This document shows, in pieces, positions 1 through 64,000 of a DNA stretch of 64,000 nt. Within the stretch, counting starts at the first letter, position 1; every line of letters begins with the position of its first letter. This DNA is from Streptococcus anginosus (GTDB lineage Bacteria > Bacillota > Bacilli > Lactobacillales > Streptococcaceae), in the NCBI RefSeq assembly GCF_900636475.1, contig NZ_LR134283.1, forward strand, positions 1,860,001-1,924,000. The letters run 5' to 3'. The translations under genes and the position numbers were made by a program. Under the pieces are notes generated by a model. It was not told the DNA's origin and did not search any database. It was given only the letters and a program-made list of their open reading frames with translations.

Positions 1-1293
1 CTGGAAGAGGGCAAGGTCAAGATGTATGTCTGCGGGCCGACCGTTTATAACTATATCCATGTCGGCAATGCTCGCTCCACCGTTGCTTTTGACACGATTC
101 GGCGCTATTTTGAGTATCGTGGGTATGAGGTGGCTTATATTTCCAATTTCACCGATGTGGATGATAAAATTATCAATCGAGCTAAGGAAGAGGGGATCAC
201 ACCTCAGGAAGTGGCAGACAAGTACATTGCGGCTTTTCGGGAAGATGTGACGACGCTGGGGGTTCAACCAGCTACCCAGCACCCGCGCGTAGTGGACTAC
301 ATGATGGACATCATTGATTTTGTGCAGGTCTTGGTGGATAAAGGATTTGCCTATGAGTCAGAGGGGGATATTTACTTTCGGGTTGAAAAGTCCTCTAATT
401 ACGCTAAGTTAGCCAATAAAACCCTAGCAGACTTAGAGCTTGGAGCTTCTGGTCGGACAGATGAAGAAACGGCCCGCAAGGAAAATCCAGTTGACTTTGC
501 TCTTTGGAAGGCTGCTAAGCCCGGTGAAATCTTCTGGGATAGCCCTTGGGGACCTGGTCGTCCAGGCTGGCATATCGAATGTTCCGTCATGGCGACAGAA
601 ATTCTGGGAGATACGATTGATATTCATGGCGGTGGAGCTGATTTAGAATTTCCGCACCATACTAATGAAATCGCTCAATCAGAAGCTAAAACTGGAAAGA
701 CCTTTGCCAACTACTGGATGCATAATGGCTTTGTCAATATTGATGATGTCAAAATGTCTAAGTCTCTGGGGAACTTCATTACCGTCCACGATGCCCTTAA
801 AACAATTGACGGACAAGTCTTGCGTTTCTTTTTTGCGACTCAGCACTACCGCAAGCCTATCAATTTTACAGAAAAAGCCGTTCACGATGCGGAAGTGAAT
901 CTAAAATATCTGAAAAATACTTACGAGCAACCCTTTACGGGAACGGTCAATTTGACAGAATTGCAGGTTTTTCTGGATAAATTTACAGCTGCTATGGACG
1001 AAGATTTCAATGCAGCAAATGGCATTACAGTCGTTTTTGAACTGGCTAAGTGGATTAATTCTGGTCATTACAGTCAAGAAGTAAAAACAGCTTTTGCTGA
1101 GCTTCTGCAAGTTTTTGGTATTGTCTTTACAGAAGAGGTACTGGATGCGGATATTGAAGCCTTGATTGAGCAGCGCCAAGCTGCGCGTGCTGCCAAGGAC
1201 TTTGCAACAGCTGATAAAATCCGTGATGAATTGGCAGCTAAAGGGATCAAGCTTTTAGATACCAAAGACGGAGTGAGGTGGATCCGTGATTGA
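1..1293 (+). CDS. cysS: Cysteinyl-tRNA synthetase, 5' end cut by window edge
   Basis: Class I cysteinyl-tRNA synthetase, which charges tRNA-Cys in the cytoplasm. The frame is open from base 1, so the first few codons lie outside the window. Seen: the zinc-binding Cys at the start of CGPTVYNY, the HIGH-type motif as HVGNAR, the zinc-site motif GWHIECS (about base 560-590), the KMSKS loop as KMSKSLGN (about base 750), and a helical C-terminal tRNA-binding region. The sequence agrees throughout with the streptococcal enzyme. The stop lies 8 bases inside mrnC, so the two genes are translationally coupled. This identification is secure; only the true start cannot be seen. Confidence 0.97.
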   Translation: MEEGKVKMYVCGPTVYNYIHVGNARSTVAFDTIRRYFEYRGYEVAYISNFTDVDDKIINRAKEEGITPQEVADKYIAAFREDVTTLGVQPATQHPRVVDYMMDIIDFVQVLVDKGFAYESEGDIYFRVEKSSNYAKLANKTLADLELGASGRTDEETARKENPVDFALWKAAKPGEIFWDSPWGPGRPGWHIECSVMATEILGDTIDIHGGGADLEFPHHTNEIAQSEAKTGKTFANYWMHNGFVNIDDVKMSKSLGNFITVHDALKTIDGQVLRFFFATQHYRKPINFTEKAVHDAEVNLKYLKNTYEQPFTGTVNLTELQVFLDKFTAAMDEDFNAANGITVVFELAKWINSGHYSQEVKTAFAELLQVFGIVFTEEVLDADIEALIEQRQAARAAKDFATADKIRDELAAKGIKLLDTKDGVRWIRD

Positions 1294-1690
1294 TGTCAAT
1301 CTTATAAATGGTATTGCCTTGGCTTTTGAAGGCGATGCTATCTACTCAACTTATATCCGTCGTCACTTGATTTTCCAGGGCTTGACAAAACCGAACCAGT
1401 TACACAGAGAAGCAACCAAGTATGTGTCGGCTCGTGCGCAAGCTAATCTCATTTCGCAAATGTTGGAAGAAAAAATTCTGACAGAAAAGGAAGAAGACAT
1501 TTATAAGCGTGGACGCAATGCCAATAGCCATACTAAAGCTAAAAACGCAGATATTGTAACCTATCGTATGTCGACAGGTTTTGAAGCCGTTCTGGGATAT
1601 TTACACATGACCGATCAAATCAAGCGTTTAGAAGAGCTGATTGATTGGTGTATTGTAAGAGTGGAGGGCGCACATCATGACAAAAACTGA
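1286..1690 (+). CDS. mrnC: Mini-ribonuclease 3 (MrnC)
   Basis: A 134-residue RNase III-like catalytic domain without a dsRNA-binding domain, the hallmark of Mini-III, which trims 23S rRNA ends in Firmicutes. Seen: GDAIYSTYIRRHLI near the N-terminus, which carries the catalytic Asp, and the basic KRGRNANSHTKAKNA segment. The start is GTG at 1286, overlapping the end of cysS, with a purine-rich GAGTGAGGTGG just upstream. The cysS-mrnC order is conserved in Firmicutes. Its stop overlaps the next gene by 14 bases. Confidence 0.93.
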   Translation: MIDVNLINGIALAFEGDAIYSTYIRRHLIFQGLTKPNQLHREATKYVSARAQANLISQMLEEKILTEKEEDIYKRGRNANSHTKAKNADIVTYRMSTGFEAVLGYLHMTDQIKRLEELIDWCIVRVEGAHHDKN

Positions 1691-2549
1691 TCTTTTAGAA
1701 TGGTTCCCTCAAGGGAGGCTTCAATCCAATCCAAATGCAAAAGAGGGTGAAGTGGCAATTCCCATTTCAAGTAATCAATGCTTGTTATTAAAAAGAAGCA
1801 GTCTGACAGAGCGAGAGCAAGAGCTCATTTCTTTACTGCTTGGGCAAGACTCTGCATTTGATGGTGGACCTTGGTATGATTATTTGGTTCATAACCGTGG
1901 CAAAATGCCTCAAAACGTTCAAAAGCTACAGTTCGTCCATTGTCATTTATTCCATTATGAAAATGAAACAATTGGGTCTTGGTTGGAAATGATGCGAACC
2001 ATACTGCCCAATAGAATAGCAGATTTTCAGCTGTCCTCTCAGGATTACATCTTTGTGCTGGATCAAATGCAATTAGTCCCTGTAAAAGATGTTCTTCGTG
2101 ATACTTTATCGGCTATCGAATATGATTTTAGCTTAACTCTGACGATTCAAATCGGGCAAATTTGGCCTCTAATTTTTGAAGAAAGTTATCCAGAACTTTT
2201 TCAAGCGGAAAATGCTCTTTTTGTCAAATGGTGGGAGCAGGTTCAGCATTCCAATGTGCATTCTTTTTCCCACCTCTTTTTGTGGGGGATTGGTCAAAAG
2301 GATTTCATATTGCCAATTTTAACGAAGAAACTTCATCAATTGATTGAAAGTCAGGATCAGCTCGTTGATATTATTGCAGCTTTGTGGGAAAATACGGCGG
2401 TTGTGACAAAAGCTGCCCAGCAGTTGTATATTCATCGGAACACTTTACAATATCACATTGATAAATGGGAAGAATTGACGGGTTTACAGCTAAAAGACCT
2501 AACAGATTTGACGCTATGTTATCATGTTATTTTAACTGATTTATTCTAA
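1677..2549 (+). CDS. PucR/CdaR-type helix-turn-helix regulator
   Basis: A 290-residue protein whose last 60 residues form a PucR C-terminal helix-turn-helix: TKAAQQLYIHRNTLQYHIDKW followed by a short LxDLTLCYHVIL tail. The N-terminal 220 residues match no domain I can name; PucR/CdaR proteins usually carry a sensory domain there. The ATG lies inside mrnC, so it may be co-transcribed with cysS-mrnC. The next gene is msmK, so a role in regulating sugar uptake is an attractive inference, but nothing in the sequence proves it. The protein is full length and looks intact. Confidence 0.75.
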   Translation: MTKTDLLEWFPQGRLQSNPNAKEGEVAIPISSNQCLLLKRSSLTEREQELISLLLGQDSAFDGGPWYDYLVHNRGKMPQNVQKLQFVHCHLFHYENETIGSWLEMMRTILPNRIADFQLSSQDYIFVLDQMQLVPVKDVLRDTLSAIEYDFSLTLTIQIGQIWPLIFEESYPELFQAENALFVKWWEQVQHSNVHSFSHLFLWGIGQKDFILPILTKKLHQLIESQDQLVDIIAALWENTAVVTKAAQQLYIHRNTLQYHIDKWEELTGLQLKDLTDLTLCYHVILTDLF

Positions 2550-2550
2550 T

Positions 2551-2583
2551 GTTTTGTGCACCCTGCACAAGACATTTTCTTTT
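2551..2583 (+). terminator. Intrinsic terminator between the regulator and msmK
   Basis: A ten-base-pair stem, GTTTTGTGCA / TGCACAAGAC with one G-U pair and a three-base loop, is followed by ATTTTCTTTT. It separates msmK from the cysS operon. Confidence 0.75.
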
Positions 2584-2602
2584 AAATTTGTTCACATTGC
2601 CA

Positions 2603-2631
2603 TAGACAAATAAAGCGTTTTCATATAGAAT
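2603..2631 (+). promoter_or_regulatory. msmK promoter with embedded cre-like box
   Basis: The -35 is TAGACA (2603-2608), then a 17-base spacer, then the -10 TAGAAT (2626-2631). Inside the spacer, AATAAAGCGTTTTCAT (2609-2624) matches 14 of 16 positions of the cre consensus WTGNAARCGNWWWCAW. A CcpA site inside the core promoter would predict repression by good sugars. Confidence 0.7.
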
Positions 2632-2661
2632 GAAATCATAACAACAAAGGAGTTCTATTTT

Positions 2662-3792
2662 ATGGTAGAATTAAATTTAAAAAATATTTACAAAAAATAT
2701 CCAAACAGCGAACATTACTCTGTAGAAGACTTCAACTTGAATATAAAAGATAAGGAATTCATCGTTTTCGTTGGTCCTTCAGGATGTGGGAAATCTACTA
2801 CACTTCGTATGATTGCTGGACTTGAAGATATCACGGAAGGTGAATGTTCAATTGATGGCCGCGTGGTCAATGATGTTGCGCCAAAAGATCGTGACATTGC
2901 CATGGTTTTCCAAAACTACGCTTTGTATCCACACATGACCGTGCATGACAATATGGCTTTTGGTTTGAAACTTCGTAAATACAGCAAGGATGATATTGAA
3001 AAACGTGTAAATGAAGCAGCAGAGATTCTTGGCTTGAAAGAATTTTTAGATCGTAAACCAGCTGACCTTTCAGGTGGTCAACGCCAACGTGTAGCGATGG
3101 GACGTGCTATTGTTCGTGATGCAAAAGTATTTCTTATGGATGAACCGCTTTCTAATTTGGATGCGAAATTGCGGGTATCTATGCGGGCAGAAATTGCTAA
3201 AATCCACCGTCGTATTGGGGCAACCACTATCTATGTTACCCATGACCAAACAGAAGCAATGACTTTGGCTGATCGTATCGTTATCATGTCTGCAACAAAG
3301 AATCCTTCAGGAACGGGGACAATTGGACGTATAGAACAAATCGGTACCCCACAAGAAGTTTACAAAAACCCAGTCAATAAATTTGTTGCAGGCTTTATCG
3401 GAAGCCCAGCGATGAACTTCATCAATGTAACTTTGAAAGGTGATGAAATTGTAGCACAAGACCTTTCTCTGAAAGTACCAGAAGGTGCCTTGAAGGTACT
3501 TCGTGAAAAAGGCTATGAAGGCAAGAAACTCATTTTTGGTATTCGTCCAGAAGACATCAATACAGAAGCTGCTTTCCTTGAAACCTTCCCAGATTCAGTT
3601 GTACATGCTAAAATTTCTGTATCTGAATTACTTGGTTCTGAATCTCATTTGTATTGCCAAATTGCAGATAATGAATTTATTGCCAAAGTAGACGCTCGTG
3701 ATTACCTCAAAGCTGGAGCAGGTATTGACCTTGGCTTTGACTTGAACAAAGCACACTTCTTTGATCCAGAAACAGAAAAGACAGTTTACTAA
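2662..3792 (+). CDS. msmK: Sugar ABC transporter ATP-binding protein MsmK
   Basis: A MalK/UgpC-type ATPase of 376 residues that powers carbohydrate ABC importers. In streptococci one MsmK is commonly shared by several sugar transporters whose permeases are encoded elsewhere. Seen: Walker A GPSGCGKSTT (about residue 38), Q-loop, signature LSGGQRQRVAMGRA (about 138), Walker B VFLMDEP, and the H-loop in YVTHDQTEAMT. The C-terminal third has the OB-fold regulatory domain with the FGIRPEDI motif. It is transcribed alone with its own promoter and terminator and has no permease genes nearby, which fits the shared-ATPase role. Confidence 0.95.
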   Translation: MVELNLKNIYKKYPNSEHYSVEDFNLNIKDKEFIVFVGPSGCGKSTTLRMIAGLEDITEGECSIDGRVVNDVAPKDRDIAMVFQNYALYPHMTVHDNMAFGLKLRKYSKDDIEKRVNEAAEILGLKEFLDRKPADLSGGQRQRVAMGRAIVRDAKVFLMDEPLSNLDAKLRVSMRAEIAKIHRRIGATTIYVTHDQTEAMTLADRIVIMSATKNPSGTGTIGRIEQIGTPQEVYKNPVNKFVAGFIGSPAMNFINVTLKGDEIVAQDLSLKVPEGALKVLREKGYEGKKLIFGIRPEDINTEAAFLETFPDSVVHAKISVSELLGSESHLYCQIADNEFIAKVDARDYLKAGAGIDLGFDLNKAHFFDPETEKTVY

Positions 3793-3822
3793 TTTACAAC
3801 GCCTCTAGAATAAATTAATAAG

Positions 3823-3867
3823 AAAATGCAGGATGCCTTGTTTGATGCAAGACTCCTGCATTTTTTT
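3823..3867 (+). terminator. msmK terminator
   Basis: An 11-base perfect stem, AAAATGCAGGA / TCCTGCATTTT, with a 20-base loop runs into a T7 tract. Confidence 0.9.
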
Positions 3868-3932
3868 ATAGAAGAAAATTTGGATTTAACTGTAAAGTGA
3901 TTTATAAATAAGAAGAAGCATTTTAAATTTTA

Positions 3933-3948
3933 TGTTATACTAAAGCTA
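3933..3948 (+). promoter_or_regulatory. Extended -10 promoter that makes rlmB mRNA leaderless
   Basis: TATGTTATACT places a TGn extended element directly before the -10 TATACT (3936-3941). The expected start of transcription, about seven bases on, coincides with the ATG at 3948. No ribosome-binding site is present before the ATG. No convincing -35 is visible, as is usual for extended -10 promoters. Confidence 0.65.
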
Positions 3949-4679
3949 TGGAAAATAATGATATTGTCTACGGTGTACATGCTGTGACGGAAGCTCTCAT
4001 GGCCAATACTGGGAATAAACTCTATATTCAAGATGACCTACGTGGGAAAAATGTTGCTAAGATGAAAGATTTGGCAGCAGAAAAAAAGGTTTCTATTTCT
4101 TGGACAAGCAAAAAAACACTGCAAGAAATGACAGACGGTGCCGTTCATCAAGGTTTTGTCTTGCGCGTTTCGGAATTTGCCTATACAGACTTTGAAGCGA
4201 TGTTAAAAATGGCAGAGCGAGAAGAGAATCCTCTGCTGCTCATTTTAGATGGTCTAACAGATCCACATAATTTGGGCTCGATTCTGCGGACAGCTGACGC
4301 GACAAATGTTACAGGCGTCATTGTTCCTAAGCATCGGGCGGTTGGTGTTACGCCGGTCGTCGCAAAGACCTCTACTGGTGCGGTGGAGCATATTCCCATT
4401 GCTCGTGTGACCAATCTTAGTCAAACTCTGGATAAACTAAAACATGCAGGTTTTTGGATTTTTGGCACAGATATGAATGGCACCCCTTCGACTAAGTGGA
4501 ATACGGCAGGTAAACTGGCTCTGATTATCGGCAATGAAGGCAAGGGCATTTCTGCTAATATTAAAAAGCAAGTTGATGAAATGCTTACCATTCCTATGAA
4601 TGGACATGTGCAGAGCCTTAATGCTAGTGTGGCGGCGGCTATTCTCATGTATGAAGTCTTTAGAAATCGGGTGGGCTAA
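3948..4679 (+). CDS. rlmB: 23S rRNA (guanosine-2'-O-)-methyltransferase, RlmB/TrmH family
   Basis: A SPOUT-class methyltransferase of 243 residues. The N-terminal 70 residues form the substrate-binding domain (YGVHAVTEAL). The C-terminal knot region shows the three family motifs: NLGSILRTADA, IIGNEGKGIS and SLNASVAAAILMYEV. RlmB methylates the ribose of a conserved guanosine in 23S rRNA. The start at 3948 gives the canonical N-terminus, and the mRNA probably begins there. The stop overlaps the ATG of the next gene (TAATG). Assignment to RlmB rather than another TrmH paralogue rests on overall resemblance. Confidence 0.88.
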   Translation: MENNDIVYGVHAVTEALMANTGNKLYIQDDLRGKNVAKMKDLAAEKKVSISWTSKKTLQEMTDGAVHQGFVLRVSEFAYTDFEAMLKMAEREENPLLLILDGLTDPHNLGSILRTADATNVTGVIVPKHRAVGVTPVVAKTSTGAVEHIPIARVTNLSQTLDKLKHAGFWIFGTDMNGTPSTKWNTAGKLALIIGNEGKGISANIKKQVDEMLTIPMNGHVQSLNASVAAAILMYEVFRNRVG

Positions 4680-5323
4680 TGCAAGTACTTGGAAGTTATG
4701 AGTTAGAAAAATATCAAACAGAAAAGTTTGAACCGATTATTTATAATATCTATCATAATAAAGGAGAAGATAATTATTGCTTTTGCTTTGAAATCACTGA
4801 GGAAGCAGATCAGTATCCCTTAGAGGATTTATTGACCCAATATTCCTTGAATTGCACGGATTTATACGGTCAAGAAAGTCAAGTAAATGGCACTTTGAAA
4901 TATCTGGTTGAGGTGGAAACCTCATCCAGTGATAAGGCGGATTTCATCAGTATTCTTAATTTTTCTACAATTTTAAATAAAGAGATTGTGAATTATGTAA
5001 AAGGAAAATATGAGTTCCTTGCTGAAAAGAGATGTATCAGTTCCTTTTATATGGGGGCTAAAAAAGTTGAAGTTCCTGTGCTTGCTTATCGAAGTGATAA
5101 CTCTGGGATGGTTTCTTTTAAAAATAAATATCCAGAAGGACAGTTAACAAATTTATTTTTAGAAGATAGAAGATATGATGTTGAATGTGAAGATGGGGAA
5201 TGGGTCTGTATTGAATTAATTAATGGCAAAGCAAACCTTATTTTAAAAGATTCAAAAGATGAATATTTCCAATATATTTTTGATTTGAAAGGCTTTCAAG
5301 CTGTCAGTCCTGTTTTAGACTGA
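4679..5323 (+). CDS. Conserved-looking protein of unknown function
   Basis: A 214-residue acidic cytoplasmic protein with no signal peptide, membrane segment or motif I recognise. Its ATG overlaps the rlmB stop, so it is translationally coupled to that gene. It is rich in aromatic residues and contains four cysteines. The first third (YNIYHNKGEDNYCFCFEITEE) and the last (FLEDRRYDVECEDGEWVCIELINGKANLILKD) read like a beta-rich fold. Base composition is slightly more AT-rich than rlmB. Coding potential is good, but function is unknown. Confidence 0.6.
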   Translation: MQVLGSYELEKYQTEKFEPIIYNIYHNKGEDNYCFCFEITEEADQYPLEDLLTQYSLNCTDLYGQESQVNGTLKYLVEVETSSSDKADFISILNFSTILNKEIVNYVKGKYEFLAEKRCISSFYMGAKKVEVPVLAYRSDNSGMVSFKNKYPEGQLTNLFLEDRRYDVECEDGEWVCIELINGKANLILKDSKDEYFQYIFDLKGFQAVSPVLD

Positions 5324-5417
5324 TCTAGCGAAATAACTTTCCAAAAAAGCAAGAAAGTTTAATAGCTAGCCCCCCAATAAGGTGGTAATTCAAAGCACCA
5401 TTAATAACCCACTTATG

Positions 5418-5442
5418 TCCATGGAGAAGACTCTCTGTGGGA
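5418..5442 (+). other. Hairpin in the leader before the DegV gene
   Basis: A stem of about ten pairs with one bulged G and two G-U pairs (TCCATGGAGA / TCTCTGTGGGA, loop AGAC) lies 24 bases before the ATG at 5467. It has no T tract, so it is not a standard terminator. The rest of 5324-5417 has no clear feature. Confidence 0.4.
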
Positions 5443-5466
5443 ACTAAAAAATGATGGAGAAAAAAG

Positions 5467-6336
5467 ATGACCTTTAAAATTTTAACCGATTCAACAGCAG
5501 ACTTGCCAGAAAACTGGACTCAGGAAAATGATGTGCAGGTCCTAGGCCTGACCATTCAGCTAGATGGCCAAACTTATGAGACAGTTGGTGCAGGCAAGCT
5601 GACCAGCCAAGAACTTCTGGATAAGATGGAGTCCGGCAGCAAGCCAACTACCAGCCAGATTAATGTCGGCCAGTTTGAAGATGTCTTTCGCGGCTATGCC
5701 AAGGAAGGAACGCCAGTTCTCTATGTAGCCTTTGCTTCGGCACTATCAGGTACTTATCAGAGTGCTGTCATGGCACGGGAGATAGTCTTGGAAGATTTTC
5801 CAGATGCACTGATTCGTATCATTGACACCAAGGCGGCTTCTATGGGTGAAGGACTTTTAGTCATGAAGGCGGCAGAAGCTAGAGCGGCTGGCCAGACCTT
5901 GGAGCAGACAGCAGACTTGATTGAGAGCTTGGTGCCGAAGGTCAAGACTTATTTTCTGGTTGATGACCTCAATCACCTCATGCGGGGCGGACGAATTTCA
6001 AAGACCGCAGCTCTTATGGGAAGTTTAGTCAATATTAAGCCAGTCATTGCAGTCAAGGGAGATGGAAGGCTGGATTCTGTGGCTAAAGTCCGTGGGAAGA
6101 AAAAGGCTCAGACTGAGGTGGTGCGCATGACCTTGGAGGATATTGCCGATCCGCGCGTGGTGATTGCTTATGCTGGAGCAGACAGCCAAGAGGTGGCTCA
6201 AGTCTTAAAAGAGCAACTTCTTATGTCAGAGCAAATCAATGATGTTTTAGTCTTGCCATTAGGTCCCGTTATTGCCACTCACACGGGTCCTGGAACTTTG
6301 GGACTATTCAGTATTGCCCATGAAAATCAAGATTAA
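5467..6336 (+). CDS. DegV family fatty-acid-binding protein
   Basis: A 289-residue DegV/FakB-type protein. Family members bind a fatty acid and present it to the kinase FakA so that exogenous fatty acids can be phosphorylated for lipid synthesis. Seen: the N-terminal signature ILTDSTADLP, the TSQINVGQF loop, the fatty-acid-contacting segment FASALSGTYQSA, the FLVDDLNHLMRGGRIS motif, and the C-terminal GPVIATHTGPGTLG. The length is typical. It is monocistronic between rlmB-orf and rplM. Streptococci carry several DegV paralogues, so the ligand preference is unknown. Confidence 0.9.
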   Translation: MTFKILTDSTADLPENWTQENDVQVLGLTIQLDGQTYETVGAGKLTSQELLDKMESGSKPTTSQINVGQFEDVFRGYAKEGTPVLYVAFASALSGTYQSAVMAREIVLEDFPDALIRIIDTKAASMGEGLLVMKAAEARAAGQTLEQTADLIESLVPKVKTYFLVDDLNHLMRGGRISKTAALMGSLVNIKPVIAVKGDGRLDSVAKVRGKKKAQTEVVRMTLEDIADPRVVIAYAGADSQEVAQVLKEQLLMSEQINDVLVLPLGPVIATHTGPGTLGLFSIAHENQD

Positions 6337-6378
6337 GCGAAATGAAACCGTTCTTTCATAAATAATTTATCAAATATA

Positions 6379-6408
6379 TTGACTTTTACCCCTAAAATTT
6401 GGTATGAT
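6379..6408 (+). promoter_or_regulatory. rplM-rpsI promoter
   Basis: The -35 is TTGACT (6379-6384) and the -10 is TATGAT (6403-6408), with an 18-base spacer. It lies just ahead of the L13 leader. Confidence 0.8.
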
Positions 6409-6421
6409 AGTAAACGGTATT

Positions 6422-6490
6422 GTTTACCCCATTTGTAAGGCCCCGGAACCTTCCAAATAACTTGCGGACCGGAACATCCGCCCTGTAAAC
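6422..6490 (+). promoter_or_regulatory. L13 ribosomal protein leader
   Basis: The leader is closed by GTTTAC (6422-6427) pairing with GTAAAC (6485-6490). It contains an inner GCGGA / TCCGC stem-loop (6464-6468 with 6477-6481) and an AAGG...CCTT element. Position and architecture match the Firmicutes L13 leader, thought to let L13 repress its own operon. Confidence 0.8.
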
Positions 6491-6517
6491 AAAAACGATA
6501 TTCATATAGGAGAAATC

Positions 6518-6964
6518 ATGAACAAAACAACATACATGGCTAAGCCAGGTGAAGTTGAACGTAAATGGTATGTAGTAGACGCTACTGATGTACCTCTTGG
6601 ACGCCTTTCTGCTGTTGTAGCAAGCGTACTTCGTGGAAAAAATAAACCAACTTTCACACCTCATACTGATACAGGTGACTTTGTGATTGTTATCAATGCT
6701 GAAAAAGTAAAATTAACTGGTAAAAAGGCAACTGATAAAGTTTACTACACTCACTCAATGTACCCAGGTGGATTGAAATCTATTACTGCTGGTGAACTCC
6801 GTTCTAAGAACGCTGTTCGTTTGATTGAAAAATCAGTTAAAGGTATGCTTCCACATAATACTCTTGGCCGTGCTCAAGGTATGAAATTGAAAGTATTTGT
6901 AGGCGCTGAACACACGCACGCTGCACAACAACCAGAAGTTCTTGATATTTCAGGACTTATCTAA
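6518..6964 (+). CDS. rplM: 50S ribosomal protein L13
   Basis: The complete 148-residue L13, an early-assembling large-subunit protein. Characteristic segments are [39 protein letters not shown] and [12 protein letters not shown] good ribosome-binding site (TAGGAG) lies 6 bases before the ATG. It is co-transcribed with rpsI 19 bases downstream and preceded by the L13 autoregulatory leader. Codon use is strongly biased, as expected for a ribosomal protein gene. Confidence 0.98.
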
Positions 6965-6983
6965 GGAAAGGAACAAATAAGCT

Positions 6984-7376
6984 ATGTCACAAGCACAATA
7001 TGCAGGTACTGGACGTCGTAAAAACGCTGTTGCACGCGTTCGCCTTGTTCCAGGAACTGGTAAAATTACTGTAAACAAAAAAGATGTTGAAGAATACATC
7101 CCACATGCTGATCTTCGCCTTGTCATCAACCAACCATTCGCAGTTACTTCAACTGTTGGTCAATACGATGTTTTCGTAAATGTTGATGGTGGTGGCTACG
7201 CTGGTCAAGCAGGAGCTATCCGTCACGGTATCGCTCGTGCCCTTCTTCAAGTAGATCCAGACTTCCGCGATTCACTCAAACGCGCTGGTCTTCTTACACG
7301 TGATGCCCGTATGGTAGAACGTAAGAAACCAGGTCTTAAGAAAGCTCGTAAAGCATCACAATTCTCAAAACGTTAA
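6984..7376 (+). CDS. rpsI: 30S ribosomal protein S9
   Basis: The complete 130-residue S9. Seen: the conserved [19 protein letters not shown] start, the [19 protein letters not shown] core, and the basic tail ending SQFSKR, which reaches the P-site tRNA. It follows rplM in the usual order and ends in a strong terminator. The 3' end of rpsI is a known insertion site for streptococcal integrative elements, and possible integrase debris lies immediately downstream. Confidence 0.98.
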
Positions 7377-7403
7377 GAACCAGCTACAATACAGACTTTA
7401 CAG

Positions 7404-7435
7404 CACTTCATGGTTGCCACCATGGGGTGTTTTTT
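7404..7435 (+). terminator. rplM-rpsI terminator
   Basis: An 11-pair stem, CACTTCATGGT / ACCATGGGGTG with two G-U pairs and a TGCC loop, is followed by T6. Confidence 0.88.
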
Positions 7436-7560
7436 GATGCGTTCTTTGAAGAATTGCCACCCAAATTGCCACCATTATTTTTTAAGGTTGCGATAGGCAA
7501 TTTCTCCAACGGCCATTGGAACGATGTTAGAGGTATTGATGTAGTTTTTAGTTATGTAGT
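7408..7560 (-). pseudogene. Possible integrase C-terminal remnant beside rpsI
   Basis: On the minus strand a 42-codon open stretch reads ...EKLPIATLKNNGGNLGG, continues NSSKNASKNTPWWQP, and then stops. It is closed upstream by a stop and has no start. Its position against the 3' end of rpsI, with the tail overlapping the rpsI terminator, is what a tyrosine integrase of an rpsI-inserted element would leave behind. The sequence is too short to prove family membership. An overlapping alternative frame (NYINTSNIVPMAVGEIAYRN) is also open. Confidence 0.3.
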
Positions 7561-7562
7561 TG

Positions 7563-7600
7563 TATTTATGTAGTTGTATTTATGAAGTTTTACCAGAGTG
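7563..7600. repeat. Tandem 14-base repeat
   Basis: TATGTAGTTGTATT occurs twice in a row (7563-7576 and 7577-7590), followed by a decayed third copy. Between here and 7860 I see no gene; 7789-7827 can form a hairpin (ATAGCC...GGCTAT). Confidence 0.6.
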
Positions 7601-7863
7601 CTTCCTATTTTACACACTATTTTTACGCTAATGTTTGTCATCATCAGTCATATAAGTAGTAAATTGTAGTCTGATGATTACTTCAAAAGTAGATAAATCA
7701 TTTCTTTCTTTGCTTAATTCTAAATTATATGAAAGTCAGAGCACTGTTTAAATGTTGCTGTTACAAACCAAGGAAAAAGAGATACAAAAATAGCCTCTAC
7801 AAACATATTGATTGTATGGGCTATTCTGTCAAAAATTACCAGCTAGGAAAAATAGCTATATTC

Positions 7864-7891
7864 TAAAAGCCCGATTTTTCGGGCTCTTTTT
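7864..7891. terminator. Bidirectional terminator downstream of the TetR gene
   Basis: AGCCCGA / TCGGGCT stem with a four-base loop. It is followed by CTTTTTT on the plus strand and preceded by AAAA, which gives TTTT on the minus strand. Confidence 0.85.
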
Positions 7892-7892
7892 T

Positions 7893-8474
7893 CTAGTCTA
7901 TATGATTATCTTTGTCTAGTGAGATGTATTGGTCAAGAGAAGAATGAACAAGGGTTAAAAATTTTTCTTTGAAGACTTGTGGTGGGAGTGGATTTTCTTG
8001 GGTTATCCACACTTCAATGTTGGCAATCACATAATGAACCAGTAGGGAGATGATAAAATCGTCTGGCAAATCAATAAGGGATTGATTCGGTTTGATATTT
8101 TCAAGTGCCCATTTTGTGTAAATCTTTTTTAAATAATTGGTCCAATAAGGATCCGTTGAGCTAGAATACAGCATTTTTAGCCATTTTCGATTTTCATAAA
8201 GAATAGGGAAAATGTTATCTGCAATGAAAAGAAATGGGTCTTTATTTTCGAGAGTATCATATTCTAAAAACATTTCGTAAATGGGCTTATCAATACTCTC
8301 ATGAATGGATTCAATGATGTCGTCAACACTATTGAAATGATGTTTATAAATTGCTTGACGTGAGATACCAGCTTTTTTGGCAAGGTCACTCATTGAGAGA
8401 TTGGCTTCATTGGGATTTTGCATTGCTAAGTCATAGAAAGCATCCAAAATCTTTTGTTGATTACCTTTTACCAT
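7893..8474 (-). CDS. TetR family transcriptional regulator
   Basis: A TetR-type repressor of 193 residues. The N-terminal helix-turn-helix reads LSMSDLAKKAGISRQAIYKHHF (residues about 27-48); the remainder is a helical ligand or dimer domain of unknown specificity. I chose ATG 8474, not the in-frame TTG at 8483: GGAG lies at the right distance (9 bases) from the ATG and abuts the TTG. It is divergent from the exopolysaccharide operon across a 460-base AT-rich gap and is a plausible regulator of it, by position only. Confidence 0.85.
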   Translation of the reverse strand: MVKGNQQKILDAFYDLAMQNPNEANLSMSDLAKKAGISRQAIYKHHFNSVDDIIESIHESIDKPIYEMFLEYDTLENKDPFLFIADNIFPILYENRKWLKMLYSSSTDPYWTNYLKKIYTKWALENIKPNQSLIDLPDDFIISLLVHYVIANIEVWITQENPLPPQVFKEKFLTLVHSSLDQYISLDKDNHID

Positions 8475-8498
8475 ATAAAACAACTCCTCTCTCTTTTT

Positions 8499-8527
8499 AG
8501 TATAATGAAAAGAGAAAAAGATTGCAA
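8499..8527 (-). promoter_or_regulatory. Promoter of the TetR gene
   Basis: On the minus strand the -35 TTGCAA (8522-8527), a 17-base spacer and the -10 TATACT (8499-8504) precede the GAGAGAGGAG ribosome-binding site. Confidence 0.75.
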
Positions 8528-8934
8528 GAAAAAGTGAGTAATAAAGACGTTAATGCAATCCTTTTGAAATTGCTATTTATTAAGTTTAACAAAAATAACA
8601 TTTATCATGAATCTGTGTTTTGTTTGAGATAGAATTAACATCTGTGAATGGTATTGTAAAAATAAGATAAACAAAAATATTGATAGAATAGTCTAATTAT
8701 GATGTAATAGTAAAAGTGCACTATTTTTAATACATAATAATTTTACTATTATAAAACAGTGCTGAATAAGAGGATAAATTTTACATAAATAATAGGACAA
8801 AATCATATAGAATGTATGCTAAAATATTGACGGTATAAATTTAAAGCGGTACAATATTAGTGTATAGTAGGGGGTAGCTGTCTTATTTTAGCTAGGCGTT
8901 TTTATTTGTGTCATTCTGTTATAAGGAGGAAAAC
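8528..8934. other. AT-rich divergent intergenic region
   Basis: About 400 bases without a gene. It holds the operon promoter (8827-8855). After the expected transcription start, TAGCT...AGCTA forms a small hairpin (8876-8895) followed by GGCGTTTTTATTTG, which could be a weak attenuator. I looked for a c-di-GMP riboswitch and did not find its conserved core. No convincing TetR palindrome was found by eye. Confidence 0.4.
8827..8855 (+). promoter_or_regulatory. Promoter of the exopolysaccharide operon
   Basis: TTGACG (8827-8832), a 17-base spacer and TACAAT (8850-8855) leave a leader of about 73 bases before the GTG at 8935. Confidence 0.75.
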
Positions 8935-10083
8935 GTGAAAAAAATAAAGGTAATGGTCGTTTTTGGTACAAGACCTGAAGCTATCAAGATGGCTCCACTT
9001 ATTTTTCAATTGAAAAAACAATCAGAAAAATTTGAGACCATGACAGTTGTGACTGCCCAACATCGACAAATGTTAGATCAGGTATTGCAAACCTTTAACA
9101 TTGAACCAGATATTGATTTGGACATCATGGGAAAAAGTCAAACATTAACGGATATTACAGTAAAAATTTTAAACCAACTGGACAAACTTTTAAAAGAAGT
9201 GAAACCTGACATCATTTTGGTACATGGAGATACAACGACAACATTTGCAACAAGTTTGGCAGCTTTTTATAATCAAGTTCGAATTGGACATGTGGAAGCT
9301 GGTTTGAGGACATGGGAAAAGTATTCTCCATTTCCAGAAGAAATGAATCGTCAAATGACAGATGCTGTAACAGATCTTTATTTTGCTCCAACGATGCAAA
9401 GTAAAGAAAATCTCATTAAGGAAAATCATGATGAAAAAAACATATTTGTTACAGGAAATACAGCGATTGACGCTTTAAAATTGACTGTTCAAGAGAATTA
9501 TCATCATGATGTTTTGGAGCAAATACCATCAAATCATCGGCTGATTCTTGTTACCATGCACCGTCGTGAAAATCAAGGAGAACCAATGCGTCGTGTGTTT
9601 AGAACCTTGCGGCAAGTGGTCGAAGCGCATGATGATGTTGAGGTCATTTATCCTGTTCATTTAAGTCCAGCCGTTCAAGAGGCAGCAAAGGAAATTCTTA
9701 GCAATCATCCGCAGATTCATCTAATTGAGCCTTTAGATGTTGTGGATTTTCATAATATTGCAGCGAGAAGTTATTTCATTATGTCTGATTCTGGAGGTGT
9801 CCAAGAGGAAGCCCCTTCTTTAGGAAAACCGGTGCTGGTATTGCGTGATACGACAGAGAGACCAGAAGGCGTGACTGCTGGGACATTGAAGTTAGTTGGA
9901 ACAGAAAGTGAGAATATTCGCGAGGCTATGGAGACATTGTTGACAGATGAGACTGTTTATCATCAAATGTCTCAAGCTGGCAATCCGTATGGTGATGGCA
10001 GAGCGTCTGAGCGAATTGTAGAGGCGATTGCGTATTACTTTGGTTATGCAGCCAGACCAAAAAATTTTGTGATAGGAGAATAA
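8935..10083 (+). CDS. mnaA: UDP-N-acetylglucosamine 2-epimerase (non-hydrolysing)
   Basis: Interconverts UDP-GlcNAc and UDP-ManNAc in the cytoplasm. The whole family pattern is present: VVFGTRPEAIKMAPL, THGD-like LVHGDTTTTFA, GHVEAGLRTWEKYSPFPEE(M)NR, GNTAIDAL, MHRRENQGEPM and DSGGVQEEAPSLGKPVLVLRDTTERPE. Length is 382 residues from the GTG at 8935. I chose this start over an in-frame GTG at 8908 because ATAAGGAGG sits 6 bases before it. It is the first gene of the operon, so its product UDP-ManNAc is the likely precursor for the GT2 synthase two genes on. Confidence 0.93.
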   Translation: MKKIKVMVVFGTRPEAIKMAPLIFQLKKQSEKFETMTVVTAQHRQMLDQVLQTFNIEPDIDLDIMGKSQTLTDITVKILNQLDKLLKEVKPDIILVHGDTTTTFATSLAAFYNQVRIGHVEAGLRTWEKYSPFPEEMNRQMTDAVTDLYFAPTMQSKENLIKENHDEKNIFVTGNTAIDALKLTVQENYHHDVLEQIPSNHRLILVTMHRRENQGEPMRRVFRTLRQVVEAHDDVEVIYPVHLSPAVQEAAKEILSNHPQIHLIEPLDVVDFHNIAARSYFIMSDSGGVQEEAPSLGKPVLVLRDTTERPEGVTAGTLKLVGTESENIREAMETLLTDETVYHQMSQAGNPYGDGRASERIVEAIAYYFGYAARPKNFVIGE

Positions 10084-10084
10084 G

Positions 10085-10873
10085 ATGTATCGAAAAAAAG
10101 AACTGGAATGGACAATTGCTTTACTAATTATCGTAATTTTAGCAATTGTTGGTTATAGTTTCTATTTTGCGAGTAGTATTTTTCATGTTGAAATTATTTT
10201 GATTGCTCTTGCTATCTTGAGTGTATTTGTCTTACCAGATATGTTGCTGACTTGGCTGTTAATTTTTAGCGTTGTATTAGCAACTTTGTTTTTAGTGGCA
10301 GGTGTTGTGTATATACCAGCAAATCAGCGTTTCTTATTATTGATTACTTTTCCAGTAGTTCTGAGAATAGCCAAGCAAGTTAATATTCATCGACGAACCT
10401 ATCTTTCTATTGTCAAAGACTATAGTGAGCAAGCAAAAGAATTGTATGAAAGCCATTTACAGGCGGTTCGAGATGGACGGGAAGAAAGCTTTCAAGCCTT
10501 ATTAGTCCATTGGGCGCATAATGATTATTTTCAACAAATTTATCCAAAAGAATTTCGTTGGATGTTGGTGCGCCTCTATGCAACTTTAAAGAAATGCATG
10601 CAAGAAACAGGAACAGTTTATTATCTTTCAAATGGAAATTTTCTCATTTTATCTTCAGGAGAAGGACAGTCTCTAGTAGAATTATTTCAGCACAGCATGC
10701 TTGCTAAATTGTTACTGTTGCGTTTTAAAACTAGTAAGAGTGTGCACGAAGTGCAGTATAAATCAGGCTATCTGTTGATTGATTCAGAAAATTGTGAAAA
10801 GTTTTTAAACTTTGATGATTTTGTTAAAAATCTGGACAGACAACTTGAAACAGACATTATTGTAGAATACTAG
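10085..10873 (+). CDS. Membrane protein with degenerate GGDEF-like domain
   Basis: A 262-residue protein starting one base after the epimerase stop. Residues 8-95 form about four membrane segments. Residues 100-130 are an amphipathic linker. From about 137 the order FQALLVHWAHNDYF...EFRWMLVRLYATLKKCM...VYYLSNGNFLILS follows a GGDEF domain: first beta strand, long helix, then the beta hairpin. SNGNF (182-186) replaces the GGDEF signature, and no RxxD I-site precedes it. It therefore should neither make c-di-GMP nor bind it in the usual way. The best inference is a structural or regulatory partner of the synthase, comparable to PelD or the Listeria Pss receptor. The domain call is by eye. Confidence 0.6.
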   Translation: MYRKKELEWTIALLIIVILAIVGYSFYFASSIFHVEIILIALAILSVFVLPDMLLTWLLIFSVVLATLFLVAGVVYIPANQRFLLLITFPVVLRIAKQVNIHRRTYLSIVKDYSEQAKELYESHLQAVRDGREESFQALLVHWAHNDYFQQIYPKEFRWMLVRLYATLKKCMQETGTVYYLSNGNFLILSSGEGQSLVELFQHSMLAKLLLLRFKTSKSVHEVQYKSGYLLIDSENCEKFLNFDDFVKNLDRQLETDIIVEY

Positions 10874-10883
10874 GAGGGAATCT

Positions 10884-11024
10884 GTGACCATAACCAATAT
10901 ATTTTTTGGAGTAGCATTGGCAATTAGTATCTTTTTTGCTGTATGCTTTGTTGTGCTGTTTATTTGTTATTTAATTATTTATAACAGAGTGAATAAAAAC
11001 TTTAAGGCGGTGAACCATGATTAG
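10884..11024 (+). CDS. 46-residue membrane peptide in the exopolysaccharide operon
   Basis: A short gene easily missed. It starts at GTG 10884 with TAGGAGGGA upstream; this ribosome site overlaps the previous stop codon. The peptide has one hydrophobic span (NIFFGVALAISIFFAVCFVV continuing to about residue 33) and a short basic tail NRVNKNFKAVNHD. Its stop overlaps the start of the GT2 gene by 8 bases, so translation of all three genes is coupled. The position suggests a small subunit of the synthase complex; small membrane subunits are known for other synthase-dependent polysaccharides. No family recognised. Confidence 0.65.
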   Translation: MTITNIFFGVALAISIFFAVCFVVLFICYLIIYNRVNKNFKAVNHD

Positions 11025-12327
11025 TCAGTTGATTATGATTATCACTCTGGTATCCATTTGGTTATCCTTGGTTTGGAGTTTAGTTACTTTGAGTTCAGGT
11101 GTTCATTTTTGGCTAAAACATAGCGACTTTAAAGTAGATACTAGTCCTTTAGAGAGCTATCCGATGGTTACAATTGTGGTACCAGCCCATAATGAAGATG
11201 TGGTCATTGCGCAAACAACAAGAGCTATTTTGGATATGAATTACCCACATGACAAAGTGGAATTGCTTTTATTTGCGGACAATTGTGAAGATACTACTTA
11301 TCAAGAAATGTTAAAAGTAAAAGCGATGCCAGAATATGCTACACGAGATATTACCATTACAGACCGGAAAGGGACTGGCGGAAAAGCAGGCGTTTTAAAT
11401 GATGCTCTGAAAATGGCGAAGGGTGAATATATCTGCGTTTATGATGCAGATGCTATGCCAGAGAAAAATGCTCTTTATTTTCTTGTTAAGAAAGTTCTGG
11501 AAGATCCAGAACGCCACGTGGCATCTTTTGGTCGAAACAAGACACGAAATGCGAATCAAAATTTCTTAACACGTTGTATCAATCAAGAGATTGTCGTGAC
11601 GCAACGAATTCAACATGTTGGTATGTGGCATATGTTTAAAATTGGTCGCATTCCTGGCACAAACTTTATTATCAACACTGAATTTGTAAAAAGCATTGGT
11701 GGGTGGCGAAATGGCGCCTTGACAGAAGATACGGATATTTCTTTTAAAATTATGCAAAGTGGGAAATTGATTGCTTTAGCTTATAATTCTGAAGCTTTCC
11801 AACAAGAACCAGAGACAGTTAAAAGCTATTATATGCAGCGGAAACGTTGGGCTAAAGGAAATTATGAAGTTGTGATTTCAAATTTCAAGCATTTGTTTGA
11901 CAAGAGCAATTGGCGCGTGAAATTAGAGGTAGCCTACTATTCCTGTGTTTTCTTCTGGTTTAATGCAGCAATAATTTTATCAGATATTGTCCTTTTGTCA
12001 AATGTGATTGCTATTATTGTTCATCTATTTGTTCCAAGTGTTCATATTCCTTTTACATTTGATTCAAGTAATATTTACATTGCGCAATTGATGTTGTTTA
12101 ATTGGCTTTTGATGATTATGCTGTATCTCTTACAAATCAATATCGCTCTAGCCTCCCAATTTGGTCAAGCGACTTCTAAGCAGATTTGGTTAGCTTTGAT
12201 TTCTTACTTTACTTATTCGCAGCTATTCATCATTGTTTCAATTGATGCTGTAACTTCTGTGACCTTGGACAAACTCTTCCATCGTGACGGAACCAAGTGG
12301 GTTAAAACGAAGCGATTTGCAGGATAG
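11017..12327 (+). CDS. Family 2 processive glycosyltransferase (BcsA-like polysaccharide synthase)
   Basis: A membrane synthase of 436 residues. One N-terminal membrane helix (about 3-28) is followed by a GT-A domain and three to four C-terminal helices (from about 303). Catalytic motifs of processive GT2 enzymes are all present: VVPAHNE (55-60), the DxD as D143-A-D145, the TED motif (236-238) and QRKRW (274-278) of the QxxRW type. These enzymes polymerise a nucleotide sugar and push the chain through their own pore. With an epimerase gene in the operon, a ManNAc-containing or GlcNAc/ManNAc polymer is likely; the sugar cannot be read from the sequence. There is no PilZ domain. Confidence 0.88.
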   Translation: MISQLIMIITLVSIWLSLVWSLVTLSSGVHFWLKHSDFKVDTSPLESYPMVTIVVPAHNEDVVIAQTTRAILDMNYPHDKVELLLFADNCEDTTYQEMLKVKAMPEYATRDITITDRKGTGGKAGVLNDALKMAKGEYICVYDADAMPEKNALYFLVKKVLEDPERHVASFGRNKTRNANQNFLTRCINQEIVVTQRIQHVGMWHMFKIGRIPGTNFIINTEFVKSIGGWRNGALTEDTDISFKIMQSGKLIALAYNSEAFQQEPETVKSYYMQRKRWAKGNYEVVISNFKHLFDKSNWRVKLEVAYYSCVFFWFNAAIILSDIVLLSNVIAIIVHLFVPSVHIPFTFDSSNIYIAQLMLFNWLLMIMLYLLQINIALASQFGQATSKQIWLALISYFTYSQLFIIVSIDAVTSVTLDKLFHRDGTKWVKTKRFAG

Positions 12328-12335
12328 GAGGAAAC

Positions 12336-13439
12336 GTGAAAAGAACAAATTTAAGATATGTTTGGTTAGTTGCTATTTTATTGGCAATCATTACTATTTT
12401 TATTTATGTTAGATTCAATAGTACAGGTCATTTGAAGAATCAGATTTACCAACAATGGTCAAAAAATTATGTAGTTCAGCAAAAAGACAAGGCTTACGTC
12501 AAAACAACGAACGATAAGAAAAAGGATGTTGTGCTGTCTGAATCGCAGGGCTATGGAATGGTGACTGCGGTTGAAGCGGCAAAGCAAGGGTATGCCAGCC
12601 AGAAAGATTTTGAACGATTATACAATTATTATTTAGCACATCGCATGAAAAACACGCAGCTGATGTCATGGCGACAAACAGTCAAAAATGGTGTCGTTAC
12701 AGCCGAAACCAATAATGCAACAGATGGCGATCTTTATATTGCGTATGCTCTGATTCGAGCAGCTAAATTATGGCCACAGAAGGCTGATGCATATCATACA
12801 CAGGCTAGGGCAATCTTAAAGGATATTTTGACTTATAATTACAATAGTACAACAGGAGTGTTGACAGTTGGGAACTGGGCAACTTCAGACTCAAAATACT
12901 ATCGTTTAATGCGAACGTCAGATGTCCTTCCAGCACAATTTCAAGCCTTTTATAAGCTGACAGGCAATGCACAATGGTTAAAGATAAAATCAAATATGTT
13001 GTCTAAATTAGAATTGATGAGTGCTAAATCAAAAACAGGTCTACTTCCTGATTTCCTTTGGGTGGAAGCAGATACAGTTCGGGCAGCTGAGAAAAAAGCT
13101 GTTGCTTCTAAGTATGACGGTGATTATTATTACAATGCTTGTCGCTTGCCATATAATTTAGCGCAAAGTCGGGATAAACAAAGCCAGAATATATTGAATA
13201 AAATGATGAATTTCTTTATGAAACAAGAAGTGCTTTATGCTGGTTATACGTTAAAAGGTAAGGCTCTAAATCATTATCAGTCTGCTAGTTTTGGCGCTCC
13301 GATTTTCTATGCAGCCAGCCGAAATTCAGCATATCGAAAACTGGTTCAGCAAAATAAATATATTTTTATGCAAGATTTGTCAAAGGAAAATTATTATGAA
13401 GCAGCCATGATTACCCTTGTTGCACTAGATGCTTTATAA
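12336..13439 (+). CDS. Membrane-anchored GH8 glycoside hydrolase
   Basis: A 367-residue protein with an N-terminal signal anchor (residues about 8-25) and an extracytoplasmic (alpha/alpha)6-barrel of glycoside hydrolase family 8. Seen: the proton-donor Glu in LSESQGYGM (E69) and the second acidic site in NATDGDLYIAYAL (D130/D132), followed by GLLPDFLWVE. Start GTG 12336 with GGAGG upstream. A GH8 enzyme beside a GT2 synthase parallels BcsZ in cellulose operons and PssZ in Listeria, where it trims or releases the polymer. Last gene of the operon. Confidence 0.85.
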   Translation: MKRTNLRYVWLVAILLAIITIFIYVRFNSTGHLKNQIYQQWSKNYVVQQKDKAYVKTTNDKKKDVVLSESQGYGMVTAVEAAKQGYASQKDFERLYNYYLAHRMKNTQLMSWRQTVKNGVVTAETNNATDGDLYIAYALIRAAKLWPQKADAYHTQARAILKDILTYNYNSTTGVLTVGNWATSDSKYYRLMRTSDVLPAQFQAFYKLTGNAQWLKIKSNMLSKLELMSAKSKTGLLPDFLWVEADTVRAAEKKAVASKYDGDYYYNACRLPYNLAQSRDKQSQNILNKMMNFFMKQEVLYAGYTLKGKALNHYQSASFGAPIFYAASRNSAYRKLVQQNKYIFMQDLSKENYYEAAMITLVALDAL

Positions 13440-13445
13440 ACTAAA

Positions 13446-13560
13446 TAGAAGTGGACACAAATTGGTATTTCGTAAGAAATTGATTTTGTCGCCCCACCCT
13501 GTAGGGTTGAGTTGGTGGTATTAGTTAGGGATTACTTAACTACTGCATATTGAGTTTTAT
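13446..13560 (+). repeat. Two-hairpin intergenic repeat, copy 1 (diverged)
   Basis: AGAAGTGGACACAAATTGGT...TCGCCCCACCCTGTAGGGTTGAGT is a diverged relative of the copy at 19873. It has the same order: a GTGG...CCAC stem, then a GGTTGAGT arm. The right half is degraded. Confidence 0.6.
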
Positions 13561-13576
13561 TTTAGAAGAAAGTAAA

Positions 13577-13611
13577 CGAGTCTGGGACATTTTTGTCTCA
13601 GACTCGTTTTT
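13577..13611. terminator. Convergent terminator between the GH8 and carboxypeptidase genes
   Basis: CGAGTCTGGGACA / TGTCTCAGACTCG is a 13-pair stem (one G-U pair) with a TTTT loop and a T5 tract. It serves the plus strand and probably the minus-strand gene as well. Confidence 0.9.
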
Positions 13612-13625
13612 ACTAGTAGAGTATT

Positions 13626-16600
13626 CTATTCTTCTTTTTTCTTTAAATGGAGCAAGTAGCCACTGACAAGAATGAACATGCTAGCAATAACCAAGCTGCT
13701 TTGATTTTCTTTGCTTCCTGTTTGTGGAAGTTGAGCTTTTCGAGTAGCGTTCATGATTTGAGGTTGAGGAGTATAGCGTAGGGTTGTAGCTTGACCAGCC
13801 TGAGGTTTTTGATTGATGATTTCAACAACTTCAGTAGAAGGTTTTTGTTCTTTCTCAAGATCTTTCAGTTGAGCTAATTGACTGCCAAAGATAGCATTGG
13901 ATACCCAACGGTAGAAATGAATCGTGTGAAGACGGTTTGTTGGGTTGCCAGCATAAATAAAGAGTGGTTGTTCTTTGTAGCTACCAGAAATAGCTACAAT
14001 TTTATTGGCTAACTGTTCATTACCTGGCCACCAACCAGCGATATAATAATCACTGCCAGCAATCGAAGCTAATGTCTTGAAATTTGCAGGTACTTTAGCA
14101 ATCCAATTTCCAGAGTTAGAATAGAAAAGATCATTCTTATTGTAACCACTAGTCAACGGATCTTTGTCATCAATGATCGCTTTCATCAAGCCTTCATAAT
14201 CACCACCATTTTTGAGTTGCTCTGCGTCAAAGCCGTCAACCACACCGAGTTCTTCAAGGCGTTGCATAGCAGTTCCGCCTACTACAATAGTTGGCTTCAG
14301 ACCAAGGAGGGACTTGTCAAAGTTGTCACTTTCTAAAACAATCACATCAGCTTCTTCAGGGGTATTGACAATGTCAAATCCTAAATTCTTCAAAGCAAGA
14401 GCGGTATGAGCAGGAGTATCCACACCAGCCCAATAGTATTGATGAGGCGGTGCATAAACTTTTAGAGCTTTTAAGGTTTGCCCTTGAGGAGTTTTATAAA
14501 GGGCATCTCCATAGATTGCATAGTTTTTCAGCAGGTTGGCAAAAGTAGGTGTATCCACGATGTAGCCATCGTCTGTCAAATAAACTTTCTTACCGTCTCG
14601 GATTGCACGATTGACAGCGCGAACGGCACTTTCTGAAGTATTGGCAATGACATAATATGGTGCTTTGTGGTCAATTTCGCTAGTCCGAGTAGCACGAAGA
14701 GCAGTTACTTCACCGAGTTTACCGTCAAAGAGTTTTTCTTTAAAGACTGCTACTGCTTTGAATCCCCTCATATCTGGGAAATTAACCAGCAATTCTGCAT
14801 ACATAGCGGCCCAAGCAGATTCGTTGGAGCCCTTGTAGAGGATATGGTTGGCATAGCCACGTTTAGCTTGTGCCATATCAACAACCAAATCACCCTTCTT
14901 ATAACCGCCAGTGTCTTCCTTCAATTCTTGAACGACAACGCCGTTTCTCTTGAAGTATTCAATCATATTATAGGCCTGTTGGGAGTCATTGCTCTTATCA
15001 AGTCCCATTGGAATCACATAATAATCGGGGAAGAATTTCTTTTGTCCATGTTTGATACGACCGACCACTTTACCATCTGGTCCAACTAATTCATTTTCAG
15101 CTTTTGGATCTTCTACTTTGTTCACGCCACGAAGGTAGAAGTTGAGGCGCATTTCCATGAGTTTATCAGGATTTTGGGATAAATAATCAATTCCTCCCAA
15201 AACAGCATGGAAACCAGCCTTGTAAGATTCTTGATTTCCTTGAGGGATTTCAATAGTGTGTCCTAGAATGCCATGATACATGCCATAAACACCAGTATAA
15301 CCAGAAAAAGAGTCGTCCCAACCGTCGCCCCAGTCTAACTTCGGAATGATGTAGTGATCATAGTTAGAATTGGCAACGCCAGCACGTCCCATGTGATGAG
15401 CATTTTCTAGCATAAGGTCTGCTAAAAGATCATACTCAAAGTTTGGATCGTGCGGTGGAGTTGCTGGCTCAATCAGGAAGTCCTTGACAAAGCCGTGGAT
15501 GTCGTAAAGTGCAATTGGATTCCATTTATTGATAAGTCCAGCAACCGTGCGAGTTTCAGGGTTTGTCTGATAGCTCGTATCGCGGTTAGGATCCAGACCA
15601 TTTGCAAGTGCACGTGTATTGGCAACATCTCCGTCAGGATTTTCTGTGAAATCAAAGAGGAAGATGAATTTCTTGAGAAGGTCTTTAACGGAGAGGGTTA
15701 CGATTTTTTGTGTTCCATCTGCTTGAGTTGTTTTAAAGCTGATTTGGTCTTGGGTTGCGAAAGAATTGAACAAGCCGGTAATAATATCGATAGCAGGTTG
15801 CTCATCCGCATGTGTATTGTTAATGAGGATAGGAAGTTTATAGTTCAACTTGCCATCTTTGAGGGCTGCCAACATTTCAGCGGGTTTGGTTAGCGCCATT
15901 TTATTGGTTGAATTGAGGTAATCATCAATGCTTTTTTGATCAGAACTGATAATGCCTAACTTAATTTTCCGTCCTTGAGCGCTGGTACCAATGTTTTCAA
16001 TTTTAACAAGCCGATCATTTTTAGCTTCTTGTCGACTTTTTTCAATAGCAGCTAACATTTCTTCGTGAGTATGGAAGTTTTCATACGGTCGGAAAACAAG
16101 TGTTTTTCGAATTGTCAGACCGGATTCTTCATCTGTTCCAACGAGCTCATGATTTCCGATGAATTGCCGATAGGTTCTGCGGATATTATTTGGCGTCCGA
16201 AGACTTAAATCCTTTCCAAATAATTCATTAAATTTGAGAGAAAGTTTGAGGTCAGAGCCATTAGTTGTTTCCTCAATGGTGACAAAGGAATCTCCTGAAA
16301 AGTCTCCTTTTTCCATATTCCAAGTTTTCCATTCAGCGATTGGTTTATTATCTAATTTCCAAGTCACCTTGCCAGCAGCGGCTCCTTGTTCCTGTACAGT
16401 CTCAGTAATGGTAGCTTTTTCAGACATATGGACTGTACTATCAGCTAATTGAACCTTTTTTTCTTCTGTTTCAGCTGCTCGTGTTTCTGGTTTTACAGGT
16501 GTTGCAGGAGTCTCTGTTCCGGATTCGTTTGTAGTAGAAGTCGAACTGTCTATTGAAGGAGCACTTTCTGATTTGTGTGCTTCTTCTTGATTGGTTGTTG

Positions 16601-16838
16601 TGGGAAGCTGAGCTTCGGCTGATGAGGAATCTGGTGTCGCTGTCGCTTCTGTTGTGTTTGTTTCCGTACTTGACTTTTCGGCAGGGACTACCGTTTCTGT
16701 CTTGTTAGCAATAGGCTGTGTCTCCGTGCTATCTTGCGTATCTGCAGCAGCATTTCCTTGCGTTAAAACTGCAACAAGAACGGCAGCTGACAAGCTGAGA
16801 ACATTTGTGTACAATCGTTTCTTATATGAATTTTTCAT
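13626..16838 (-). CDS. LPXTG-anchored M14 zinc carboxypeptidase family surface protein
   Basis: A cell-wall protein of 1070 residues. The signal peptide (residues 1-32) is followed by a Ser/Thr/Glu-rich low-complexity stalk (to about 130) and an M14 peptidase domain. Zinc ligands appear as HADEQ (about 342-346) and the His of DIHGF (about 444); the catalytic Glu is probably in HTIEIPQG (about 529). The C-terminal half is unassigned and has Rossmann-like repeats. The end carries LPQTG, a hydrophobic span and LKKKEE for sortase anchoring. M14 enzymes remove C-terminal amino acids or trim peptidoglycan peptides; the target is unknown. It is expressed alone. Ribosome site AAGGAGG. Confidence 0.88.
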   Translation of the reverse strand: MKNSYKKRLYTNVLSLSAAVLVAVLTQGNAAADTQDSTETQPIANKTETVVPAEKSSTETNTTEATATPDSSSAEAQLPTTTNQEEAHKSESAPSIDSSTSTTNESGTETPATPVKPETRAAETEEKKVQLADSTVHMSEKATITETVQEQGAAAGKVTWKLDNKPIAEWKTWNMEKGDFSGDSFVTIEETTNGSDLKLSLKFNELFGKDLSLRTPNNIRRTYRQFIGNHELVGTDEESGLTIRKTLVFRPYENFHTHEEMLAAIEKSRQEAKNDRLVKIENIGTSAQGRKIKLGIISSDQKSIDDYLNSTNKMALTKPAEMLAALKDGKLNYKLPILINNTHADEQPAIDIITGLFNSFATQDQISFKTTQADGTQKIVTLSVKDLLKKFIFLFDFTENPDGDVANTRALANGLDPNRDTSYQTNPETRTVAGLINKWNPIALYDIHGFVKDFLIEPATPPHDPNFEYDLLADLMLENAHHMGRAGVANSNYDHYIIPKLDWGDGWDDSFSGYTGVYGMYHGILGHTIEIPQGNQESYKAGFHAVLGGIDYLSQNPDKLMEMRLNFYLRGVNKVEDPKAENELVGPDGKVVGRIKHGQKKFFPDYYVIPMGLDKSNDSQQAYNMIEYFKRNGVVVQELKEDTGGYKKGDLVVDMAQAKRGYANHILYKGSNESAWAAMYAELLVNFPDMRGFKAVAVFKEKLFDGKLGEVTALRATRTSEIDHKAPYYVIANTSESAVRAVNRAIRDGKKVYLTDDGYIVDTPTFANLLKNYAIYGDALYKTPQGQTLKALKVYAPPHQYYWAGVDTPAHTALALKNLGFDIVNTPEEADVIVLESDNFDKSLLGLKPTIVVGGTAMQRLEELGVVDGFDAEQLKNGGDYEGLMKAIIDDKDPLTSGYNKNDLFYSNSGNWIAKVPANFKTLASIAGSDYYIAGWWPGNEQLANKIVAISGSYKEQPLFIYAGNPTNRLHTIHFYRWVSNAIFGSQLAQLKDLEKEQKPSTEVVEIINQKPQAGQATTLRYTPQPQIMNATRKAQLPQTGSKENQSSLVIASMFILVSGYLLHLKKKEE

Positions 16839-16943
16839 AAGAAACCTCCTTTATGAAATTTGAGGGCATCAAAAATAACGAAAATAGCTCTTAGTTATTC
16901 TCTGTTTTTTTTCTTCCCTTACTTATTTGAAGTATACAAAGAT

Positions 16944-16972
16944 AGTATACCAGAAAGTGTAAACGGTTTCAA
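16944..16972 (-). promoter_or_regulatory. Carboxypeptidase promoter overlapped by a cre-like box
   Basis: On the minus strand -35 TTGAAA (16967-16972), a 17-base spacer, -10 TATACT (16944-16949). Read on the plus strand, GTGTAAACGGTTTCAA (16957-16972) matches 15 of 16 positions of the cre consensus and covers the -35. This predicts repression by CcpA. Confidence 0.75.
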
Positions 16973-17459
16973 TCAAAAGTGTAGACAAAAAATAGAAATA
17001 TATCAAAATAAATAGATATGTAATGAATTTTGGCAGGAATTGAATAGCAGAAAATCCCAAAGCACACACTAAAGACGATCAAAGAATAAATTTCACCTCG
17101 AAAGTCTGACAATGTTCTAACGAAGAAGGTTAGAGGTAAGACTTTTGCAACTGAAATATTCTTTAATCCCTAGAGAAAGGAAACCTTTTAAGACAAGTTG
17201 TTAAAGGTAAGATATTTTGAAAAGAATGAAGAAAAAGTAGGTTGTTTTTGTATCGATTTCTGGGAGTGAGTAGGAAATTTGACGATGGGGAAATTGTCTT
17301 AAAAGTGGTATAATATCATATATATTAAAGATTTTAGGAAGATGGGATATTATGAGAAATTCACTATGTGAAAAAATAGTATGGTATGACTCTCGATTTT
17401 AGAGTTGACAGCAATCAATAAAGAAGTAATAGTGAAGCGGCGTAAATAAATTAGAATTT
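16973..17459. other. Intergenic region with no recognisable gene
   Basis: AT-rich, with stops in all frames. It contains a short near-repeat, GTTAGAGGTAAGA (about 17129) and GTTAAAGGTAAGA (about 17201), and a possible -10 TATAAT at 17310. Nothing else is supported. Confidence 0.4.
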
Positions 17460-17474
17460 GTGGGAGGAATCATA

Positions 17475-17789
17475 GTGAATGAATTTAACGAATATGTACG
17501 TGAATGTTTTTCTACAGTTGGTGATATTGCCATAAAATCCATGATGGGCGGATACCTTGTATATTTTAATGGTAAGCTGATAGGTGACATTTGTAATAAT
17601 GAACTGTTTTTAAAGAGAACGCCGACATCGGACAGACTTCTTGCAGATTCAGAACTGCGTTATCCGTATGAAGGGTCAAAGACTCTGATGCACGTATTCG
17701 ACAAATTTGAGGATGCGAATTTGATTGTAGGATTACTGGGAGGAATGTATACGGAACTGCCCGAGAAGAAACCTAAGAAAGCCAAATGA
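17475..17789 (+). CDS. TfoX N-terminal-domain protein
   Basis: A 104-residue protein consisting only of a TfoX N-terminal-type domain: NEFNEYVRECF, then IKSMMGGYLVYFNGKLIGDI, LFLKRTP and a basic tail KKPKKAK. I chose GTG 17475, seven bases after GGGAGG, rather than the in-frame GTG at 17460, which precedes the ribosome site. Stand-alone proteins of this family have no firm function; only two-domain gammaproteobacterial TfoX/Sxy is a competence regulator. It is isolated between degraded DNA on both sides and may have been acquired. Confidence 0.7.
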   Translation: MNEFNEYVRECFSTVGDIAIKSMMGGYLVYFNGKLIGDICNNELFLKRTPTSDRLLADSELRYPYEGSKTLMHVFDKFEDANLIVGLLGGMYTELPEKKPKKAK

Positions 17790-17869
17790 GATTGACAAAC
17801 TTCAGTTTGTTGAAATTAAATAATTAAATAAAAACAATAATATAGCAAATTACAAAACAGTAAATCAAA

Positions 17870-18140
17870 AAGATACTTGACAAAACGCTTTAGGACAGAG
17901 CAAACCAGTTTTCGGGTAGCCTGTCCGACCCTCGGATGAAGTGAACGAGTTTTCGTTCAGTCCGTTGACCGAGATGACGAGCTTATCTTCGCCGAGTATC
18001 ACGACAAGGCCAACCAGCTTTTGAAGAAGGCCAGCAGGCGACCAAAATTTTGATTGACCAGATTGAGGGGTGGCATCAGGAAGAAAAACAACAAGTGCTG
18101 GATTGTAGTGTTCATTGGAAAGAATCAACAATCAATTGAT
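17870..18140 (+). pseudogene. Frameshifted gene remnant
   Basis: The plus strand keeps protein-like fragments in two frames: DDELIFAEYHDKANQLLKKA, then after a +1-type shift EEGQQATKILIDQIEGWHQE, continuing to KESTIN and a stop near 18140. No start is present and upstream frames are closed. I do not recognise the family. Its GC content is higher than its surroundings. Region 17790-17869 is empty AT-rich sequence. Confidence 0.45.
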
Positions 18141-18251
18141 AACGATTAGGTAGAGCTTGAGGGATAAAAGTCGTATTTTTCTCTTTCGGTTTATGCAAAT
18201 TTCCTTTACTTATGCTACAATAGGAAAAAGGATGTTGATTGGAGTAAAAAA

Positions 18252-18518
18252 ATGAAAGCAATTATTACGGTTGTTGGTAAGGATAGAACAGGGATTGTGG
18301 CAGGAGTTTCGAGCAAAATTGCAGAGCTTGGGTTGAATATTGATGACATTTCGCAGACTGTTTTAGATGAATTTTTCACCATGATGGCGGTTGTTTCTAG
18401 TGAAGAGAAGAAAGATTTTACAGAATTGCGCAATGAATTTGAAGCCTTTGGCAATACACTTAATGTCAAAATAAACATTCAAAGTGCAGCGATTTTTGAT
18501 GCCATGTACAATATCTAA
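18252..18518 (+). CDS. ACT domain protein (UPF0237 family)
   Basis: An 88-residue single ACT domain, GcvR-like, beginning MKAIITVVGKDRTGIVAGVSSKIAELGLNI. It should bind an amino acid or similar small ligand. It lies 12 bases before the PFL-family gene, an arrangement found across Firmicutes, and probably regulates or partners that protein. A ribosome site TTGGAG lies 7 bases upstream of the ATG, and a promoter-like TACAAT is at 18216-18221. Confidence 0.9.
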   Translation: MKAIITVVGKDRTGIVAGVSSKIAELGLNIDDISQTVLDEFFTMMAVVSSEEKKDFTELRNEFEAFGNTLNVKINIQSAAIFDAMYNI

Positions 18519-18530
18519 CAGAGGTGAAAA

Positions 18531-19868
18531 ATGGATATAAAGCAAGTTACTGAAACGATTGCCATGATTGAGGAGCAAAATTTTGATATTCGGACGATTA
18601 CCATGGGGATTTCACTTCTCGACTGTATTGATACGGATATTGAGCGAGCAGCAGAAAAAATCTATCAAAAGATTACAAGGAAAGCTAAAGATTTGGTGGC
18701 AGTTGGTGATGAAATAGCCGCGGAGCTGGGTATTCCCATTGTCAACAAGCGTGTCTCGGTGACTCCGATCGCCTTGATTGGTGCTGCGACAGATAGTGAT
18801 GACTATGTGCCTTTGGCAAAAGCACTGGATCGAGCAGCAAAAGAAATCGGTGTCGATTTTATCGGTGGTTTTTCTGCTCTGGTGCAAAAGGGCTATCAAA
18901 AAGGGGATGAAATCCTTATCCGTTCCATTCCGCGAGCTTTAGCGGAGACTGATAAGGTTTGCTCATCTGTTAATATTGGATCCACCAAGTCAGGAATCAA
19001 TATGACAGCAGTTGCAGATATGGGACGTGTCATCAAGGAAACTGCAGAACTTTCTGACATGGGGGCAGCGAAATTAGTTGTTTTTGCCAATGCGGTCGAG
19101 GATAATCCTTTTATGGCGGGTGCTTTTCATGGCGTTGGCGAAGCTGATGTCGTCATCAATGTAGGCGTTTCTGGTCCTGGTGTCGTCAAACGTGCCCTTG
19201 AAAAAGTTCGCGGCGAAAGTTTTGATGTAGTGGCGGAAACAGTCAAGAAAACAGCCTTTAAAATCACTCGGATCGGTCAGCTTGTCGGACAGATGGCTAG
19301 TGAGCGGCTGGGTGTTAAATTCGGGATTGTTGATTTAAGCTTGGCGCCAACACCTGCTGTCGGCGACTCTGTTGCCCGTGTTCTGGAAGAAATGGGCTTG
19401 GAAACAGTCGGTACGCATGGCACAACGGCAGCCTTGGCTTTACTCAATGACCAAGTGAAAAAAGGCGGTGTTATGGCTTGTAATCAAGTTGGCGGTTTAT
19501 CTGGTGCTTTCATTCCAGTTTCAGAAGACGAAGGGATGATTGCAGCAGTTCAAAATGGATCTCTCAATTTAGAAAAATTAGAAGCCATGACCGCTATCTG
19601 CTCGGTTGGATTGGATATGATTGCCATTCCAGCGGATACACCCTCTGAAACGATTGCCGCTATGATTGCAGACGAAGCCGCTATCGGGGTTATCAATCAG
19701 AAAACAACAGCGGTGCGGATTATTCCTAAAGGAAAAGAAGGCGACATGATTGAGTTCGGCGGTCTTTTAGGGACGGCACCAGTGATGAGAGTCAATAAAG
19801 CTTCATCAGCTGATTTTATCGCGCGTGGTGGACAAATTCCAGCACCGATTCATAGTTTTAAAAATTAA
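18531..19868 (+). CDS. PFL family protein (UPF0210/DUF711)
   Basis: A 445-residue cytoplasmic protein of the UPF0210 family, distantly related in fold to glycyl-radical enzymes but without a C-terminal glycyl-radical motif. Seen: the start [22 protein letters not shown], the glycine-rich [27 protein letters not shown], and [17 protein letters not shown]. The function is not established. Co-transcribed with the ACT protein; that pairing is the best clue to its role. The length is normal. Confidence 0.9.
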
Positions 19869-19872
19869 AATG

Positions 19873-20004
19873 AGAGTGGGACAGAAATCAGTAGTTTCGT
19901 AGAAACTTGATTTCATCGTCCCACCTCCGCACGGTTGAGTAGGGCTGCAAAAAGTTGATTTATCAACGTATTAGGGTCCACTCAGCCACTGCGTCTTATA
20001 ATTA
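19873..20004 (+). repeat. Two-hairpin intergenic repeat, copy 2 (best preserved)
   Basis: Starts GAGTGGGACAGAAATCAG and closes its first stem with TCGTCCCACC. The second stem pairs CGCACGGTTGAGT (about 19927-19939) with ACTCAGCCACTGCG (about 19980-19993). It occupies the gap between the PFL gene and the first phosphatase. No coding capacity. Confidence 0.7.
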
Positions 20005-20071
20005 TGACTATATAAGCAAAGGAAGCTGAGCACTTTTGTTCCAGCTTCTTCTTTTGAAAAGGGGGATTGAA

Positions 20072-20767
20072 ATGGCAAAAACGAAATTATACATTATTCG
20101 TCATGGAAAAACGATGTTTAATACAATTGGTCGGGCACAAGGTTGGAGTGATACGCCACTTACGGCTGAAGGGGAACGTGGCATTCATGAATTAGGAATT
20201 GGTTTGCGAGAATCAGGACTTACATTTACAAGGGCTTTTTCTAGCGATTCTGGGCGGACGATTCAGACCATGGGGATTGTCCTTGAAGAGCTCGGTTTAA
20301 CCGGCAAAATTCCTTATACCTTTGACAAACGGATTCGTGAATGGTGTTTTGGCAGTTTTGACGGTGCTTATGGTGGCGATCTGTTTCACGGCGTGATTCC
20401 ACGAGTGCTGGATGTAGAAGACTATAAGAAACTAACCTTGCAGGAATTGGCAGACGGTCTAGTAGAAGTGGATACAGCTGGCTGGGCAGAGCCTTGGGAA
20501 AAGCTGAGTGGACGTATTTTAGAAGGTTTTACAGCCATTGCAAAAAATGTAGAGGCTTCTGGCGGGGGCAATGCTCTTGTCGTCAGCCACAGTATGACAA
20601 TCGGTGCCTTTGCTTGTTTGATTGATCCGTCTATCATTTTAAATCCTGGTGTGCAAAATGGCAGTGTAACGGTTGTGGAATATGAAAATGGGAAATTCAC
20701 CATTGAAGCGTTAGGAGACATGGCTTATCGCCAAGTGGGTGCTAAAATATTGGAAAAACAAAACTAA
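20072..20767 (+). CDS. Histidine phosphatase family protein, copy 1
   Basis: A 231-residue phosphoglycerate-mutase-like phosphatase. Seen: the phosphohistidine motif IIRHGKTMFN, the arginine in FSSDSGRTIQTM, the acid in REWCFGSFDG, and the second histidine in VVSHSMTIG. These enzymes form a phosphohistidine intermediate; the substrate is unknown. I chose ATG 20072, after AAAGGGGGATTG, over an in-frame TTG at 20036. About three quarters of residues are identical to the gene at 20903, so they are tandem duplicates. Confidence 0.88.
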   Translation: MAKTKLYIIRHGKTMFNTIGRAQGWSDTPLTAEGERGIHELGIGLRESGLTFTRAFSSDSGRTIQTMGIVLEELGLTGKIPYTFDKRIREWCFGSFDGAYGGDLFHGVIPRVLDVEDYKKLTLQELADGLVEVDTAGWAEPWEKLSGRILEGFTAIAKNVEASGGGNALVVSHSMTIGAFACLIDPSIILNPGVQNGSVTVVEYENGKFTIEALGDMAYRQVGAKILEKQN

Positions 20768-20775
20768 TCATAAAA

Positions 20776-20836
20776 ACGGGAATGTGAGAAAAGTTATTTT
20801 TTACAAATGGTGACTTTTGTCTTACTCCCGATTTTT
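20776..20836 (+). terminator. Terminator between the tandem phosphatases
   Basis: Long imperfect hairpin: CGGGA...AAAAGT pairs with ACTTTT...TCCCG, followed by ATTTTTC. It gives the second copy independent expression, with a TATAAT at about 20874. Confidence 0.65.
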
Positions 20837-20902
20837 CTTTCATCTCTCAAACGACTTTCTGCAAAAAATGATATAATATAGTAAGAAAAACGGAGGTAAA
20901 AT

Positions 20903-21592
20903 ATGGCAAAAACAAGATTATACATTGTTCGCCATGGGAAAACCATGTTTAATACAATCGGTCGGGCGCAAGGCTGGTCTGATACGCCTTTGACTGCTGT
21001 GGGGGAACGTGGAATTCGTGAGCTAGGAATTGGACTTCGCGAGTCGGGGCTGCAATTTGCAAAAGCTTTTTCTAGCGATAGCGGGCGGACGATTCAAACC
21101 ATGGGAATTATGCTAGAGGAACTCGGATTAACCGGACGTATTCCTTATCGCACAGACAAACGACTTCGCGAATGGTGTTTTGGTAGTTTCGATGGAGCTT
21201 ATGATGGTGAGCTATTTATGGGAGTGATGCCCCGTGTTTTCAATGTAGAGCATGTTCATCAATTGAGTTACCCTGAGCTGGCTGAAGGCCTGGTAGAAGT
21301 TGATACAGCTGGTTGGGCTGAGAGTTGGGAAAAATTGAGCAGCCGCATTTGGGAAGGATTTTCAGATATTGCCAAGGAAATCGAAGCTGCTGGTGGTGGC
21401 AATGCACTGATTGTTAGCCACGGTATGACCATTGGAACATTTGTGTACCTCATTGACCAAACAAGACCGCATGGTTTAGACAATGGTAGTGTGACCGTCA
21501 TTGAATACGAGAATGGTCAGTTTACAGTTGACTGCATTGGAGATATGTCTTATCGTGAGGTTGGCAAGAAAATACTGGATGAAATTGAGTAA
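20903..21592 (+). CDS. Histidine phosphatase family protein, copy 2
   Basis: A 229-residue tandem paralogue of the preceding gene. It retains the same catalytic residues: IVRHGKTMFN, FSSDSGRTIQTM, REWCFGSFDG, IVSHGMTIG. Differences cluster between residues 100 and 125 and around the segment before NGSVTV, which line the substrate pocket in this fold, so the two may have diverged in substrate. Ribosome site GGAGG, 8 bases before the ATG, with its own promoter. Confidence 0.88.
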   Translation: MAKTRLYIVRHGKTMFNTIGRAQGWSDTPLTAVGERGIRELGIGLRESGLQFAKAFSSDSGRTIQTMGIMLEELGLTGRIPYRTDKRLREWCFGSFDGAYDGELFMGVMPRVFNVEHVHQLSYPELAEGLVEVDTAGWAESWEKLSSRIWEGFSDIAKEIEAAGGGNALIVSHGMTIGTFVYLIDQTRPHGLDNGSVTVIEYENGQFTVDCIGDMSYREVGKKILDEIE

Positions 21593-21684
21593 GAGTCATT
21601 TTTTTAATAAAAATAATTTAAGAGGTTGAGATAAGCGTTGATTTTTGGGAACGACTTTCTCTCCTTTTTTATTGCTAAAAATAC

Positions 21685-21736
21685 TTGACAAGTATATCGA
21701 GTTTCGATACAATGTATATATCGAAGTTCGATATAT
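21685..21736 (+). promoter_or_regulatory. PadR-gene promoter with two palindromic operators
   Basis: TTGACA (21685-21690), a 17-base spacer and TACAAT (21708-21713). Operator 1, TATCGA-GTT-TCGATA (21695-21709), covers the spacer and the -10. Operator 2, ATATATCGA-AGT-TCGATATAT (21716-21736), lies at the transcription start. Both share TATCGA-N3-TCGATA, with centres 24 bases apart. Confidence 0.85.
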
Positions 21737-21749
21737 CGAGGTGAATAGT

Positions 21750-22064
21750 ATGGATGATAAATTAAGACGGATTTATGTTCCCATGACAGAGACGGGATTT
21801 TATATCTTATTTTGCTTGCAAAAAGAAAGTCATGGTTATAACATTACACAGAAAGTAAAAGAACTGACAAAAGGGCAGGTTGTAATTAGTCCGGGAACTA
21901 TGTATGGAACTTTGTCTAAAATGGAGAAAGATAGTTTGATTGTTTTTTCTCACGAAGAGGAGAAACGTAAAATTTATCAGATTACAGAAATAGGACGAGA
22001 GATTTTGGAAATAGAACTGAAACGAATTGAGCGACTTTATCGAAATAGCAAGGAGGATGTGTGA
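21750..22064 (+). CDS. PadR family transcriptional regulator
   Basis: A 104-residue winged-helix PadR repressor. Typical pattern: MTETGFYILFCLQKESHGYN, then SPGTMYGTLSKMEKDSLI, then KRKIYQITEIGREIL. I chose ATG 21750; longer in-frame starts would place the promoter inside the gene. The two TATCGA palindromes in its promoter indicate autoregulation. Its stop overlaps the ATG of the DUF2812 gene, the usual partner of such PadR proteins. Confidence 0.9.
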   Translation: MDDKLRRIYVPMTETGFYILFCLQKESHGYNITQKVKELTKGQVVISPGTMYGTLSKMEKDSLIVFSHEEEKRKIYQITEIGREILEIELKRIERLYRNSKEDV

Positions 22065-22645
22065 TGGAAAAGAAAACGACTTATAAAATCTTTACGATTG
22101 CAGATTACGACGAAGAAGCAGCCTATTTGCGGAAGATGCACAAGGCAGGATGGCAGCTAGCTAAAGTTAATTTGTCGCCTTTTTTGCTAGCGGCAAAATA
22201 TACTTTTGAAAAATGCCTACCAGAAGATTACAGTTATCAGCTGGATTTTCAGCCCTTAGAGAAGGCAGAGCAGGCTCATTACTTTCAGTTGTTTGACGAT
22301 TATGGCTGGGAACATGTTCTAGATTTCAATAGTTTTTCTTATTTTCGTAAGCCAGTATCAAAAATTAAAAGCGAAGAAGAATTCGAGATTTATAATGATT
22401 CTCGATCGAAGTTAGGAATGATGAAACGGATTGTTGATCAGCGCTTGTTGCCAGTTATAGCAGGCACACTTGCGCTCTCATCCTCAGTTTGGATGATTAT
22501 GAAACGTCATTCGTCCTTTAGTTTGCTAACTTATATCATTCTAGTGATTGTTTCCACTCTGTTATTACTTCTTTTGGGAATACTAATCCATATTGTTAGA
22601 CGATTCTTGATAAAAAGAAGGGAGCTGACAAATTTGGATGATTAA
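22064..22645 (+). CDS. DUF2812 domain membrane protein
   Basis: A 193-residue protein with an N-terminal DUF2812 domain (YKIFTIADYDEEAAYLRKMH...GWQLAKV) and two C-terminal membrane helices (about 128-146 and 150-176), ending in a basic cytoplasmic tail. It is coupled to the PadR gene by an ATGA-type overlap. I chose ATG 22064, which sits 7 bases after AGGAGG, rather than GTG 22061. PadR-DUF2812 pairs are thought to sense envelope or drug stress; the actual role is unproven. Confidence 0.85.
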   Translation: MEKKTTYKIFTIADYDEEAAYLRKMHKAGWQLAKVNLSPFLLAAKYTFEKCLPEDYSYQLDFQPLEKAEQAHYFQLFDDYGWEHVLDFNSFSYFRKPVSKIKSEEEFEIYNDSRSKLGMMKRIVDQRLLPVIAGTLALSSSVWMIMKRHSSFSLLTYIILVIVSTLLLLLLGILIHIVRRFLIKRRELTNLDD

Positions 22646-22795
22646 TATGTTGAGAAAGAAAAAAGCTTAGATTATTGTGAAATTCTGTCTTACAGATTGT
22701 CATCATTCTTCCCTAATTTCTCTTGACTGGTTACCTTTTATAAGGTGGTATGGTTTGCTTTATACAATTATTTTTAAAATAGAAAAGGATTTTTT

Positions 22796-23018
22796 ATGAA
22801 AAAAATTTTAATGAACGATAAAAAAACAATTTTTACTGTCGAATGTGACAGGATTGCTATTTCTTACTGCCATTTTGTTTCCTAACTATTTCCATTGGAA
22901 CTTTGAAAAATTAAATTTCTTGGGTTGGCTAACAAATGTCATACTTCTGTTGTTGCCGATTTTAGCGGCTGTGGAATTACTCCTTTATATATGTCTTGTG
23001 AAAAAGAAGAAAAACTAG
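22796..23018 (+). pseudogene. Small membrane protein with a one-base shift in an A7 run
   Basis: ATG 22796 (or 22811), with AAAGGA upstream, opens MKKILMNDKK. The frame then breaks at an A7 run (22820-22826). With A6 it would continue QFLLSNVTGLLFLTAILFPN through a second hydrophobic span (NVILLLLPILAAVELLLYI) to LVKKKKN and a stop at 23016-23018, giving a complete protein of about 68-73 residues with two membrane helices. This could be a recent frameshift, a phase-variable tract or a sequencing error. It may alternatively start at the internal GTG 22843. Family not recognised. It lies after the PadR/DUF2812 genes and just before CIRCE. Confidence 0.5.
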
Positions 23019-23034
23019 GTCCTCAGACTGATTT

Positions 23035-23061
23035 TTAGCACTCTTGCAAAAAGAGTGCTAA
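23035..23061 (+). promoter_or_regulatory. CIRCE element 1 (HrcA operator), doubles as a terminator
   Basis: Perfect TTAGCACTC-N9-GAGTGCTAA upstream of the -35. It is followed directly by T6, so in RNA it also forms an intrinsic terminator for the small gene upstream. Confidence 0.92.
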
Positions 23062-23078
23062 TTTTTTGAGTTTTTGTC

Positions 23079-23106
23079 TTGACTTTAAAAATGAACCGTG
23101 TATAAT
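23079..23106 (+). promoter_or_regulatory. hrcA operon promoter
   Basis: TTGACT (23079-23084), a 16-base spacer, TATAAT (23101-23106). Flanked on both sides by CIRCE elements. Confidence 0.9.
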
Positions 23107-23117
23107 AGAATCATAAG

Positions 23118-23144
23118 TTAGCACTCGGGTGTGTAGAGTGCTAA
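23118..23144 (+). promoter_or_regulatory. CIRCE element 2 (HrcA operator)
   Basis: Perfect TTAGCACTC-N9-GAGTGCTAA just after the transcription start. As part of the mRNA it can also form a 5' hairpin. Confidence 0.95.
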
Positions 23145-23189
23145 ACAAAAAATCTCATATTCCAGCTCAAAGCTGAAAGGGGTGATGTC

Positions 23190-24224
23190 ATGGTAACGGA
23201 ACGTCAGAATGAGATTTTAAACTTGATCATTGACATCTTTACAAAGACCCATGAGCCAGTCGGATCCAAAGCCCTACAAGAATCAATCCAGTCTAGCAGC
23301 GCGACGATTCGTAATGATATGGCTGTTCTTGAAAAGCAGGGGCTTTTGGAAAAAGCGCACACATCAAGTGGACGCAAGCCAAGTGTGGCGGGGTTTCAAT
23401 ACTTTGTCAAACATTCCCTTTCCTTTGATCGTCTTGCTGAAAATGAACTTTACGAAGTAATCAAGGCATTTGACCATGAATTCTTCAAATTAGAGGATGT
23501 TCTTCAACAGGCAGCAGACGTTCTTTCAACGCTAAGTGGATGTACGGTGGTAGCACTTGATGTAGAACCAAGTCAACAACGCTTGACGGCTTTTGACATT
23601 GTGATTCTCAGCCAGCATACAGCTTTAGCAGTCTTTACTTTGGATGAGTCCAATACGATTACTAGCCAGTTCATGATTCCCCGTAATTTCTTGCGAGATG
23701 ATTTGATTCAGCTGAAAGAATTGATACAAGAGCGTTTCTTAGGACAAACAGTTCTTGATATTCACTATAAGATTCGGACAGAGATTCCACAAATTATCCA
23801 GCGTTATTTTACAACGACCGATAATGTTATGGATCTTTTCGAGCATATCTTTAGTGATATTTTCAAAGAAAATGTCATTGTATCTGGTAAGGTGAAGTTG
23901 CTGAATTTTTCAGATCTAAAGAGTTATCAATTCTTTGACCAACCGCAAAAAGTGGCTTTTGAAATTCGAGATAGTTTAGCTGAAGATCAAATGCAGACGG
24001 TGCGCGTGGCAGACAGCAGAGAAAGCAGTCTGGCGAATTTGACGCTCATCTCTAGCAAATTTCTCATTCCTTACCGGGGATTTGGCATGCTAGCGGTCGT
24101 TGGACCAGTCAATTTAGATTATCAGCGAGTTGTCAGTCAACTCAATGTTGTCAATCGCGTTTTAACGATGAAGCTCACAGATTTTTATAGATATCTGAGT
24201 AGCAATCATTATGAAGTGCATTAA
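23190..24224 (+). CDS. hrcA: Heat-inducible transcription repressor HrcA
   Basis: A 344-residue repressor of class I heat-shock genes. The N-terminal winged helix ([16 protein letters not shown]...[11 protein letters not shown]...[19 protein letters not shown]...SSGRKPS) binds the two CIRCE boxes immediately upstream; the central and C-terminal parts form the GAF-like and dimerisation domains. The length is normal. First gene of hrcA-grpE-dnaK-dnaJ, so it represses its own operon, with GroEL expected to modulate it. Confidence 0.97.
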
Positions 24225-24284
24225 GGCGACAGAGCTGATAGCTATAGATAGAAAAATACATAAAATACCATAAGGAGGTGCCTA

Positions 24285-24815
24285 GTGGCAGCAGAAAAAC
24301 AGCAAGAAGAAGCAAAAAAAGAGGACATTTCGGTAGAAGAAACGTCTGAAGAAACAACAGAGGTAGCTCCTGAGAAGTCCGAATTGGATTTGGCGAATGA
24401 GCGCGCAGACGAATTTGAAAACAAATATCTTCGTGCAGCTGCTGAAATGCAAAATATTCAGCGCCGAGCAAATGAAGAACGTCAACAATTGCAGAAATAT
24501 CGTAGCCAAGACTTAGGAAAAGCAATTCTTCCTTCGTTGGATAACTTAGAACGTGCCTTGGCAGTTGAAGGGTTGACTGACGATGTCCGAAAAGGGCTAG
24601 AAATGGTACAGGAAAGTTTGATTGCCGCCCTTAAAGATGAAGGAATTGAAGAAGTTCCGACAGACGGTGAGTTTGATCACAACTTCCATATGGCTATTCA
24701 GACGGTGCCGGCAGATGATGATCACCCAGCTGGAAGCATCGCACAAGTCTTCCAAAAGGGCTATAAACTCCATGAACGTCTCCTAAGACCAGCTATGGTA
24801 GTGGTAGCAGAATAA
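24285..24815 (+). CDS. grpE: Nucleotide exchange factor GrpE
   Basis: A 176-residue cochaperone that releases ADP from DnaK. It starts at GTG 24285, six bases after AAGGAGG. An acidic disordered N-terminus ([19 protein letters not shown]) leads into a long coiled coil (about residues 40-95) and the C-terminal beta domain ([29 protein letters not shown]...[10 protein letters not shown]), which contacts DnaK. Second gene of the heat-shock operon. Confidence 0.96.
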
Positions 24816-24943
24816 AAAGATCTCGTCCGAAACGACGGTAAACTATGAAGAAAGAAAATATATTTTCGCTCTACTAGACCGTGAGCGAAGTGAACAATTG
24901 GCGACACTCTTCACCGTGGTGCTCTCTGCGCAAACTTTAATAA

Positions 24944-26860
<1,917 letters not shown>

Positions 26861-27204
26861 GACGCCAAAGCAAAATGGCTACTCGAAGCAGCTCATCTGC
26901 TAACGCTTGCCACTATAAGGCGGTCGAGCTAGACGGTTTACTAGCTCGAAACCCCCGTCGTAACGATGAGATAGGAGTATCTCAGGAAAATCCTAAAACC
27001 TCCTTTGTCACATCTTGGCAAGAAGAATTGCGGATTATAATTTAGTGCTTGCTCAATCTTACTTGTAGCCGATTTGTAACAGATAAATTCAGGGGTTGAT
27101 AAACCAACCTCTGTTTTTGGATAATGGAATCTTAGAATTGAACATGCCCTAAAAAAGTTCGTTCTGTTAAATTAAAACGAAAGGAAAGTGTTCGTAACTG
27201 AACA
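26861..27204 (+). other. Hairpin-rich dnaK-dnaJ spacer
   Basis: No gene. Contains TCGAGCTAG / CTAGCTCGA (26924-26949, nine pairs, eight-base loop), GAGATA / TATCTC (26968-26983), and AGGGGTTG / CAACCTCT (about 27091-27113) followed by GTTTTTGG, a possible weak terminator that would reduce dnaJ relative to dnaK. Confidence 0.5.
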
Positions 27205-27286
27205 CGGGCTACGGACTGTGCCAAAAAGATAGTTTTTCCTAGAATCTCTGGATTCTTCGTCAAAACTCCTATTTTGGCTGTGCCCG
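27205..27286 (+). other. Long interrupted hairpin before dnaJ
   Basis: Four nested stems align in order: CGGGC with GCCCG (27205/27282), GCCAAAA with TTTTGGC (27220/27272), AGTTTT with AAAACT (27231/27262), and AGAATC with GATTCT (27241/27251), separated by short internal loops. This looks like a structured RNA or a mobile inverted-repeat element rather than chance. Confidence 0.6.
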
Positions 27287-27311
27287 CTTAACGCCCTTTG
27301 TATCTTATATT

Positions 27312-28445
27312 ATGAACAATACAGAATATTATGACCGTCTAGGTGTCTCTAAGAATGCATCTCAGGATGAGATCAAGAAAGCCTATCGGAAATTATCAAA
27401 AAAATATCACCCAGACATCAATAAAGAACCGGGTGCTGAAGAGAAATACAAGGAAGTCCAAGAGGCCTATGAAACCTTGAGTGATGAGCAAAAACGAGCA
27501 GCCTATGACCAATATGGTGCTGCGGGTGCTAATGGAGGCTTCGGTGGTGGAGCTGGCGGTTTCGGTGGCTTTGATGGTTCTAGCTTTGGTGGCTTTGAAG
27601 ATATTTTCTCTAGCTTCTTTGGTGGAGGCGGTGCAAGTCGCAATCCAAACGCACCTCGTCAAGGAGATGATTTGCAATATCGAGTCAACCTTAAGTTTGA
27701 AGAAGCCATTTTTGGCACAGACAAAGAAATTAAATACAATCGTGAGGCGACCTGTCATACTTGTCATGGCTCTGGTGCGAAACCAGGAACCAATCCAGTC
27801 ACTTGTAGCCGCTGTCATGGGGCAGGCGTGATCAATGTGGATACACAAACACCTCTTGGAATGATGCGCCGTCAGGTGACCTGTGATGTCTGTCATGGAC
27901 GTGGACAAGAAATCAAAGACCCTTGCCAAACTTGTCACGGAACAGGGCATGAAAAGCAAGCCCATAGTGTTCATGTTAAAATTCCAGCAGGTGTTGAAAC
28001 TGGTCAACAAGTTCGCTTATCTGGGCAAGGTGAAGCTGGTTTCAATGGTGGACCTTATGGTGATTTGTATGTCGTCGTTCAGGTGGAATCAAGTGACAAG
28101 TTTGAACGGGATGGATCAACCATTTATTATAAGCTCAATCTCAATTTCGTTCAAGCAGCTTTAGGTGACAGCGTGGAAATACCAACCGTTCACGGTGATG
28201 TGGAATTAACCATTCCAGAAGGAACACAAACTGGCAAACGCTTCCGCCTGCGTGGAAAGGGAGCACCGAGCCTTCGTGGCGGCAGTATGGGAGACCAGTA
28301 TGTCACAGTCAATGTTGTAACACCGACAGGACTTAACGACAAACAAAAAGCAGCGTTGAAAGAGTTCGCAGAAGCTGGTGATATGAAAATCAATCCAAAG
28401 AAAAAAGGTTTCTTTGATAAAATGAAAGATGCCTTTGAGCAATAA
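27312..28445 (+). CDS. dnaJ: Molecular chaperone DnaJ (Hsp40)
   Basis: A 377-residue type I J-protein. J domain (residues 1-70) with the essential YHPDINKE; Gly/Phe-rich linker (about 75-110); a zinc domain with four CxxCxG-type repeats ([32 protein letters not shown]); C-terminal substrate-binding domains. It stimulates DnaK ATPase and delivers clients. The ATG at 27312 matches the family start, but no convincing ribosome site precedes it, only CTTTGTATCTTATATT, so initiation may be weak or unusual. Confidence 0.97.
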
Positions 28446-28446
28446 G

Positions 28447-28475
28447 AAAAGAGCAGTTTGACGCTGCTCTTTTAT
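28447..28475. terminator. Convergent terminator after dnaJ
   Basis: AAAAGAGCAG / CTGCTCTTTT, ten pairs with a seven-base loop and T/A tracts on both sides. It ends dnaJ and the convergent Nudix gene. Confidence 0.88.
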
Positions 28476-28476
28476 A

Positions 28477-28962
28477 TTATAAGGATAAAATTGTGTGTTT
28501 TTCATCTTTGGTGATGACGCGCTTGATACCAGTTGGTTGTGTGGAAACAAGTTTTGCTAGAAAATTTGGGTAGGCTTGATACTCATCCATTCGATCTAGT
28601 GGAATCCATTCAACTGTTTCGGCAGCAGAAAAGCTTGGGAACTGCTGGCCTTTTGACTTCATCAAGTAATAAAAGGAAATTTCATGGCAATTCAGACCAG
28701 CTAATTTGCCAGAACTTTGTTGGAAAAAATTTTCGTGAATGAACAGCAATCGATCGATTTCGTAGTCCTGTCCAGTTTCTTCCTTAATTTCTCGAAGAAT
28801 AGCTTCTTCTGAAGTTTCTCCTAGCTGAACAGCTCCACCTAAAGGATAAAAATAATCCTCGTTTGGATTGGTCATAAAAGCAAGCGCGCCTTCTTCAATA
28901 ATGACGGCAGCAGCTTTGTAACGAAATCGAGATTTCGTTTCGCAAAAAGTAATATCAGTCAT
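28477..28962 (-). CDS. Nudix hydrolase
   Basis: A 161-residue Nudix protein that hydrolyses a nucleoside-diphosphate-linked compound. The Nudix box GX5EX7REUXEEXGU is intact: GGAVQLGETSEEAILREIKEETG (residues about 44-66). It starts at ATG 28962 after GGAGGAAAG. Monocistronic, convergent with dnaJ. The substrate cannot be predicted. Confidence 0.9.
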   Translation of the reverse strand: MTDITFCETKSRFRYKAAAVIIEEGALAFMTNPNEDYFYPLGGAVQLGETSEEAILREIKEETGQDYEIDRLLFIHENFFQQSSGKLAGLNCHEISFYYLMKSKGQQFPSFSAAETVEWIPLDRMDEYQAYPNFLAKLVSTQPTGIKRVITKDEKHTILSL

Positions 28963-29037
28963 TTATCTTTCCTCCGTATTCTAGTGTAGCATATTTTTAA
29001 TGAAAATCTGTCCCCGGACAGTTGTGTTTTTAGTTTC

Positions 29038-29066
29038 TTGTTTTCCAATTTATTTCTTGTTACAAT
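29038..29066 (+). promoter_or_regulatory. truA promoter, predicted leaderless start
   Basis: TTGTTT (29038-29043), a 17-base spacer ending in an extended TGT, and TACAAT (29061-29066). Transcription would start at or next to the A of the ATG at 29073. No ribosome-binding site lies between. Confidence 0.7.
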
Positions 29067-29072
29067 AAACAC

Positions 29073-29822
29073 ATGACACGATATAAAGCGATTATTTCTT
29101 ACGATGGTCATGACTTTGCTGGTTTTCAGCGGCAACCTCATGCTCGCAGCGTCCAAGAAGAGATTGAAAAGACTTTAACTAAAATCAACAGGGGAGAACT
29201 GGTAATCATTCATGGAGCTGGACGCACAGACAGCGGTGTTCATGCTTTGGGGCAGGTTATTCATTTTGATTTGCCACAAAAAAGAGATGAAGAAAAGTTG
29301 CGTTTTGCGCTTGATACGCAAACACCGGAGGACATTGATTTTATCAGTGTAGAAGAAGTAAATGAGGATTTTCATTCTAGATATTGGAAACATAGTAAGA
29401 CCTATGAATTTATAGTAGATGTTGGACGCCCTAAAAATCCTATGATGCGCCATTATGCAACGCATTTTCCTTATCCTTTGGACATTTCTTTAATAAAAAA
29501 TGCTATTGCAAAGCTCGAAGGAACTCACGATTTTACGGGTTTCACAGCTTCAGGGACTAGTGTGGAAAATAAAGTTCGGACGATTACAGAAGCACGCTTA
29601 GACTTTGATGAGAAACGTAATTTTCTGATTTTTACTTTTTCTGGCAATGGATTTTTATATAAGCAAATTCGCAATATGGTCGGTACTTTATTGAAAATTG
29701 GAAATAAACGAATGCCAGTTGAGCAAATTGATAGAATTTTAACAGAGAAAAATCGTCATTTGGCTGGACCAACAGCAGCACCAAACGGACTTTATCTAAA
29801 GGAGATACGATATGAAGAATAA
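29073..29822 (+). CDS. truA: tRNA pseudouridine(38-40) synthase TruA
   Basis: A 249-residue synthase that makes pseudouridine at positions 38-40 of tRNA anticodon arms. Seen: the start [20 protein letters not shown], the catalytic Asp in [25 protein letters not shown], and [14 protein letters not shown]. Complete. The mRNA is probably leaderless. It overlaps the next gene by 11 bases. Confidence 0.95.
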
Positions 29823-30585
29823 CTTTATTTTAGCTATATCAGGAAATGATATTTTTAGTGGTGGCGGACTGCATGCTGATTTAGCAACCTACACGGTCAA
29901 CCAACTGCATGGTTTTGTGGCGGTGACTTGCTTGACCGCTATGACAGAGCAAGGTTTTGAGGTTATTCCTGTAGACACGACCGTCTTTGCTCAGCAGCTC
30001 AATTCTCTCAAGAATGTGCCTTTCTCAGCCATTAAACTGGGGCTTTTGCCAAATATAAAAGTGGCAGATTTGGCTTTGGATTTTGTGAAAGCTCATGCAG
30101 AGATTCCTGTTGTGTTAGATCCTGTCTTGGTTTGCAAGGAAACCCATGATGTGGAGGTTTCGGCACTTCGAGATGAGCTCATCAAGTTTTTTCCTTATAC
30201 AAACATTATCACGCCTAATTTACCAGAAGCTGAACTCTTGGCTCAAAAAGAGTTGCGAACATTGGAGGATGTCAAAGAAGCAGCTAGACATCTCCATTCT
30301 TTGGGGGCTAAATCCGTTGTTATCAAAGGAGGAAATCGCTTAGATGCTCAAAAAGCGATAGATGTTTTTTATGACGGCGAACAATTTCAAATTTTGGAAT
30401 CACCTGTTTTAGAAAACAATAACACGGGCGCTGGCTGCACCTTTGCTTCCAGCATTGCCAGTCAGTTATTACTAGGAAAATCAACTTTTGAAGCAGTTCA
30501 AAACTCAAAAGAATTTGTTTACCGAGCTATCCAACATTCAGACCAATATGGAGTTGTTCAATATGAAAAAGAATCAGACGCATAA
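29812..30585 (+). CDS. Pyridoxal/hydroxymethylpyrimidine kinase (PdxK/ThiD family)
   Basis: A 257-residue ribokinase-fold vitamin kinase. Seen: [22 protein letters not shown] near the N-terminus, [24 protein letters not shown], and the anion-hole and catalytic motif [16 protein letters not shown]. Family members phosphorylate pyridoxal-type vitamers or hydroxymethylpyrimidine (thiamine salvage); sequence alone does not decide between them. It overlaps truA upstream and the ECF S-component gene downstream, so imported vitamin is probably phosphorylated here. Confidence 0.85.
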
Positions 30586-31030
30586 ACTTGTCCTTTTATC
30601 CATGATTGCTGCGTTGACAGTTGTTTTGGGATATTATTTAAAAATTCCAACGCCAACGGGAATTTTAACTTTTCTTGATGCAGGAATTTTCTTTACCGCC
30701 TTTTATTTTGGTAGAAAAGAAGGAGCAATTGTTGGTGGTTTAGCCGGATTTCTTATTGATTTGATTTCGGGTTATCCGCAGTGGATGTTTTTTAGTTTGA
30801 TTTTTCATGGTCTACAAGGCTATTTTGCTGGTTTTAAAGGGAAAAGTCGTTATCTTGGTTTAGTATTAGCGACGCTTGTTATGGTAGGAGGTTATGCTCT
30901 CGCTTCCACGATTATGCATGGTTGGGGAGCAGCTTTTCCAGAAATATTTCCTAACTTTTGCCAAAATACCTTAGGAATAGTTGTCGGGGCAATCTTAAAT
31001 AAACTGTTAGTAGATGTTTTGAAAAAATAA
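30563..31030 (+). CDS. ECF transporter S component
   Basis: A 155-residue integral membrane substrate-binding subunit with five to six hydrophobic spans ([37 protein letters not shown] and others). S components capture vitamins and use a shared EcfAA'T module encoded elsewhere. I chose ATG 30563, which has TGGAG nine bases upstream; an in-frame ATG at 30548 lacks one. Overlap with the kinase gene points to a vitamin B6 or thiamine precursor as substrate. This is inference from context. Confidence 0.83.
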   Translation: MKKNQTHKLVLLSMIAALTVVLGYYLKIPTPTGILTFLDAGIFFTAFYFGRKEGAIVGGLAGFLIDLISGYPQWMFFSLIFHGLQGYFAGFKGKSRYLGLVLATLVMVGGYALASTIMHGWGAAFPEIFPNFCQNTLGIVVGAILNKLLVDVLKK

Positions 31031-31066
31031 AGTAAATAAGGGGTGTTGTGCCCTTTTTACTTTTAA
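31030..31066 (+). terminator. Terminator after the truA operon
   Basis: AAGTAAATAAGGG pairs with CCCTTTTTACTTT across a short loop, with the T tract within and after the right arm. Confidence 0.75.
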
Positions 31067-31127
31067 GAATTTCAGTTTGTAAAAGCGATAAAAATCATTT
31101 ATAATACAATTAAAACGAGGTGAAATC

Positions 31128-31691
31128 ATGGATTTACAAGAATTGAAAAAACAAACACAAATCATTTTAACAGATGTTTTAGAAAAATCAGCCCTTTCTT
31201 CCGGTGATATTTTTGTACTGGGCTTGTCTTCCAGTGAGGTGATTGGAGGACATATTGGAAAAAATTCCAGCCAAGAAGTGGGAGAAGTTATTGTAAAAAC
31301 TATGCTGGAGTTGTTATCCGAGCGCGGTCTTTATTTAGCTGTTCAAGGATGCGAACATGTGAATCGCGCTTTGGTCGTGGAGAAAGAATTAGCGCAAAAA
31401 CAAAACCTGGAAATTGTCAATGTCTTGCCAACTCTTCATGCTGGTGGAAGTGGTCAATTAGCAGCTTTTAAATATATGAACAACCCAGTTGAAGTGGAAT
31501 TTATTACGGCTCAAGCAGGGATGGACGTCGGAGATACGGCAATTGGTATGCATATTAAGCACGTCCAAATTCCAGTACGACCAATTTTACGAGAACTAGG
31601 AGAAGCGCATGTGACTGCGCTTGCCAGTCGTCCAAAGCTAATCGGTGGAGCGCGAGCTGCTTACCAAAAAGATAAAATTCGGAAAGCATAA
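31128..31691 (+). CDS. UPF0340/TIGR01440 family protein
   Basis: A 187-residue protein of the YwlG (UPF0340) family, of unknown function. Typical segments: [49 protein letters not shown], and [20 protein letters not shown]. It has conserved Cys and His residues in GCEHVNRA. It is monocistronic, with its own TATAAT-type -10 (about 31101) and the ribosome site GAGGTG. Confidence 0.88.
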
Positions 31692-31744
31692 AGAGCAAAA
31701 TCAGCAAATGGACGGAAAAATCGTTAAATTTTTCATTAGAAAAT

Positions 31745-31774
31745 TTGTGAAATAACGTGTATTTATGGTATAAT
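31745..31774 (+). promoter_or_regulatory. tig promoter
   Basis: TTGTGA (31745-31750), an 18-base spacer with an extended TGG, and TATAAT (31769-31774). A TAAGGAG ribosome site follows. Confidence 0.7.
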
Positions 31775-31811
31775 TGATTGTATTCAATAAATTTTAAGGA
31801 GAAATGACAGA

Positions 31812-33095
31812 ATGTCTGTATCATTTGAAAACAAAGAAACAAATCGCGGAGTTTTGACATTTACAATCAGTCAAGAACAAATCAAGCCAGAATTGGATCG
31901 CGTGTTTAACTCAGTTAAGAAAACTCTGAATGTACCAGGTTTCCGTAAAGGTCATCTTCCTCGTCCGGTGTTTAACCAAAAATTTGGGGAAGAAGCTCTT
32001 TACCAAGACACACTGAACGCCCTTCTCCCAGCTGCTTATGAAGCTGCTGTTAAAGAAGCAGAGATCGAAGTTGTTGCTCAACCACAATTTGATGTGGCGT
32101 CTATGGAAAAAGGTCAAGATTGGACCATTACTGCGGAAGTGGTTACAAAACCCGAAGTAAAATTAGGTGAGTATAAAAACTTAGAAGTATCTGTTGATGT
32201 CTCTAAAGAAGTATCTGATGCAGATGTAGATGCAAAAATTGAACGCGAACGCAACAATTTAGCAGAACTTGTATTAAAAGAAGACAAGGCTGCTAATGGT
32301 GATACAGTTGTGATTGATTTTGTTGGAACAGTTGACGGCGTTGAATTTGACGGTGGTAAAGGAGATAACTTCTCACTTGAACTTGGAAGCGGTCAATTCA
32401 TTCCAGGTTTTGAGGATCAATTGGTTGGACATGCTGCTGGTGAAACAGTAGAAGTAAACGTGACATTCCCAGAAGACTATCAAGCAACAGACCTTGCAGG
32501 TAAAGATGCTAAGTTTGTTACAACCATTCATGAAGTCAAAGAAAAAGAAGTTCCAGAACTAGATGATGAACTAGCGAAAGACATTGATGAAGATGTTGAA
32601 ACACTTGACGAATTAAAAGAAAAATACCGCAAAGAATTAGCTAAATCAAAAGAAATTGCTTTTGATGACGCAGTCGAATCTGCAGCGCTTGATCTTGCAG
32701 TAGAAAATGCAGAAATCGTTGAGTTGCCAGAAGAAATGGTTCACGAAGAAGTTCACCGCTCTGTAAATGAATTCCTTGGAAACATGCAACGTCAAGGTAT
32801 TTCACCAGATATGTATTTCCAAATTACTGGTACAACGCAAGAAGATCTTCACAAGCAACATGAAGCTGATGCTGAAAAACGTACTAAGACAAACCTTGTG
32901 ATTGAAGCTGTTGCGAAAGCAGAAGGATTTGAAGCAAGTGATGAAGATATTGAAGCAGAAATTGCTTCTCTTGCCGCTGATTACAATATGGAAGTAGAAC
33001 GCGTTCGTCAACTTCTTTCAGCAGATATGTTGAAACATGATATTGTGATTAAAAAAGCCGTTGAATTGATTACAAGTACTGCAAAAGTAAAATAA
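31812..33095 (+). CDS. tig: Trigger factor
   Basis: A 427-residue ribosome-associated chaperone and prolyl isomerase. The N-terminal ribosome-binding domain carries the signature [13 protein letters not shown] loop (residues about 42-50). The FKBP domain (about 160-245) includes [20 protein letters not shown] and [16 protein letters not shown]. The helical C-terminal domain holds clients. Complete, monocistronic, with its own promoter and terminator. Confidence 0.97.
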
Positions 33096-33110
33096 TCGAG
33101 CGATAACATA

Positions 33111-33149
33111 AGGCAAGTTCAGTCAGAGAATTGGCTGAATTGCCTTTTT
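33111..33149 (+). terminator. tig terminator
   Basis: AGGCAAGTTCAG / CTGAATTGCCT stem, near perfect, followed by T5. Confidence 0.88.
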
Positions 33150-33221
33150 GCTTCTTTTTATATAAAAGCGGAAGTCATTTTAGTGAGAAAGTGATTTTCT
33201 TGAATAGAGGATAAAATTCTT

Positions 33222-33250
33222 TTGACGAAAGCAGATTTTTATCGTACAAT
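33222..33250 (+). promoter_or_regulatory. rpoE promoter
   Basis: TTGACG (33222-33227), a 17-base spacer, TACAAT (33245-33250). The 75-base leader contains the compact hairpin AGGGC-GGAA-GCCCT (33296-33309). Confidence 0.75.
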
Positions 33251-33331
33251 AAAAAGTAGCGAAAAATTCAATAAATTAAATATTTGAGAGCCAACAGGGC
33301 GGAAGCCCTCAGACTTAAAAGGAGATTGACT

Positions 33332-33919
33332 TTGGAATTAGAAGTATTTGCTGGACAAGAAAAAAGTGAACTTTCTATGATTGAAGTAGCGCGTGCTATC
33401 TTAGAAACACGTGGTCGCAATCATGAAATGTATTTTAATGATCTTGTCAATGAAATTCAAAATTACCTTGAAAAATCAAATAGTGATATTCGTGAAGCCT
33501 TGCCACTTTTTTATACAGAGCTAAATGTAGACGGCAGTTTCATTCCTCTTGGAGATAACAAATGGGGCTTGCGTTCATGGTATGCGATTGACGAGGTGGA
33601 TGAAGAAATTATCACACTTGAAGAAGACGATGAAGAAACTCCGAAGAAACGGAAGAAGAAACGTGTGAACGCCTTTATGGACGGTGATGAAAATGCTATT
33701 GATTACAGTGATGATGATCCAGAGGATGAAGACTCATACGAAGCTGATCCTGCTCTAAGTTACGACGAGGACAATCCGGACGACGAGAAGAGTGAAGTTG
33801 AAGCGTATGATGCTGAAATCAATGAAATCGCACCTGATGATTTAGGTGAAGAAGTCGAACTCAATGAAGAGGACGAAGATTATTCTGACGATGAAGTAGA
33901 TGGAGAAGATGAAGAATAG
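33332..33919 (+). CDS. rpoE: DNA-directed RNA polymerase subunit delta
   Basis: A 195-residue delta subunit that speeds recycling of RNA polymerase in Gram-positive bacteria. The N-terminal folded domain ([20 protein letters not shown]...[11 protein letters not shown]) is followed by a long disordered tail of Asp/Glu. I chose TTG 33332, seven bases after AAAAGGAGA; this gives the known N-terminus, while the longer frame has no ribosome site. Upstream of pyrG, as in Bacillus. Confidence 0.93.
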
Positions 33920-33951
33920 TCAAATTTAATGATGTATTCTTATTTTCTTAT

Positions 33952-33987
33952 TTGACAAAAGTTTTATTCTGCGATATTATAATATCG
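33952..33987 (+). promoter_or_regulatory. pyrG promoter with GGGC initiation site
   Basis: TTGACA (33952-33957), a 17-base spacer, -10 TATTAT (33975-33980), then AATATC and GGGC with the predicted start at G33987. Confidence 0.8.
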
Positions 33988-34038
33988 GGCACTTCTTTTA
34001 AGAAGTCGAAGCTCCCTAGCTCTAGGGAGCTATTTTTG
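33987..34038 (+). promoter_or_regulatory. pyrG CTP-sensing attenuator
   Basis: The transcript would begin GGGC. A terminator, AGCTCCCTAG / CTAGGGAGCT (34010-34031) plus T5, follows. Its 5' arm carries CUCCCU, which can pair with extra Gs added by stuttering at GGG when CTP is scarce. This is the arrangement established for Bacillus subtilis pyrG. An additional ACTTCTT/AAGAAGT hairpin (33991-34006) lies between. Confidence 0.85.
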
Positions 34039-34092
34039 TTTTGCTATTCATGAACACGTCTTAAAAAGCAATGGACGTTGTATTTTAGATAA

Positions 34093-35712
<1,620 letters not shown>

Positions 35713-35717
35713 TAGAA

Positions 35718-35773
35718 TGAGACAGGCTTCCATGATTGGTATCACAATCTGGAGCCTATTCCAGTCTTTTTAA
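35718..35773 (+). terminator. pyrG terminator
   Basis: GACAGGCTTCC...ATTG pairs with CAAT..GGAGCCT (one bulge), followed downstream by GTCTTTTT. About 170 bases of AT-rich sequence without a gene separate it from the next ATG. Confidence 0.7.
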
Positions 35774-35942
35774 TATCTTTTATAAATAAAAAATCTTATC
35801 AGTATAACAAATTGGTGCAAGATTTTAAATGAAATCTACAACTAGATTGTCATAAAAAGCAGTGGTTTAGCAATAAAATAAGACTTTTTGCAAAGGATTT
35901 AATAGTTAATCAATTCCCTAAATTATTATTCGGAGGTAGATC

Positions 35943-36629
35943 ATGATGAAGTTTATACTTGATGAAAGTCTCGTAGCGCTTGGAATTAAAAATGTGGTAA
36001 TTGGCATTGCCAAAAATGTAGATCCACATGCGCCTTTATCCGCTTCATTTTTGGAAAAGCAAAAAGAAATGGAAAAGTGGGTCTTGAAATGCGATGTGGA
36101 TGAAGTGTCTGATGATGCAGTCATTCAAGGCTACAAAGATTTGTTGCAAAGTGTTGGTCGCAGTGTCAAGAAGAATCCTCCCACTGTTTTGGCGCTTATT
36201 CGGAATATTCGACATCGTGGTTCTATTCCGCATATTAACAGTATTATTGATATTTACAATGTCGAATCTTTGCATTCTTTACTAGCTATTGGTGGACATG
36301 ATTTGGATAAAATAGAGGAGCAGATAGAGTTTACTGTTAGCCAAAATGAAGACGTTTTTCTGCCGATTTTATCTACGGAAAAACACGTTTCTCCCACGGA
36401 TTACGTCTATCGTGACAAGAAAGGTATTCTAGCGTGGTTGGACGTTCGTGATGGAGAACATTATAAATTTGATGATGAGACAAAGAATGCTATTTTTATC
36501 ATTCAAGGAAATGCTCATACATCTGTTGAAATGCGTTTAGAAGCACTCAAGCGCATTGAGAAAGATTTGGCAGAATGTATGCCGAATCTGGATTTTGAAA
36601 CGTATGTCATTCACCCAGAGGGGAAATAA
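35943..36629 (+). CDS. B3/B4 tRNA-binding domain protein
   Basis: A 228-residue stand-alone protein related to the B3/B4 editing domain of phenylalanyl-tRNA synthetase beta. Seen: NPPTVLALIRNIRHRGSIPHINSIIDIYNVESLHSLLAIGGHD and the Asp/Gly-rich ILAWLDVRDGEHYKF. Such proteins may deacylate mischarged tRNA; this is inferred from the fold. ATG 35943 follows CGGAGG; ATG 35946 is equally possible. Monocistronic. Confidence 0.85.
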   Translation: MMKFILDESLVALGIKNVVIGIAKNVDPHAPLSASFLEKQKEMEKWVLKCDVDEVSDDAVIQGYKDLLQSVGRSVKKNPPTVLALIRNIRHRGSIPHINSIIDIYNVESLHSLLAIGGHDLDKIEEQIEFTVSQNEDVFLPILSTEKHVSPTDYVYRDKKGILAWLDVRDGEHYKFDDETKNAIFIIQGNAHTSVEMRLEALKRIEKDLAECMPNLDFETYVIHPEGK

Positions 36630-36737
36630 CCTAAAAAGCAATGTATCCATCAATAGGATACGAGAAGTGAGTCCGTTGTTTGAAAGCATTTCGGCTCACA
36701 GCAACGTTTTTTGTTGAAAGATTTGTTTTGAAAATTC

Positions 36738-36765
36738 TTTACTTTTTAGTAAGATATAGTATAAT
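36738..36765 (+). promoter_or_regulatory. Promoter of the first peptide-binding protein gene
   Basis: TTTACT (36738-36743), a 16-base spacer, TATAAT (36760-36765), then CGGAGG and the ATG at 36796. Confidence 0.75.
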
Positions 36766-36795
36766 TAGAATATATCATACTTTTCGGAGGTAACT

Positions 36796-38772
36796 ATGAA
36801 AAAAAGTAAAATCATCGCAGTTGCGGGGCTAGCTCTTTTAACGTCTGGTCTTTTAGCTGCTTGCTCGGGTTCGAAATCGAACTCAGCTGAAACAAAATTT
36901 GGTTATGTGTATTCTAGTGATCCAGAAACTTTGGATTATGTAACATCAGGAAAAGCAACCACTAGCGATCTTGTGACAAATGGAGTTGACGGATTGTTAG
37001 AAAATGACAAATATGGAAATCTTGTACCATCAATGGCTAAGTCATGGACTGTATCAAAAGATGGTTTAACCTATACTTATAAACTTCGTAAGGGTGCCAA
37101 ATGGTACACATCAGAAGGGGAAGAATACGCAGAAGTTAAAGCGCAAGACTTTGTAACTGGTTTGAAACATGCTGCCGATAAAAAATCTGAGGCGCTTTAT
37201 TTGGTTCAAAACTCAATTAAAGGTTTAGATGCTTACGTGAATGGTCAAACAAAAGACTTTTCAACGGTAGGTGTGAAAGCAGTTGATGATTATACTGTTC
37301 AGTATACATTGAACAAGCCAGAACCATATTGGAATTCTAAGACAACCTCTGCCATTATGTGGCCAATCAATGCCGAATTTTTGAAATCTAAAGGAAATAA
37401 ATTTGGCCAATCAACAGACCCTAACTCAATCCTTTATAATGGACCATTCTTGATGAAAGCTATCACAGCAAAATCTGCGGTAGAATATGTTAAAAACAAA
37501 CATTATTGGGATAAAGATAAAGTAAAAGTTGATAGCATTAAACTTGCTTACTATGATGGTCAAGACCAAGACTCATTGGCTCGTAATTTCAAAGATGGGG
37601 CATACTCATACGCACGCCTCTTCCCAACAAGTTCAAACTTTGCAACTTTTGAAAAACAATTCAAGGACAATATCTATACAGCAGAAGCAGGCTCTGGAAC
37701 GGCTGCTTTAGCCCTTAATATTGACCGTCAATCTTACAACCATACGGCTAAGAAAACAGATGAAGAAAAAAATTCAACGAAAAAGGCATTGTTGAACAAA
37801 GACTTCCGTCAAGCTTTGAACTTTGCACTTGACCGCGAATCTTATGCAGCACAAGTAAATGGTAAAGATGGTGCTGCCACAGCAATCCGTAATATGTTTG
37901 TACCATCAAATTTTGTTCAAGTTGGTGAAAAATCATTTAGTGATGTTGTAGAAGAAAAATTAGCAAGCTATGGCGATGACTGGAAGGGTGTCAAACTAGC
38001 TGATTCACAAAATGGCTTGTACAATCCAACAAAAGCAAAAGCAAAATTTGCAAAAGCAAAAGAAGCTTTGCAAGCTCAAGGTGTGAAATTCCCAATCCAT
38101 TTAGATGTTCCTACTGTAGAAACTTCTAAGAACTATGTTGCTCGTATGCAATCTTTGAAACAGTCTGTTGAAAAAGTACTTGGTAAAGAAAATGTTGTCA
38201 TGGACTTGAACATGATGTCAGAAGATGACTTTAACAACGTCACTTACTATGCTCCAAATGCAGCTGGAGAAGACTGGGATATCTCAGGCGCTGTTGGTTG
38301 GAATCCCGACTATCAAGATCCATCTACTTATCTTGACATTTTGAAATCAACATCTTCTGATAATACGAAAACTTGGTTTGGATTTGACTCTGGTAGTGAA
38401 AATGCTGGTGCTAAAGCAGTTGGCTTGGACGAATATAATAAATTAGTCGATGAAGCAGGTGCAGAAACAACAGACATTGCAAAACGTTATGAAAAATATG
38501 CAGCAGCACAAGCTTGGTTAACAGACAGTTCACTTGTCTTACCAACAATGGCTTCAACTGGTGCAGGAACATTTGTGTCACGTCTTCAACCATTCTCAGG
38601 TGCGTTTGCACAAACAGGTAGCAAAGGTAGCTCAACCTACTATAAATACATTAAAGTCGGTAAAGATGCTGTCACGAAGAAAGACTATGAAGCAGCTAAG
38701 AAGAAATGGCAAAAAGAAAAAGTTGAATCTAACAAAAAAGCTCAAGACGAATTAGCTGATCATGTAAAATAA
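36796..38772 (+). CDS. amiA: Oligopeptide ABC transporter binding lipoprotein AmiA
   Basis: A 658-residue lipoprotein that captures oligopeptides outside the membrane for the AmiCDEF permease. Signal peptide with lipobox LLAACS (Cys at about 23). The SBP family 5 domain has PETLDYVTSGKA, YNGPFLMKAITAKSAVEYV and NPDYQDPSTYLDIL, and ends in KKAQDELADHVK. Own promoter and terminator. It is a tandem paralogue of the next gene, about two thirds identical by eye. Such proteins also carry signalling peptides in streptococci. Confidence 0.94.
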   Translation: MKKSKIIAVAGLALLTSGLLAACSGSKSNSAETKFGYVYSSDPETLDYVTSGKATTSDLVTNGVDGLLENDKYGNLVPSMAKSWTVSKDGLTYTYKLRKGAKWYTSEGEEYAEVKAQDFVTGLKHAADKKSEALYLVQNSIKGLDAYVNGQTKDFSTVGVKAVDDYTVQYTLNKPEPYWNSKTTSAIMWPINAEFLKSKGNKFGQSTDPNSILYNGPFLMKAITAKSAVEYVKNKHYWDKDKVKVDSIKLAYYDGQDQDSLARNFKDGAYSYARLFPTSSNFATFEKQFKDNIYTAEAGSGTAALALNIDRQSYNHTAKKTDEEKNSTKKALLNKDFRQALNFALDRESYAAQVNGKDGAATAIRNMFVPSNFVQVGEKSFSDVVEEKLASYGDDWKGVKLADSQNGLYNPTKAKAKFAKAKEALQAQGVKFPIHLDVPTVETSKNYVARMQSLKQSVEKVLGKENVVMDLNMMSEDDFNNVTYYAPNAAGEDWDISGAVGWNPDYQDPSTYLDILKSTSSDNTKTWFGFDSGSENAGAKAVGLDEYNKLVDEAGAETTDIAKRYEKYAAAQAWLTDSSLVLPTMASTGAGTFVSRLQPFSGAFAQTGSKGSSTYYKYIKVGKDAVTKKDYEAAKKKWQKEKVESNKKAQDELADHVK

Positions 38773-38781
38773 TACATTTAT

Positions 38782-38827
38782 AAAAGCGGGTGAAACTCAC
38801 TTAAAAGTGGGTTTCATCTGCTTTTTT
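38782..38827 (+). terminator. Terminator after amiA
   Basis: AAAAGC..TGAAACTCAC pairs with GTGGGTTTCA..GCTTTT, followed by T tracts. It makes the second binding protein dependent on its own promoter. Confidence 0.82.
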
Positions 38828-38907
38828 CTATCTATAAAATTGTAAGGTTAATATAATCCCTTTGATACTAGGTTTTAAAAATATGTCATAAAATTTAGAA
38901 AATTCTA

Positions 38908-38936
38908 TTTACTTTTTATATTTTGTGTGCTAGAAT
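38908..38936 (+). promoter_or_regulatory. Promoter of the second binding protein gene
   Basis: TTTACT (38908-38913), a 17-base spacer, TAGAAT (38931-38936). The -35 is the same hexamer as at amiA, suggesting the promoter was copied with the gene. Confidence 0.75.
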
Positions 38937-38968
38937 GTATAAAAATAATGATTTTGGGAGGAATATTC

Positions 38969-40948
38969 ATGAAGAAAAGTAAAATCATTACCCTTGCAGC
39001 GCTAGCCTTGCTTGCAACAGGAGCTCTAGCAGCTTGTTCTAACTCTAAAACAAGCTCGGGGAACAAAACATTCTCATATATTTATGAGCAAGATCCAGAT
39101 AACCTGAACTATTTGACAACTGGGAAAGCAGCTACTGCAAATCTTACCAGTAATGTCATTGACGGACTTTTGGAAAATGACCGTTATGGAAATCTAGTTC
39201 CTTCTATGGCGAAGGATTGGACCGTCTCTAAAGATGGCTTGACTTATACTTATACACTTCGTAAGGGTGTGAAATGGTACACATCAGAAGGCGAAGAGTA
39301 TGCAGAAGTTAAGGCACAAGACTTTGTAACGGGCTTAAAATATGCTGCAGACAATAAATCTGATGCTATTTACTTGGTGCAAGAATCTGTTAAAGGCTTG
39401 GATGCTTACATGAAAGGTGAAAATAAAGATTTCTCTTCTGTCGGTATCAAAGCAGTCGATGATTACACAGTTCAATACACTCTTAATCGACCAGAAAGTT
39501 TTTGGAACTCAAAAACAACAATGGGCGTTCTAGCACCAGTTAATGCAGAATTTTTGAAATCAAAAGGCAACAAATTTGCACAAGCAACAGATCCATCTAG
39601 TCTTCTTTATAATGGTCCATACTTGCTGAAATCTATCACAGCGAAATCATCTGTTGAATTTGCTAAAAATCCAAACTACTGGGATAAGAAAAATGTGCAC
39701 ATTGATAACATCAAGTTGTCTTACTATGATGGTCAAGACCAGGACAAACTTGCTAAAGGATTTAGCGATGGTTCATTTACCAATGCTAAAGTATTTCCAA
39801 CTAGCCCAAGTTATTCTTCTGTCAGCAAGAAATACAAAAACAACATCGTTTATACTCCTCAAGATGCAACGACTTACCTAGTAGCTACAAATATTGATCG
39901 TCAATCTTACAATCACACTTCAAAGACAACAGATGCTCAAAAGACTTCTACTAAGAAAGCTTTGCTAAACAAGGATTTCCGTCAAGCGATTACCTTTGCA
40001 TTTGACCGCACAGCTTATGCATCACAGGTGAATGGTAAAGACGGTGCGACGAAGATGCTCCGTAATCTCTTTGTACCACCAACATTTGTTCAAACAGATG
40101 ACAAGAGCTTTGGAGAATTGGTCAAAGAAAAATTGATTGGCTACGATGAAAGTTGGAAAGATGTCAACTTAAATGATGCGCAAGATGGGCTTTATAATCC
40201 AACTAAAGCTAAAGAAAAATTAGCGAAAGCGAAAGCAGCGCTTCAAGCAGATGGCGTTCAATTTCCAATCCACATTGATATGCCAGTTGACCAAACAGCA
40301 ACTAATAAAGTTCAACGTGTGCAATCATTGAAACAATCTATTGAAAAAAACCTTGGGAAAGAAAATGTTGTAATTGATATTCAACAAATGTCTAAAGACG
40401 ACGTGAATAATATCACTTACTTTGCCGAATCTGCAGCGGCAGAAGATTGGGATCTTTCTGATAATGTTGGTTGGAGTCCAGACTTCCAAGACCCATCTAC
40501 CTATCTTGATGTTATCAAACCTTCAAGCGGTGAAAGCACTAAGACTTATCTAGGATTTGATGCAGGCACGAATAACGCTGCTGCAGCACAAGTTGGTATG
40601 AACGAATATGAAAAGTTGTTGAATGAGGCTGAAAAAGAAACCAACAATACGAATGCACGCTATGAAAAATATGCTGCAGCACAAGCTTGGTTGACTGATA
40701 ATGCATTGGTCATTCCAACAACAACACTAACGGGTCGCCCAATTCTTTCTCGTACAGTACCATTTAGTAATGCCTTTGCTTGGTCAGGAAACAAGGGAAA
40801 TAGTGAAACAATTCTCTATAAATACCTTGAAATCCAAGATGAGCCTGTGACTCAAAATCAATACAAGAAGGCAATGGAAAAATGGAATAAAAAGCGCACA
40901 GAGTCTAATAAAAAGGCTCAAGAAGAACTTGCAGATCATGTTAAATAA
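38969..40948 (+). CDS. Oligopeptide-binding lipoprotein, AmiA/AliA paralogue
   Basis: A 659-residue paralogue of amiA. I chose ATG 38969, which follows TGGGAGG; in-frame codons upstream would spoil the signal peptide. Lipobox ALAACS (Cys at about 23). The family landmarks are shared with AmiA (DPDNLNYLTTGKA, YNGPYLLKSITAKSSVEFA, SPDFQDPSTYLDVI, ending ADHVK). Differences are scattered through the binding lobes, so peptide preference probably differs. The permease genes follow after a 375-base gap containing a remnant of a third copy. Confidence 0.92.
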   Translation: MKKSKIITLAALALLATGALAACSNSKTSSGNKTFSYIYEQDPDNLNYLTTGKAATANLTSNVIDGLLENDRYGNLVPSMAKDWTVSKDGLTYTYTLRKGVKWYTSEGEEYAEVKAQDFVTGLKYAADNKSDAIYLVQESVKGLDAYMKGENKDFSSVGIKAVDDYTVQYTLNRPESFWNSKTTMGVLAPVNAEFLKSKGNKFAQATDPSSLLYNGPYLLKSITAKSSVEFAKNPNYWDKKNVHIDNIKLSYYDGQDQDKLAKGFSDGSFTNAKVFPTSPSYSSVSKKYKNNIVYTPQDATTYLVATNIDRQSYNHTSKTTDAQKTSTKKALLNKDFRQAITFAFDRTAYASQVNGKDGATKMLRNLFVPPTFVQTDDKSFGELVKEKLIGYDESWKDVNLNDAQDGLYNPTKAKEKLAKAKAALQADGVQFPIHIDMPVDQTATNKVQRVQSLKQSIEKNLGKENVVIDIQQMSKDDVNNITYFAESAAAEDWDLSDNVGWSPDFQDPSTYLDVIKPSSGESTKTYLGFDAGTNNAAAAQVGMNEYEKLLNEAEKETNNTNARYEKYAAAQAWLTDNALVIPTTTLTGRPILSRTVPFSNAFAWSGNKGNSETILYKYLEIQDEPVTQNQYKKAMEKWNKKRTESNKKAQEELADHVK

Positions 40949-41225
40949 TTGAAAAAAATTAGATAAAATTTAACAGAAAAACAAAAAAAGTTCAATTATG
41001 ATAAAAATATTCTGACAATTGATTTTACAATTAACCAGAATTGTGATATAATTTTAAACAATCAGTTTAAAAATTGAAGGTATTCTAAAATTGAAAATAG
41101 GTATTTGTCGTGACGCGTGGCATTTCTCTATCAGTTCCTTCGGTCTTGGCTGACAGGTTATGTTTAATAACTTAACCATAGTTATTAAAGTGGAATATCT
41201 GATGTGACTCATGCTGAATCATTAA
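40949..41225. other. AT-rich gap before the third-copy remnant
   Basis: No gene. A promoter-like TGTGATATAAT is at about 41042-41052. The stretch 41103-41160 (GTATTTGTCGTGACGCGTGG onward) is more GC-rich than its flanks and has no identity I can name. Confidence 0.35.
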
Positions 41226-41258
41226 AATAAAAAAGAATTAGCAGATCATGTAAAATAA
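41226..41258 (+). pseudogene. 3' tail of a third AmiA-type gene
   Basis: AATAAAAAAGAATTAGCAGA...TAAAATAA encodes NKKELADHVK and a stop, the same ending as both complete binding-protein genes (KKAQ-ELADHVK-stop). A stop lies just upstream in frame. This is the relic of a third tandem copy that was mostly deleted. Confidence 0.75.
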
Positions 41259-41268
41259 ACTTCTCATC

Positions 41269-41301
41269 AGAACTTTCTCTAACAGGAGGGAAAGTTCTTT
41301 T
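41269..41301 (+). terminator. Partial terminator or attenuator before amiC
   Basis: AGAACTTTC / GAAAGTTCT, nine perfect pairs with a 12-base loop, followed by only a short TTTTGGG. It should be leaky, letting some transcription reach amiCDEF. Confidence 0.65.
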
Positions 41302-41323
41302 GGGATTTTAAAGGAAACGGTAA

Positions 41324-42820
41324 ATGAAGAAATATATTTTTATGCGTATCTTACGCTCTTTAGTATCTATTTTCATGGTAACAACGCTGACTTACACCAT
41401 TATCTATACCATGGTGCCTAGGAAGTTGATTTTCAAACAGGACCCAAACTATAACAAAATAGCAACAACTCCTGATAAAAAGACCAATTACGAAAATACG
41501 ATTTTTGAGCGCATGGGTTACATTGACTACTATGATACGAAGGAATTGCAAGAAAAAGCTAGTAAAGAGAATTCCTCAGTAACAGTGGAGCCTACTAATG
41601 CAAATAAAAAAATCTATGAAGCATACATCAAAAAGCTAGGGCGCGGTTGGAAATTGCAGCAATTTAAAGAAAGCAAGCAATTTTATGCAACTCGTGAAGT
41701 TCCAGTCTATGAACGCGTTCTTGGTTTCTATGGTAATTTGATTCAAATTGACCATACAGGTGCTGTGAAAGATGCTTCTAATCCGAATTTGAAGCGTTAT
41801 ATTCGCATTGAAAATGATCCTGCTATTGGTTGGTCTGTTGTTGGTTCTGGAACGAAACATAAATATTTATTATATTTCAATAGTCAGTTTCCATTTATCC
41901 ACCAAAATTTTGTAAGATTAAATCTAGGAACTTCTTATCCGACCTATGCTAATCTTCCTGTTTTACAGGTTATTTCACAAGGGCAAGGTCAAACGAAGAC
42001 ATCAGAATTTCAATTTCCAACAGGAAAGAAAACATCATCTGTTAATATTTATACACGTACATATAAGTCTCCAAAGCAAGCCGATGCACGCGATGTTGCT
42101 AATTACGGAAAAGATGATCCTTATACGGCGACAGAGAGCAATTATCAATATCCATCTATGATTGTGAGCTCTTCTATTGTTGGGTTGATTGGTTTGGCCT
42201 TGTCATACTTAATCGCCGTTCCACTTGGATCTTATATGGCTCGCTTTAAGAATACATTGTTTGATAGTATTTCAACCGGTGCTTTGACTTTCTTAATGTC
42301 ACTGCCAACTATTGCCTTGGTTTATATCATTCGCTTGATTGGTTCAGCGATTGGCTTACCTGATTCATTCCCTATTTTGGGAGCAGGTGATTGGCGCTCT
42401 TATGTGTTGCCGGCAGTTATTCTTGGACTCTTGAGTGCGCCTTGGACAGCAGTGTGGATTCGCCGTTATATGATTGACTTGCAATCACAAGATTTTGTTC
42501 GTTTTGCACGTGCAAAAGGTCTTTCTGAAAAAGAAATTTCTAATAAACATATTTTCAAAAATGCTATGGTGCCACTTGTATCCAGTATACCTGGTGCTAT
42601 TATCGGAGTTATCACAGGTGCAACCTTGACTGAAACAATTTTTGCTTTCCCTGGAATGGGTAAAATGCTGATTGACTCTGTCAAAGCATCTAATAATTCT
42701 ATGGTCGTTGGTCTTGTATTTATCTTTACATGTCTATCTATCTTTGCTCTTCTATTGGGTGATATTCTGATGACCATGCTTGACCCACGTATTAAATTAA
42801 CATCAAAAGGAGGTAAATAA
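41324..42820 (+). CDS. amiC: Oligopeptide ABC transporter permease AmiC
   Basis: A 498-residue permease. The N-terminal helix (about 8-28) is followed by a large extracytoplasmic insert (about 30-275, typical for streptococcal AmiC) and a five-helix permease core. The EAA loop [21 protein letters not shown] contacts the ATPases. Its stop overlaps the amiD start by one base. Forms a heterodimeric channel with AmiD. Confidence 0.95.
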
Positions 42821-43746
42821 TGGCTACAATTGATAAAAGTAAGTTCACATTTGTAAAACGCGATGATTTTGCCTCTGAAATAATTGATGCACCAGCTTAT
42901 TCTTACTGGAAATCTGTTATGCGTCAATTCTTAAGGAAAAAATCAACAATTGCTATGTTGGGTATTCTTGTTGCAATTGTTTTGATGAGTTTCATCTATC
43001 CGATTTTTTCAAATTTCGATTTTAATGATGTAAGTAAAGTAAATGATTTTAGTGCTCGTTATATCAAACCGAATGCCCAATATTGGTTTGGTACAGATAG
43101 TAACGGGAAATCCCTCTTTGACGGAGTGTGGTTTGGAGCACGTAACTCTATTCTTATTTCAGTTATTGCAACCGTGATTAACCTTGTGATTGGTATTGTT
43201 ATTGGTGGCATCTGGGGAATTTCAAAAACTGTCGATCGTGTGATGATTGAGATTTATAATATTATTTCTAACATCCCACCGCTTTTGATCGTCATTGTCT
43301 TGACATACTCAATCGGTGCAGGTTTCTGGAATTTGATTTTTGCCATGACGATTACTGGTTGGATTGGGATTGCTTACAACATTCGTATCCAAATTCTACG
43401 TTATCGTGATTTAGAATACAACCTCGCCAGTCGTACATTGGGAACGCCAACGCTTAAAATTATTGCGAAAAATATTATGCCACAGTTGGTTTCTGTGATT
43501 GTTACAACTGCTTCACAATTACTTCCAAGTTTCATTTCATACGAAGCTTTTCTGTCTTTCTTTGGTTTGGGACTTCCTGTGACGGTGCCAAGTTTGGGAC
43601 GGTTAATTTCAGATTATTCACAAAACGTGACAACAAATGCGTATCTTTTCTGGATTCCATTGACAACCTTGATTTTGGTTTCTCTTTCATTGTTCGTTGT
43701 CGGTCAAAACTTAGCGGACGCTAGTGATCCACGTACACATAGATAG
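42820..43746 (+). CDS. amiD: Oligopeptide ABC transporter permease AmiD
   Basis: A 308-residue permease with an N-terminal helix after a 35-residue cytoplasmic tail ([21 protein letters not shown]) and the usual core. Seen: [21 protein letters not shown] and the EAA loop [19 protein letters not shown]. Partner of AmiC. The ATG overlaps the amiC stop (TAATG); GGAGG lies 9 bases upstream. Confidence 0.95.
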
Positions 43747-43754
43747 GAGTAAAT

Positions 43755-44822
43755 ATGACACAAGAAAAAAATGTAATATTGACTGCTCGCGATATTGTCG
43801 TGGAATTTGACGTTCGTGATAAAGTCTTAACAGCCATTCGTGGTGTTTCGCTTGACCTTATCGAAGGTGAGGTTCTTGCACTTGTAGGAGAATCTGGTTC
43901 TGGTAAGTCTGTTTTGACAAAGACATTTACAGGAATGTTAGAGGAAAATGGTCGAGTTGCTCAAGGAACGATTGATTACCGTGGACAAGATTTGACAAAA
44001 TTGAAGTCTAATAAAGATTGGGAACCTATACGCGGTGTTAAAATTGCAACAATCTTCCAAGATCCGATGACGAGTTTGGACCCTATTAACACAATTGGTA
44101 GCCAAATTACAGAAGTGATTATCAAGCATCAAAAGAAAACGCCAAAAGAAGCAAAAGAAATGGCTGTTGACTATATGAATAAGGTCGGCATTCCTGATGC
44201 TGAAAAGCGTTTTAATGAATACCCATTCCAATATTCAGGAGGAATGCGTCAACGGATTGTTATCGCTATTGCGCTTGCTTGTCGACCTGATATCCTTATC
44301 TGTGATGAACCAACGACAGCGCTTGACGTTACGATTCAGGCACAAATCATTGATTTGTTGAAATCTTTGCAACACGAGTATGAATTCACAACTATTTTTA
44401 TCACCCACGACCTGGGAGTGGTAGCAAGTATTGCAGATAAGGTTGCGGTTATGTATGCTGGTGAAATCGTTGAATACGGAACAGTAGAAGAAGTCTTTTA
44501 CGATCCACGTCATCCTTACACTTGGAGTTTGTTATCTAGTCTACCTCAGTTGGCAGATGATAAGGGTGAGTTGTATTCAATTCCTGGAACGCCGCCATCT
44601 CTCTATTCACATTTACAAGGAGATGCATTTGCCTTGCGTTCAGATTATGCTATGGAAATTGATTTTGAAGAGAAACCGCCTCAAATTTATGTAACGGATA
44701 CCCACTGGGCAAAAACATGGTTGTTACATGAGAATGCTCCAAAAGTGAATAAGCCAGCTGTTATTGATGATTTACACGAAAAAATTAGCTCAAAAATGGG
44801 CTTTGCCCATTTAGACGCCTAG
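43755..44822 (+). CDS. amiE: Oligopeptide ABC transporter ATPase AmiE
   Basis: A 355-residue ATPase. Walker [13 protein letters not shown]-loop [10 protein letters not shown], signature [15 protein letters not shown], Walker [16 protein letters not shown]-loop [10 protein letters not shown]. The C-terminal extension of the oligopeptide/dipeptide type ([29 protein letters not shown]) is present. It works as a heterodimer with AmiF. Spacing to the neighbouring genes is 8-10 bases. Confidence 0.95.
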
Positions 44823-44832
44823 GAGGAAGGAA

Positions 44833-45756
44833 ATGCCTGAAAAATTAGTAGAAGTTAAAGATTTGGAAATTTCCTTCGGTGAGGGAAGCAAGAAATTTGT
44901 TGCTGTTAAAAATGCTAATTTCTTTATCAATAAAGGAGAAACGTTTTCACTTGTAGGAGAATCTGGTTCTGGTAAAACGACAATTGGTCGTGCGATTATT
45001 GGTTTAAATGATACGAGTCATGGAGAGATTTTCTTTGAAGGGAAAAAAATCAATGGCAAAAAATCAAAAGAAGAAGAGTCAGAAATCATTCGTAAAATTC
45101 AAATGATTTTCCAAGATCCTGCTGCTAGTTTGAATGAACGTGCGACAGTTGATTATATCATTTCGGAAGGCTTGTATAATTTCCATTTATTTAAAGATGA
45201 AGAAGAACGCAAGAAAAAAGTGAAAGATATTATTCATGAAGTTGGATTGTTATCAGAGCATTTAACACGTTACCCGCATGAATTTTCTGGTGGTCAACGT
45301 CAGCGGATTGGGATTGCCCGTGCGCTTGTTATGGAACCAGATTTTGTCATTGCAGATGAGCCGATTTCAGCGCTTGACGTCTCTGTGCGCGCGCAAGTTT
45401 TGAATCTTCTTAAGAAATTCCAAAAAGATCTAGGCTTGACTTATCTTTTCATTGCCCATGATTTATCAGTTGTACGTTTTATCTCAGACCGTATTGCTGT
45501 TATTTATAAGGGTGTGATTGTTGAAGTGGCTGAAACAGAAGAACTCTTCAATAATCCAATCCATCCTTATACGCAGTCATTGCTATCTGCTGTCCCAATT
45601 CCAGACCCAATATTGGAGCGGAAGAAAGTATTGAAGGTTTATGATGCTGCTCAACATGATTATTCAGTAGATAAGCCAGAAATGGTTGAAATTCGTCCAG
45701 GACACTTTGTCTGGGCTAATAAAGCAGAAGTTGAAAAATATAAAAAAGAATTATAA
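44833..45756 (+). CDS. amiF: Oligopeptide ABC transporter ATPase AmiF
   Basis: A 307-residue ATPase. Walker [13 protein letters not shown]-loop [14 protein letters not shown], signature [15 protein letters not shown], Walker [16 protein letters not shown]-loop [10 protein letters not shown], and a short C-terminal oligopeptide-type tail. Last gene of the ami operon. Ribosome site GGAGGAAGG, overlapping the amiE stop region. Confidence 0.95.
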
Positions 45757-45784
45757 CATCATTCTTTGACTTTGAGAGAATTTT

Positions 45785-45819
45785 AAAAATCACTTTAGAG
45801 GTTATCTAGAGTGATTTTT
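45785..45819 (+). terminator. ami operon terminator
   Basis: AAAAATCACTTTAGA pairs with TCTAGAGTGATTTTT across a five-base loop; it is strong and nearly perfect. Confidence 0.88.
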
Positions 45820-45898
45820 GAATTCATGTTATCTTTTTCTGGACGATTCTATTTTAAACTGTACTATACTAGATATGATAGAAAAGAGGAGTAATGGA

Positions 45899-46723
45899 AT
45901 GTATCAATTGATTGCGTTTGATATGGATGGAACACTTTTGACTAGTAAAAAAACGATTGCCAAAAGCAGCGTTGAAGCGATTGGGAGAGCTCAAGATGCT
46001 GGTAAACAAGTTGTACTTTCAACAGGACGCTCTTTGTCAGAACTGCTTCCTTATGGAGATGATTTGCGCGGGATTCGCTATGCTATTCTTGCAAGTGGTG
46101 CATTGATTTATGATTTGGAGGCTAAATGCGTTTTAGCTAAGCAAACCTTGCCTGCTATAGCAGTGGATAAGGTGAAGGCGATAGCAGAAGTTCAAGATTT
46201 GATGCTGGTTTGTATGATTGACGGACAAGGCTATCTTCAAAAATCACATTTTGAGAGTATTGCTAACTATTATATGAAAATTTATACTGAACTTTATGAT
46301 AAAACAGCTATCTTGGTGGATAATATTTACGATTTGTTAGCTAAGGAGAGAGAGCATTTTGACAAAATCAATATTTATCACTTTACGGCAAGGGATCGAG
46401 ATCAATTGTATGAAACTTTATTGTCTGAAAAGATAACGATGATAAAAGCTGAAGTAAGTGGTCTTGAACTAACAGCGCAAGGAGTTGAAAAGGGGCAGGG
46501 TTTAGCTCACCTTGCTCAAAAATTGAATCTTCCTATGGAGCAAATCATTGCTGTTGGGGATGCTGACAATGATGAAAGCATGATTCGCGAAGCAGGTTTT
46601 GGTGTTGCTATGGGAAATGCCAATGAGAATATCAAAGGTTTGGCAGATATTATTGTGGCAGATAACGACCACGGTGGCTGTGCGCAGGCTATTGATGATG
46701 TGCTTCTGGCAGATAAAATATAA
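45899..46723 (+). CDS. Cof-type HAD-IIB family phosphatase
   Basis: A 274-residue sugar-phosphatase-like HAD protein. Motif I LIAFDMDGTLL, motif II STGRS, a C2-type cap in the middle, and motif IV VGDADNDESMIREAGFGVAMGNA. ATG 45899 follows AAAGAGGAG; an upstream in-frame extension has no ribosome site. Likely substrates are sugar phosphates or flavin phosphates; not determined. Monocistronic, with a TATACT -10 at about 45864. Confidence 0.87.
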   Translation: MYQLIAFDMDGTLLTSKKTIAKSSVEAIGRAQDAGKQVVLSTGRSLSELLPYGDDLRGIRYAILASGALIYDLEAKCVLAKQTLPAIAVDKVKAIAEVQDLMLVCMIDGQGYLQKSHFESIANYYMKIYTELYDKTAILVDNIYDLLAKEREHFDKINIYHFTARDRDQLYETLLSEKITMIKAEVSGLELTAQGVEKGQGLAHLAQKLNLPMEQIIAVGDADNDESMIREAGFGVAMGNANENIKGLADIIVADNDHGGCAQAIDDVLLADKI

Positions 46724-46740
46724 GAACAACGAATAAACAC

Positions 46741-46782
46741 TAAACCCCACTTAAGATTTCTCAATACTTAAGTAGGGGTTTA
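46741..46782. terminator. Convergent terminator between the HAD gene and scrR
   Basis: TAAACCCCACTTAAG / CTTAAGTAGGGGTTTA, fourteen or more pairs, with an 11-base loop. It serves both strands. Confidence 0.88.
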
Positions 46783-46796
46783 ACTATCTCACAGTA

Positions 46797-47762
46797 TTAA
46801 ATACTCTTTCCTGAAGAGAGGTGGACGGGAAGAAAGTAGCCGGTTGTCACAACTTCTTCACCAGCAATTTTTCGAAGCAACAAATCTACCAGTAAACAAG
46901 CTATATCTTTCAATGGTTGCTGTATAGTGGCTAGTTGGGGATAGTAGTTTTCTACAAAATAAGTTCCGTCGTAACCGATGACTTTTAGATCCTCTGGAAT
47001 TTTGATTTCCAATTCTTGAGCGACTTTCATGATTAAAATGGCTGTCAAATCATCTGAAGCAAAAATGGCATCAGGTTTTCTATGTTTTAAAATATTTTTG
47101 ATTTCCATTTCTTTGCGAATAGGAGAGAAGTCACTTGATACATTGATAATTGGTGCATCAGGTAGAATGGAAGCAAAACCTGCATGGCGGAGACCTGTCG
47201 GGGAGTTTGAATTATCATTTCCGGTAATCATAATGATATTTTGGGCACCGGATTTGACCAAGGTTTCTGCAGCCAAGACACCACCAGCATAGTTGTCCGA
47301 AGATACAACAGGAATGGAAGGGGATAAGTTGCGGTCAAAAGAGATAATGGGAGCTGTTACACGGTCATAATCAGAGATGCCTAAGTTGTGGCTACCTGAG
47401 ATAATGCCATCCACTTGATTGGCTTCTAGCATCTCCAGATACTCTTTTTCCTTACTTGAATTGTGCTCGCTATTGCAGATGATTGTCTTGTAGCCTCTTT
47501 TGAATAACTCATGCTCTAATTTGTCAATGAGTTCGGCATAAAAAATGTGACTGATATTTGGGAAAATCAATCCAATCAGTTTAGCGGATTTTCCTTGTAA
47601 GCTACGAGCGAGATTATTGGGCTTGTATCCCAACTCGCGCATGGCCTCATTGACTTTTGTAATCGTTTTTTCTGAGAGGTAGCCTTTTTTGTTAATTACA
47701 CGGGATACAGTGGTTGGGCTGACTCCAGCAATTTTTGCAACATCAGTTAACTTCGCGACCAT
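46797..47762 (-). CDS. scrR: Sucrose operon repressor ScrR (LacI family)
   Basis: A 321-residue LacI-type repressor. Helix-turn-helix and hinge TDVAKIAGVSPTTVSRVINKKGYLSEKT...LGYKPNNLARSLQGK; the periplasmic-binding-like sensor domain follows (LIGLIFPNISHIFYAELID). It overlaps the end of scrB by 20 bases, so it is co-expressed with the hydrolase. It probably binds the LacI-type half-palindromes in the scrB-scrA gap and responds to a sucrose-derived sugar. Confidence 0.93.
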   Translation of the reverse strand: MVAKLTDVAKIAGVSPTTVSRVINKKGYLSEKTITKVNEAMRELGYKPNNLARSLQGKSAKLIGLIFPNISHIFYAELIDKLEHELFKRGYKTIICNSEHNSSKEKEYLEMLEANQVDGIISGSHNLGISDYDRVTAPIISFDRNLSPSIPVVSSDNYAGGVLAAETLVKSGAQNIIMITGNDNSNSPTGLRHAGFASILPDAPIINVSSDFSPIRKEMEIKNILKHRKPDAIFASDDLTAILIMKVAQELEIKIPEDLKVIGYDGTYFVENYYPQLATIQQPLKDIACLLVDLLLRKIAGEEVVTTGYFLPVHLSSGKSI

Positions 47763-49215
47763 AATCTAATTCATAGTAAGTTCCAGTTGGATTTCCCTCG
47801 CTGATAAAAATACCGTTTTGGTTTTCATGAGGGAAAACGCGACCTGAAAATACTTTTTCTCCTTTGTTAATAAAAATTTCAAAAACTGACTTATCAATGA
47901 AGATAGTAGCAGTTGTAGCTTGGTTTTCAATCGTACAACTACGAACAGTACCAAATTCAAGAGCGTATTGCTCACCGGCTTGACTACGGTCAACTGTTAC
48001 TTGACCATTTTTGATGTCAAAGTAAATGCGTAACCCCTTATGCTCTTGATCTGCAAAGAGGACGATTTCAGCTTGTGAATCAGCTGTAAATTCTAGTTCT
48101 AATTCATAGCAGTTCGTTGTCTGCGCTTGATTAGCAAATGTTTGGCTATTATCTGTGCGCAAGGATGTGATAGCTGGGACAGGGTATTGATAGAGTTTAC
48201 CGTCTTTTAGGGTTAATTCTTTGACCAAAGAGAATGTTCCTTGGTGGTCGAAACGGTCGGATGGATAGGCAATATCTGGTAATCCTAGCCAGCTGACAGC
48301 TAAGGCACGTCCGTCAGGAGCATTGAAAGCTTGAGTGGCGTAGCATTCAAATCCATAATCTAAATTTTGCAGAGGACTAGGTTCAACAATTGTTGCTTTC
48401 TTTGTGTCAAACGATTGACCTATTTTATACATATTTGGATAAATATTGTCATAAGGAGTGACTTCTTTTGATAAACCTTGAGGACAGTAGAGCAAAATTG
48501 GCTTATCATCAATAAAGACAAGATTTGGACATTCCATCATGTAGGCGGTGTTGTCATTTTCAAAGTCTAAATTACCGACTTCTTCCCAGTTTGTATAATC
48601 GTTGTCAACCGCTTTATAAAGCTTGATATAGCCTTTTTTGTCAAGGTTTTGTTCCCCAACAATGGCGTAAAATTGTCCGTGGTAGTTAAAAATCTGAGGA
48701 TCACGAAAATGATCTGTAGCGTCCTGAGGTTGTTCAATCAAGACTTTGTTTAGTTTTTGAATATGTCCGTCTTTGTCCAGCAAAGCGCCGATTTGGTAAG
48801 GGTGACGAACCCAATTCTCATCACGGACATTTCCAGTATAGAATAGGAAAAGTTTGTCGTCAAACTGCATAGCAGAGCCAGAGTAAGCACCGTGACTGTC
48901 TAATGGGGTGTCTGGCAGAACACGAACACCGGTTTCTGTGAAGTGTACGAGGTCATCACTTTCCAGTTGTACCCAAGACTTGAGCCCATGAGTTGCACCA
49001 AACGGAAAATTTTGATAGAAGACAATCCATTTTCCGTCAAAATAGGAAAAACCATTTGGGTCATTCAGCAGTCCCGTATCAGGCTCTACATGGTAGGTAG
49101 CACGCCAAGGTGATGTAGCGATTTTATTTTTTATCTGTTGGATTTCGTTTTCAGTCCATTGTTCATATCGTTTGTAACGTTGTTCAGTAGTCCAAGCCAA
49201 TCTTTTGTCCTCCAA
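47743..49215 (-). CDS. scrB: Sucrose-6-phosphate hydrolase
   Basis: A 490-residue GH32 enzyme that splits sucrose-6-phosphate, the product of ScrA, into glucose-6-phosphate and fructose. Catalytic nucleophile Asp in LLNDPNGFSYF, the transition-state Asp in HFRDPQIF, the acid/base Glu in MMECPNLVF, and a C-terminal beta-sandwich. It is divergent from scrA. The ribosome site (TTGGAGGA) directly precedes the start. Confidence 0.95.
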   Translation of the reverse strand: MEDKRLAWTTEQRYKRYEQWTENEIQQIKNKIATSPWRATYHVEPDTGLLNDPNGFSYFDGKWIVFYQNFPFGATHGLKSWVQLESDDLVHFTETGVRVLPDTPLDSHGAYSGSAMQFDDKLFLFYTGNVRDENWVRHPYQIGALLDKDGHIQKLNKVLIEQPQDATDHFRDPQIFNYHGQFYAIVGEQNLDKKGYIKLYKAVDNDYTNWEEVGNLDFENDNTAYMMECPNLVFIDDKPILLYCPQGLSKEVTPYDNIYPNMYKIGQSFDTKKATIVEPSPLQNLDYGFECYATQAFNAPDGRALAVSWLGLPDIAYPSDRFDHQGTFSLVKELTLKDGKLYQYPVPAITSLRTDNSQTFANQAQTTNCYELELEFTADSQAEIVLFADQEHKGLRIYFDIKNGQVTVDRSQAGEQYALEFGTVRSCTIENQATTATIFIDKSVFEIFINKGEKVFSGRVFPHENQNGIFISEGNPTGTYYELDYGREVN

Positions 49216-49233
49216 GATAGTTTTCTTACTTAT

Positions 49234-49262
49234 ATAGTAAACGTTTTCTCTGAAAAAATCAA
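49234..49262 (-). promoter_or_regulatory. scrB promoter with LacI/cre-type operator
   Basis: Minus strand -35 TTGATT (49257-49262), a 17-base spacer, -10 TACTAT (49234-49239). TAGTAAACGTTTTCTC (49235-49250, plus strand) covers the spacer and the -10, and matches 13 of 16 cre positions. ScrR or CcpA could bind. Confidence 0.65.
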
Positions 49263-49290
49263 CTTTTTAATAGAAAAAAATAAAATTTCT

Positions 49291-49354
49291 GCAAAACGCT
49301 TGACATATTTTGGAATCATGTTAAAATAATAGTCGTAGGAGCGATTAAATCGCT
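49291..49354 (+). promoter_or_regulatory. scrA promoter and operators
   Basis: -35 TTGACA (49300-49305), 16-base spacer, extended -10 TGTTAAAAT (49319-49327). GCAAAACGCTTG overlaps the -35 and resembles a LacI-type operator. Just after the start, AGCGATT-A-AATCGCT (49340-49354) is a perfect palindrome. Confidence 0.65.
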
Positions 49355-49391
49355 TTCATAAATTTTAATTATTTTCAATAAGGAGATGCAA

Positions 49392-51290
49392 ATGGAAAAT
49401 AAGGACATTGCAAAAGCAGTCATTGAGGCCATTGGCGGACGTGACAATGTAAGTAGTGTTGCTCACTGTGCGACCCGTCTGCGTGTCATGGTCAAAGATG
49501 AAGCTAAGATTGATAAAGACAGAGTTGAGAATCTTGAAAAGGTTCAGGGAGCTTTCTTTAACTCAGGCCAATACCAAATTATCTTTGGTACTGGTACAGT
49601 GAATAAAATCTATGATGAAGTGGTAGCACTTGGTTTGCCTACGTCTTCAACTGGTGAACAAAAAGCGGAAGCGGCTAAAAAGGGAAATTGGTTCCAACGT
49701 GCTGTTCGTACATTTGGTGACGTATTTGTGCCAATCCTGCCAGCAATCGTAGCAACAGGTCTCTTCATGGGGATTCGTGGTGCGATTAATAACGATACGA
49801 TTCTTGGGTTATTTGGAACAACTTCAAAAGCCTTTGCTGCGTCAGACTTCTATACTTACACAGTTGTGTTGACAGATACAGCATTTGCCTTCTTCCCAGC
49901 TTTGATTTCTTGGTCAGCTTTCCGTGTATTCGGTGGGAATCCAGTGATCGGTATTGTACTTGGTTTGATGTTGGTAAATACCGCTCTTCCAAATGCTTGG
50001 GATGTAGCTTCTGGTGCTGCAAAGCCAATCATGTTCTTTGGTTTCATTCCAGTAGTTGGTTATCAAAACTCAGTATTGCCAGCCTTCTTCGTTGGACTAC
50101 TTGGTGCGAAACTTGAAAAATGGTTGCATAAGAAAATTCCAGATGTGCTTGATTTGCTTGTTGTGCCATTCTTGACCTTCCTTGTGATGTCAGTTCTTGG
50201 ACTCTTTGTCATTGGTCCAATCTTCCACTCACTTGAAAATGTCATTCTTGCTGCGACAAAAGCTATTCTTGCCTTACCGTTTGGCTTAGCTGGTCTCATC
50301 CTTGGTGGTGTGCATCAGCTTATCGTGGTAACTGGTGTTCACCATATCTTCAACTTACTAGAAGCACAATTGATTGCAAATGAAGGAAAAGATGCCTTTA
50401 ATGCAATCATCACAGCTGCTATGACTGCCCAAGCGGGTGCAACTCTTGCAGTTGGTGTAAAAACAAAATCTAAAAAACTAAAAGCTCTTGCCTTCCCGGC
50501 TGCTCTCTCTGCAGGTCTTGGAATTACTGAACCAGCTATTTTCGGGGTAAACTTACGTTATGGTAAACCATTTGTACTTGGTCTTGTTGCCGGTGCTGCT
50601 GGTGGTTGGTTAGCTTCTATTCTTGGACTTGCTGGTACTGGATTTGGTATTACTATTATCCCAGGTACGCTTCTCTATCTGAATGGTCAAGTTCTTCAAT
50701 ATATCTTTATGGTACTTGTAACTACTGGTCTTGGATTTGGTTTGACTTACGCATTTGGTTACAAAGATGCTGAAGAAGAAGTGACTGAAGCAAAAGAAGT
50801 AGTAGAAGCTAATGAAGCAGCTGCGCCAGTCCTTTCTGATGAAACAATCGTTTCTCCAATCGTTGGTCAAATGGTTGACTTGAAAGATGTCAATGATCCA
50901 GTATTCTCTAGCGGTGCTATGGGACAAGGAGTTGCGGTGAAACCTAGTGAAGGTGTTGTGTATGCTCCTGCGGATGCAGAAGTGACAATCGCATTTGCAA
51001 CTGGTCACGCTTATGGCTTGAAAACGACAAAAGGTGCTGAAATCTTGATTCACGTAGGTATTGACACAGTTTCTATGAACGGTGACGGATTTGATCAAAA
51101 AGTTGCTCAAGGTGATAAGGTGAAAGCTGGCGATGTTCTTGGTACATTTGATGCTGCGAAAATTGCAGCCGCTGGTCTTGATGACACAACTATGGTGATT
51201 GTTACTAACACAGCTGATTATGCTTCTGTTACTCCTGTTGCAGAGGGTACAGTAGCGAAAGGCGATGCTGTGATTGAGCTAAAAGCCTAA
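49392..51290 (+). CDS. scrA: Sucrose-specific PTS enzyme IIBCA
   Basis: A 632-residue PTS permease that imports sucrose as sucrose-6-phosphate. EIIB first, with the phosphorylated Cys in VAHCATRLRVMVKD (C26); the EIIC membrane domain (about 100-460; GVHHIFNLLEAQLIANEG, ITEPAIFGVNLRYGKPF); a hinge; then EIIA with the active His in ILIHVGIDTV (about 553). I chose ATG 49392, six bases after AAGGAG; the ATG at 49386 touches the ribosome site. Divergent from scrB-scrR. Confidence 0.95.
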   Translation: MENKDIAKAVIEAIGGRDNVSSVAHCATRLRVMVKDEAKIDKDRVENLEKVQGAFFNSGQYQIIFGTGTVNKIYDEVVALGLPTSSTGEQKAEAAKKGNWFQRAVRTFGDVFVPILPAIVATGLFMGIRGAINNDTILGLFGTTSKAFAASDFYTYTVVLTDTAFAFFPALISWSAFRVFGGNPVIGIVLGLMLVNTALPNAWDVASGAAKPIMFFGFIPVVGYQNSVLPAFFVGLLGAKLEKWLHKKIPDVLDLLVVPFLTFLVMSVLGLFVIGPIFHSLENVILAATKAILALPFGLAGLILGGVHQLIVVTGVHHIFNLLEAQLIANEGKDAFNAIITAAMTAQAGATLAVGVKTKSKKLKALAFPAALSAGLGITEPAIFGVNLRYGKPFVLGLVAGAAGGWLASILGLAGTGFGITIIPGTLLYLNGQVLQYIFMVLVTTGLGFGLTYAFGYKDAEEEVTEAKEVVEANEAAAPVLSDETIVSPIVGQMVDLKDVNDPVFSSGAMGQGVAVKPSEGVVYAPADAEVTIAFATGHAYGLKTTKGAEILIHVGIDTVSMNGDGFDQKVAQGDKVKAGDVLGTFDAAKIAAAGLDDTTMVIVTNTADYASVTPVAEGTVAKGDAVIELKA

Positions 51291-51306
51291 CCGTATAATG
51301 TGATAA

Positions 51307-51332
51307 GAGGCTGAGCAAAAAGGTTCAGCTTC
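51307..51332 (+). terminator. scrA terminator
   Basis: GAGGCTGA / TCAGCTTC stem followed by a T-rich stretch. The adjacent repeat copy adds a second strong hairpin. Confidence 0.55.
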
Positions 51333-51350
51333 TTCACTTTTGGTTAACAA

Positions 51351-51466
51351 AACACATTAACACAGCGGTTGATTGTTTTCTTTGCTCGCTTCACGTCTCA
51401 AAGTTGTCAATCAACTGTGCAGGGGTGGGAAACGAACTCTTTCCAGTTCTTTCCCACTCCCTTTTC
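51351..51466 (-). repeat. Two-hairpin intergenic repeat, copy 3 (minus strand)
   Basis: Read on the minus strand it starts GAGTGGGAAAGAACTGG, closes its first stem with TTCCCACC, and then has TGCACAGTTGATTG pairing with CAATCAACCGCTGTG. The order of elements is the same as in the copy at 19873. On the plus strand GGGGTGGGAAACGAAC...TTTCCCACTCCC-TTTT can also terminate scrA transcription. Confidence 0.6.
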
Positions 51467-51518
51467 TTTGAAAAAGAGAAGAAAAAGTAAGATTTTTACT
51501 CAGAAGTCATATGATGAT

Positions 51519-51528
51519 ATGCTATAAT
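51519..51528 (+). promoter_or_regulatory. scrK promoter -10
   Basis: Extended -10 TATGCTATAAT, with TATAAT at 51523-51528. The -35 is not clear. Confidence 0.6.
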
Positions 51529-51565
51529 GAATAGAGAAGAAAACAAAATAAAAAGAGGTTTTGAA

Positions 51566-52465
51566 ATGACAAAATTGTATGGAAGCCTAGAAGCTGGTGG
51601 TACAAAATTTGTATGTGCGGTTGGAGATGAAAACTTTGAAGTAATTGAAAAAACACAATTTCCAACGACCACATCGATTGAAACGTTGGATAAGACGATT
51701 GCATTTTTCTCTCGTTTTGAGAATTTAGCTGGTCTTGCGGTGGGTTCATTTGGTCCGATTGACATTGATCCTAATTCAAAAACGTATGGTTTTATTACAA
51801 CGACACCTAAGCCACACTGGGCAAATGTTGATATTGTTGGTACTTTGCGGCGTGCATTGAATGTACCGATTTTCTTTACGACAGATGTTAATAGCTCTGC
51901 TTATGGTGAAGTAGTGGCACGAAATAATGCAGGCGGACGCATTGAAAATCTAGTTTACTATACGATTGGGACGGGGATTGGAGCCGGTGCTATTCAACGT
52001 GGTGAATTTGTTGGTGGGACGGGTCATCCAGAAATGGGGCATTACTATGTTGCGAAGCACCCAATGGATGTGGAAAAAGAATTTAATGGAGTGTGTCCAT
52101 TCCATAATGGCTGTTTAGAGGGATTAGCTGCTGGACCTAGTTTAGAGGCCCGGACAGGCATTCGAGGTGAAAATATTGAACTAAACAGCTCTGTTTGGGA
52201 TATTCAAGCCTATTATATTGCGCAAGCAGCAATTCAAGCGACAGTGACTTTCCGACCAGATGTGATTGTCTTTGGTGGAGGTGTTATGGCGCAACAGCAC
52301 ATGTTGGATCGCGTTCGTGAAAAGTTCACAGTTTTGTTGAATGGTTATTTGCCTGTTCCAGATGTACGTGATTACATTGTAACGCCAGCGGTTGCAGGAA
52401 ATGGGTCAGCGACACTTGGAAACTTTGTCTTAGCTAAAAAAGTCAGCGAAAAAGCCAAAGGATAA
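51566..52465 (+). CDS. scrK: Fructokinase (ROK family)
   Basis: A 299-residue ROK kinase that phosphorylates the fructose released by ScrB. Seen: LEAGGTKFVCAVG, GLAVGSFGPIDID, YTIGTGIGAGAI, the zinc-site region GHPEMGHYY...CPFHNGCLEGLAAG, and VFGGGVMAQ. ATG 51566 follows AAAGAGG; the upstream in-frame extension lies over the promoter. Its location after scrA fits the sucrose pathway. Confidence 0.92.
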   Translation: MTKLYGSLEAGGTKFVCAVGDENFEVIEKTQFPTTTSIETLDKTIAFFSRFENLAGLAVGSFGPIDIDPNSKTYGFITTTPKPHWANVDIVGTLRRALNVPIFFTTDVNSSAYGEVVARNNAGGRIENLVYYTIGTGIGAGAIQRGEFVGGTGHPEMGHYYVAKHPMDVEKEFNGVCPFHNGCLEGLAAGPSLEARTGIRGENIELNSSVWDIQAYYIAQAAIQATVTFRPDVIVFGGGVMAQQHMLDRVREKFTVLLNGYLPVPDVRDYIVTPAVAGNGSATLGNFVLAKKVSEKAKG

Positions 52466-52532
52466 TTGAGTAATTGAGAGCAAGTGAGTGAATATTGAAT
52501 AAGCTTGCTCTTTTTTTGATATAAGGAAGAAA

Positions 52533-52943
52533 ATGATTAAACCAATTGTAAAAGATATGTTGGCTTTGCAGCAGAAAGCACAACCAGCAAGCAAAGAAGA
52601 TGTCGAAATTGGGCAAGATTTGTTCGATACCTTAAGAGCGAACAAAGATAAGTGTGTCGGAATGGCAGCCAATATGATTGGAATGCAGAAGCAGGTCATT
52701 ATTTTTATGTATGGTATGGTGCCTGTTATCATGTTCAATCCTATTTTGAGAAGGAAGTCATCTCCTTACCGAGCGGAAGAGTCCTGTTTATCACTTGCGG
52801 GGAGTTGCTTGACAACTCGTTATAAGGAAATTACAGTTGAATATTTGGATCAACATTGGCGAAAGCAAACGCTGACTTTGAAAGATTTTCCTGCACAAAT
52901 CTGCCAGCATGAACTGGATCATTTGGAAGGGATTTTGATTTAA
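52533..52943 (+). CDS. Peptide-deformylase-like protein with altered motif 1
   Basis: A 136-residue deformylase-fold protein. The metal site HExxH is intact (QHELDHLEG), as is the Cys ligand of motif 2 (EESCLSL). Motif 1, normally GLAAPQIG, reads GMAANMIG, so the catalytic Gln is Met. It is shorter than true deformylases (about 200 residues) and lacks their C-terminal part. Probably a second, weak or inactive paralogue; some Gram-positive bacteria carry such a gene beside the essential one. Monocistronic after scrK. Confidence 0.82.
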   Translation: MIKPIVKDMLALQQKAQPASKEDVEIGQDLFDTLRANKDKCVGMAANMIGMQKQVIIFMYGMVPVIMFNPILRRKSSPYRAEESCLSLAGSCLTTRYKEITVEYLDQHWRKQTLTLKDFPAQICQHELDHLEGILI

Positions 52944-52996
52944 TGACCTGAAAACTCAGCTTTTATAGTACTGGGTTTTTAATTGGTCAGAAAAAT

Positions 52997-53081
52997 AGTT
53001 CTCATAGGAACTTTTTTCTTGACATTCGTTTAAATTATAGTAAAATAGTTCTCATGGAAACCAATTGGTTCTCTAGAGAAC
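52997..53081 (+). promoter_or_regulatory. marR-ABC promoter with clustered operators
   Basis: TTGACA (53019-53024), a 16-base spacer, TAAAAT (53041-53046). AGTTCTCATAGGAACT (52997-53012) precedes the -35. AGTTCTC recurs right after the -10 (53047-53053). GTTCTC-TA-GAGAAC (53068-53081), a perfect palindrome, follows, with CCAATTGG between. This is a likely three-site MarR operator. Confidence 0.78.
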
Positions 53082-53100
53082 TATTTGAAAGGAAGTCAAA

Positions 53101-53559
53101 ATGGAAAAACCATTATTGGAATTCAAGCGATTTGGACGAAAAACACATCTAATGATTCAAAAAATTGCCAAAGAGCGAGGAATTGAATTTATGGCGGGTC
53201 CGCAGGGGCAGGTATTGCATTTTGTGAATCACCGCGAAGACTGTGATAAGATGACCTTTATTAAAGATATTGAGCAGGAGTTGGGCATTACTAAGTCCGT
53301 TGCCAGTAATTTAATGAAGCGGATGGTGAAGAATGGCTTGATTTATCTGGAAGTGAGTGAGACCGATAAACGCGCTAAGATTATTCGTTTAACGCCGGAA
53401 TCAAAAGAGCGCATGAATAAAATTCGTGATTTTTTTGATGAAATGGATCGTTGCCTATTGACAGATATTTCAGAAGAAGATTTGGTTACTTTTTTTCAAG
53501 TGATGGGGAAATTTTACCAGAATATTGAAAAATTAGAAAAAGGAGAAGCGAATGTTTAA
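53101..53559 (+). CDS. MarR family transcriptional regulator
   Basis: A 152-residue winged-helix repressor. Recognition region LGITKSVASNLMKRMVKNGLIYLEVSETDKRAKIIRLTPESKE. It overlaps the first ABC gene by 8 bases. The AGTTCTC palindromes in its promoter indicate autoregulation of the marR-ABC-ABC operon, as is common for drug-responsive exporters. The N-terminal 40 residues are unusually basic. Confidence 0.9.
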   Translation: MEKPLLEFKRFGRKTHLMIQKIAKERGIEFMAGPQGQVLHFVNHREDCDKMTFIKDIEQELGITKSVASNLMKRMVKNGLIYLEVSETDKRAKIIRLTPESKERMNKIRDFFDEMDRCLLTDISEEDLVTFFQVMGKFYQNIEKLEKGEANV

Positions 53560-55318
53560 ATTGTTTAAACGTTTAACTGTCAAAGAAGTAGGGATGATTG
53601 TCATCAGCATTTTGTTTACTTGTTTAACAGTTTATTTAGAATTAGAGGTTCCGACTTATATTTCAAAAATTACGGAACTCCTCCAAACGAAAGGAACAGT
53701 AGTTTCTGACTTGTGGAATCCAGGTTTGAAAATGATTGGATTGTCTTTTGCGAGCTTTCTTAGTGCTGTGACAGTTGGCTTTATTGCGGCTAGATTGGCG
53801 GCTAGCTTTACAACGAGTTTGCGGTCAGATATTTTCAATCGTGTACTGGATTATTCAGATGCTGAGATTAAGAGATTCTCTATTCCGAGTCTTTTGACGC
53901 GGACAACCAACGATCTTACGCAAATTCAACTTATGATTACTATGGGCTTGCAAGTCGTGACTCGTGGGCCGATTATGGCGATTTGGGCGATTACAAAAAT
54001 CATTGGGAAATCAGAATACTGGCTCTGGGCAGTTATTGTCGCAGTTATTGTGAATATGATTATGACGACAGTTTTGATGACGTTGGCCTTTCCAAAGCAA
54101 TCTGTTATTCAACGGTTGACTGATAAGTTAAATAGTATTACGCGTGAAAGTCTAACAGGGATTCGTGTTGTTCGGGCTTACAATGCTGAAGACTATCAAG
54201 ATGACAAATTTGCAGAGGCAAATGATGAAGTGACTCGGTTGAATCTCTTTGTTAGTCGGCTCATGGCTATTTTAAATCCGATTATGATGGGGATTTCGAG
54301 TGGTTTGACCTTGGCAATATACTGGATTGGTGCTTACTTGATTCAAGATGCAGCTTTACCAGAGCGCTTGCCTATCTTTAGTGATATGGTAGTCTTTATG
54401 TCTTATGCCATGCAAGTGGTGATGGGCTTCATGCTCATGGGTGCTCTTTTTATCATTCTACCTCGTACCTTGGTATCTGCTGGGCGGATCAATGAAGTAC
54501 TTGATTTATATTCAACGATTGAGTCTCCAGAACACCCTAAAGAAGCTAAAGATATTAAAGGAGAAGTGGTCTTTGATAATGTGTCTTTCCGCTATGATAA
54601 AAATTCTGAGGCTGTCATTGAGCATGTCAGCTTTACAGCCAAAGCAGGCGAAACGGTGGCTTTCATTGGTTCAACCGGTTCTGGGAAATCCACTTTAATC
54701 AGCTTAATTCCTCGTTTCTATGATGTGACAGAAGGAAGAATTTTAGTAGATGGCGTGAATGTAAAAGATTATCAGTTGGAAGATTTGCATAATAAAATTG
54801 GCTACATTCCACAAAAAGCTGTTCTCTTTTCTGGTGATATAAAGAGTAATTTAGATTTTGGACAAAGCAATGAAAGTCCATTGGATGATGAAAAAATGTG
54901 GTCTGCGTTGGACTTGGCACAAGCGAAATCATTTGTTGAAGAAAAAGAAGGTGGTCTGCACTCAGAGGTTGCACAAAGCGGAACCAATTTCTCTGGTGGT
55001 CAAAAGCAGCGGTTGGCGATTGCGCGTGCACTTGCTAGGAAACCTGAAATTCTGATTTTTGACGATTCATTTTCAGCACTGGACTATAAGACAGACCGTA
55101 TTTTGCGAGAAGAATTGGCGAAAAAAGTGAAAGCTACAACCAGATTGATTGTAGCTCAGCGGATTTCAACGATCATGGATGCTGATCAGATCTTGGTATT
55201 GGATAAAGGGAAGGTTGTTGGGCAAGGGACTCACAAAGAGCTACTAGAGACCAACGAAGTTTATCAAGAAATTGCTTACTCACAATTATCAAAGGAGGAA
55301 TTGGAAAATGGAAAATAA
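53552..55318 (+). CDS. ABC exporter subunit with degenerate catalytic site
   Basis: A 588-residue half-transporter: six membrane helices (about 15-310), then an ATPase domain. Walker A GSTGSGKSTL, signature FSGGQKQRLAIARAL (intact), Walker B ILIFDDSFSALD, with Asp where the catalytic Glu belongs. That change is the mark of the degenerate half in heterodimeric exporters such as LmrCD or EfrAB. The partner is the next gene. Probable multidrug or lipid-like substrate; not determined. Confidence 0.9.
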   Translation: MFKLFKRLTVKEVGMIVISILFTCLTVYLELEVPTYISKITELLQTKGTVVSDLWNPGLKMIGLSFASFLSAVTVGFIAARLAASFTTSLRSDIFNRVLDYSDAEIKRFSIPSLLTRTTNDLTQIQLMITMGLQVVTRGPIMAIWAITKIIGKSEYWLWAVIVAVIVNMIMTTVLMTLAFPKQSVIQRLTDKLNSITRESLTGIRVVRAYNAEDYQDDKFAEANDEVTRLNLFVSRLMAILNPIMMGISSGLTLAIYWIGAYLIQDAALPERLPIFSDMVVFMSYAMQVVMGFMLMGALFIILPRTLVSAGRINEVLDLYSTIESPEHPKEAKDIKGEVVFDNVSFRYDKNSEAVIEHVSFTAKAGETVAFIGSTGSGKSTLISLIPRFYDVTEGRILVDGVNVKDYQLEDLHNKIGYIPQKAVLFSGDIKSNLDFGQSNESPLDDEKMWSALDLAQAKSFVEEKEGGLHSEVAQSGTNFSGGQKQRLAIARALARKPEILIFDDSFSALDYKTDRILREELAKKVKATTRLIVAQRISTIMDADQILVLDKGKVVGQGTHKELLETNEVYQEIAYSQLSKEELENGK

Positions 55319-57068
55319 AAAATCATCTTTATTTAGCCAAGTGAAACCCTATATCAAAGGATTCCAGTTTCCATTGCTCATTGCATTTGTGGGAGCGGCA
55401 GTGTCTAGTATTATTACAGTTTATGGACCGGACAAATTAAAAGAAATTACGAACCTCATCACAGAAGGAATGCGAAGTCAGATTGATTTGCAGGCGATCT
55501 CTAATATTGCTCTTTTCTTAGCGATTTTGTACGCAGCAGGTGCTTTGTTAAATTACGTTCAATCTTTTATCATTTCATCTGTTATTCAGCATTTCTCCAA
55601 ACGCTTGCGGACAGCTATTGCTGAAAAAATCAATAAATTACCATTGCGGTATTTTGATAGTCATTCTCAAGGAGATACTCTTTCGCGGGTCACAAATGAC
55701 GTGGATACTGTTGGGCAATCTTTGAACCAAAGTTTGGGAACGGTGATTTCATCAAGTTTGCTTCTCATTGCAGTTCTCTTTATGATGTTTTACAATAATG
55801 TGGTCTTGTCCTTTGTAACGATTGGTTCAGTCTTGATTGGCTTTGCCTTTGTTGCTTTGATTATGGGAAAATCTCAACGATTCTTCCGAGCGCAACAAGA
55901 AAATCTTGCCAGCGTCAATGGCTATGTGGAAGAAATGTACTCTGGGCATAATGTCATTGTCAGCTACAATGCCACAGACGAATCCAAAGTAGCCTTTCAA
56001 ACACTTAATACTAACCTTTACAACAGTATGTGGAAATCACAATTCATTTCAGGGATTATGATGCCGCTTATGATGTTTGTAGGGAACTTCGGTTACGTTA
56101 TGGTTGTTTTGGTTGGGGCGAGCATGGCCTTGAATGGCGATGTCACTATGGGAACGATTGTTGCCTTTATGGTATATGTACGGATTTTCTCTCAACCGTT
56201 GTCACAAATTGCACAAGGGATTACTACTCTTCAACAAGCTAGCGCTGCTATGGGACGCGTATTTGAATTTTTAGCAGAGCCTGAAATGGAAAATGATGAA
56301 CACAAAGCGCAACAACTCACGACCCTAAAAGGAGATGTTGCCTTTGATAAGGTATTCTTTGGTTATAATCCAGATCGAACGATTATTCATGATTTCTCTG
56401 CCAATGCAAAAGCAGGGCAAAAAATTGCCATTGTCGGTCCGACCGGTGCTGGGAAGACGACCATTGTCAACTTGCTCATGAAATTTTATGAGATTGATAA
56501 GGGTCGCATTACAATTGACGGTGTTGATACGAAGCAAATGAAACGTTCTGAGGTACACGATGCCTTCTCCATGGTTCTCCAAGACACTTGGTTATTTGAG
56601 GGAACGATTAAGGAAAATTTGATTTACAATCAGAAAAATATTTCTGACGAAGCAGTTGTGGCAGCTGCCAAAGCTGTTGGGGTTCATCACTTTATCAAGA
56701 CTTTGCCAAAAGGATATGATACAGTGTTGGATGACACAGTCAGTCTTTCTGTGGGGCAAAAGCAATTGTTGACCATTGCGCGTGCCCTTCTTAAAGATGC
56801 TCCATTGCTTATCTTGGACGAAGCGACTTCATCTGTTGATACACGGACGGAAGAGCTGATTCAAAAAGCGATGGATAAACTAATGGAAGGACGAACTTCC
56901 TTTGTCATTGCTCACCGTTTGTCAACAATTCGTAATGCTGATTTGATTCTCGTTATGCGAGATGGCAATATCATTGAACAAGGAAATCACGATCAATTGA
57001 TGGAAGAAAATGGCTTCTATGCTGATCTTTACAATAGTCAATTCGATGAAGACGCAGAGTATGCGTAA
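55308..57068 (+). CDS. ABC exporter subunit with canonical Walker B
   Basis: The 586-residue partner half-transporter. Six membrane helices (about 20-320). Walker A GPTGAGKTTI, Walker B LLILDEATSSVD (catalytic Glu present), but the signature is degenerate, LSVGQKQLLT instead of LSGGQ. It thus supplies the altered signature to the same composite site that has the Asp in its partner. ATG 55308 follows AAAGGAGG and overlaps the upstream gene by 11 bases. Confidence 0.9.
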   Translation: MENKKSSLFSQVKPYIKGFQFPLLIAFVGAAVSSIITVYGPDKLKEITNLITEGMRSQIDLQAISNIALFLAILYAAGALLNYVQSFIISSVIQHFSKRLRTAIAEKINKLPLRYFDSHSQGDTLSRVTNDVDTVGQSLNQSLGTVISSSLLLIAVLFMMFYNNVVLSFVTIGSVLIGFAFVALIMGKSQRFFRAQQENLASVNGYVEEMYSGHNVIVSYNATDESKVAFQTLNTNLYNSMWKSQFISGIMMPLMMFVGNFGYVMVVLVGASMALNGDVTMGTIVAFMVYVRIFSQPLSQIAQGITTLQQASAAMGRVFEFLAEPEMENDEHKAQQLTTLKGDVAFDKVFFGYNPDRTIIHDFSANAKAGQKIAIVGPTGAGKTTIVNLLMKFYEIDKGRITIDGVDTKQMKRSEVHDAFSMVLQDTWLFEGTIKENLIYNQKNISDEAVVAAAKAVGVHHFIKTLPKGYDTVLDDTVSLSVGQKQLLTIARALLKDAPLLILDEATSSVDTRTEELIQKAMDKLMEGRTSFVIAHRLSTIRNADLILVMRDGNIIEQGNHDQLMEENGFYADLYNSQFDEDAEYA

Positions 57069-57099
57069 AGGAAATGACAAACGATAAATTACAATAGGG

Positions 57100-57137
57100 A
57101 CTCTTTCTAGTCAAACTTTGACCGGAAAGAGTTTTTT
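57100..57137 (+). terminator. Terminator after the ABC exporter operon
   Basis: ACTCTTTC..GTCAAA pairs with TTTGAC..GAAAGAGT, followed by T6. Confidence 0.85.
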
Positions 57138-57181
57138 GTTATTAAATTTTTGAAAAAGTATAATCTTTATATATAAAAGAC

Positions 57182-57210
57182 TAGACATTTAATAAAAACT
57201 GTGCTATACT
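57182..57210 (+). promoter_or_regulatory. Promoter of the PTS IIB-IIA genes
   Basis: TAGACA (57182-57187), a 17-base spacer, TATACT (57205-57210). The 40 bases up to and including TAGACATTT closely resemble those before the IIC gene at 59597, pointing to a common regulator. Confidence 0.7.
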
Positions 57211-57277
57211 AATTTCAATGATAGGTAATTTGTTAATAAAAACTTACCTCATATACAAAATTTTAAGGAGAAATTTC

Positions 57278-57592
57278 ATGACAAAAGCGTTAATTATCTG
57301 TGCAGCAGGGATGTCTTCTTCTCTCATGGCTAAAAAGACAACTGAATACCTTCAAGGTCAAGGACAAGATATTACTGTTGAAGCAATTGGAGCAACAGAA
57401 GGAAATAAAGTAATTGAATCTGCCACATTTGATCTTTATTTAATTAGTCCTCAAACAAGAATGTATTTCAAACAATTTGCTGACCTCGGAGAAAAAGTTG
57501 GACGTCCAGTTGTTCAAATTCCACCTCAAGCCTATGTTCCAATCCCAACAGGAGTCGCAGCTCTGGCTAAAGTAGTCACAGACAATCTATAA
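57278..57592 (+). CDS. PTS cellobiose/beta-glucoside-type enzyme IIB
   Basis: A 104-residue Lac-family IIB protein. The phosphorylated Cys is in LIICAAGMSSSLMAKK (C8). It transfers phosphate from IIA to the sugar during import by the IIC protein encoded at 59597. ATG 57278 follows AAGGAG; the upstream in-frame extension overlaps the promoter. The IIA gene begins 10 bases after its stop. Confidence 0.92.
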   Translation: MTKALIICAAGMSSSLMAKKTTEYLQGQGQDITVEAIGATEGNKVIESATFDLYLISPQTRMYFKQFADLGEKVGRPVVQIPPQAYVPIPTGVAALAKVVTDNL

Positions 57593-57602
57593 AGAGGATG
57601 TT

Positions 57603-57923
57603 ATGAATACAGAAGAATTACAAGTAGTAGCATTTGAAATCATTCTTCATAGTGGAACTGCGCGTGCAACAGTACACGAAGCATTTGCAGCGATGCGACT
57701 TGGTCACTACGATGAAGCTTCTCAAAAATTGGAAGCCGCGAATACAGAATTGGTTGAAGCACATCACGCACAGACGAAATTGTTGCAAGATTACGCAAGT
57801 GGCGTTGAGATTAAGATTGAGATCATCATGGTTCATGCACAGGATCATTTGATGACAACAATGACATTACGTGAAGTGGCATTAGAGATGCTTGAATTAT
57901 ATAAAAAGTTAGAAGAAAAATAA
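57603..57923 (+). CDS. PTS lactose/cellobiose-type enzyme IIA
   Basis: A 106-residue all-helical IIA protein. The active His is in IIMVHAQDHLMTTM (H78), preceded by the conserved VEAHHAQTKLLQ. It receives phosphate from HPr and passes it to IIB. Co-transcribed with IIB; the IIC and 6-phospho-beta-glucosidase genes lie just beyond. Confidence 0.93.
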   Translation: MNTEELQVVAFEIILHSGTARATVHEAFAAMRLGHYDEASQKLEAANTELVEAHHAQTKLLQDYASGVEIKIEIIMVHAQDHLMTTMTLREVALEMLELYKKLEEK

Positions 57924-57930
57924 TTTATTT

Positions 57931-57998
57931 ATAAACCTCCTAAGAATAAACTTATAGTATTTGTGTGAATTAGTTACATGTTATAGGTTTATTTTTTA
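57931..57998 (+). terminator. Terminator of the IIB-IIA operon
   Basis: ATAAACCT (57931-57938) pairs with AGGTTTAT (57986-57993), followed by T5. The long loop may contain further structure. Confidence 0.55.
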
Positions 57999-58015
57999 TC
58001 TTTTATTTAGCATAA

Positions 58016-58050
58016 ACTCCCCAAGGTATCGGAACCCTTGGGGAGTTTTG
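58016..58050. terminator. Convergent terminator before the GH1 gene
   Basis: AACTCCCCAAGG / CCTTGGGGAGTT, twelve perfect pairs with a nine-base loop; T tract on the plus strand, usable on the minus strand too. Confidence 0.9.
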
Positions 58051-58056
58051 CTAAAT

Positions 58057-59454
58057 TTAATCTTCAAAACCATTTTTGTCAGACAGTTCTTTAAAGAAAT
58101 AACCTGATTTTTTAATGGTTCGCTTGCCTTGTTTGTCTAGGTCAACAGCAATGAGACCATAGCGATTTTTATAGGCGTTATTCCAAGACCAGTTATCCAT
58201 ACAAGTCCACATATGGTATCCTAAGCAATTAGCTCCTTCGTGGATAGCTTGATGAAGGTAGCGAAGATGATTTTTGACAAATTCGATACGATAGTCATCT
58301 TCAATTTGACCATTTGCGTTGATGTAACGTTCTTCACCTTCAACCCCCATACCATTTTCTGAGATATAGCAAGGAAGATTTCCATAGTTATCACGAACAT
58401 TCATCATAATGTCGTAGATTCCTTTTTCATAGATTTCCCAACCGCGATAAGGGTTCATTTTTTTTCCTGGCATATCATAGTAGTCAAAGAAATCATCTGG
58501 CATAGGATTCTGCGGATCTTTATCAGCAGAGTTTTCTTTGGCTTGAACTCGACGTGGCTGGTAATAATTGACACCAAGCAAGTCAATGGTATTTTCTTTA
58601 ATGGTCTTTAAATCCTCATTTGTGTGTTCTGGCACCATATTTAGTTCCTTAATAAGAGCAATCAAATCAGCAGGGTATTCGCCTTTGATGGCAGGATCTA
58701 AGAAAGAGCGATTAAAGAAAGCATCTGCAATTTGAGCAGCTTTGACGTCTTCGGGATTATTCTCATCACGCGGATAGCTTGGGGTTAAGTTGAGGATAAT
58801 CCCAATTTTACCATCTTGCTTTTCATGATAGGCTCTGACAGCTAAGCTGCTGGCTAGCATTTCGTGAAAAGCTACTTGAACAGCGTGTTTCATGTTGACT
58901 TCATTTGGATAATGGAAATTGTAGAGGTAGCCACCTTCGACGGGGACAATGGGTTCATTGTGAGTGAACCAATATTTGACGCGATCACCAAATAGGTCAA
59001 AGCAGGTTCTTGCAAAGTTTACATAAGCATCAACCGTTTCCCGATTAAGCCAACCGCCTTTTGCTTGTAGTGCCATTGGCATGTCAAAATGGTATAAGTT
59101 AATAAATGGTTCAATTCCATTTGTAATCAGTTCATCAATGAATGAATTGTAAAAATCTACGGCTTGTGGATTAACAGCACCAACGCCTTCTGGGATTAGA
59201 CGACTCCATTGGATAGAAGTGCGGAAAGAATTGTGTCCAGTTGCTTTCATTAGTTGCACATCTTCTTTGTAATACTGATAATTATAGGAAGCTTTATCAG
59301 GTCCAATATGGTTGAAAAATTTTTCAGGTTCTTTGTTGTACCAATAGTCCCAGATATTCTCTCCTTTTCCATCACCGTCAAATCGACCTTCTGTTTGCGG
59401 CCCACTGGAAGCAGTTCCCCAGAAAAAGCCTTTTGGAAATGTTAAAAATGTCAT
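58057..59454 (-). CDS. 6-phospho-beta-glucosidase (GH1)
   Basis: A 465-residue GH1 enzyme that splits the phosphorylated disaccharide delivered by the PTS. N-terminal FPKGFFWGTASSGPQTEG, the acid/base Glu in FTHNEPIVP (about 168), the nucleophile Glu in YISENGMG (about 366), and WTCMDNWSWNNAYKNRYGL near the C-terminus. Divergent from the IIC gene. The ribosome site AAAAGGAG precedes the ATG. Confidence 0.93.
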   Translation of the reverse strand: MTFLTFPKGFFWGTASSGPQTEGRFDGDGKGENIWDYWYNKEPEKFFNHIGPDKASYNYQYYKEDVQLMKATGHNSFRTSIQWSRLIPEGVGAVNPQAVDFYNSFIDELITNGIEPFINLYHFDMPMALQAKGGWLNRETVDAYVNFARTCFDLFGDRVKYWFTHNEPIVPVEGGYLYNFHYPNEVNMKHAVQVAFHEMLASSLAVRAYHEKQDGKIGIILNLTPSYPRDENNPEDVKAAQIADAFFNRSFLDPAIKGEYPADLIALIKELNMVPEHTNEDLKTIKENTIDLLGVNYYQPRRVQAKENSADKDPQNPMPDDFFDYYDMPGKKMNPYRGWEIYEKGIYDIMMNVRDNYGNLPCYISENGMGVEGEERYINANGQIEDDYRIEFVKNHLRYLHQAIHEGANCLGYHMWTCMDNWSWNNAYKNRYGLIAVDLDKQGKRTIKKSGYFFKELSDKNGFED

Positions 59455-59488
59455 ATATTTTCTCCTTTTAAAAAATCTTTACAACACA

Positions 59489-59516
59489 ATTCTATACCTT
59501 TTGTGGAAAAAGTCAA
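59489..59516 (-). promoter_or_regulatory. Promoter of the 6-phospho-beta-glucosidase gene
   Basis: Minus strand -35 TTGACT (59511-59516), a 16-base spacer, -10 TAGAAT (59489-59494). Confidence 0.65.
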
Positions 59517-59534
59517 TCTTTTTGTTAAAAAGTA

Positions 59535-59563
59535 TAGACATTTTTTGAAGAATATAGTATAGT
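59535..59563 (+). promoter_or_regulatory. Promoter of the PTS IIC gene
   Basis: TAGACA (59535-59540), a 17-base spacer, TATAGT (59558-59563). It shares the TAGACATTT box and upstream sequence with the IIB-IIA promoter. Confidence 0.7.
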
Positions 59564-59596
59564 TAAAGTATCAAAAAAGAAAAAGAGGGATAATTG

Positions 59597-60865
59597 ATGA
59601 ACAAGTTTCTAGATCAAATCGGTGATAAGTTATTGCCATTGGCAAACAAGCTCGCGGCCAATCGTTATTTGACTGTTTTGCGGGATGCCTTTATGCTCTC
59701 CTTTCCATTAACGATGTTTGGCTCAATTGTAGTCGTATTTAACAATTTGCCGTTTTTCAATGATGCAACGAAAGCTACTTTGTCTAATCTATTTGGCAGT
59801 GGACAAAATGCAACGATGTCAATTATGACAGTTTTTGTAACGTTTGGTATTGGCTATTATTTGTCTAAGAGTTATGAAGTTGAAGGGATTTTTGGTGGAG
59901 CTATTTCCTTTTCTAGTTTCCTTCTTTTGACACCGTTTTACACGATGACGGATAAAGGAGCAAAGGTTTCAGGGGTTCTTAGTTTAGATCGTTTAGGAGC
60001 TAAAGGGATGTTTCTCGGGATGCTTGTTGCATTCTTAGCAGCAGAAATCTATTGCTGGGCGACGAAAAAAGGTTGGCAGATTAAAATGCCAGATAGCGTT
60101 CCGCCTGCAGTAGCCAAATCATTTGCGGCTTTAGTTCCTGCCATGTTAACTCTAGTGGTGTTTCTGTTTGTCAATGCTGGTTTGACAGGATTTTTCAATG
60201 CAAATCTTCATGATATTATTTACAAGGTTATTCAAATACCATTGGTTGGATTGGGTCGCAGTATCTGGGCAACTTTGCTTGCAATCTTCTTTGTTCAATT
60301 TTTATGGTTCTTTGGACTTCATGGACAAATTCTTGTTAATTCTGTCATGGATCCAATTTGGAATACATTGATGTTGGATAACTTAGAGGCTTATCAGGCT
60401 GGCAAGCATTTGCCACACATTATTTCCAAATCATTTATGGAAACATTTACTGTTGGTTTAGGTGGTTCTGGGATGACGCTAGCTGTAGTTATCATTATGG
60501 CTTTTATTCTGAAAAAGAAAATGTATAAAGATGTTGGCCGACTTGCGCTTGGTGCAGGAATCTTTAATGTCAATGAACCTGTTATTTTTGGACTTCCTAT
60601 CGTTTTAAATGCGACTATTCTGATTCCATGGGTTTTAGCGCCGATTGTTGTGACTGCGTTTAACTATAGTGTGATGGCAGTAGGAATTGTTCCAGCTCCA
60701 ACAGGAGTGGCAGTTCCTTGGACGGTGCCCGTATTCTTTAGCGGAATACTAGCAACCAATTCTATTTTAGGAGGTATTCTTCAATTGGTGGATATGGTCA
60801 TTGTAGGTCTTATCTGGTATCCATTCCTTCGTATGCTGGACAAACAACCTGATTCTGTATTATAA
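59597..60865 (+). CDS. PTS cellobiose-type enzyme IIC
   Basis: A 422-residue permease of the Lac/Cel IIC family with about ten membrane segments. Seen: the N-terminal LANKLAANRYLTVLRDAFMLSFPLTMFGS, FGLHGQILVNSVMDPIWN, and the substrate-binding GIFNVNEPVIFGLPIVLN. It imports a beta-glucoside, phosphorylated by IIB. ATG 59597 is preferred over the TTG at 59594. The GntR gene follows 33 bases downstream. Confidence 0.93.
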   Translation: MNKFLDQIGDKLLPLANKLAANRYLTVLRDAFMLSFPLTMFGSIVVVFNNLPFFNDATKATLSNLFGSGQNATMSIMTVFVTFGIGYYLSKSYEVEGIFGGAISFSSFLLLTPFYTMTDKGAKVSGVLSLDRLGAKGMFLGMLVAFLAAEIYCWATKKGWQIKMPDSVPPAVAKSFAALVPAMLTLVVFLFVNAGLTGFFNANLHDIIYKVIQIPLVGLGRSIWATLLAIFFVQFLWFFGLHGQILVNSVMDPIWNTLMLDNLEAYQAGKHLPHIISKSFMETFTVGLGGSGMTLAVVIIMAFILKKKMYKDVGRLALGAGIFNVNEPVIFGLPIVLNATILIPWVLAPIVVTAFNYSVMAVGIVPAPTGVAVPWTVPVFFSGILATNSILGGILQLVDMVIVGLIWYPFLRMLDKQPDSVL

Positions 60866-60898
60866 TGAGATGAAAGAGAGATTCGCGGGAGCTATCTT

Positions 60899-61624
60899 AT
60901 GCCTAAATACGAAGAAATAACAAATATACTTCGAGATCGAATTGCAAATGGAGTCTACCCAGTAGACTCCATGTTGCCTACTCAGTTTGAATTATCAAAA
61001 GAATTCGGTGTTAGCCGAATGACTATAAAAAAAGCTGTTGAGATTTTAACCATTGAGGGACTTATTTTTTCCAAACAAGGGAATGGAACGAGAGTGTTAA
61101 ATTCATCCTTTTGGGATAAAGAAGATTCAAAATTTCGCTTGAATAACTACAATGGCTTGAGTCAAGATTTAAAAAATGATGACCGAAAATTAACGAGCCA
61201 GATTATTCAATTTGCAGTTGAATTTCCAGAAGCTGAGATTGCAGAGCGTCTGCAAGTGGAAGTAACGGCACCAGTTTATAAAATTATACGATTGCGTCTG
61301 CTTGATGACCAACCTTATGTGTTGGAGCACACGTATATGCCGTGTGACTTGGTGCCAGGGTTGGATGAGAGCATTTTGCTTCAGTCTATCTATGCTTATT
61401 TATGGGATGAATTAAACTTAAAATTTGCCGGAAGTTATCGCCATATCACAGCTGAAAAGCCAGATGAATATGACCAAAACTATTTGGCTTGCCAAGAGAC
61501 AGATCCGATTTTGCAGGTGGAGCAAGTTGTTTATCTGGAAACTGGACGTCCGATTGAGTATTCGAAAAGCCGCAATCGCTTTGACACGAGAGGGTATTCT
61601 CTTTTAGATGTTAAAAATATTTAA
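60899..61624 (+). CDS. GntR/HutC family regulator with UTRA domain
   Basis: A 241-residue regulator. N-terminal winged helix MLPTQFELSKEFGVSRMTIKKAVEILTIEGLIFSKQGNGTRV; C-terminal UTRA ligand domain from about 80, ending YSKSRNRFDTRGYSLLDV. UTRA proteins often bind phosphorylated sugars. It lies downstream of IIC, so it probably controls the IIB-IIA, IIC and GH1 promoters through the shared TAGACATTT box (inference). Confidence 0.9.
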   Translation: MPKYEEITNILRDRIANGVYPVDSMLPTQFELSKEFGVSRMTIKKAVEILTIEGLIFSKQGNGTRVLNSSFWDKEDSKFRLNNYNGLSQDLKNDDRKLTSQIIQFAVEFPEAEIAERLQVEVTAPVYKIIRLRLLDDQPYVLEHTYMPCDLVPGLDESILLQSIYAYLWDELNLKFAGSYRHITAEKPDEYDQNYLACQETDPILQVEQVVYLETGRPIEYSKSRNRFDTRGYSLLDVKNI

Positions 61625-61654
61625 GTCATTTGTGCAAGATTAAAGGAGGGAATG

Positions 61655-62599
61655 ATGTCAGAACCATTATTTTTACAATCTGTTATGCAGGAAAAAATCT
61701 GGGGCGGAACGAAGCTGCGAGATGAATTTGGCTATAAAATTCCCAGTGATAAAGTAGGCGAATACTGGGCGATTTCGGCTCACCCGCATGGCGTATCTAC
61801 GATTAAAAACGGTCGCTTTGCTGGTATGGGCTTGGATCAGCTCTATGCAGAACACCGAGAGTTATTTGGTAACAGCAGCGAGCCTGTTTTTCCGCTTTTA
61901 ACCAAAATTTTGGATGCCAATGATTGGCTTAGTGTTCAGGTTCACCCAGATGATCATTATGCTATGGAGCACGAAGGGGAGTTGGGAAAAACAGAGTGCT
62001 GGTATGTGATTGCTGCAGATGAAGGAGCAGAAATTATCTACGGGCACAATGCCAAGTCACGAGAAGAGTTGCGCCAGCAGATTGAAAAGAAAGAATGGGA
62101 CAAGCTCTTAACCAAGGTGCCAGTCAAGGCTGGAGATTTTTTCTATGTTCCAAGCGGTACTATGCACGCCATTGGATCAGGTATTTTGATTTTAGAAACG
62201 CAACAGTCTAGCGACACTACCTATCGTGTCTACGACTTTGACCGAAAAGATGATGAAGGCAATCTGCGTGAGCTGCATTTGGAAAAATCCATTGATGTGC
62301 TCAATATCGGTGCGCCGGCCAATAGCCGTCCAGTCACGGTGAAAGCAGATGATTTGATGTCAACGCTTTTAGTAGCTAGTGATTTCTTTGCTGTTTACAA
62401 ATGGGAAGTATCAGGAAAAGTTACTCTTGAGAAAACGGCTCCTTATTTATTAGTGAGTGTGCTGGCAGGACAAGGGATGCTGACAGTAGATGGAGAAACG
62501 TATCCAATTGCAAAAGGAGACCATTTTATCCTACCAAGCGATGTGGAAGAGTGGACTTTCGAGGGGAAAAACCTTGAAATGATTGTTAGTCATCCGTAA
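61655..62599 (+). CDS. manA: Mannose-6-phosphate isomerase, class I
   Basis: A 314-residue zinc enzyme interconverting mannose-6-phosphate and fructose-6-phosphate. Seen: EKIWGGTKLRDEFGY, the zinc-site motifs VQVHPDDHYA and KTECWYVI, YVPSGTMHAIGSGILILE, and a C-terminal cupin-like part. ATG 61655 lies five bases after AAAGGAGGG; ATG 61652 is too close to it. It is the only mannose gene in this neighbourhood. Confidence 0.95.
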   Translation: MSEPLFLQSVMQEKIWGGTKLRDEFGYKIPSDKVGEYWAISAHPHGVSTIKNGRFAGMGLDQLYAEHRELFGNSSEPVFPLLTKILDANDWLSVQVHPDDHYAMEHEGELGKTECWYVIAADEGAEIIYGHNAKSREELRQQIEKKEWDKLLTKVPVKAGDFFYVPSGTMHAIGSGILILETQQSSDTTYRVYDFDRKDDEGNLRELHLEKSIDVLNIGAPANSRPVTVKADDLMSTLLVASDFFAVYKWEVSGKVTLEKTAPYLLVSVLAGQGMLTVDGETYPIAKGDHFILPSDVEEWTFEGKNLEMIVSHP

Positions 62600-62617
62600 T
62601 AGCTTTTATAGAACATT

Positions 62618-62648
62618 AGAGGTTAGGGAAAAGTCCGTAACCTCTTTG
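62618..62648 (+). terminator. manA terminator
   Basis: AGAGGTTA..GG pairs with CC..TAACCTCT, followed by TTGAAATT; a weak T tract. Confidence 0.65.
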
Positions 62649-62802
62649 AAATTATAAGTCTAAAGCATCATGATGTAGTGGTTCAGTAGTTTGCCTATTT
62701 TTTTACAGATGATTTCCAAGCAATGATTTCAGTCTATTTTACTCTCTTACTTATGCAGAAATTATCAGTTATATTAAAAAATGATGTCATTTTCAGAAAA
62801 CG

Positions 62803-62831
62803 TTGATAGTATTTCAAAAAAGCGTTATAAT
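62803..62831 (+). promoter_or_regulatory. kimA promoter
   Basis: TTGATA (62803-62808), a 17-base spacer, TATAAT (62826-62831), then TTTAGGAG before the ATG. No ydaO-type c-di-AMP riboswitch is visible in the short leader. Confidence 0.8.
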
Positions 62832-62861
62832 GGCTGATATTGAAAAATTTAGGAGAAAAAG

Positions 62862-64000
62862 ATGTTTTCCAAGTTGAAGAATATTTTTATTGGTCGACCT
62901 TTGAAATCAAGCGATGAGGGAGAAGAAGGGAACTTATTAACAAAACTGCAAGCTCTGGCTATGTTGTCAAGCGATGCTCTATCTTCGATTGCCTATGGTC
63001 CTGAACAAGTTGTTTTGGTTTTGGTATCCGTATCTGCTGGCGCGATTTGGTGGTCGTTACCAATTGGTATTGTGGTGCTGATTTTGCTGGCCAGTTTAAC
63101 CATTTCATATCGTCAGGTGATTCATGCTTACCCACAAGGCGGTGGGGCTTATATGGTTACAACGGAAAATCTTTCACCAAAAGCTGGTCTAGTTTCAGGT
63201 GGTAGTTTGCTAGTTGATTATATGTTGACAGTAGCGGTATCCGTTTCTTCTGGAGCGGATGCAATTACGTCAGCAATTCCTGCTTTGCATCCGTATAATT
63301 TGCACATTTCGATTGTTTTAGTGCTGATTTTAATGTTAATGAATTTACGTGGCTTGCGGGAATCGGCGGTTTCGCTGATGATTCCAGTTTATTTGTTCAT
63401 CGCAAGTACCGTTTTCTTAATTGGCTTTGGTTTATTGCAATTATTACTGGGGAATTTATCCTACCATGCAACAGCTCCGATTGGAAAATCTATCTCAGGT
63501 GTTAGTTTAGTGCTCCTGCTACGTGCATTTACGAGTGGTTCGGCTTCTCTGACAGGTGTGGAAGCTATTTCAAATTCTGTACCATTTTTCAAAACACCCA
63601 AAGCTGAAAATGCAGCGAAAACCTTGGCAATTATGGCAGCCATTTTAGGTTTCATGTTTGCTGGTATTACTTTTTTAAACTACTGGATTGGCATCGTTCC
63701 GGTAAAAGGCGTTACAACGCTCGCTCAAATGGCGCAAGCTATTTTGGGAAATTCACCTGTTGGGCAGCTTCTCTTTTATATTTTCCAACTGTCAACAGCT
63801 CTCATCCTTGCTGTAGCGGCTAATACAGGTTTTTCGGCCTTTCCCATGTTATCCTACAATATGGCAAAAAATAAATATATGCCACACATGTATATGGAAA
63901 AAGGAGCACGCCTTGGTTATTCAAATGGGATTCTGACTTTAGCTATCGGTGCTATTCTTCTTTTGCTAATTTTTAATGGGAATACTGAACGGCTCATTCC
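62862..64000 (+). CDS. kimA: KimA-type APC superfamily potassium importer, 3' end cut by window edge
   Basis: The first 379 codons of an APC-fold permease. It matches Bacillus KimA (YdaO) closely by eye: GRPLKS near the start, LTKLQALAMLSSDALSSIAYG, SYRQVIHAYPQGGGAYMV, GGSLLVDYMLTVAVSVSSGADAITSA, LTGVEAISNSVPFFKTP, and AANTGFSAFPMLSYNMAKNKYMPHM. KimA is a proton-coupled K+ importer inhibited by c-di-AMP. The cytoplasmic C-terminal domain lies beyond the window. About ten membrane helices are visible. Confidence 0.85.
   Translation, partial: MFSKLKNIFIGRPLKSSDEGEEGNLLTKLQALAMLSSDALSSIAYGPEQVVLVLVSVSAGAIWWSLPIGIVVLILLASLTISYRQVIHAYPQGGGAYMVTTENLSPKAGLVSGGSLLVDYMLTVAVSVSSGADAITSAIPALHPYNLHISIVLVLILMLMNLRGLRESAVSLMIPVYLFIASTVFLIGFGLLQLLLGNLSYHATAPIGKSISGVSLVLLLRAFTSGSASLTGVEAISNSVPFFKTPKAENAAKTLAIMAAILGFMFAGITFLNYWIGIVPVKGVTTLAQMAQAILGNSPVGQLLFYIFQLSTALILAVAANTGFSAFPMLSYNMAKNKYMPHMYMEKGARLGYSNGILTLAIGAILLLLIFNGNTERLI

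Follow-up and report, generated by a model that had tools for sequence, protein, structure and literature searches.

The window, a 64,000-nucleotide stretch of the Streptococcus anginosus genome, carries a five-gene operon on the forward strand. It encodes a UDP-GlcNAc 2-epimerase of the WecB/MnaA type (positions 8935..10083), a membrane protein with four transmembrane segments and a cytoplasmic degenerate GGDEF domain (ORF2, 10085..10873), a 46-residue peptide with a single transmembrane segment (ORF3, 10884..11024), a processive-type GT2 synthase (11017..12327), and a membrane-anchored, probably extracellular GH8 hydrolase (12336..13439). The ORFs were found at the same coordinates as in the first-pass annotation, and the gene order it proposed agrees with the profile and structure matches. 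Its description of the genes as tightly coupled by overlaps holds for ORF3 and the GT2 gene, which overlap by 8 nt, while the other gene pairs are separated by 1, 10, and 8 nt, and Shine-Dalgarno sequences lie at the end of the gene before. A promoter-like site, TTGACG-17-TACAAT, lies upstream of the operon (8827..8855, forward strand; 10/12 in a consensus scan only), but this call is weak since 29 such sites were observed in the region against 19.1 expected by chance. A scan with the CovR consensus (PMC3595261), allowing up to three mismatches, returned 69 matches versus 40.9 by chance, including two uninformative ones upstream of the operon with three mismatches each. The neighboring genes for a TetR protein (7893-8483) and an LPXTG protein (13626-16838), both on the reverse strand, were rejected as parts of the operon: neither had a match at E 1e-3 in 51 loci, 25 of which were stretches of 3.5-3.8 kb, too short to show either gene.

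The GT2 protein consists of an N-terminal transmembrane segment, a GT-A domain, and a C-terminal membrane bundle recognized by hydropathy. The DxD, TED, and QxxRW motifs of processive GT2 synthases were all present (as DAD, TED, and QRKRW) and aligned with those of BcsA and PgaC, which bears out the earlier assignment of the region as a synthase-dependent polysaccharide locus. No PilZ domain was seen in this protein. Of four comparators, the nearest was the Listeria-like PssC (248 bits over the full length), followed by PgaC (95 bits), BcsA (75 bits), and the barely similar NfrB of Escherichia coli (25 bits, E 0.024). The identity to PssC of two loci presumably originating from Listeria (L147 and L148) was 32%-34%. 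The structural model, of low confidence (63.6), matched the mannosyltransferase PcManGT and then BcsA and hyaluronan synthases. In the GT2 tree, the compact type, to which the operon belongs, was split from the Listeria-like and type A sequences with support of 96/99; only this split was used, since PgaC and BcsA were placed on very long branches.

The GH8 hydrolase, anchored by an N-terminal transmembrane segment, scored 109 bits against PF01270 (cut-off 24) and is glucanase/chitosanase-like; its nearest solved structures are 5xd0 and 1v5c. Residues E69 and D132 were identical in all 26 aligned sequences, and E69 aligns with a glutamate of BcsZ that we take to be the catalytic acid. The score against the BcsZ equivalog NF008305 (62.2 bits) was below the cut-off of 299, and the motif YYYNACRLP resembles YYYNASRVP of chitosanase 1v5c.

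No Pfam domain scored above the cut-off in the window's ORF2. The predicted structure has a GGDEF fold (pLDDT 83.4), nearly all Foldseek and VIA-align matches among those shown carry descriptions as GGDEF proteins or diguanylate cyclases, and both Paenibacillaceae-like homologues scanned exceeded the Pfam GGDEF cut-off; together, these results confirm the proposed GGDEF-like domain. In a phmmer search of PDB sequences, the matches were mostly chains of phosphodiesterase-10A (E about 0.07-0.2) and were taken to be due to chance. The in-register RxxD motif was missing in all 32 distinct streptococcal ORF2 sequences, whereas it was present in 4/4 Paenibacillaceae-like, 8/8 type A, and 2/2 Listeria-like sequences. 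The GG[DE]EF active-site signature was found in 0/32 streptococcal sequences, the window protein reading SNGNF. In 18 of 19 distinct sequences from other Lactobacillales, an arginine is located one column upstream, and glutamate replaces the aspartate of RxxD; this shifted arginine occurs in none of the 32 streptococcal sequences. In 5 of these 19 (L019, L024, L134, L136, and L137), an RxxD occurs shifted by one column, and it may be a working site. The C-terminal tail, R-x-x-E-T-D-I-I-V-E-Y in the window, retains its R, E, E, and Y residues in 55/55 aligned compact-type sequences versus 0/10 of type A and Listeria-like ones, and its codons differ synonymously. The end of the tail has low confidence in the structure model, so any binding partner is a guess. 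Compact-type sequences L003, L047, L135, L144, L139 (split), and L025 (not found) were left out of the counts; those for type A cover 8 of 16 non-Paenibacillaceae loci (L085, L086, L087, L089, L091, L092, L093, and L096), five identified via the ORF2 profile and three by gene order.

ORF3 has a ribosome-binding site and a conserved C-terminus, RVNKNFKAV. No Pfam family exceeded its cut-off (PF10669, 24.5 bits versus 29.3 required). A peptide of 46-47 residues is encoded in the same place in all 24 operon-bearing Streptococcus genomes (L027-L050), indicating that the short frame noticed earlier is a real gene.

The operon is not special to the window's strain. Of 118 Streptococcus genomes, 24 had strong matches to GT2, and exactly these 24 also had strong matches to ORF2, so the co-occurrence search suggested by the first-pass annotation revealed an association beyond chance. 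A 25th, weak ORF2 match (G096; E 3e-5, residues 10-158) contained four in-frame stops and was dropped. The full five-gene set was present in S. ratti and S. devriesei, presumably members of the mutans group. The operon was also found in other Lactobacillales, and Paenibacillaceae-like genomes carry a similar gene set. BcsB (PF03170) was absent in the window's own genome and in 50/50 compact-type genomes and present in both Listeria-like ones.

The epimerase gene starts with GTG at 8935, preceded by AAGGAGG, and its product scored 525.5 bits against TIGR00236 (NCBIfam cut-off 210). It is the sole Epimerase_2 match in its genome and the first gene of the operon, and the earlier suggestion of a ManNAc-containing polymer thus appears likely. 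An epimerase gene was found in 24/24 operon-bearing Streptococcus genomes versus 29/94 operon-negative ones, a contrast that is partly circular because the gene itself belongs to the operon, and somewhere in the genome in all 28 others checked (26 compact-type and 2 Listeria-like). In most non-streptococcal Lactobacillales, the epimerase does not adjoin the core (4/4 in one set and 17/18 in another, the latter being those with a GT2 identity of at least 55%, of which one of 19, G595, was excluded as split over two contigs), although in one Lactobacillaceae-like locus (L133) it is located downstream of GH8. Synteny is therefore no proof of ManNAc outside Streptococcus. The backbone of the Listeria Pss polymer is described as beta-1,4-ManNAc (PMC10172500); in the streptococcal polymer, ManNAc is probably the monomer, and the linkage may also be beta-1,4.

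Neither GGDEF nor EAL domains were detected in the 24 operon-bearing Streptococcus genomes, in line with the earlier remark that most streptococci are not known to produce c-di-GMP. Given also the loss of RxxD, the c-di-GMP tuning known for related systems is not apparent in streptococci. A strong cyclase-like GGDEF protein is encoded in six non-streptococcal compact-type genomes, and two of the five sequences with a shifted RxxD come from genomes with such a protein; c-di-GMP input is thus possible in non-streptococcal Lactobacillales. Weak GGDEF matches in frames of 650-680 residues in some Lactobacillales are presumably GdpP-type c-di-AMP phosphodiesterases rather than cyclases, and outside this order some counted GGDEF matches can be the ORF2-type partner gene itself. 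A correlation between the site and a cyclase was considered and fails within Lactobacillales: G573, G615, G787, G788, and G790 have a strong GGDEF protein, and their ORF2 (L129, L145, L017, L019, and L024) lacks the in-register RxxD. Our claim is therefore limited to the loss of the site in streptococci and does not extend to its cause.

The operon is related to Listeria Pss (pssA-E, lmo0527-0531) but is more compact and lacks BcsB. Besides the nearest GT2, the two share a degenerate membrane GGDEF partner, and Pss provides the ManNAc precedent. Pss includes the BcsB-like PssD and the I-site c-di-GMP receptor PssE, as described in PMC4125290, while the streptococcal operon lacks BcsB and RxxD and adds the 46-residue peptide, GH8, and the epimerase. 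Bacterial cellulose synthase (BcsA, BcsE, BcsF, and BcsZ) also combines GT2 with GH8, and in E. coli it includes the degenerate-GGDEF protein BcsE (PMC8461298) and the 63-residue BcsF; in contrast, the streptococcal operon has no BcsB and no visible PilZ, and GT2 identity is 21%. The gts operon of Lactobacillus acidophilus (GtsA, GtsB, and PdeB) likewise encodes a BcsA-like GT2 together with a membrane partner, and it too has a degenerate domain of the c-di-GMP type, but its receptor is a degenerate EAL protein binding c-di-GMP, and neither a GGDEF-like partner nor GH8 is described for it in PMC6123363. Streptococcal Pel is another exopolysaccharide machine without c-di-GMP control; its PelD is described as having no GGDEF domain (PMC12345266, PMC7112168), whereas the five-gene operon retains the domain with the site lost and has a glycosyltransferase of a different family. 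The E. coli NGR system (NfrA/NfrB/WecB), for which a ManNAc polymer was proposed (PMC8669472), shares the synthase and the WecB epimerase, but NfrB is annotated as c-di-GMP-activated, and the system has a Gram-negative outer-membrane partner.

The statement that no streptococcal system of this kind had been characterized stands in part. No characterized streptococcal polymer was found for the five-gene set in the open-access literature searched, but the S. mutans operon SMU.1437c-1434c (epsC, CovR regulon), whose epimerase-to-glycosyltransferase order matches by description, has been studied genetically with no polymer assigned in that report (PMC3595261). Deletion of epsC, the only gene of the locus deleted there, resulted in smooth colonies and a loosely attached 8-h biofilm, left 18-h biofilm biomass the same, and increased DNA release, which was read as a cell-wall effect (PMC3595261). 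The constant 18-h biomass counts against the reading proposed below.

We propose, with a probability of about two in three, that the five genes encode a compact ManNAc polysaccharide synthase with a GGDEF-fold subunit that has ceased to sense c-di-GMP in streptococci. The epimerase would convert UDP-GlcNAc to UDP-ManNAc, which GT2 would polymerize and, by way of its own transmembrane helices, export as a chain. ORF2 and ORF3 could be obligate membrane subunits assembling or gating GT2, the former acting probably via its invariant C-terminal tail, and the anchored GH8 may trim or free the chain outside the cell. The GGDEF domain would be derived from a c-di-GMP receptor that lost sensing in streptococci, since relatives of the Paenibacillaceae-like and Listeria-like groups and of other Firmicutes keep an intact RxxD. 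A more specific version, in which the ManNAc exopolysaccharide is widespread among commensal streptococci and this former receptor became a fixed, ligand-free scaffold docking on GT2 by its tail and the peptide, in place of BcsB and messenger control, is tentative, and we would put it somewhat below even odds.

Alternatively, GT2 could make a PNAG- or cellulose-like polymer of GlcNAc or glucose, the epimerase serving another pathway or a side branch. The best NCBIfam profile of GT2 was indeed PgaC/IcaA (TIGR03937, 134.5 bits), with CelA (TIGR03030) at 86.9 bits; the solved GH8 enzymes among the matches listed are glucanases, endoglucanases, chitosanases, or xylanases, and most lactobacilli lack the adjacent epimerase. 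However, these scores are far under the cut-offs (422.3 and 699.1), PssC is much closer, BcsB is missing in 50/50 compact-type genomes, and the epimerase leads the operon as the only genomic copy, making such a product unlikely. A product of the cell wall, either a glycopolymer or the linkage unit of a teichoic acid, would fit the DNA release by the epsC mutant and the requirement of UDP-ManNAc for attachment of teichoic acids to the wall (PMC3595261), but the processive QRKRW motif, the C-terminal membrane bundle, and the GH8 and GGDEF-type partners suit synthase-dependent export, and we consider a wall product very improbable. It is also rather improbable that ORF2 is still a receptor for c-di-AMP, c-di-GMP of neighboring cells, or another nucleotide. 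The shifted arginine and the glutamate in 18/19 sequences of other Lactobacillales form a site that could bind something, and c-di-AMP has been implicated in S. mutans glucan synthesis (PMC8461298), but streptococci have lost both forms of the site, and no GGDEF or EAL domains were found in their 24 operon-bearing genomes.

The ManNAc synthase proposed here would give roughly one in five of the Streptococcus genomes surveyed, including oral species, a candidate source of a surface polymer, and it is a small BcsB-free set that could be reconstituted. ORF2 provides a natural series for the fate of a GGDEF domain after loss of the messenger, from RxxD in Paenibacillaceae-like bacteria through the shifted arrangement in other Lactobacillales to none in streptococci. 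The locus also suggests an explanation for the published biofilm phenotype of the S. mutans epsC mutant.

The host genome of the window, a Streptococcus assembly of 1.95 Mb in a single contig, encodes a five-gene block on the plus strand (8935 to 13439). It comprises a wecB/mnaA-type UDP-GlcNAc 2-epimerase (8935..10083), a 262-residue protein with four transmembrane (TM) segments and a degenerate GGDEF domain (ORF2, 10085..10873), a single-TM 46-residue peptide (ORF3, 10884..11024), a GT2 synthase of 436 residues (11017..12327), and a membrane-anchored GH8 hydrolase of 367 residues (12336..13439). The ORF2 product shared 95%–97% identity with proteins labeled S. anginosus or S. periodonticum. 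A Shine-Dalgarno-like sequence precedes every gene. The five genes are those listed in the first-pass annotation, but its coupling by several overlaps was reduced to a single true overlap (−8 nt, ORF3 to GT2), the other gaps being 1, 10, and 8 nt in order. A divergent gene for a TetR-type regulator (TetR_C_8; 7893-8483, minus strand) lies directly upstream; it had no match in the other loci compared for gene content and is probably unrelated to the operon. In the Liquorilactobacillus locus L024, a TetR-like ORF (5212-5787), judged by eye, likewise lies 5′ of the core. Convergent with the operon is the gene of a 1,070-aa LPXTG-anchored protein (NCBIfam; 13626-16838, minus strand), which we take to resemble an M14 zinc carboxypeptidase.

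The search for co-occurrence proposed in the first-pass annotation bore out the unit. Among 118 Streptococcus genomes, GT2 (E at most 1e-60) was present in 24, and strong ORF2 matches occurred in the same 24, one extra weak match being left out of the count. The order epimerase, ORF2, ORF3, GT2 was constant in all 24, checked on short stretches outside which GH8 falls. In the 22 fetched Streptococcus loci, the peptide was always matched, and the epimerase and ORF2 adjoined GT2 in 21. GH8 was matched in 21, since L023 stops within GT2, and in L001 it is only a 37-residue piece. The exception for epimerase and ORF2, neither of which was found there, is L025 (Streptococcus sp. Marseille-Q5986; 6868-9406), a decayed operon copy retaining the peptide, with GT2 and GH8 each in two shifted pieces. 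In the seven loci with listed flanking genes, the downstream flanks were similar in three (L002, L004, and L008) and different in four (L010, L013, L016, and L026). Since the epimerase-to-GH8 block was unchanged in all seven, the unit consists of five genes. The epimerase frame of L010 (S. oralis DD15; 4509-6077) has 522 residues, about 140 more than others, and extends to the ORF2 start.

Among 18 loci of other Lactobacillales (L129-L146), GT2 and GH8 were found in all (GH8 split in L141), as was an ORF2-like gene (split in L139), and the peptide was missing only in L146. An adjoining epimerase was found in one, the Lactobacillaceae-like L133 (2732-4986), immediately 3′ of GH8, which suggests that epimerase and synthase were coupled separately a second time; four further lactobacilli loci had no adjacent epimerase. 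Four Paenibacillaceae-like loci contained an ORF2-like gene and, judging from reading frames, a similar-sized peptide in the gap preceding GT2; the upstream gene was weakly GH8-like in one of two scanned. The plan of other Firmicute loci (type A) differs in the two scanned: GGDEF, DUF2334 protein, GT2, and BcsB in L085, and GH8, GGDEF, DUF2334, and GT2, running to the contig end, in L092. BcsB was absent from all 50 genomes of the compact type (the plan of streptococci, other Lactobacillales, and the Paenibacillaceae-like loci), versus its presence in both Listeria-like ones. Compact-type synthases formed a single group in the GT2 tree (support 96/99), separate from type A and Listeria-like ones.

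The operon is a compact variant uncoupled from the messenger c-di-GMP. In ORF2, SNGNF occupies the GGDEF position and QETG that of the c-di-GMP site RxxD. None of 65 distinct aligned partner sequences had a GG[DE]EF signature. An in-register RxxD was present in 4/4 Paenibacillaceae-like, 8/8 type A, and 2/2 Listeria-like sequences, and in 0/19 from other Lactobacillales and 0/32 from streptococci, so the locus does not look tuned by c-di-GMP here, unlike the known relatives named in the first-pass annotation. In 18 of the 19, Arg lies one column upstream and Glu replaces Asp; this Arg is also gone in streptococci (0/32). The earlier remark that most streptococci are not known to make the messenger was supported: the 24 operon-bearing Streptococcus genomes had neither GGDEF nor EAL matches, consistent with PMC12345266, according to which no known diguanylate cyclase gene occurs in the S. 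milleri group. GGDEF matches occurred in all 20 GT2-carrying genomes outside Lactobacillales. Loss of RxxD is not simply messenger loss, because six non-streptococcal compact-type genomes (G573, G615, G652, G787, G788, and G790) encode a strong cyclase-like GGDEF protein, and the five with a whole partner gene have no in-register site (shifted one column in L019 and L024).

The most conserved part of ORF2 is its last residues, R..E.....EY (residues 252-262; 10838-10870). Arg252, Glu255, Glu261, and Tyr262 were identical in all 55 distinct aligned compact-type sequences and jointly present in none of 10 type A or Listeria-like ones. Mean column conservation was 0.75 at residues 248-262 versus 0.40–0.41 elsewhere. 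Codons of the tail differ by synonymous changes, 22 of 43 DNA tails being distinct; therefore, the constraint acts on the protein. Model confidence at residues 258-262 was under 50, and such a conserved end lacking predicted structure looks like a docking segment. Because the tail goes with the compact type, we infer that it binds GT2 or the peptide.

Of four synthases compared, Listeria-like PssC matched GT2 best (248 bits, full length), versus 95 for E. coli PgaC, 75 for BcsA, and 25 for NfrB. The Listeria-like genome encodes three EAL proteins and three cyclase-like GGDEF proteins (two adjacent), and a gene for a fourth GGDEF protein follows those of GT2 and BcsB. We infer its Listeria identity partly from this complement, which matches that described for L. 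monocytogenes in PMC4125290. Pss is described as a beta-1,4-ManNAc polymer with alpha-1,6-galactose (PMC10172500, citing Koseoglu 2015). The operon epimerase is the only one in its genome, and 20 of the 24 operon-bearing streptococci had no second Epimerase_2 copy. Epimerase_2 was found in 24/24 of these versus 29/94 without the operon, a partly circular contrast, the gene being in the operon; all 28 other genomes tested (26 compact-type and 2 Listeria-like) had an epimerase somewhere. Given the PssC-like synthase and this sole, widely co-present epimerase, ManNAc, read from the epimerase in the first-pass annotation, is likely, although not proven, as the polymer sugar. GH8 residues E69 and D132 were conserved in 26/26 aligned sequences, some being GH8 by position only; GH8 was nearest to glucanase 5xd0 and chitosanase 1v5c.

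The operon does not belong to the Pss, PNAG, or cellulose systems; of the features tested for Pss, BcsB and the c-di-GMP site are absent. It probably works like Pss. Streptococcal PelD, as described in PMC12345266 and PMC7112168, is entirely devoid of the GGDEF domain, whereas here the domain is retained, which suggests that it serves another role. Most likely, the epimerase would produce UDP-ManNAc, GT2 would polymerize and extrude the chain, the GGDEF-fold protein and peptide would keep GT2 in a working state, and GH8 would trim the polymer, control having moved from c-di-GMP to gene expression.

The S. mutans epsC operon was likened to this one by gene order and through relatives rather than by S. 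mutans sequence; these were S. ratti and S. devriesei (loci) and S. macacae, S. ferus, and S. orisasini (ORF2), presumably all of the mutans group. That operon is of like order and repressed by CovR (PMC3595261). Arrays of a vicK mutant likewise showed its expression lowered, though epsC is treated in that source as under CovR alone. According to the same source, 18-h biomass of the epsC mutant was unchanged, colonies were smooth, 8-h biofilm was loosely attached, and DNA release was increased.
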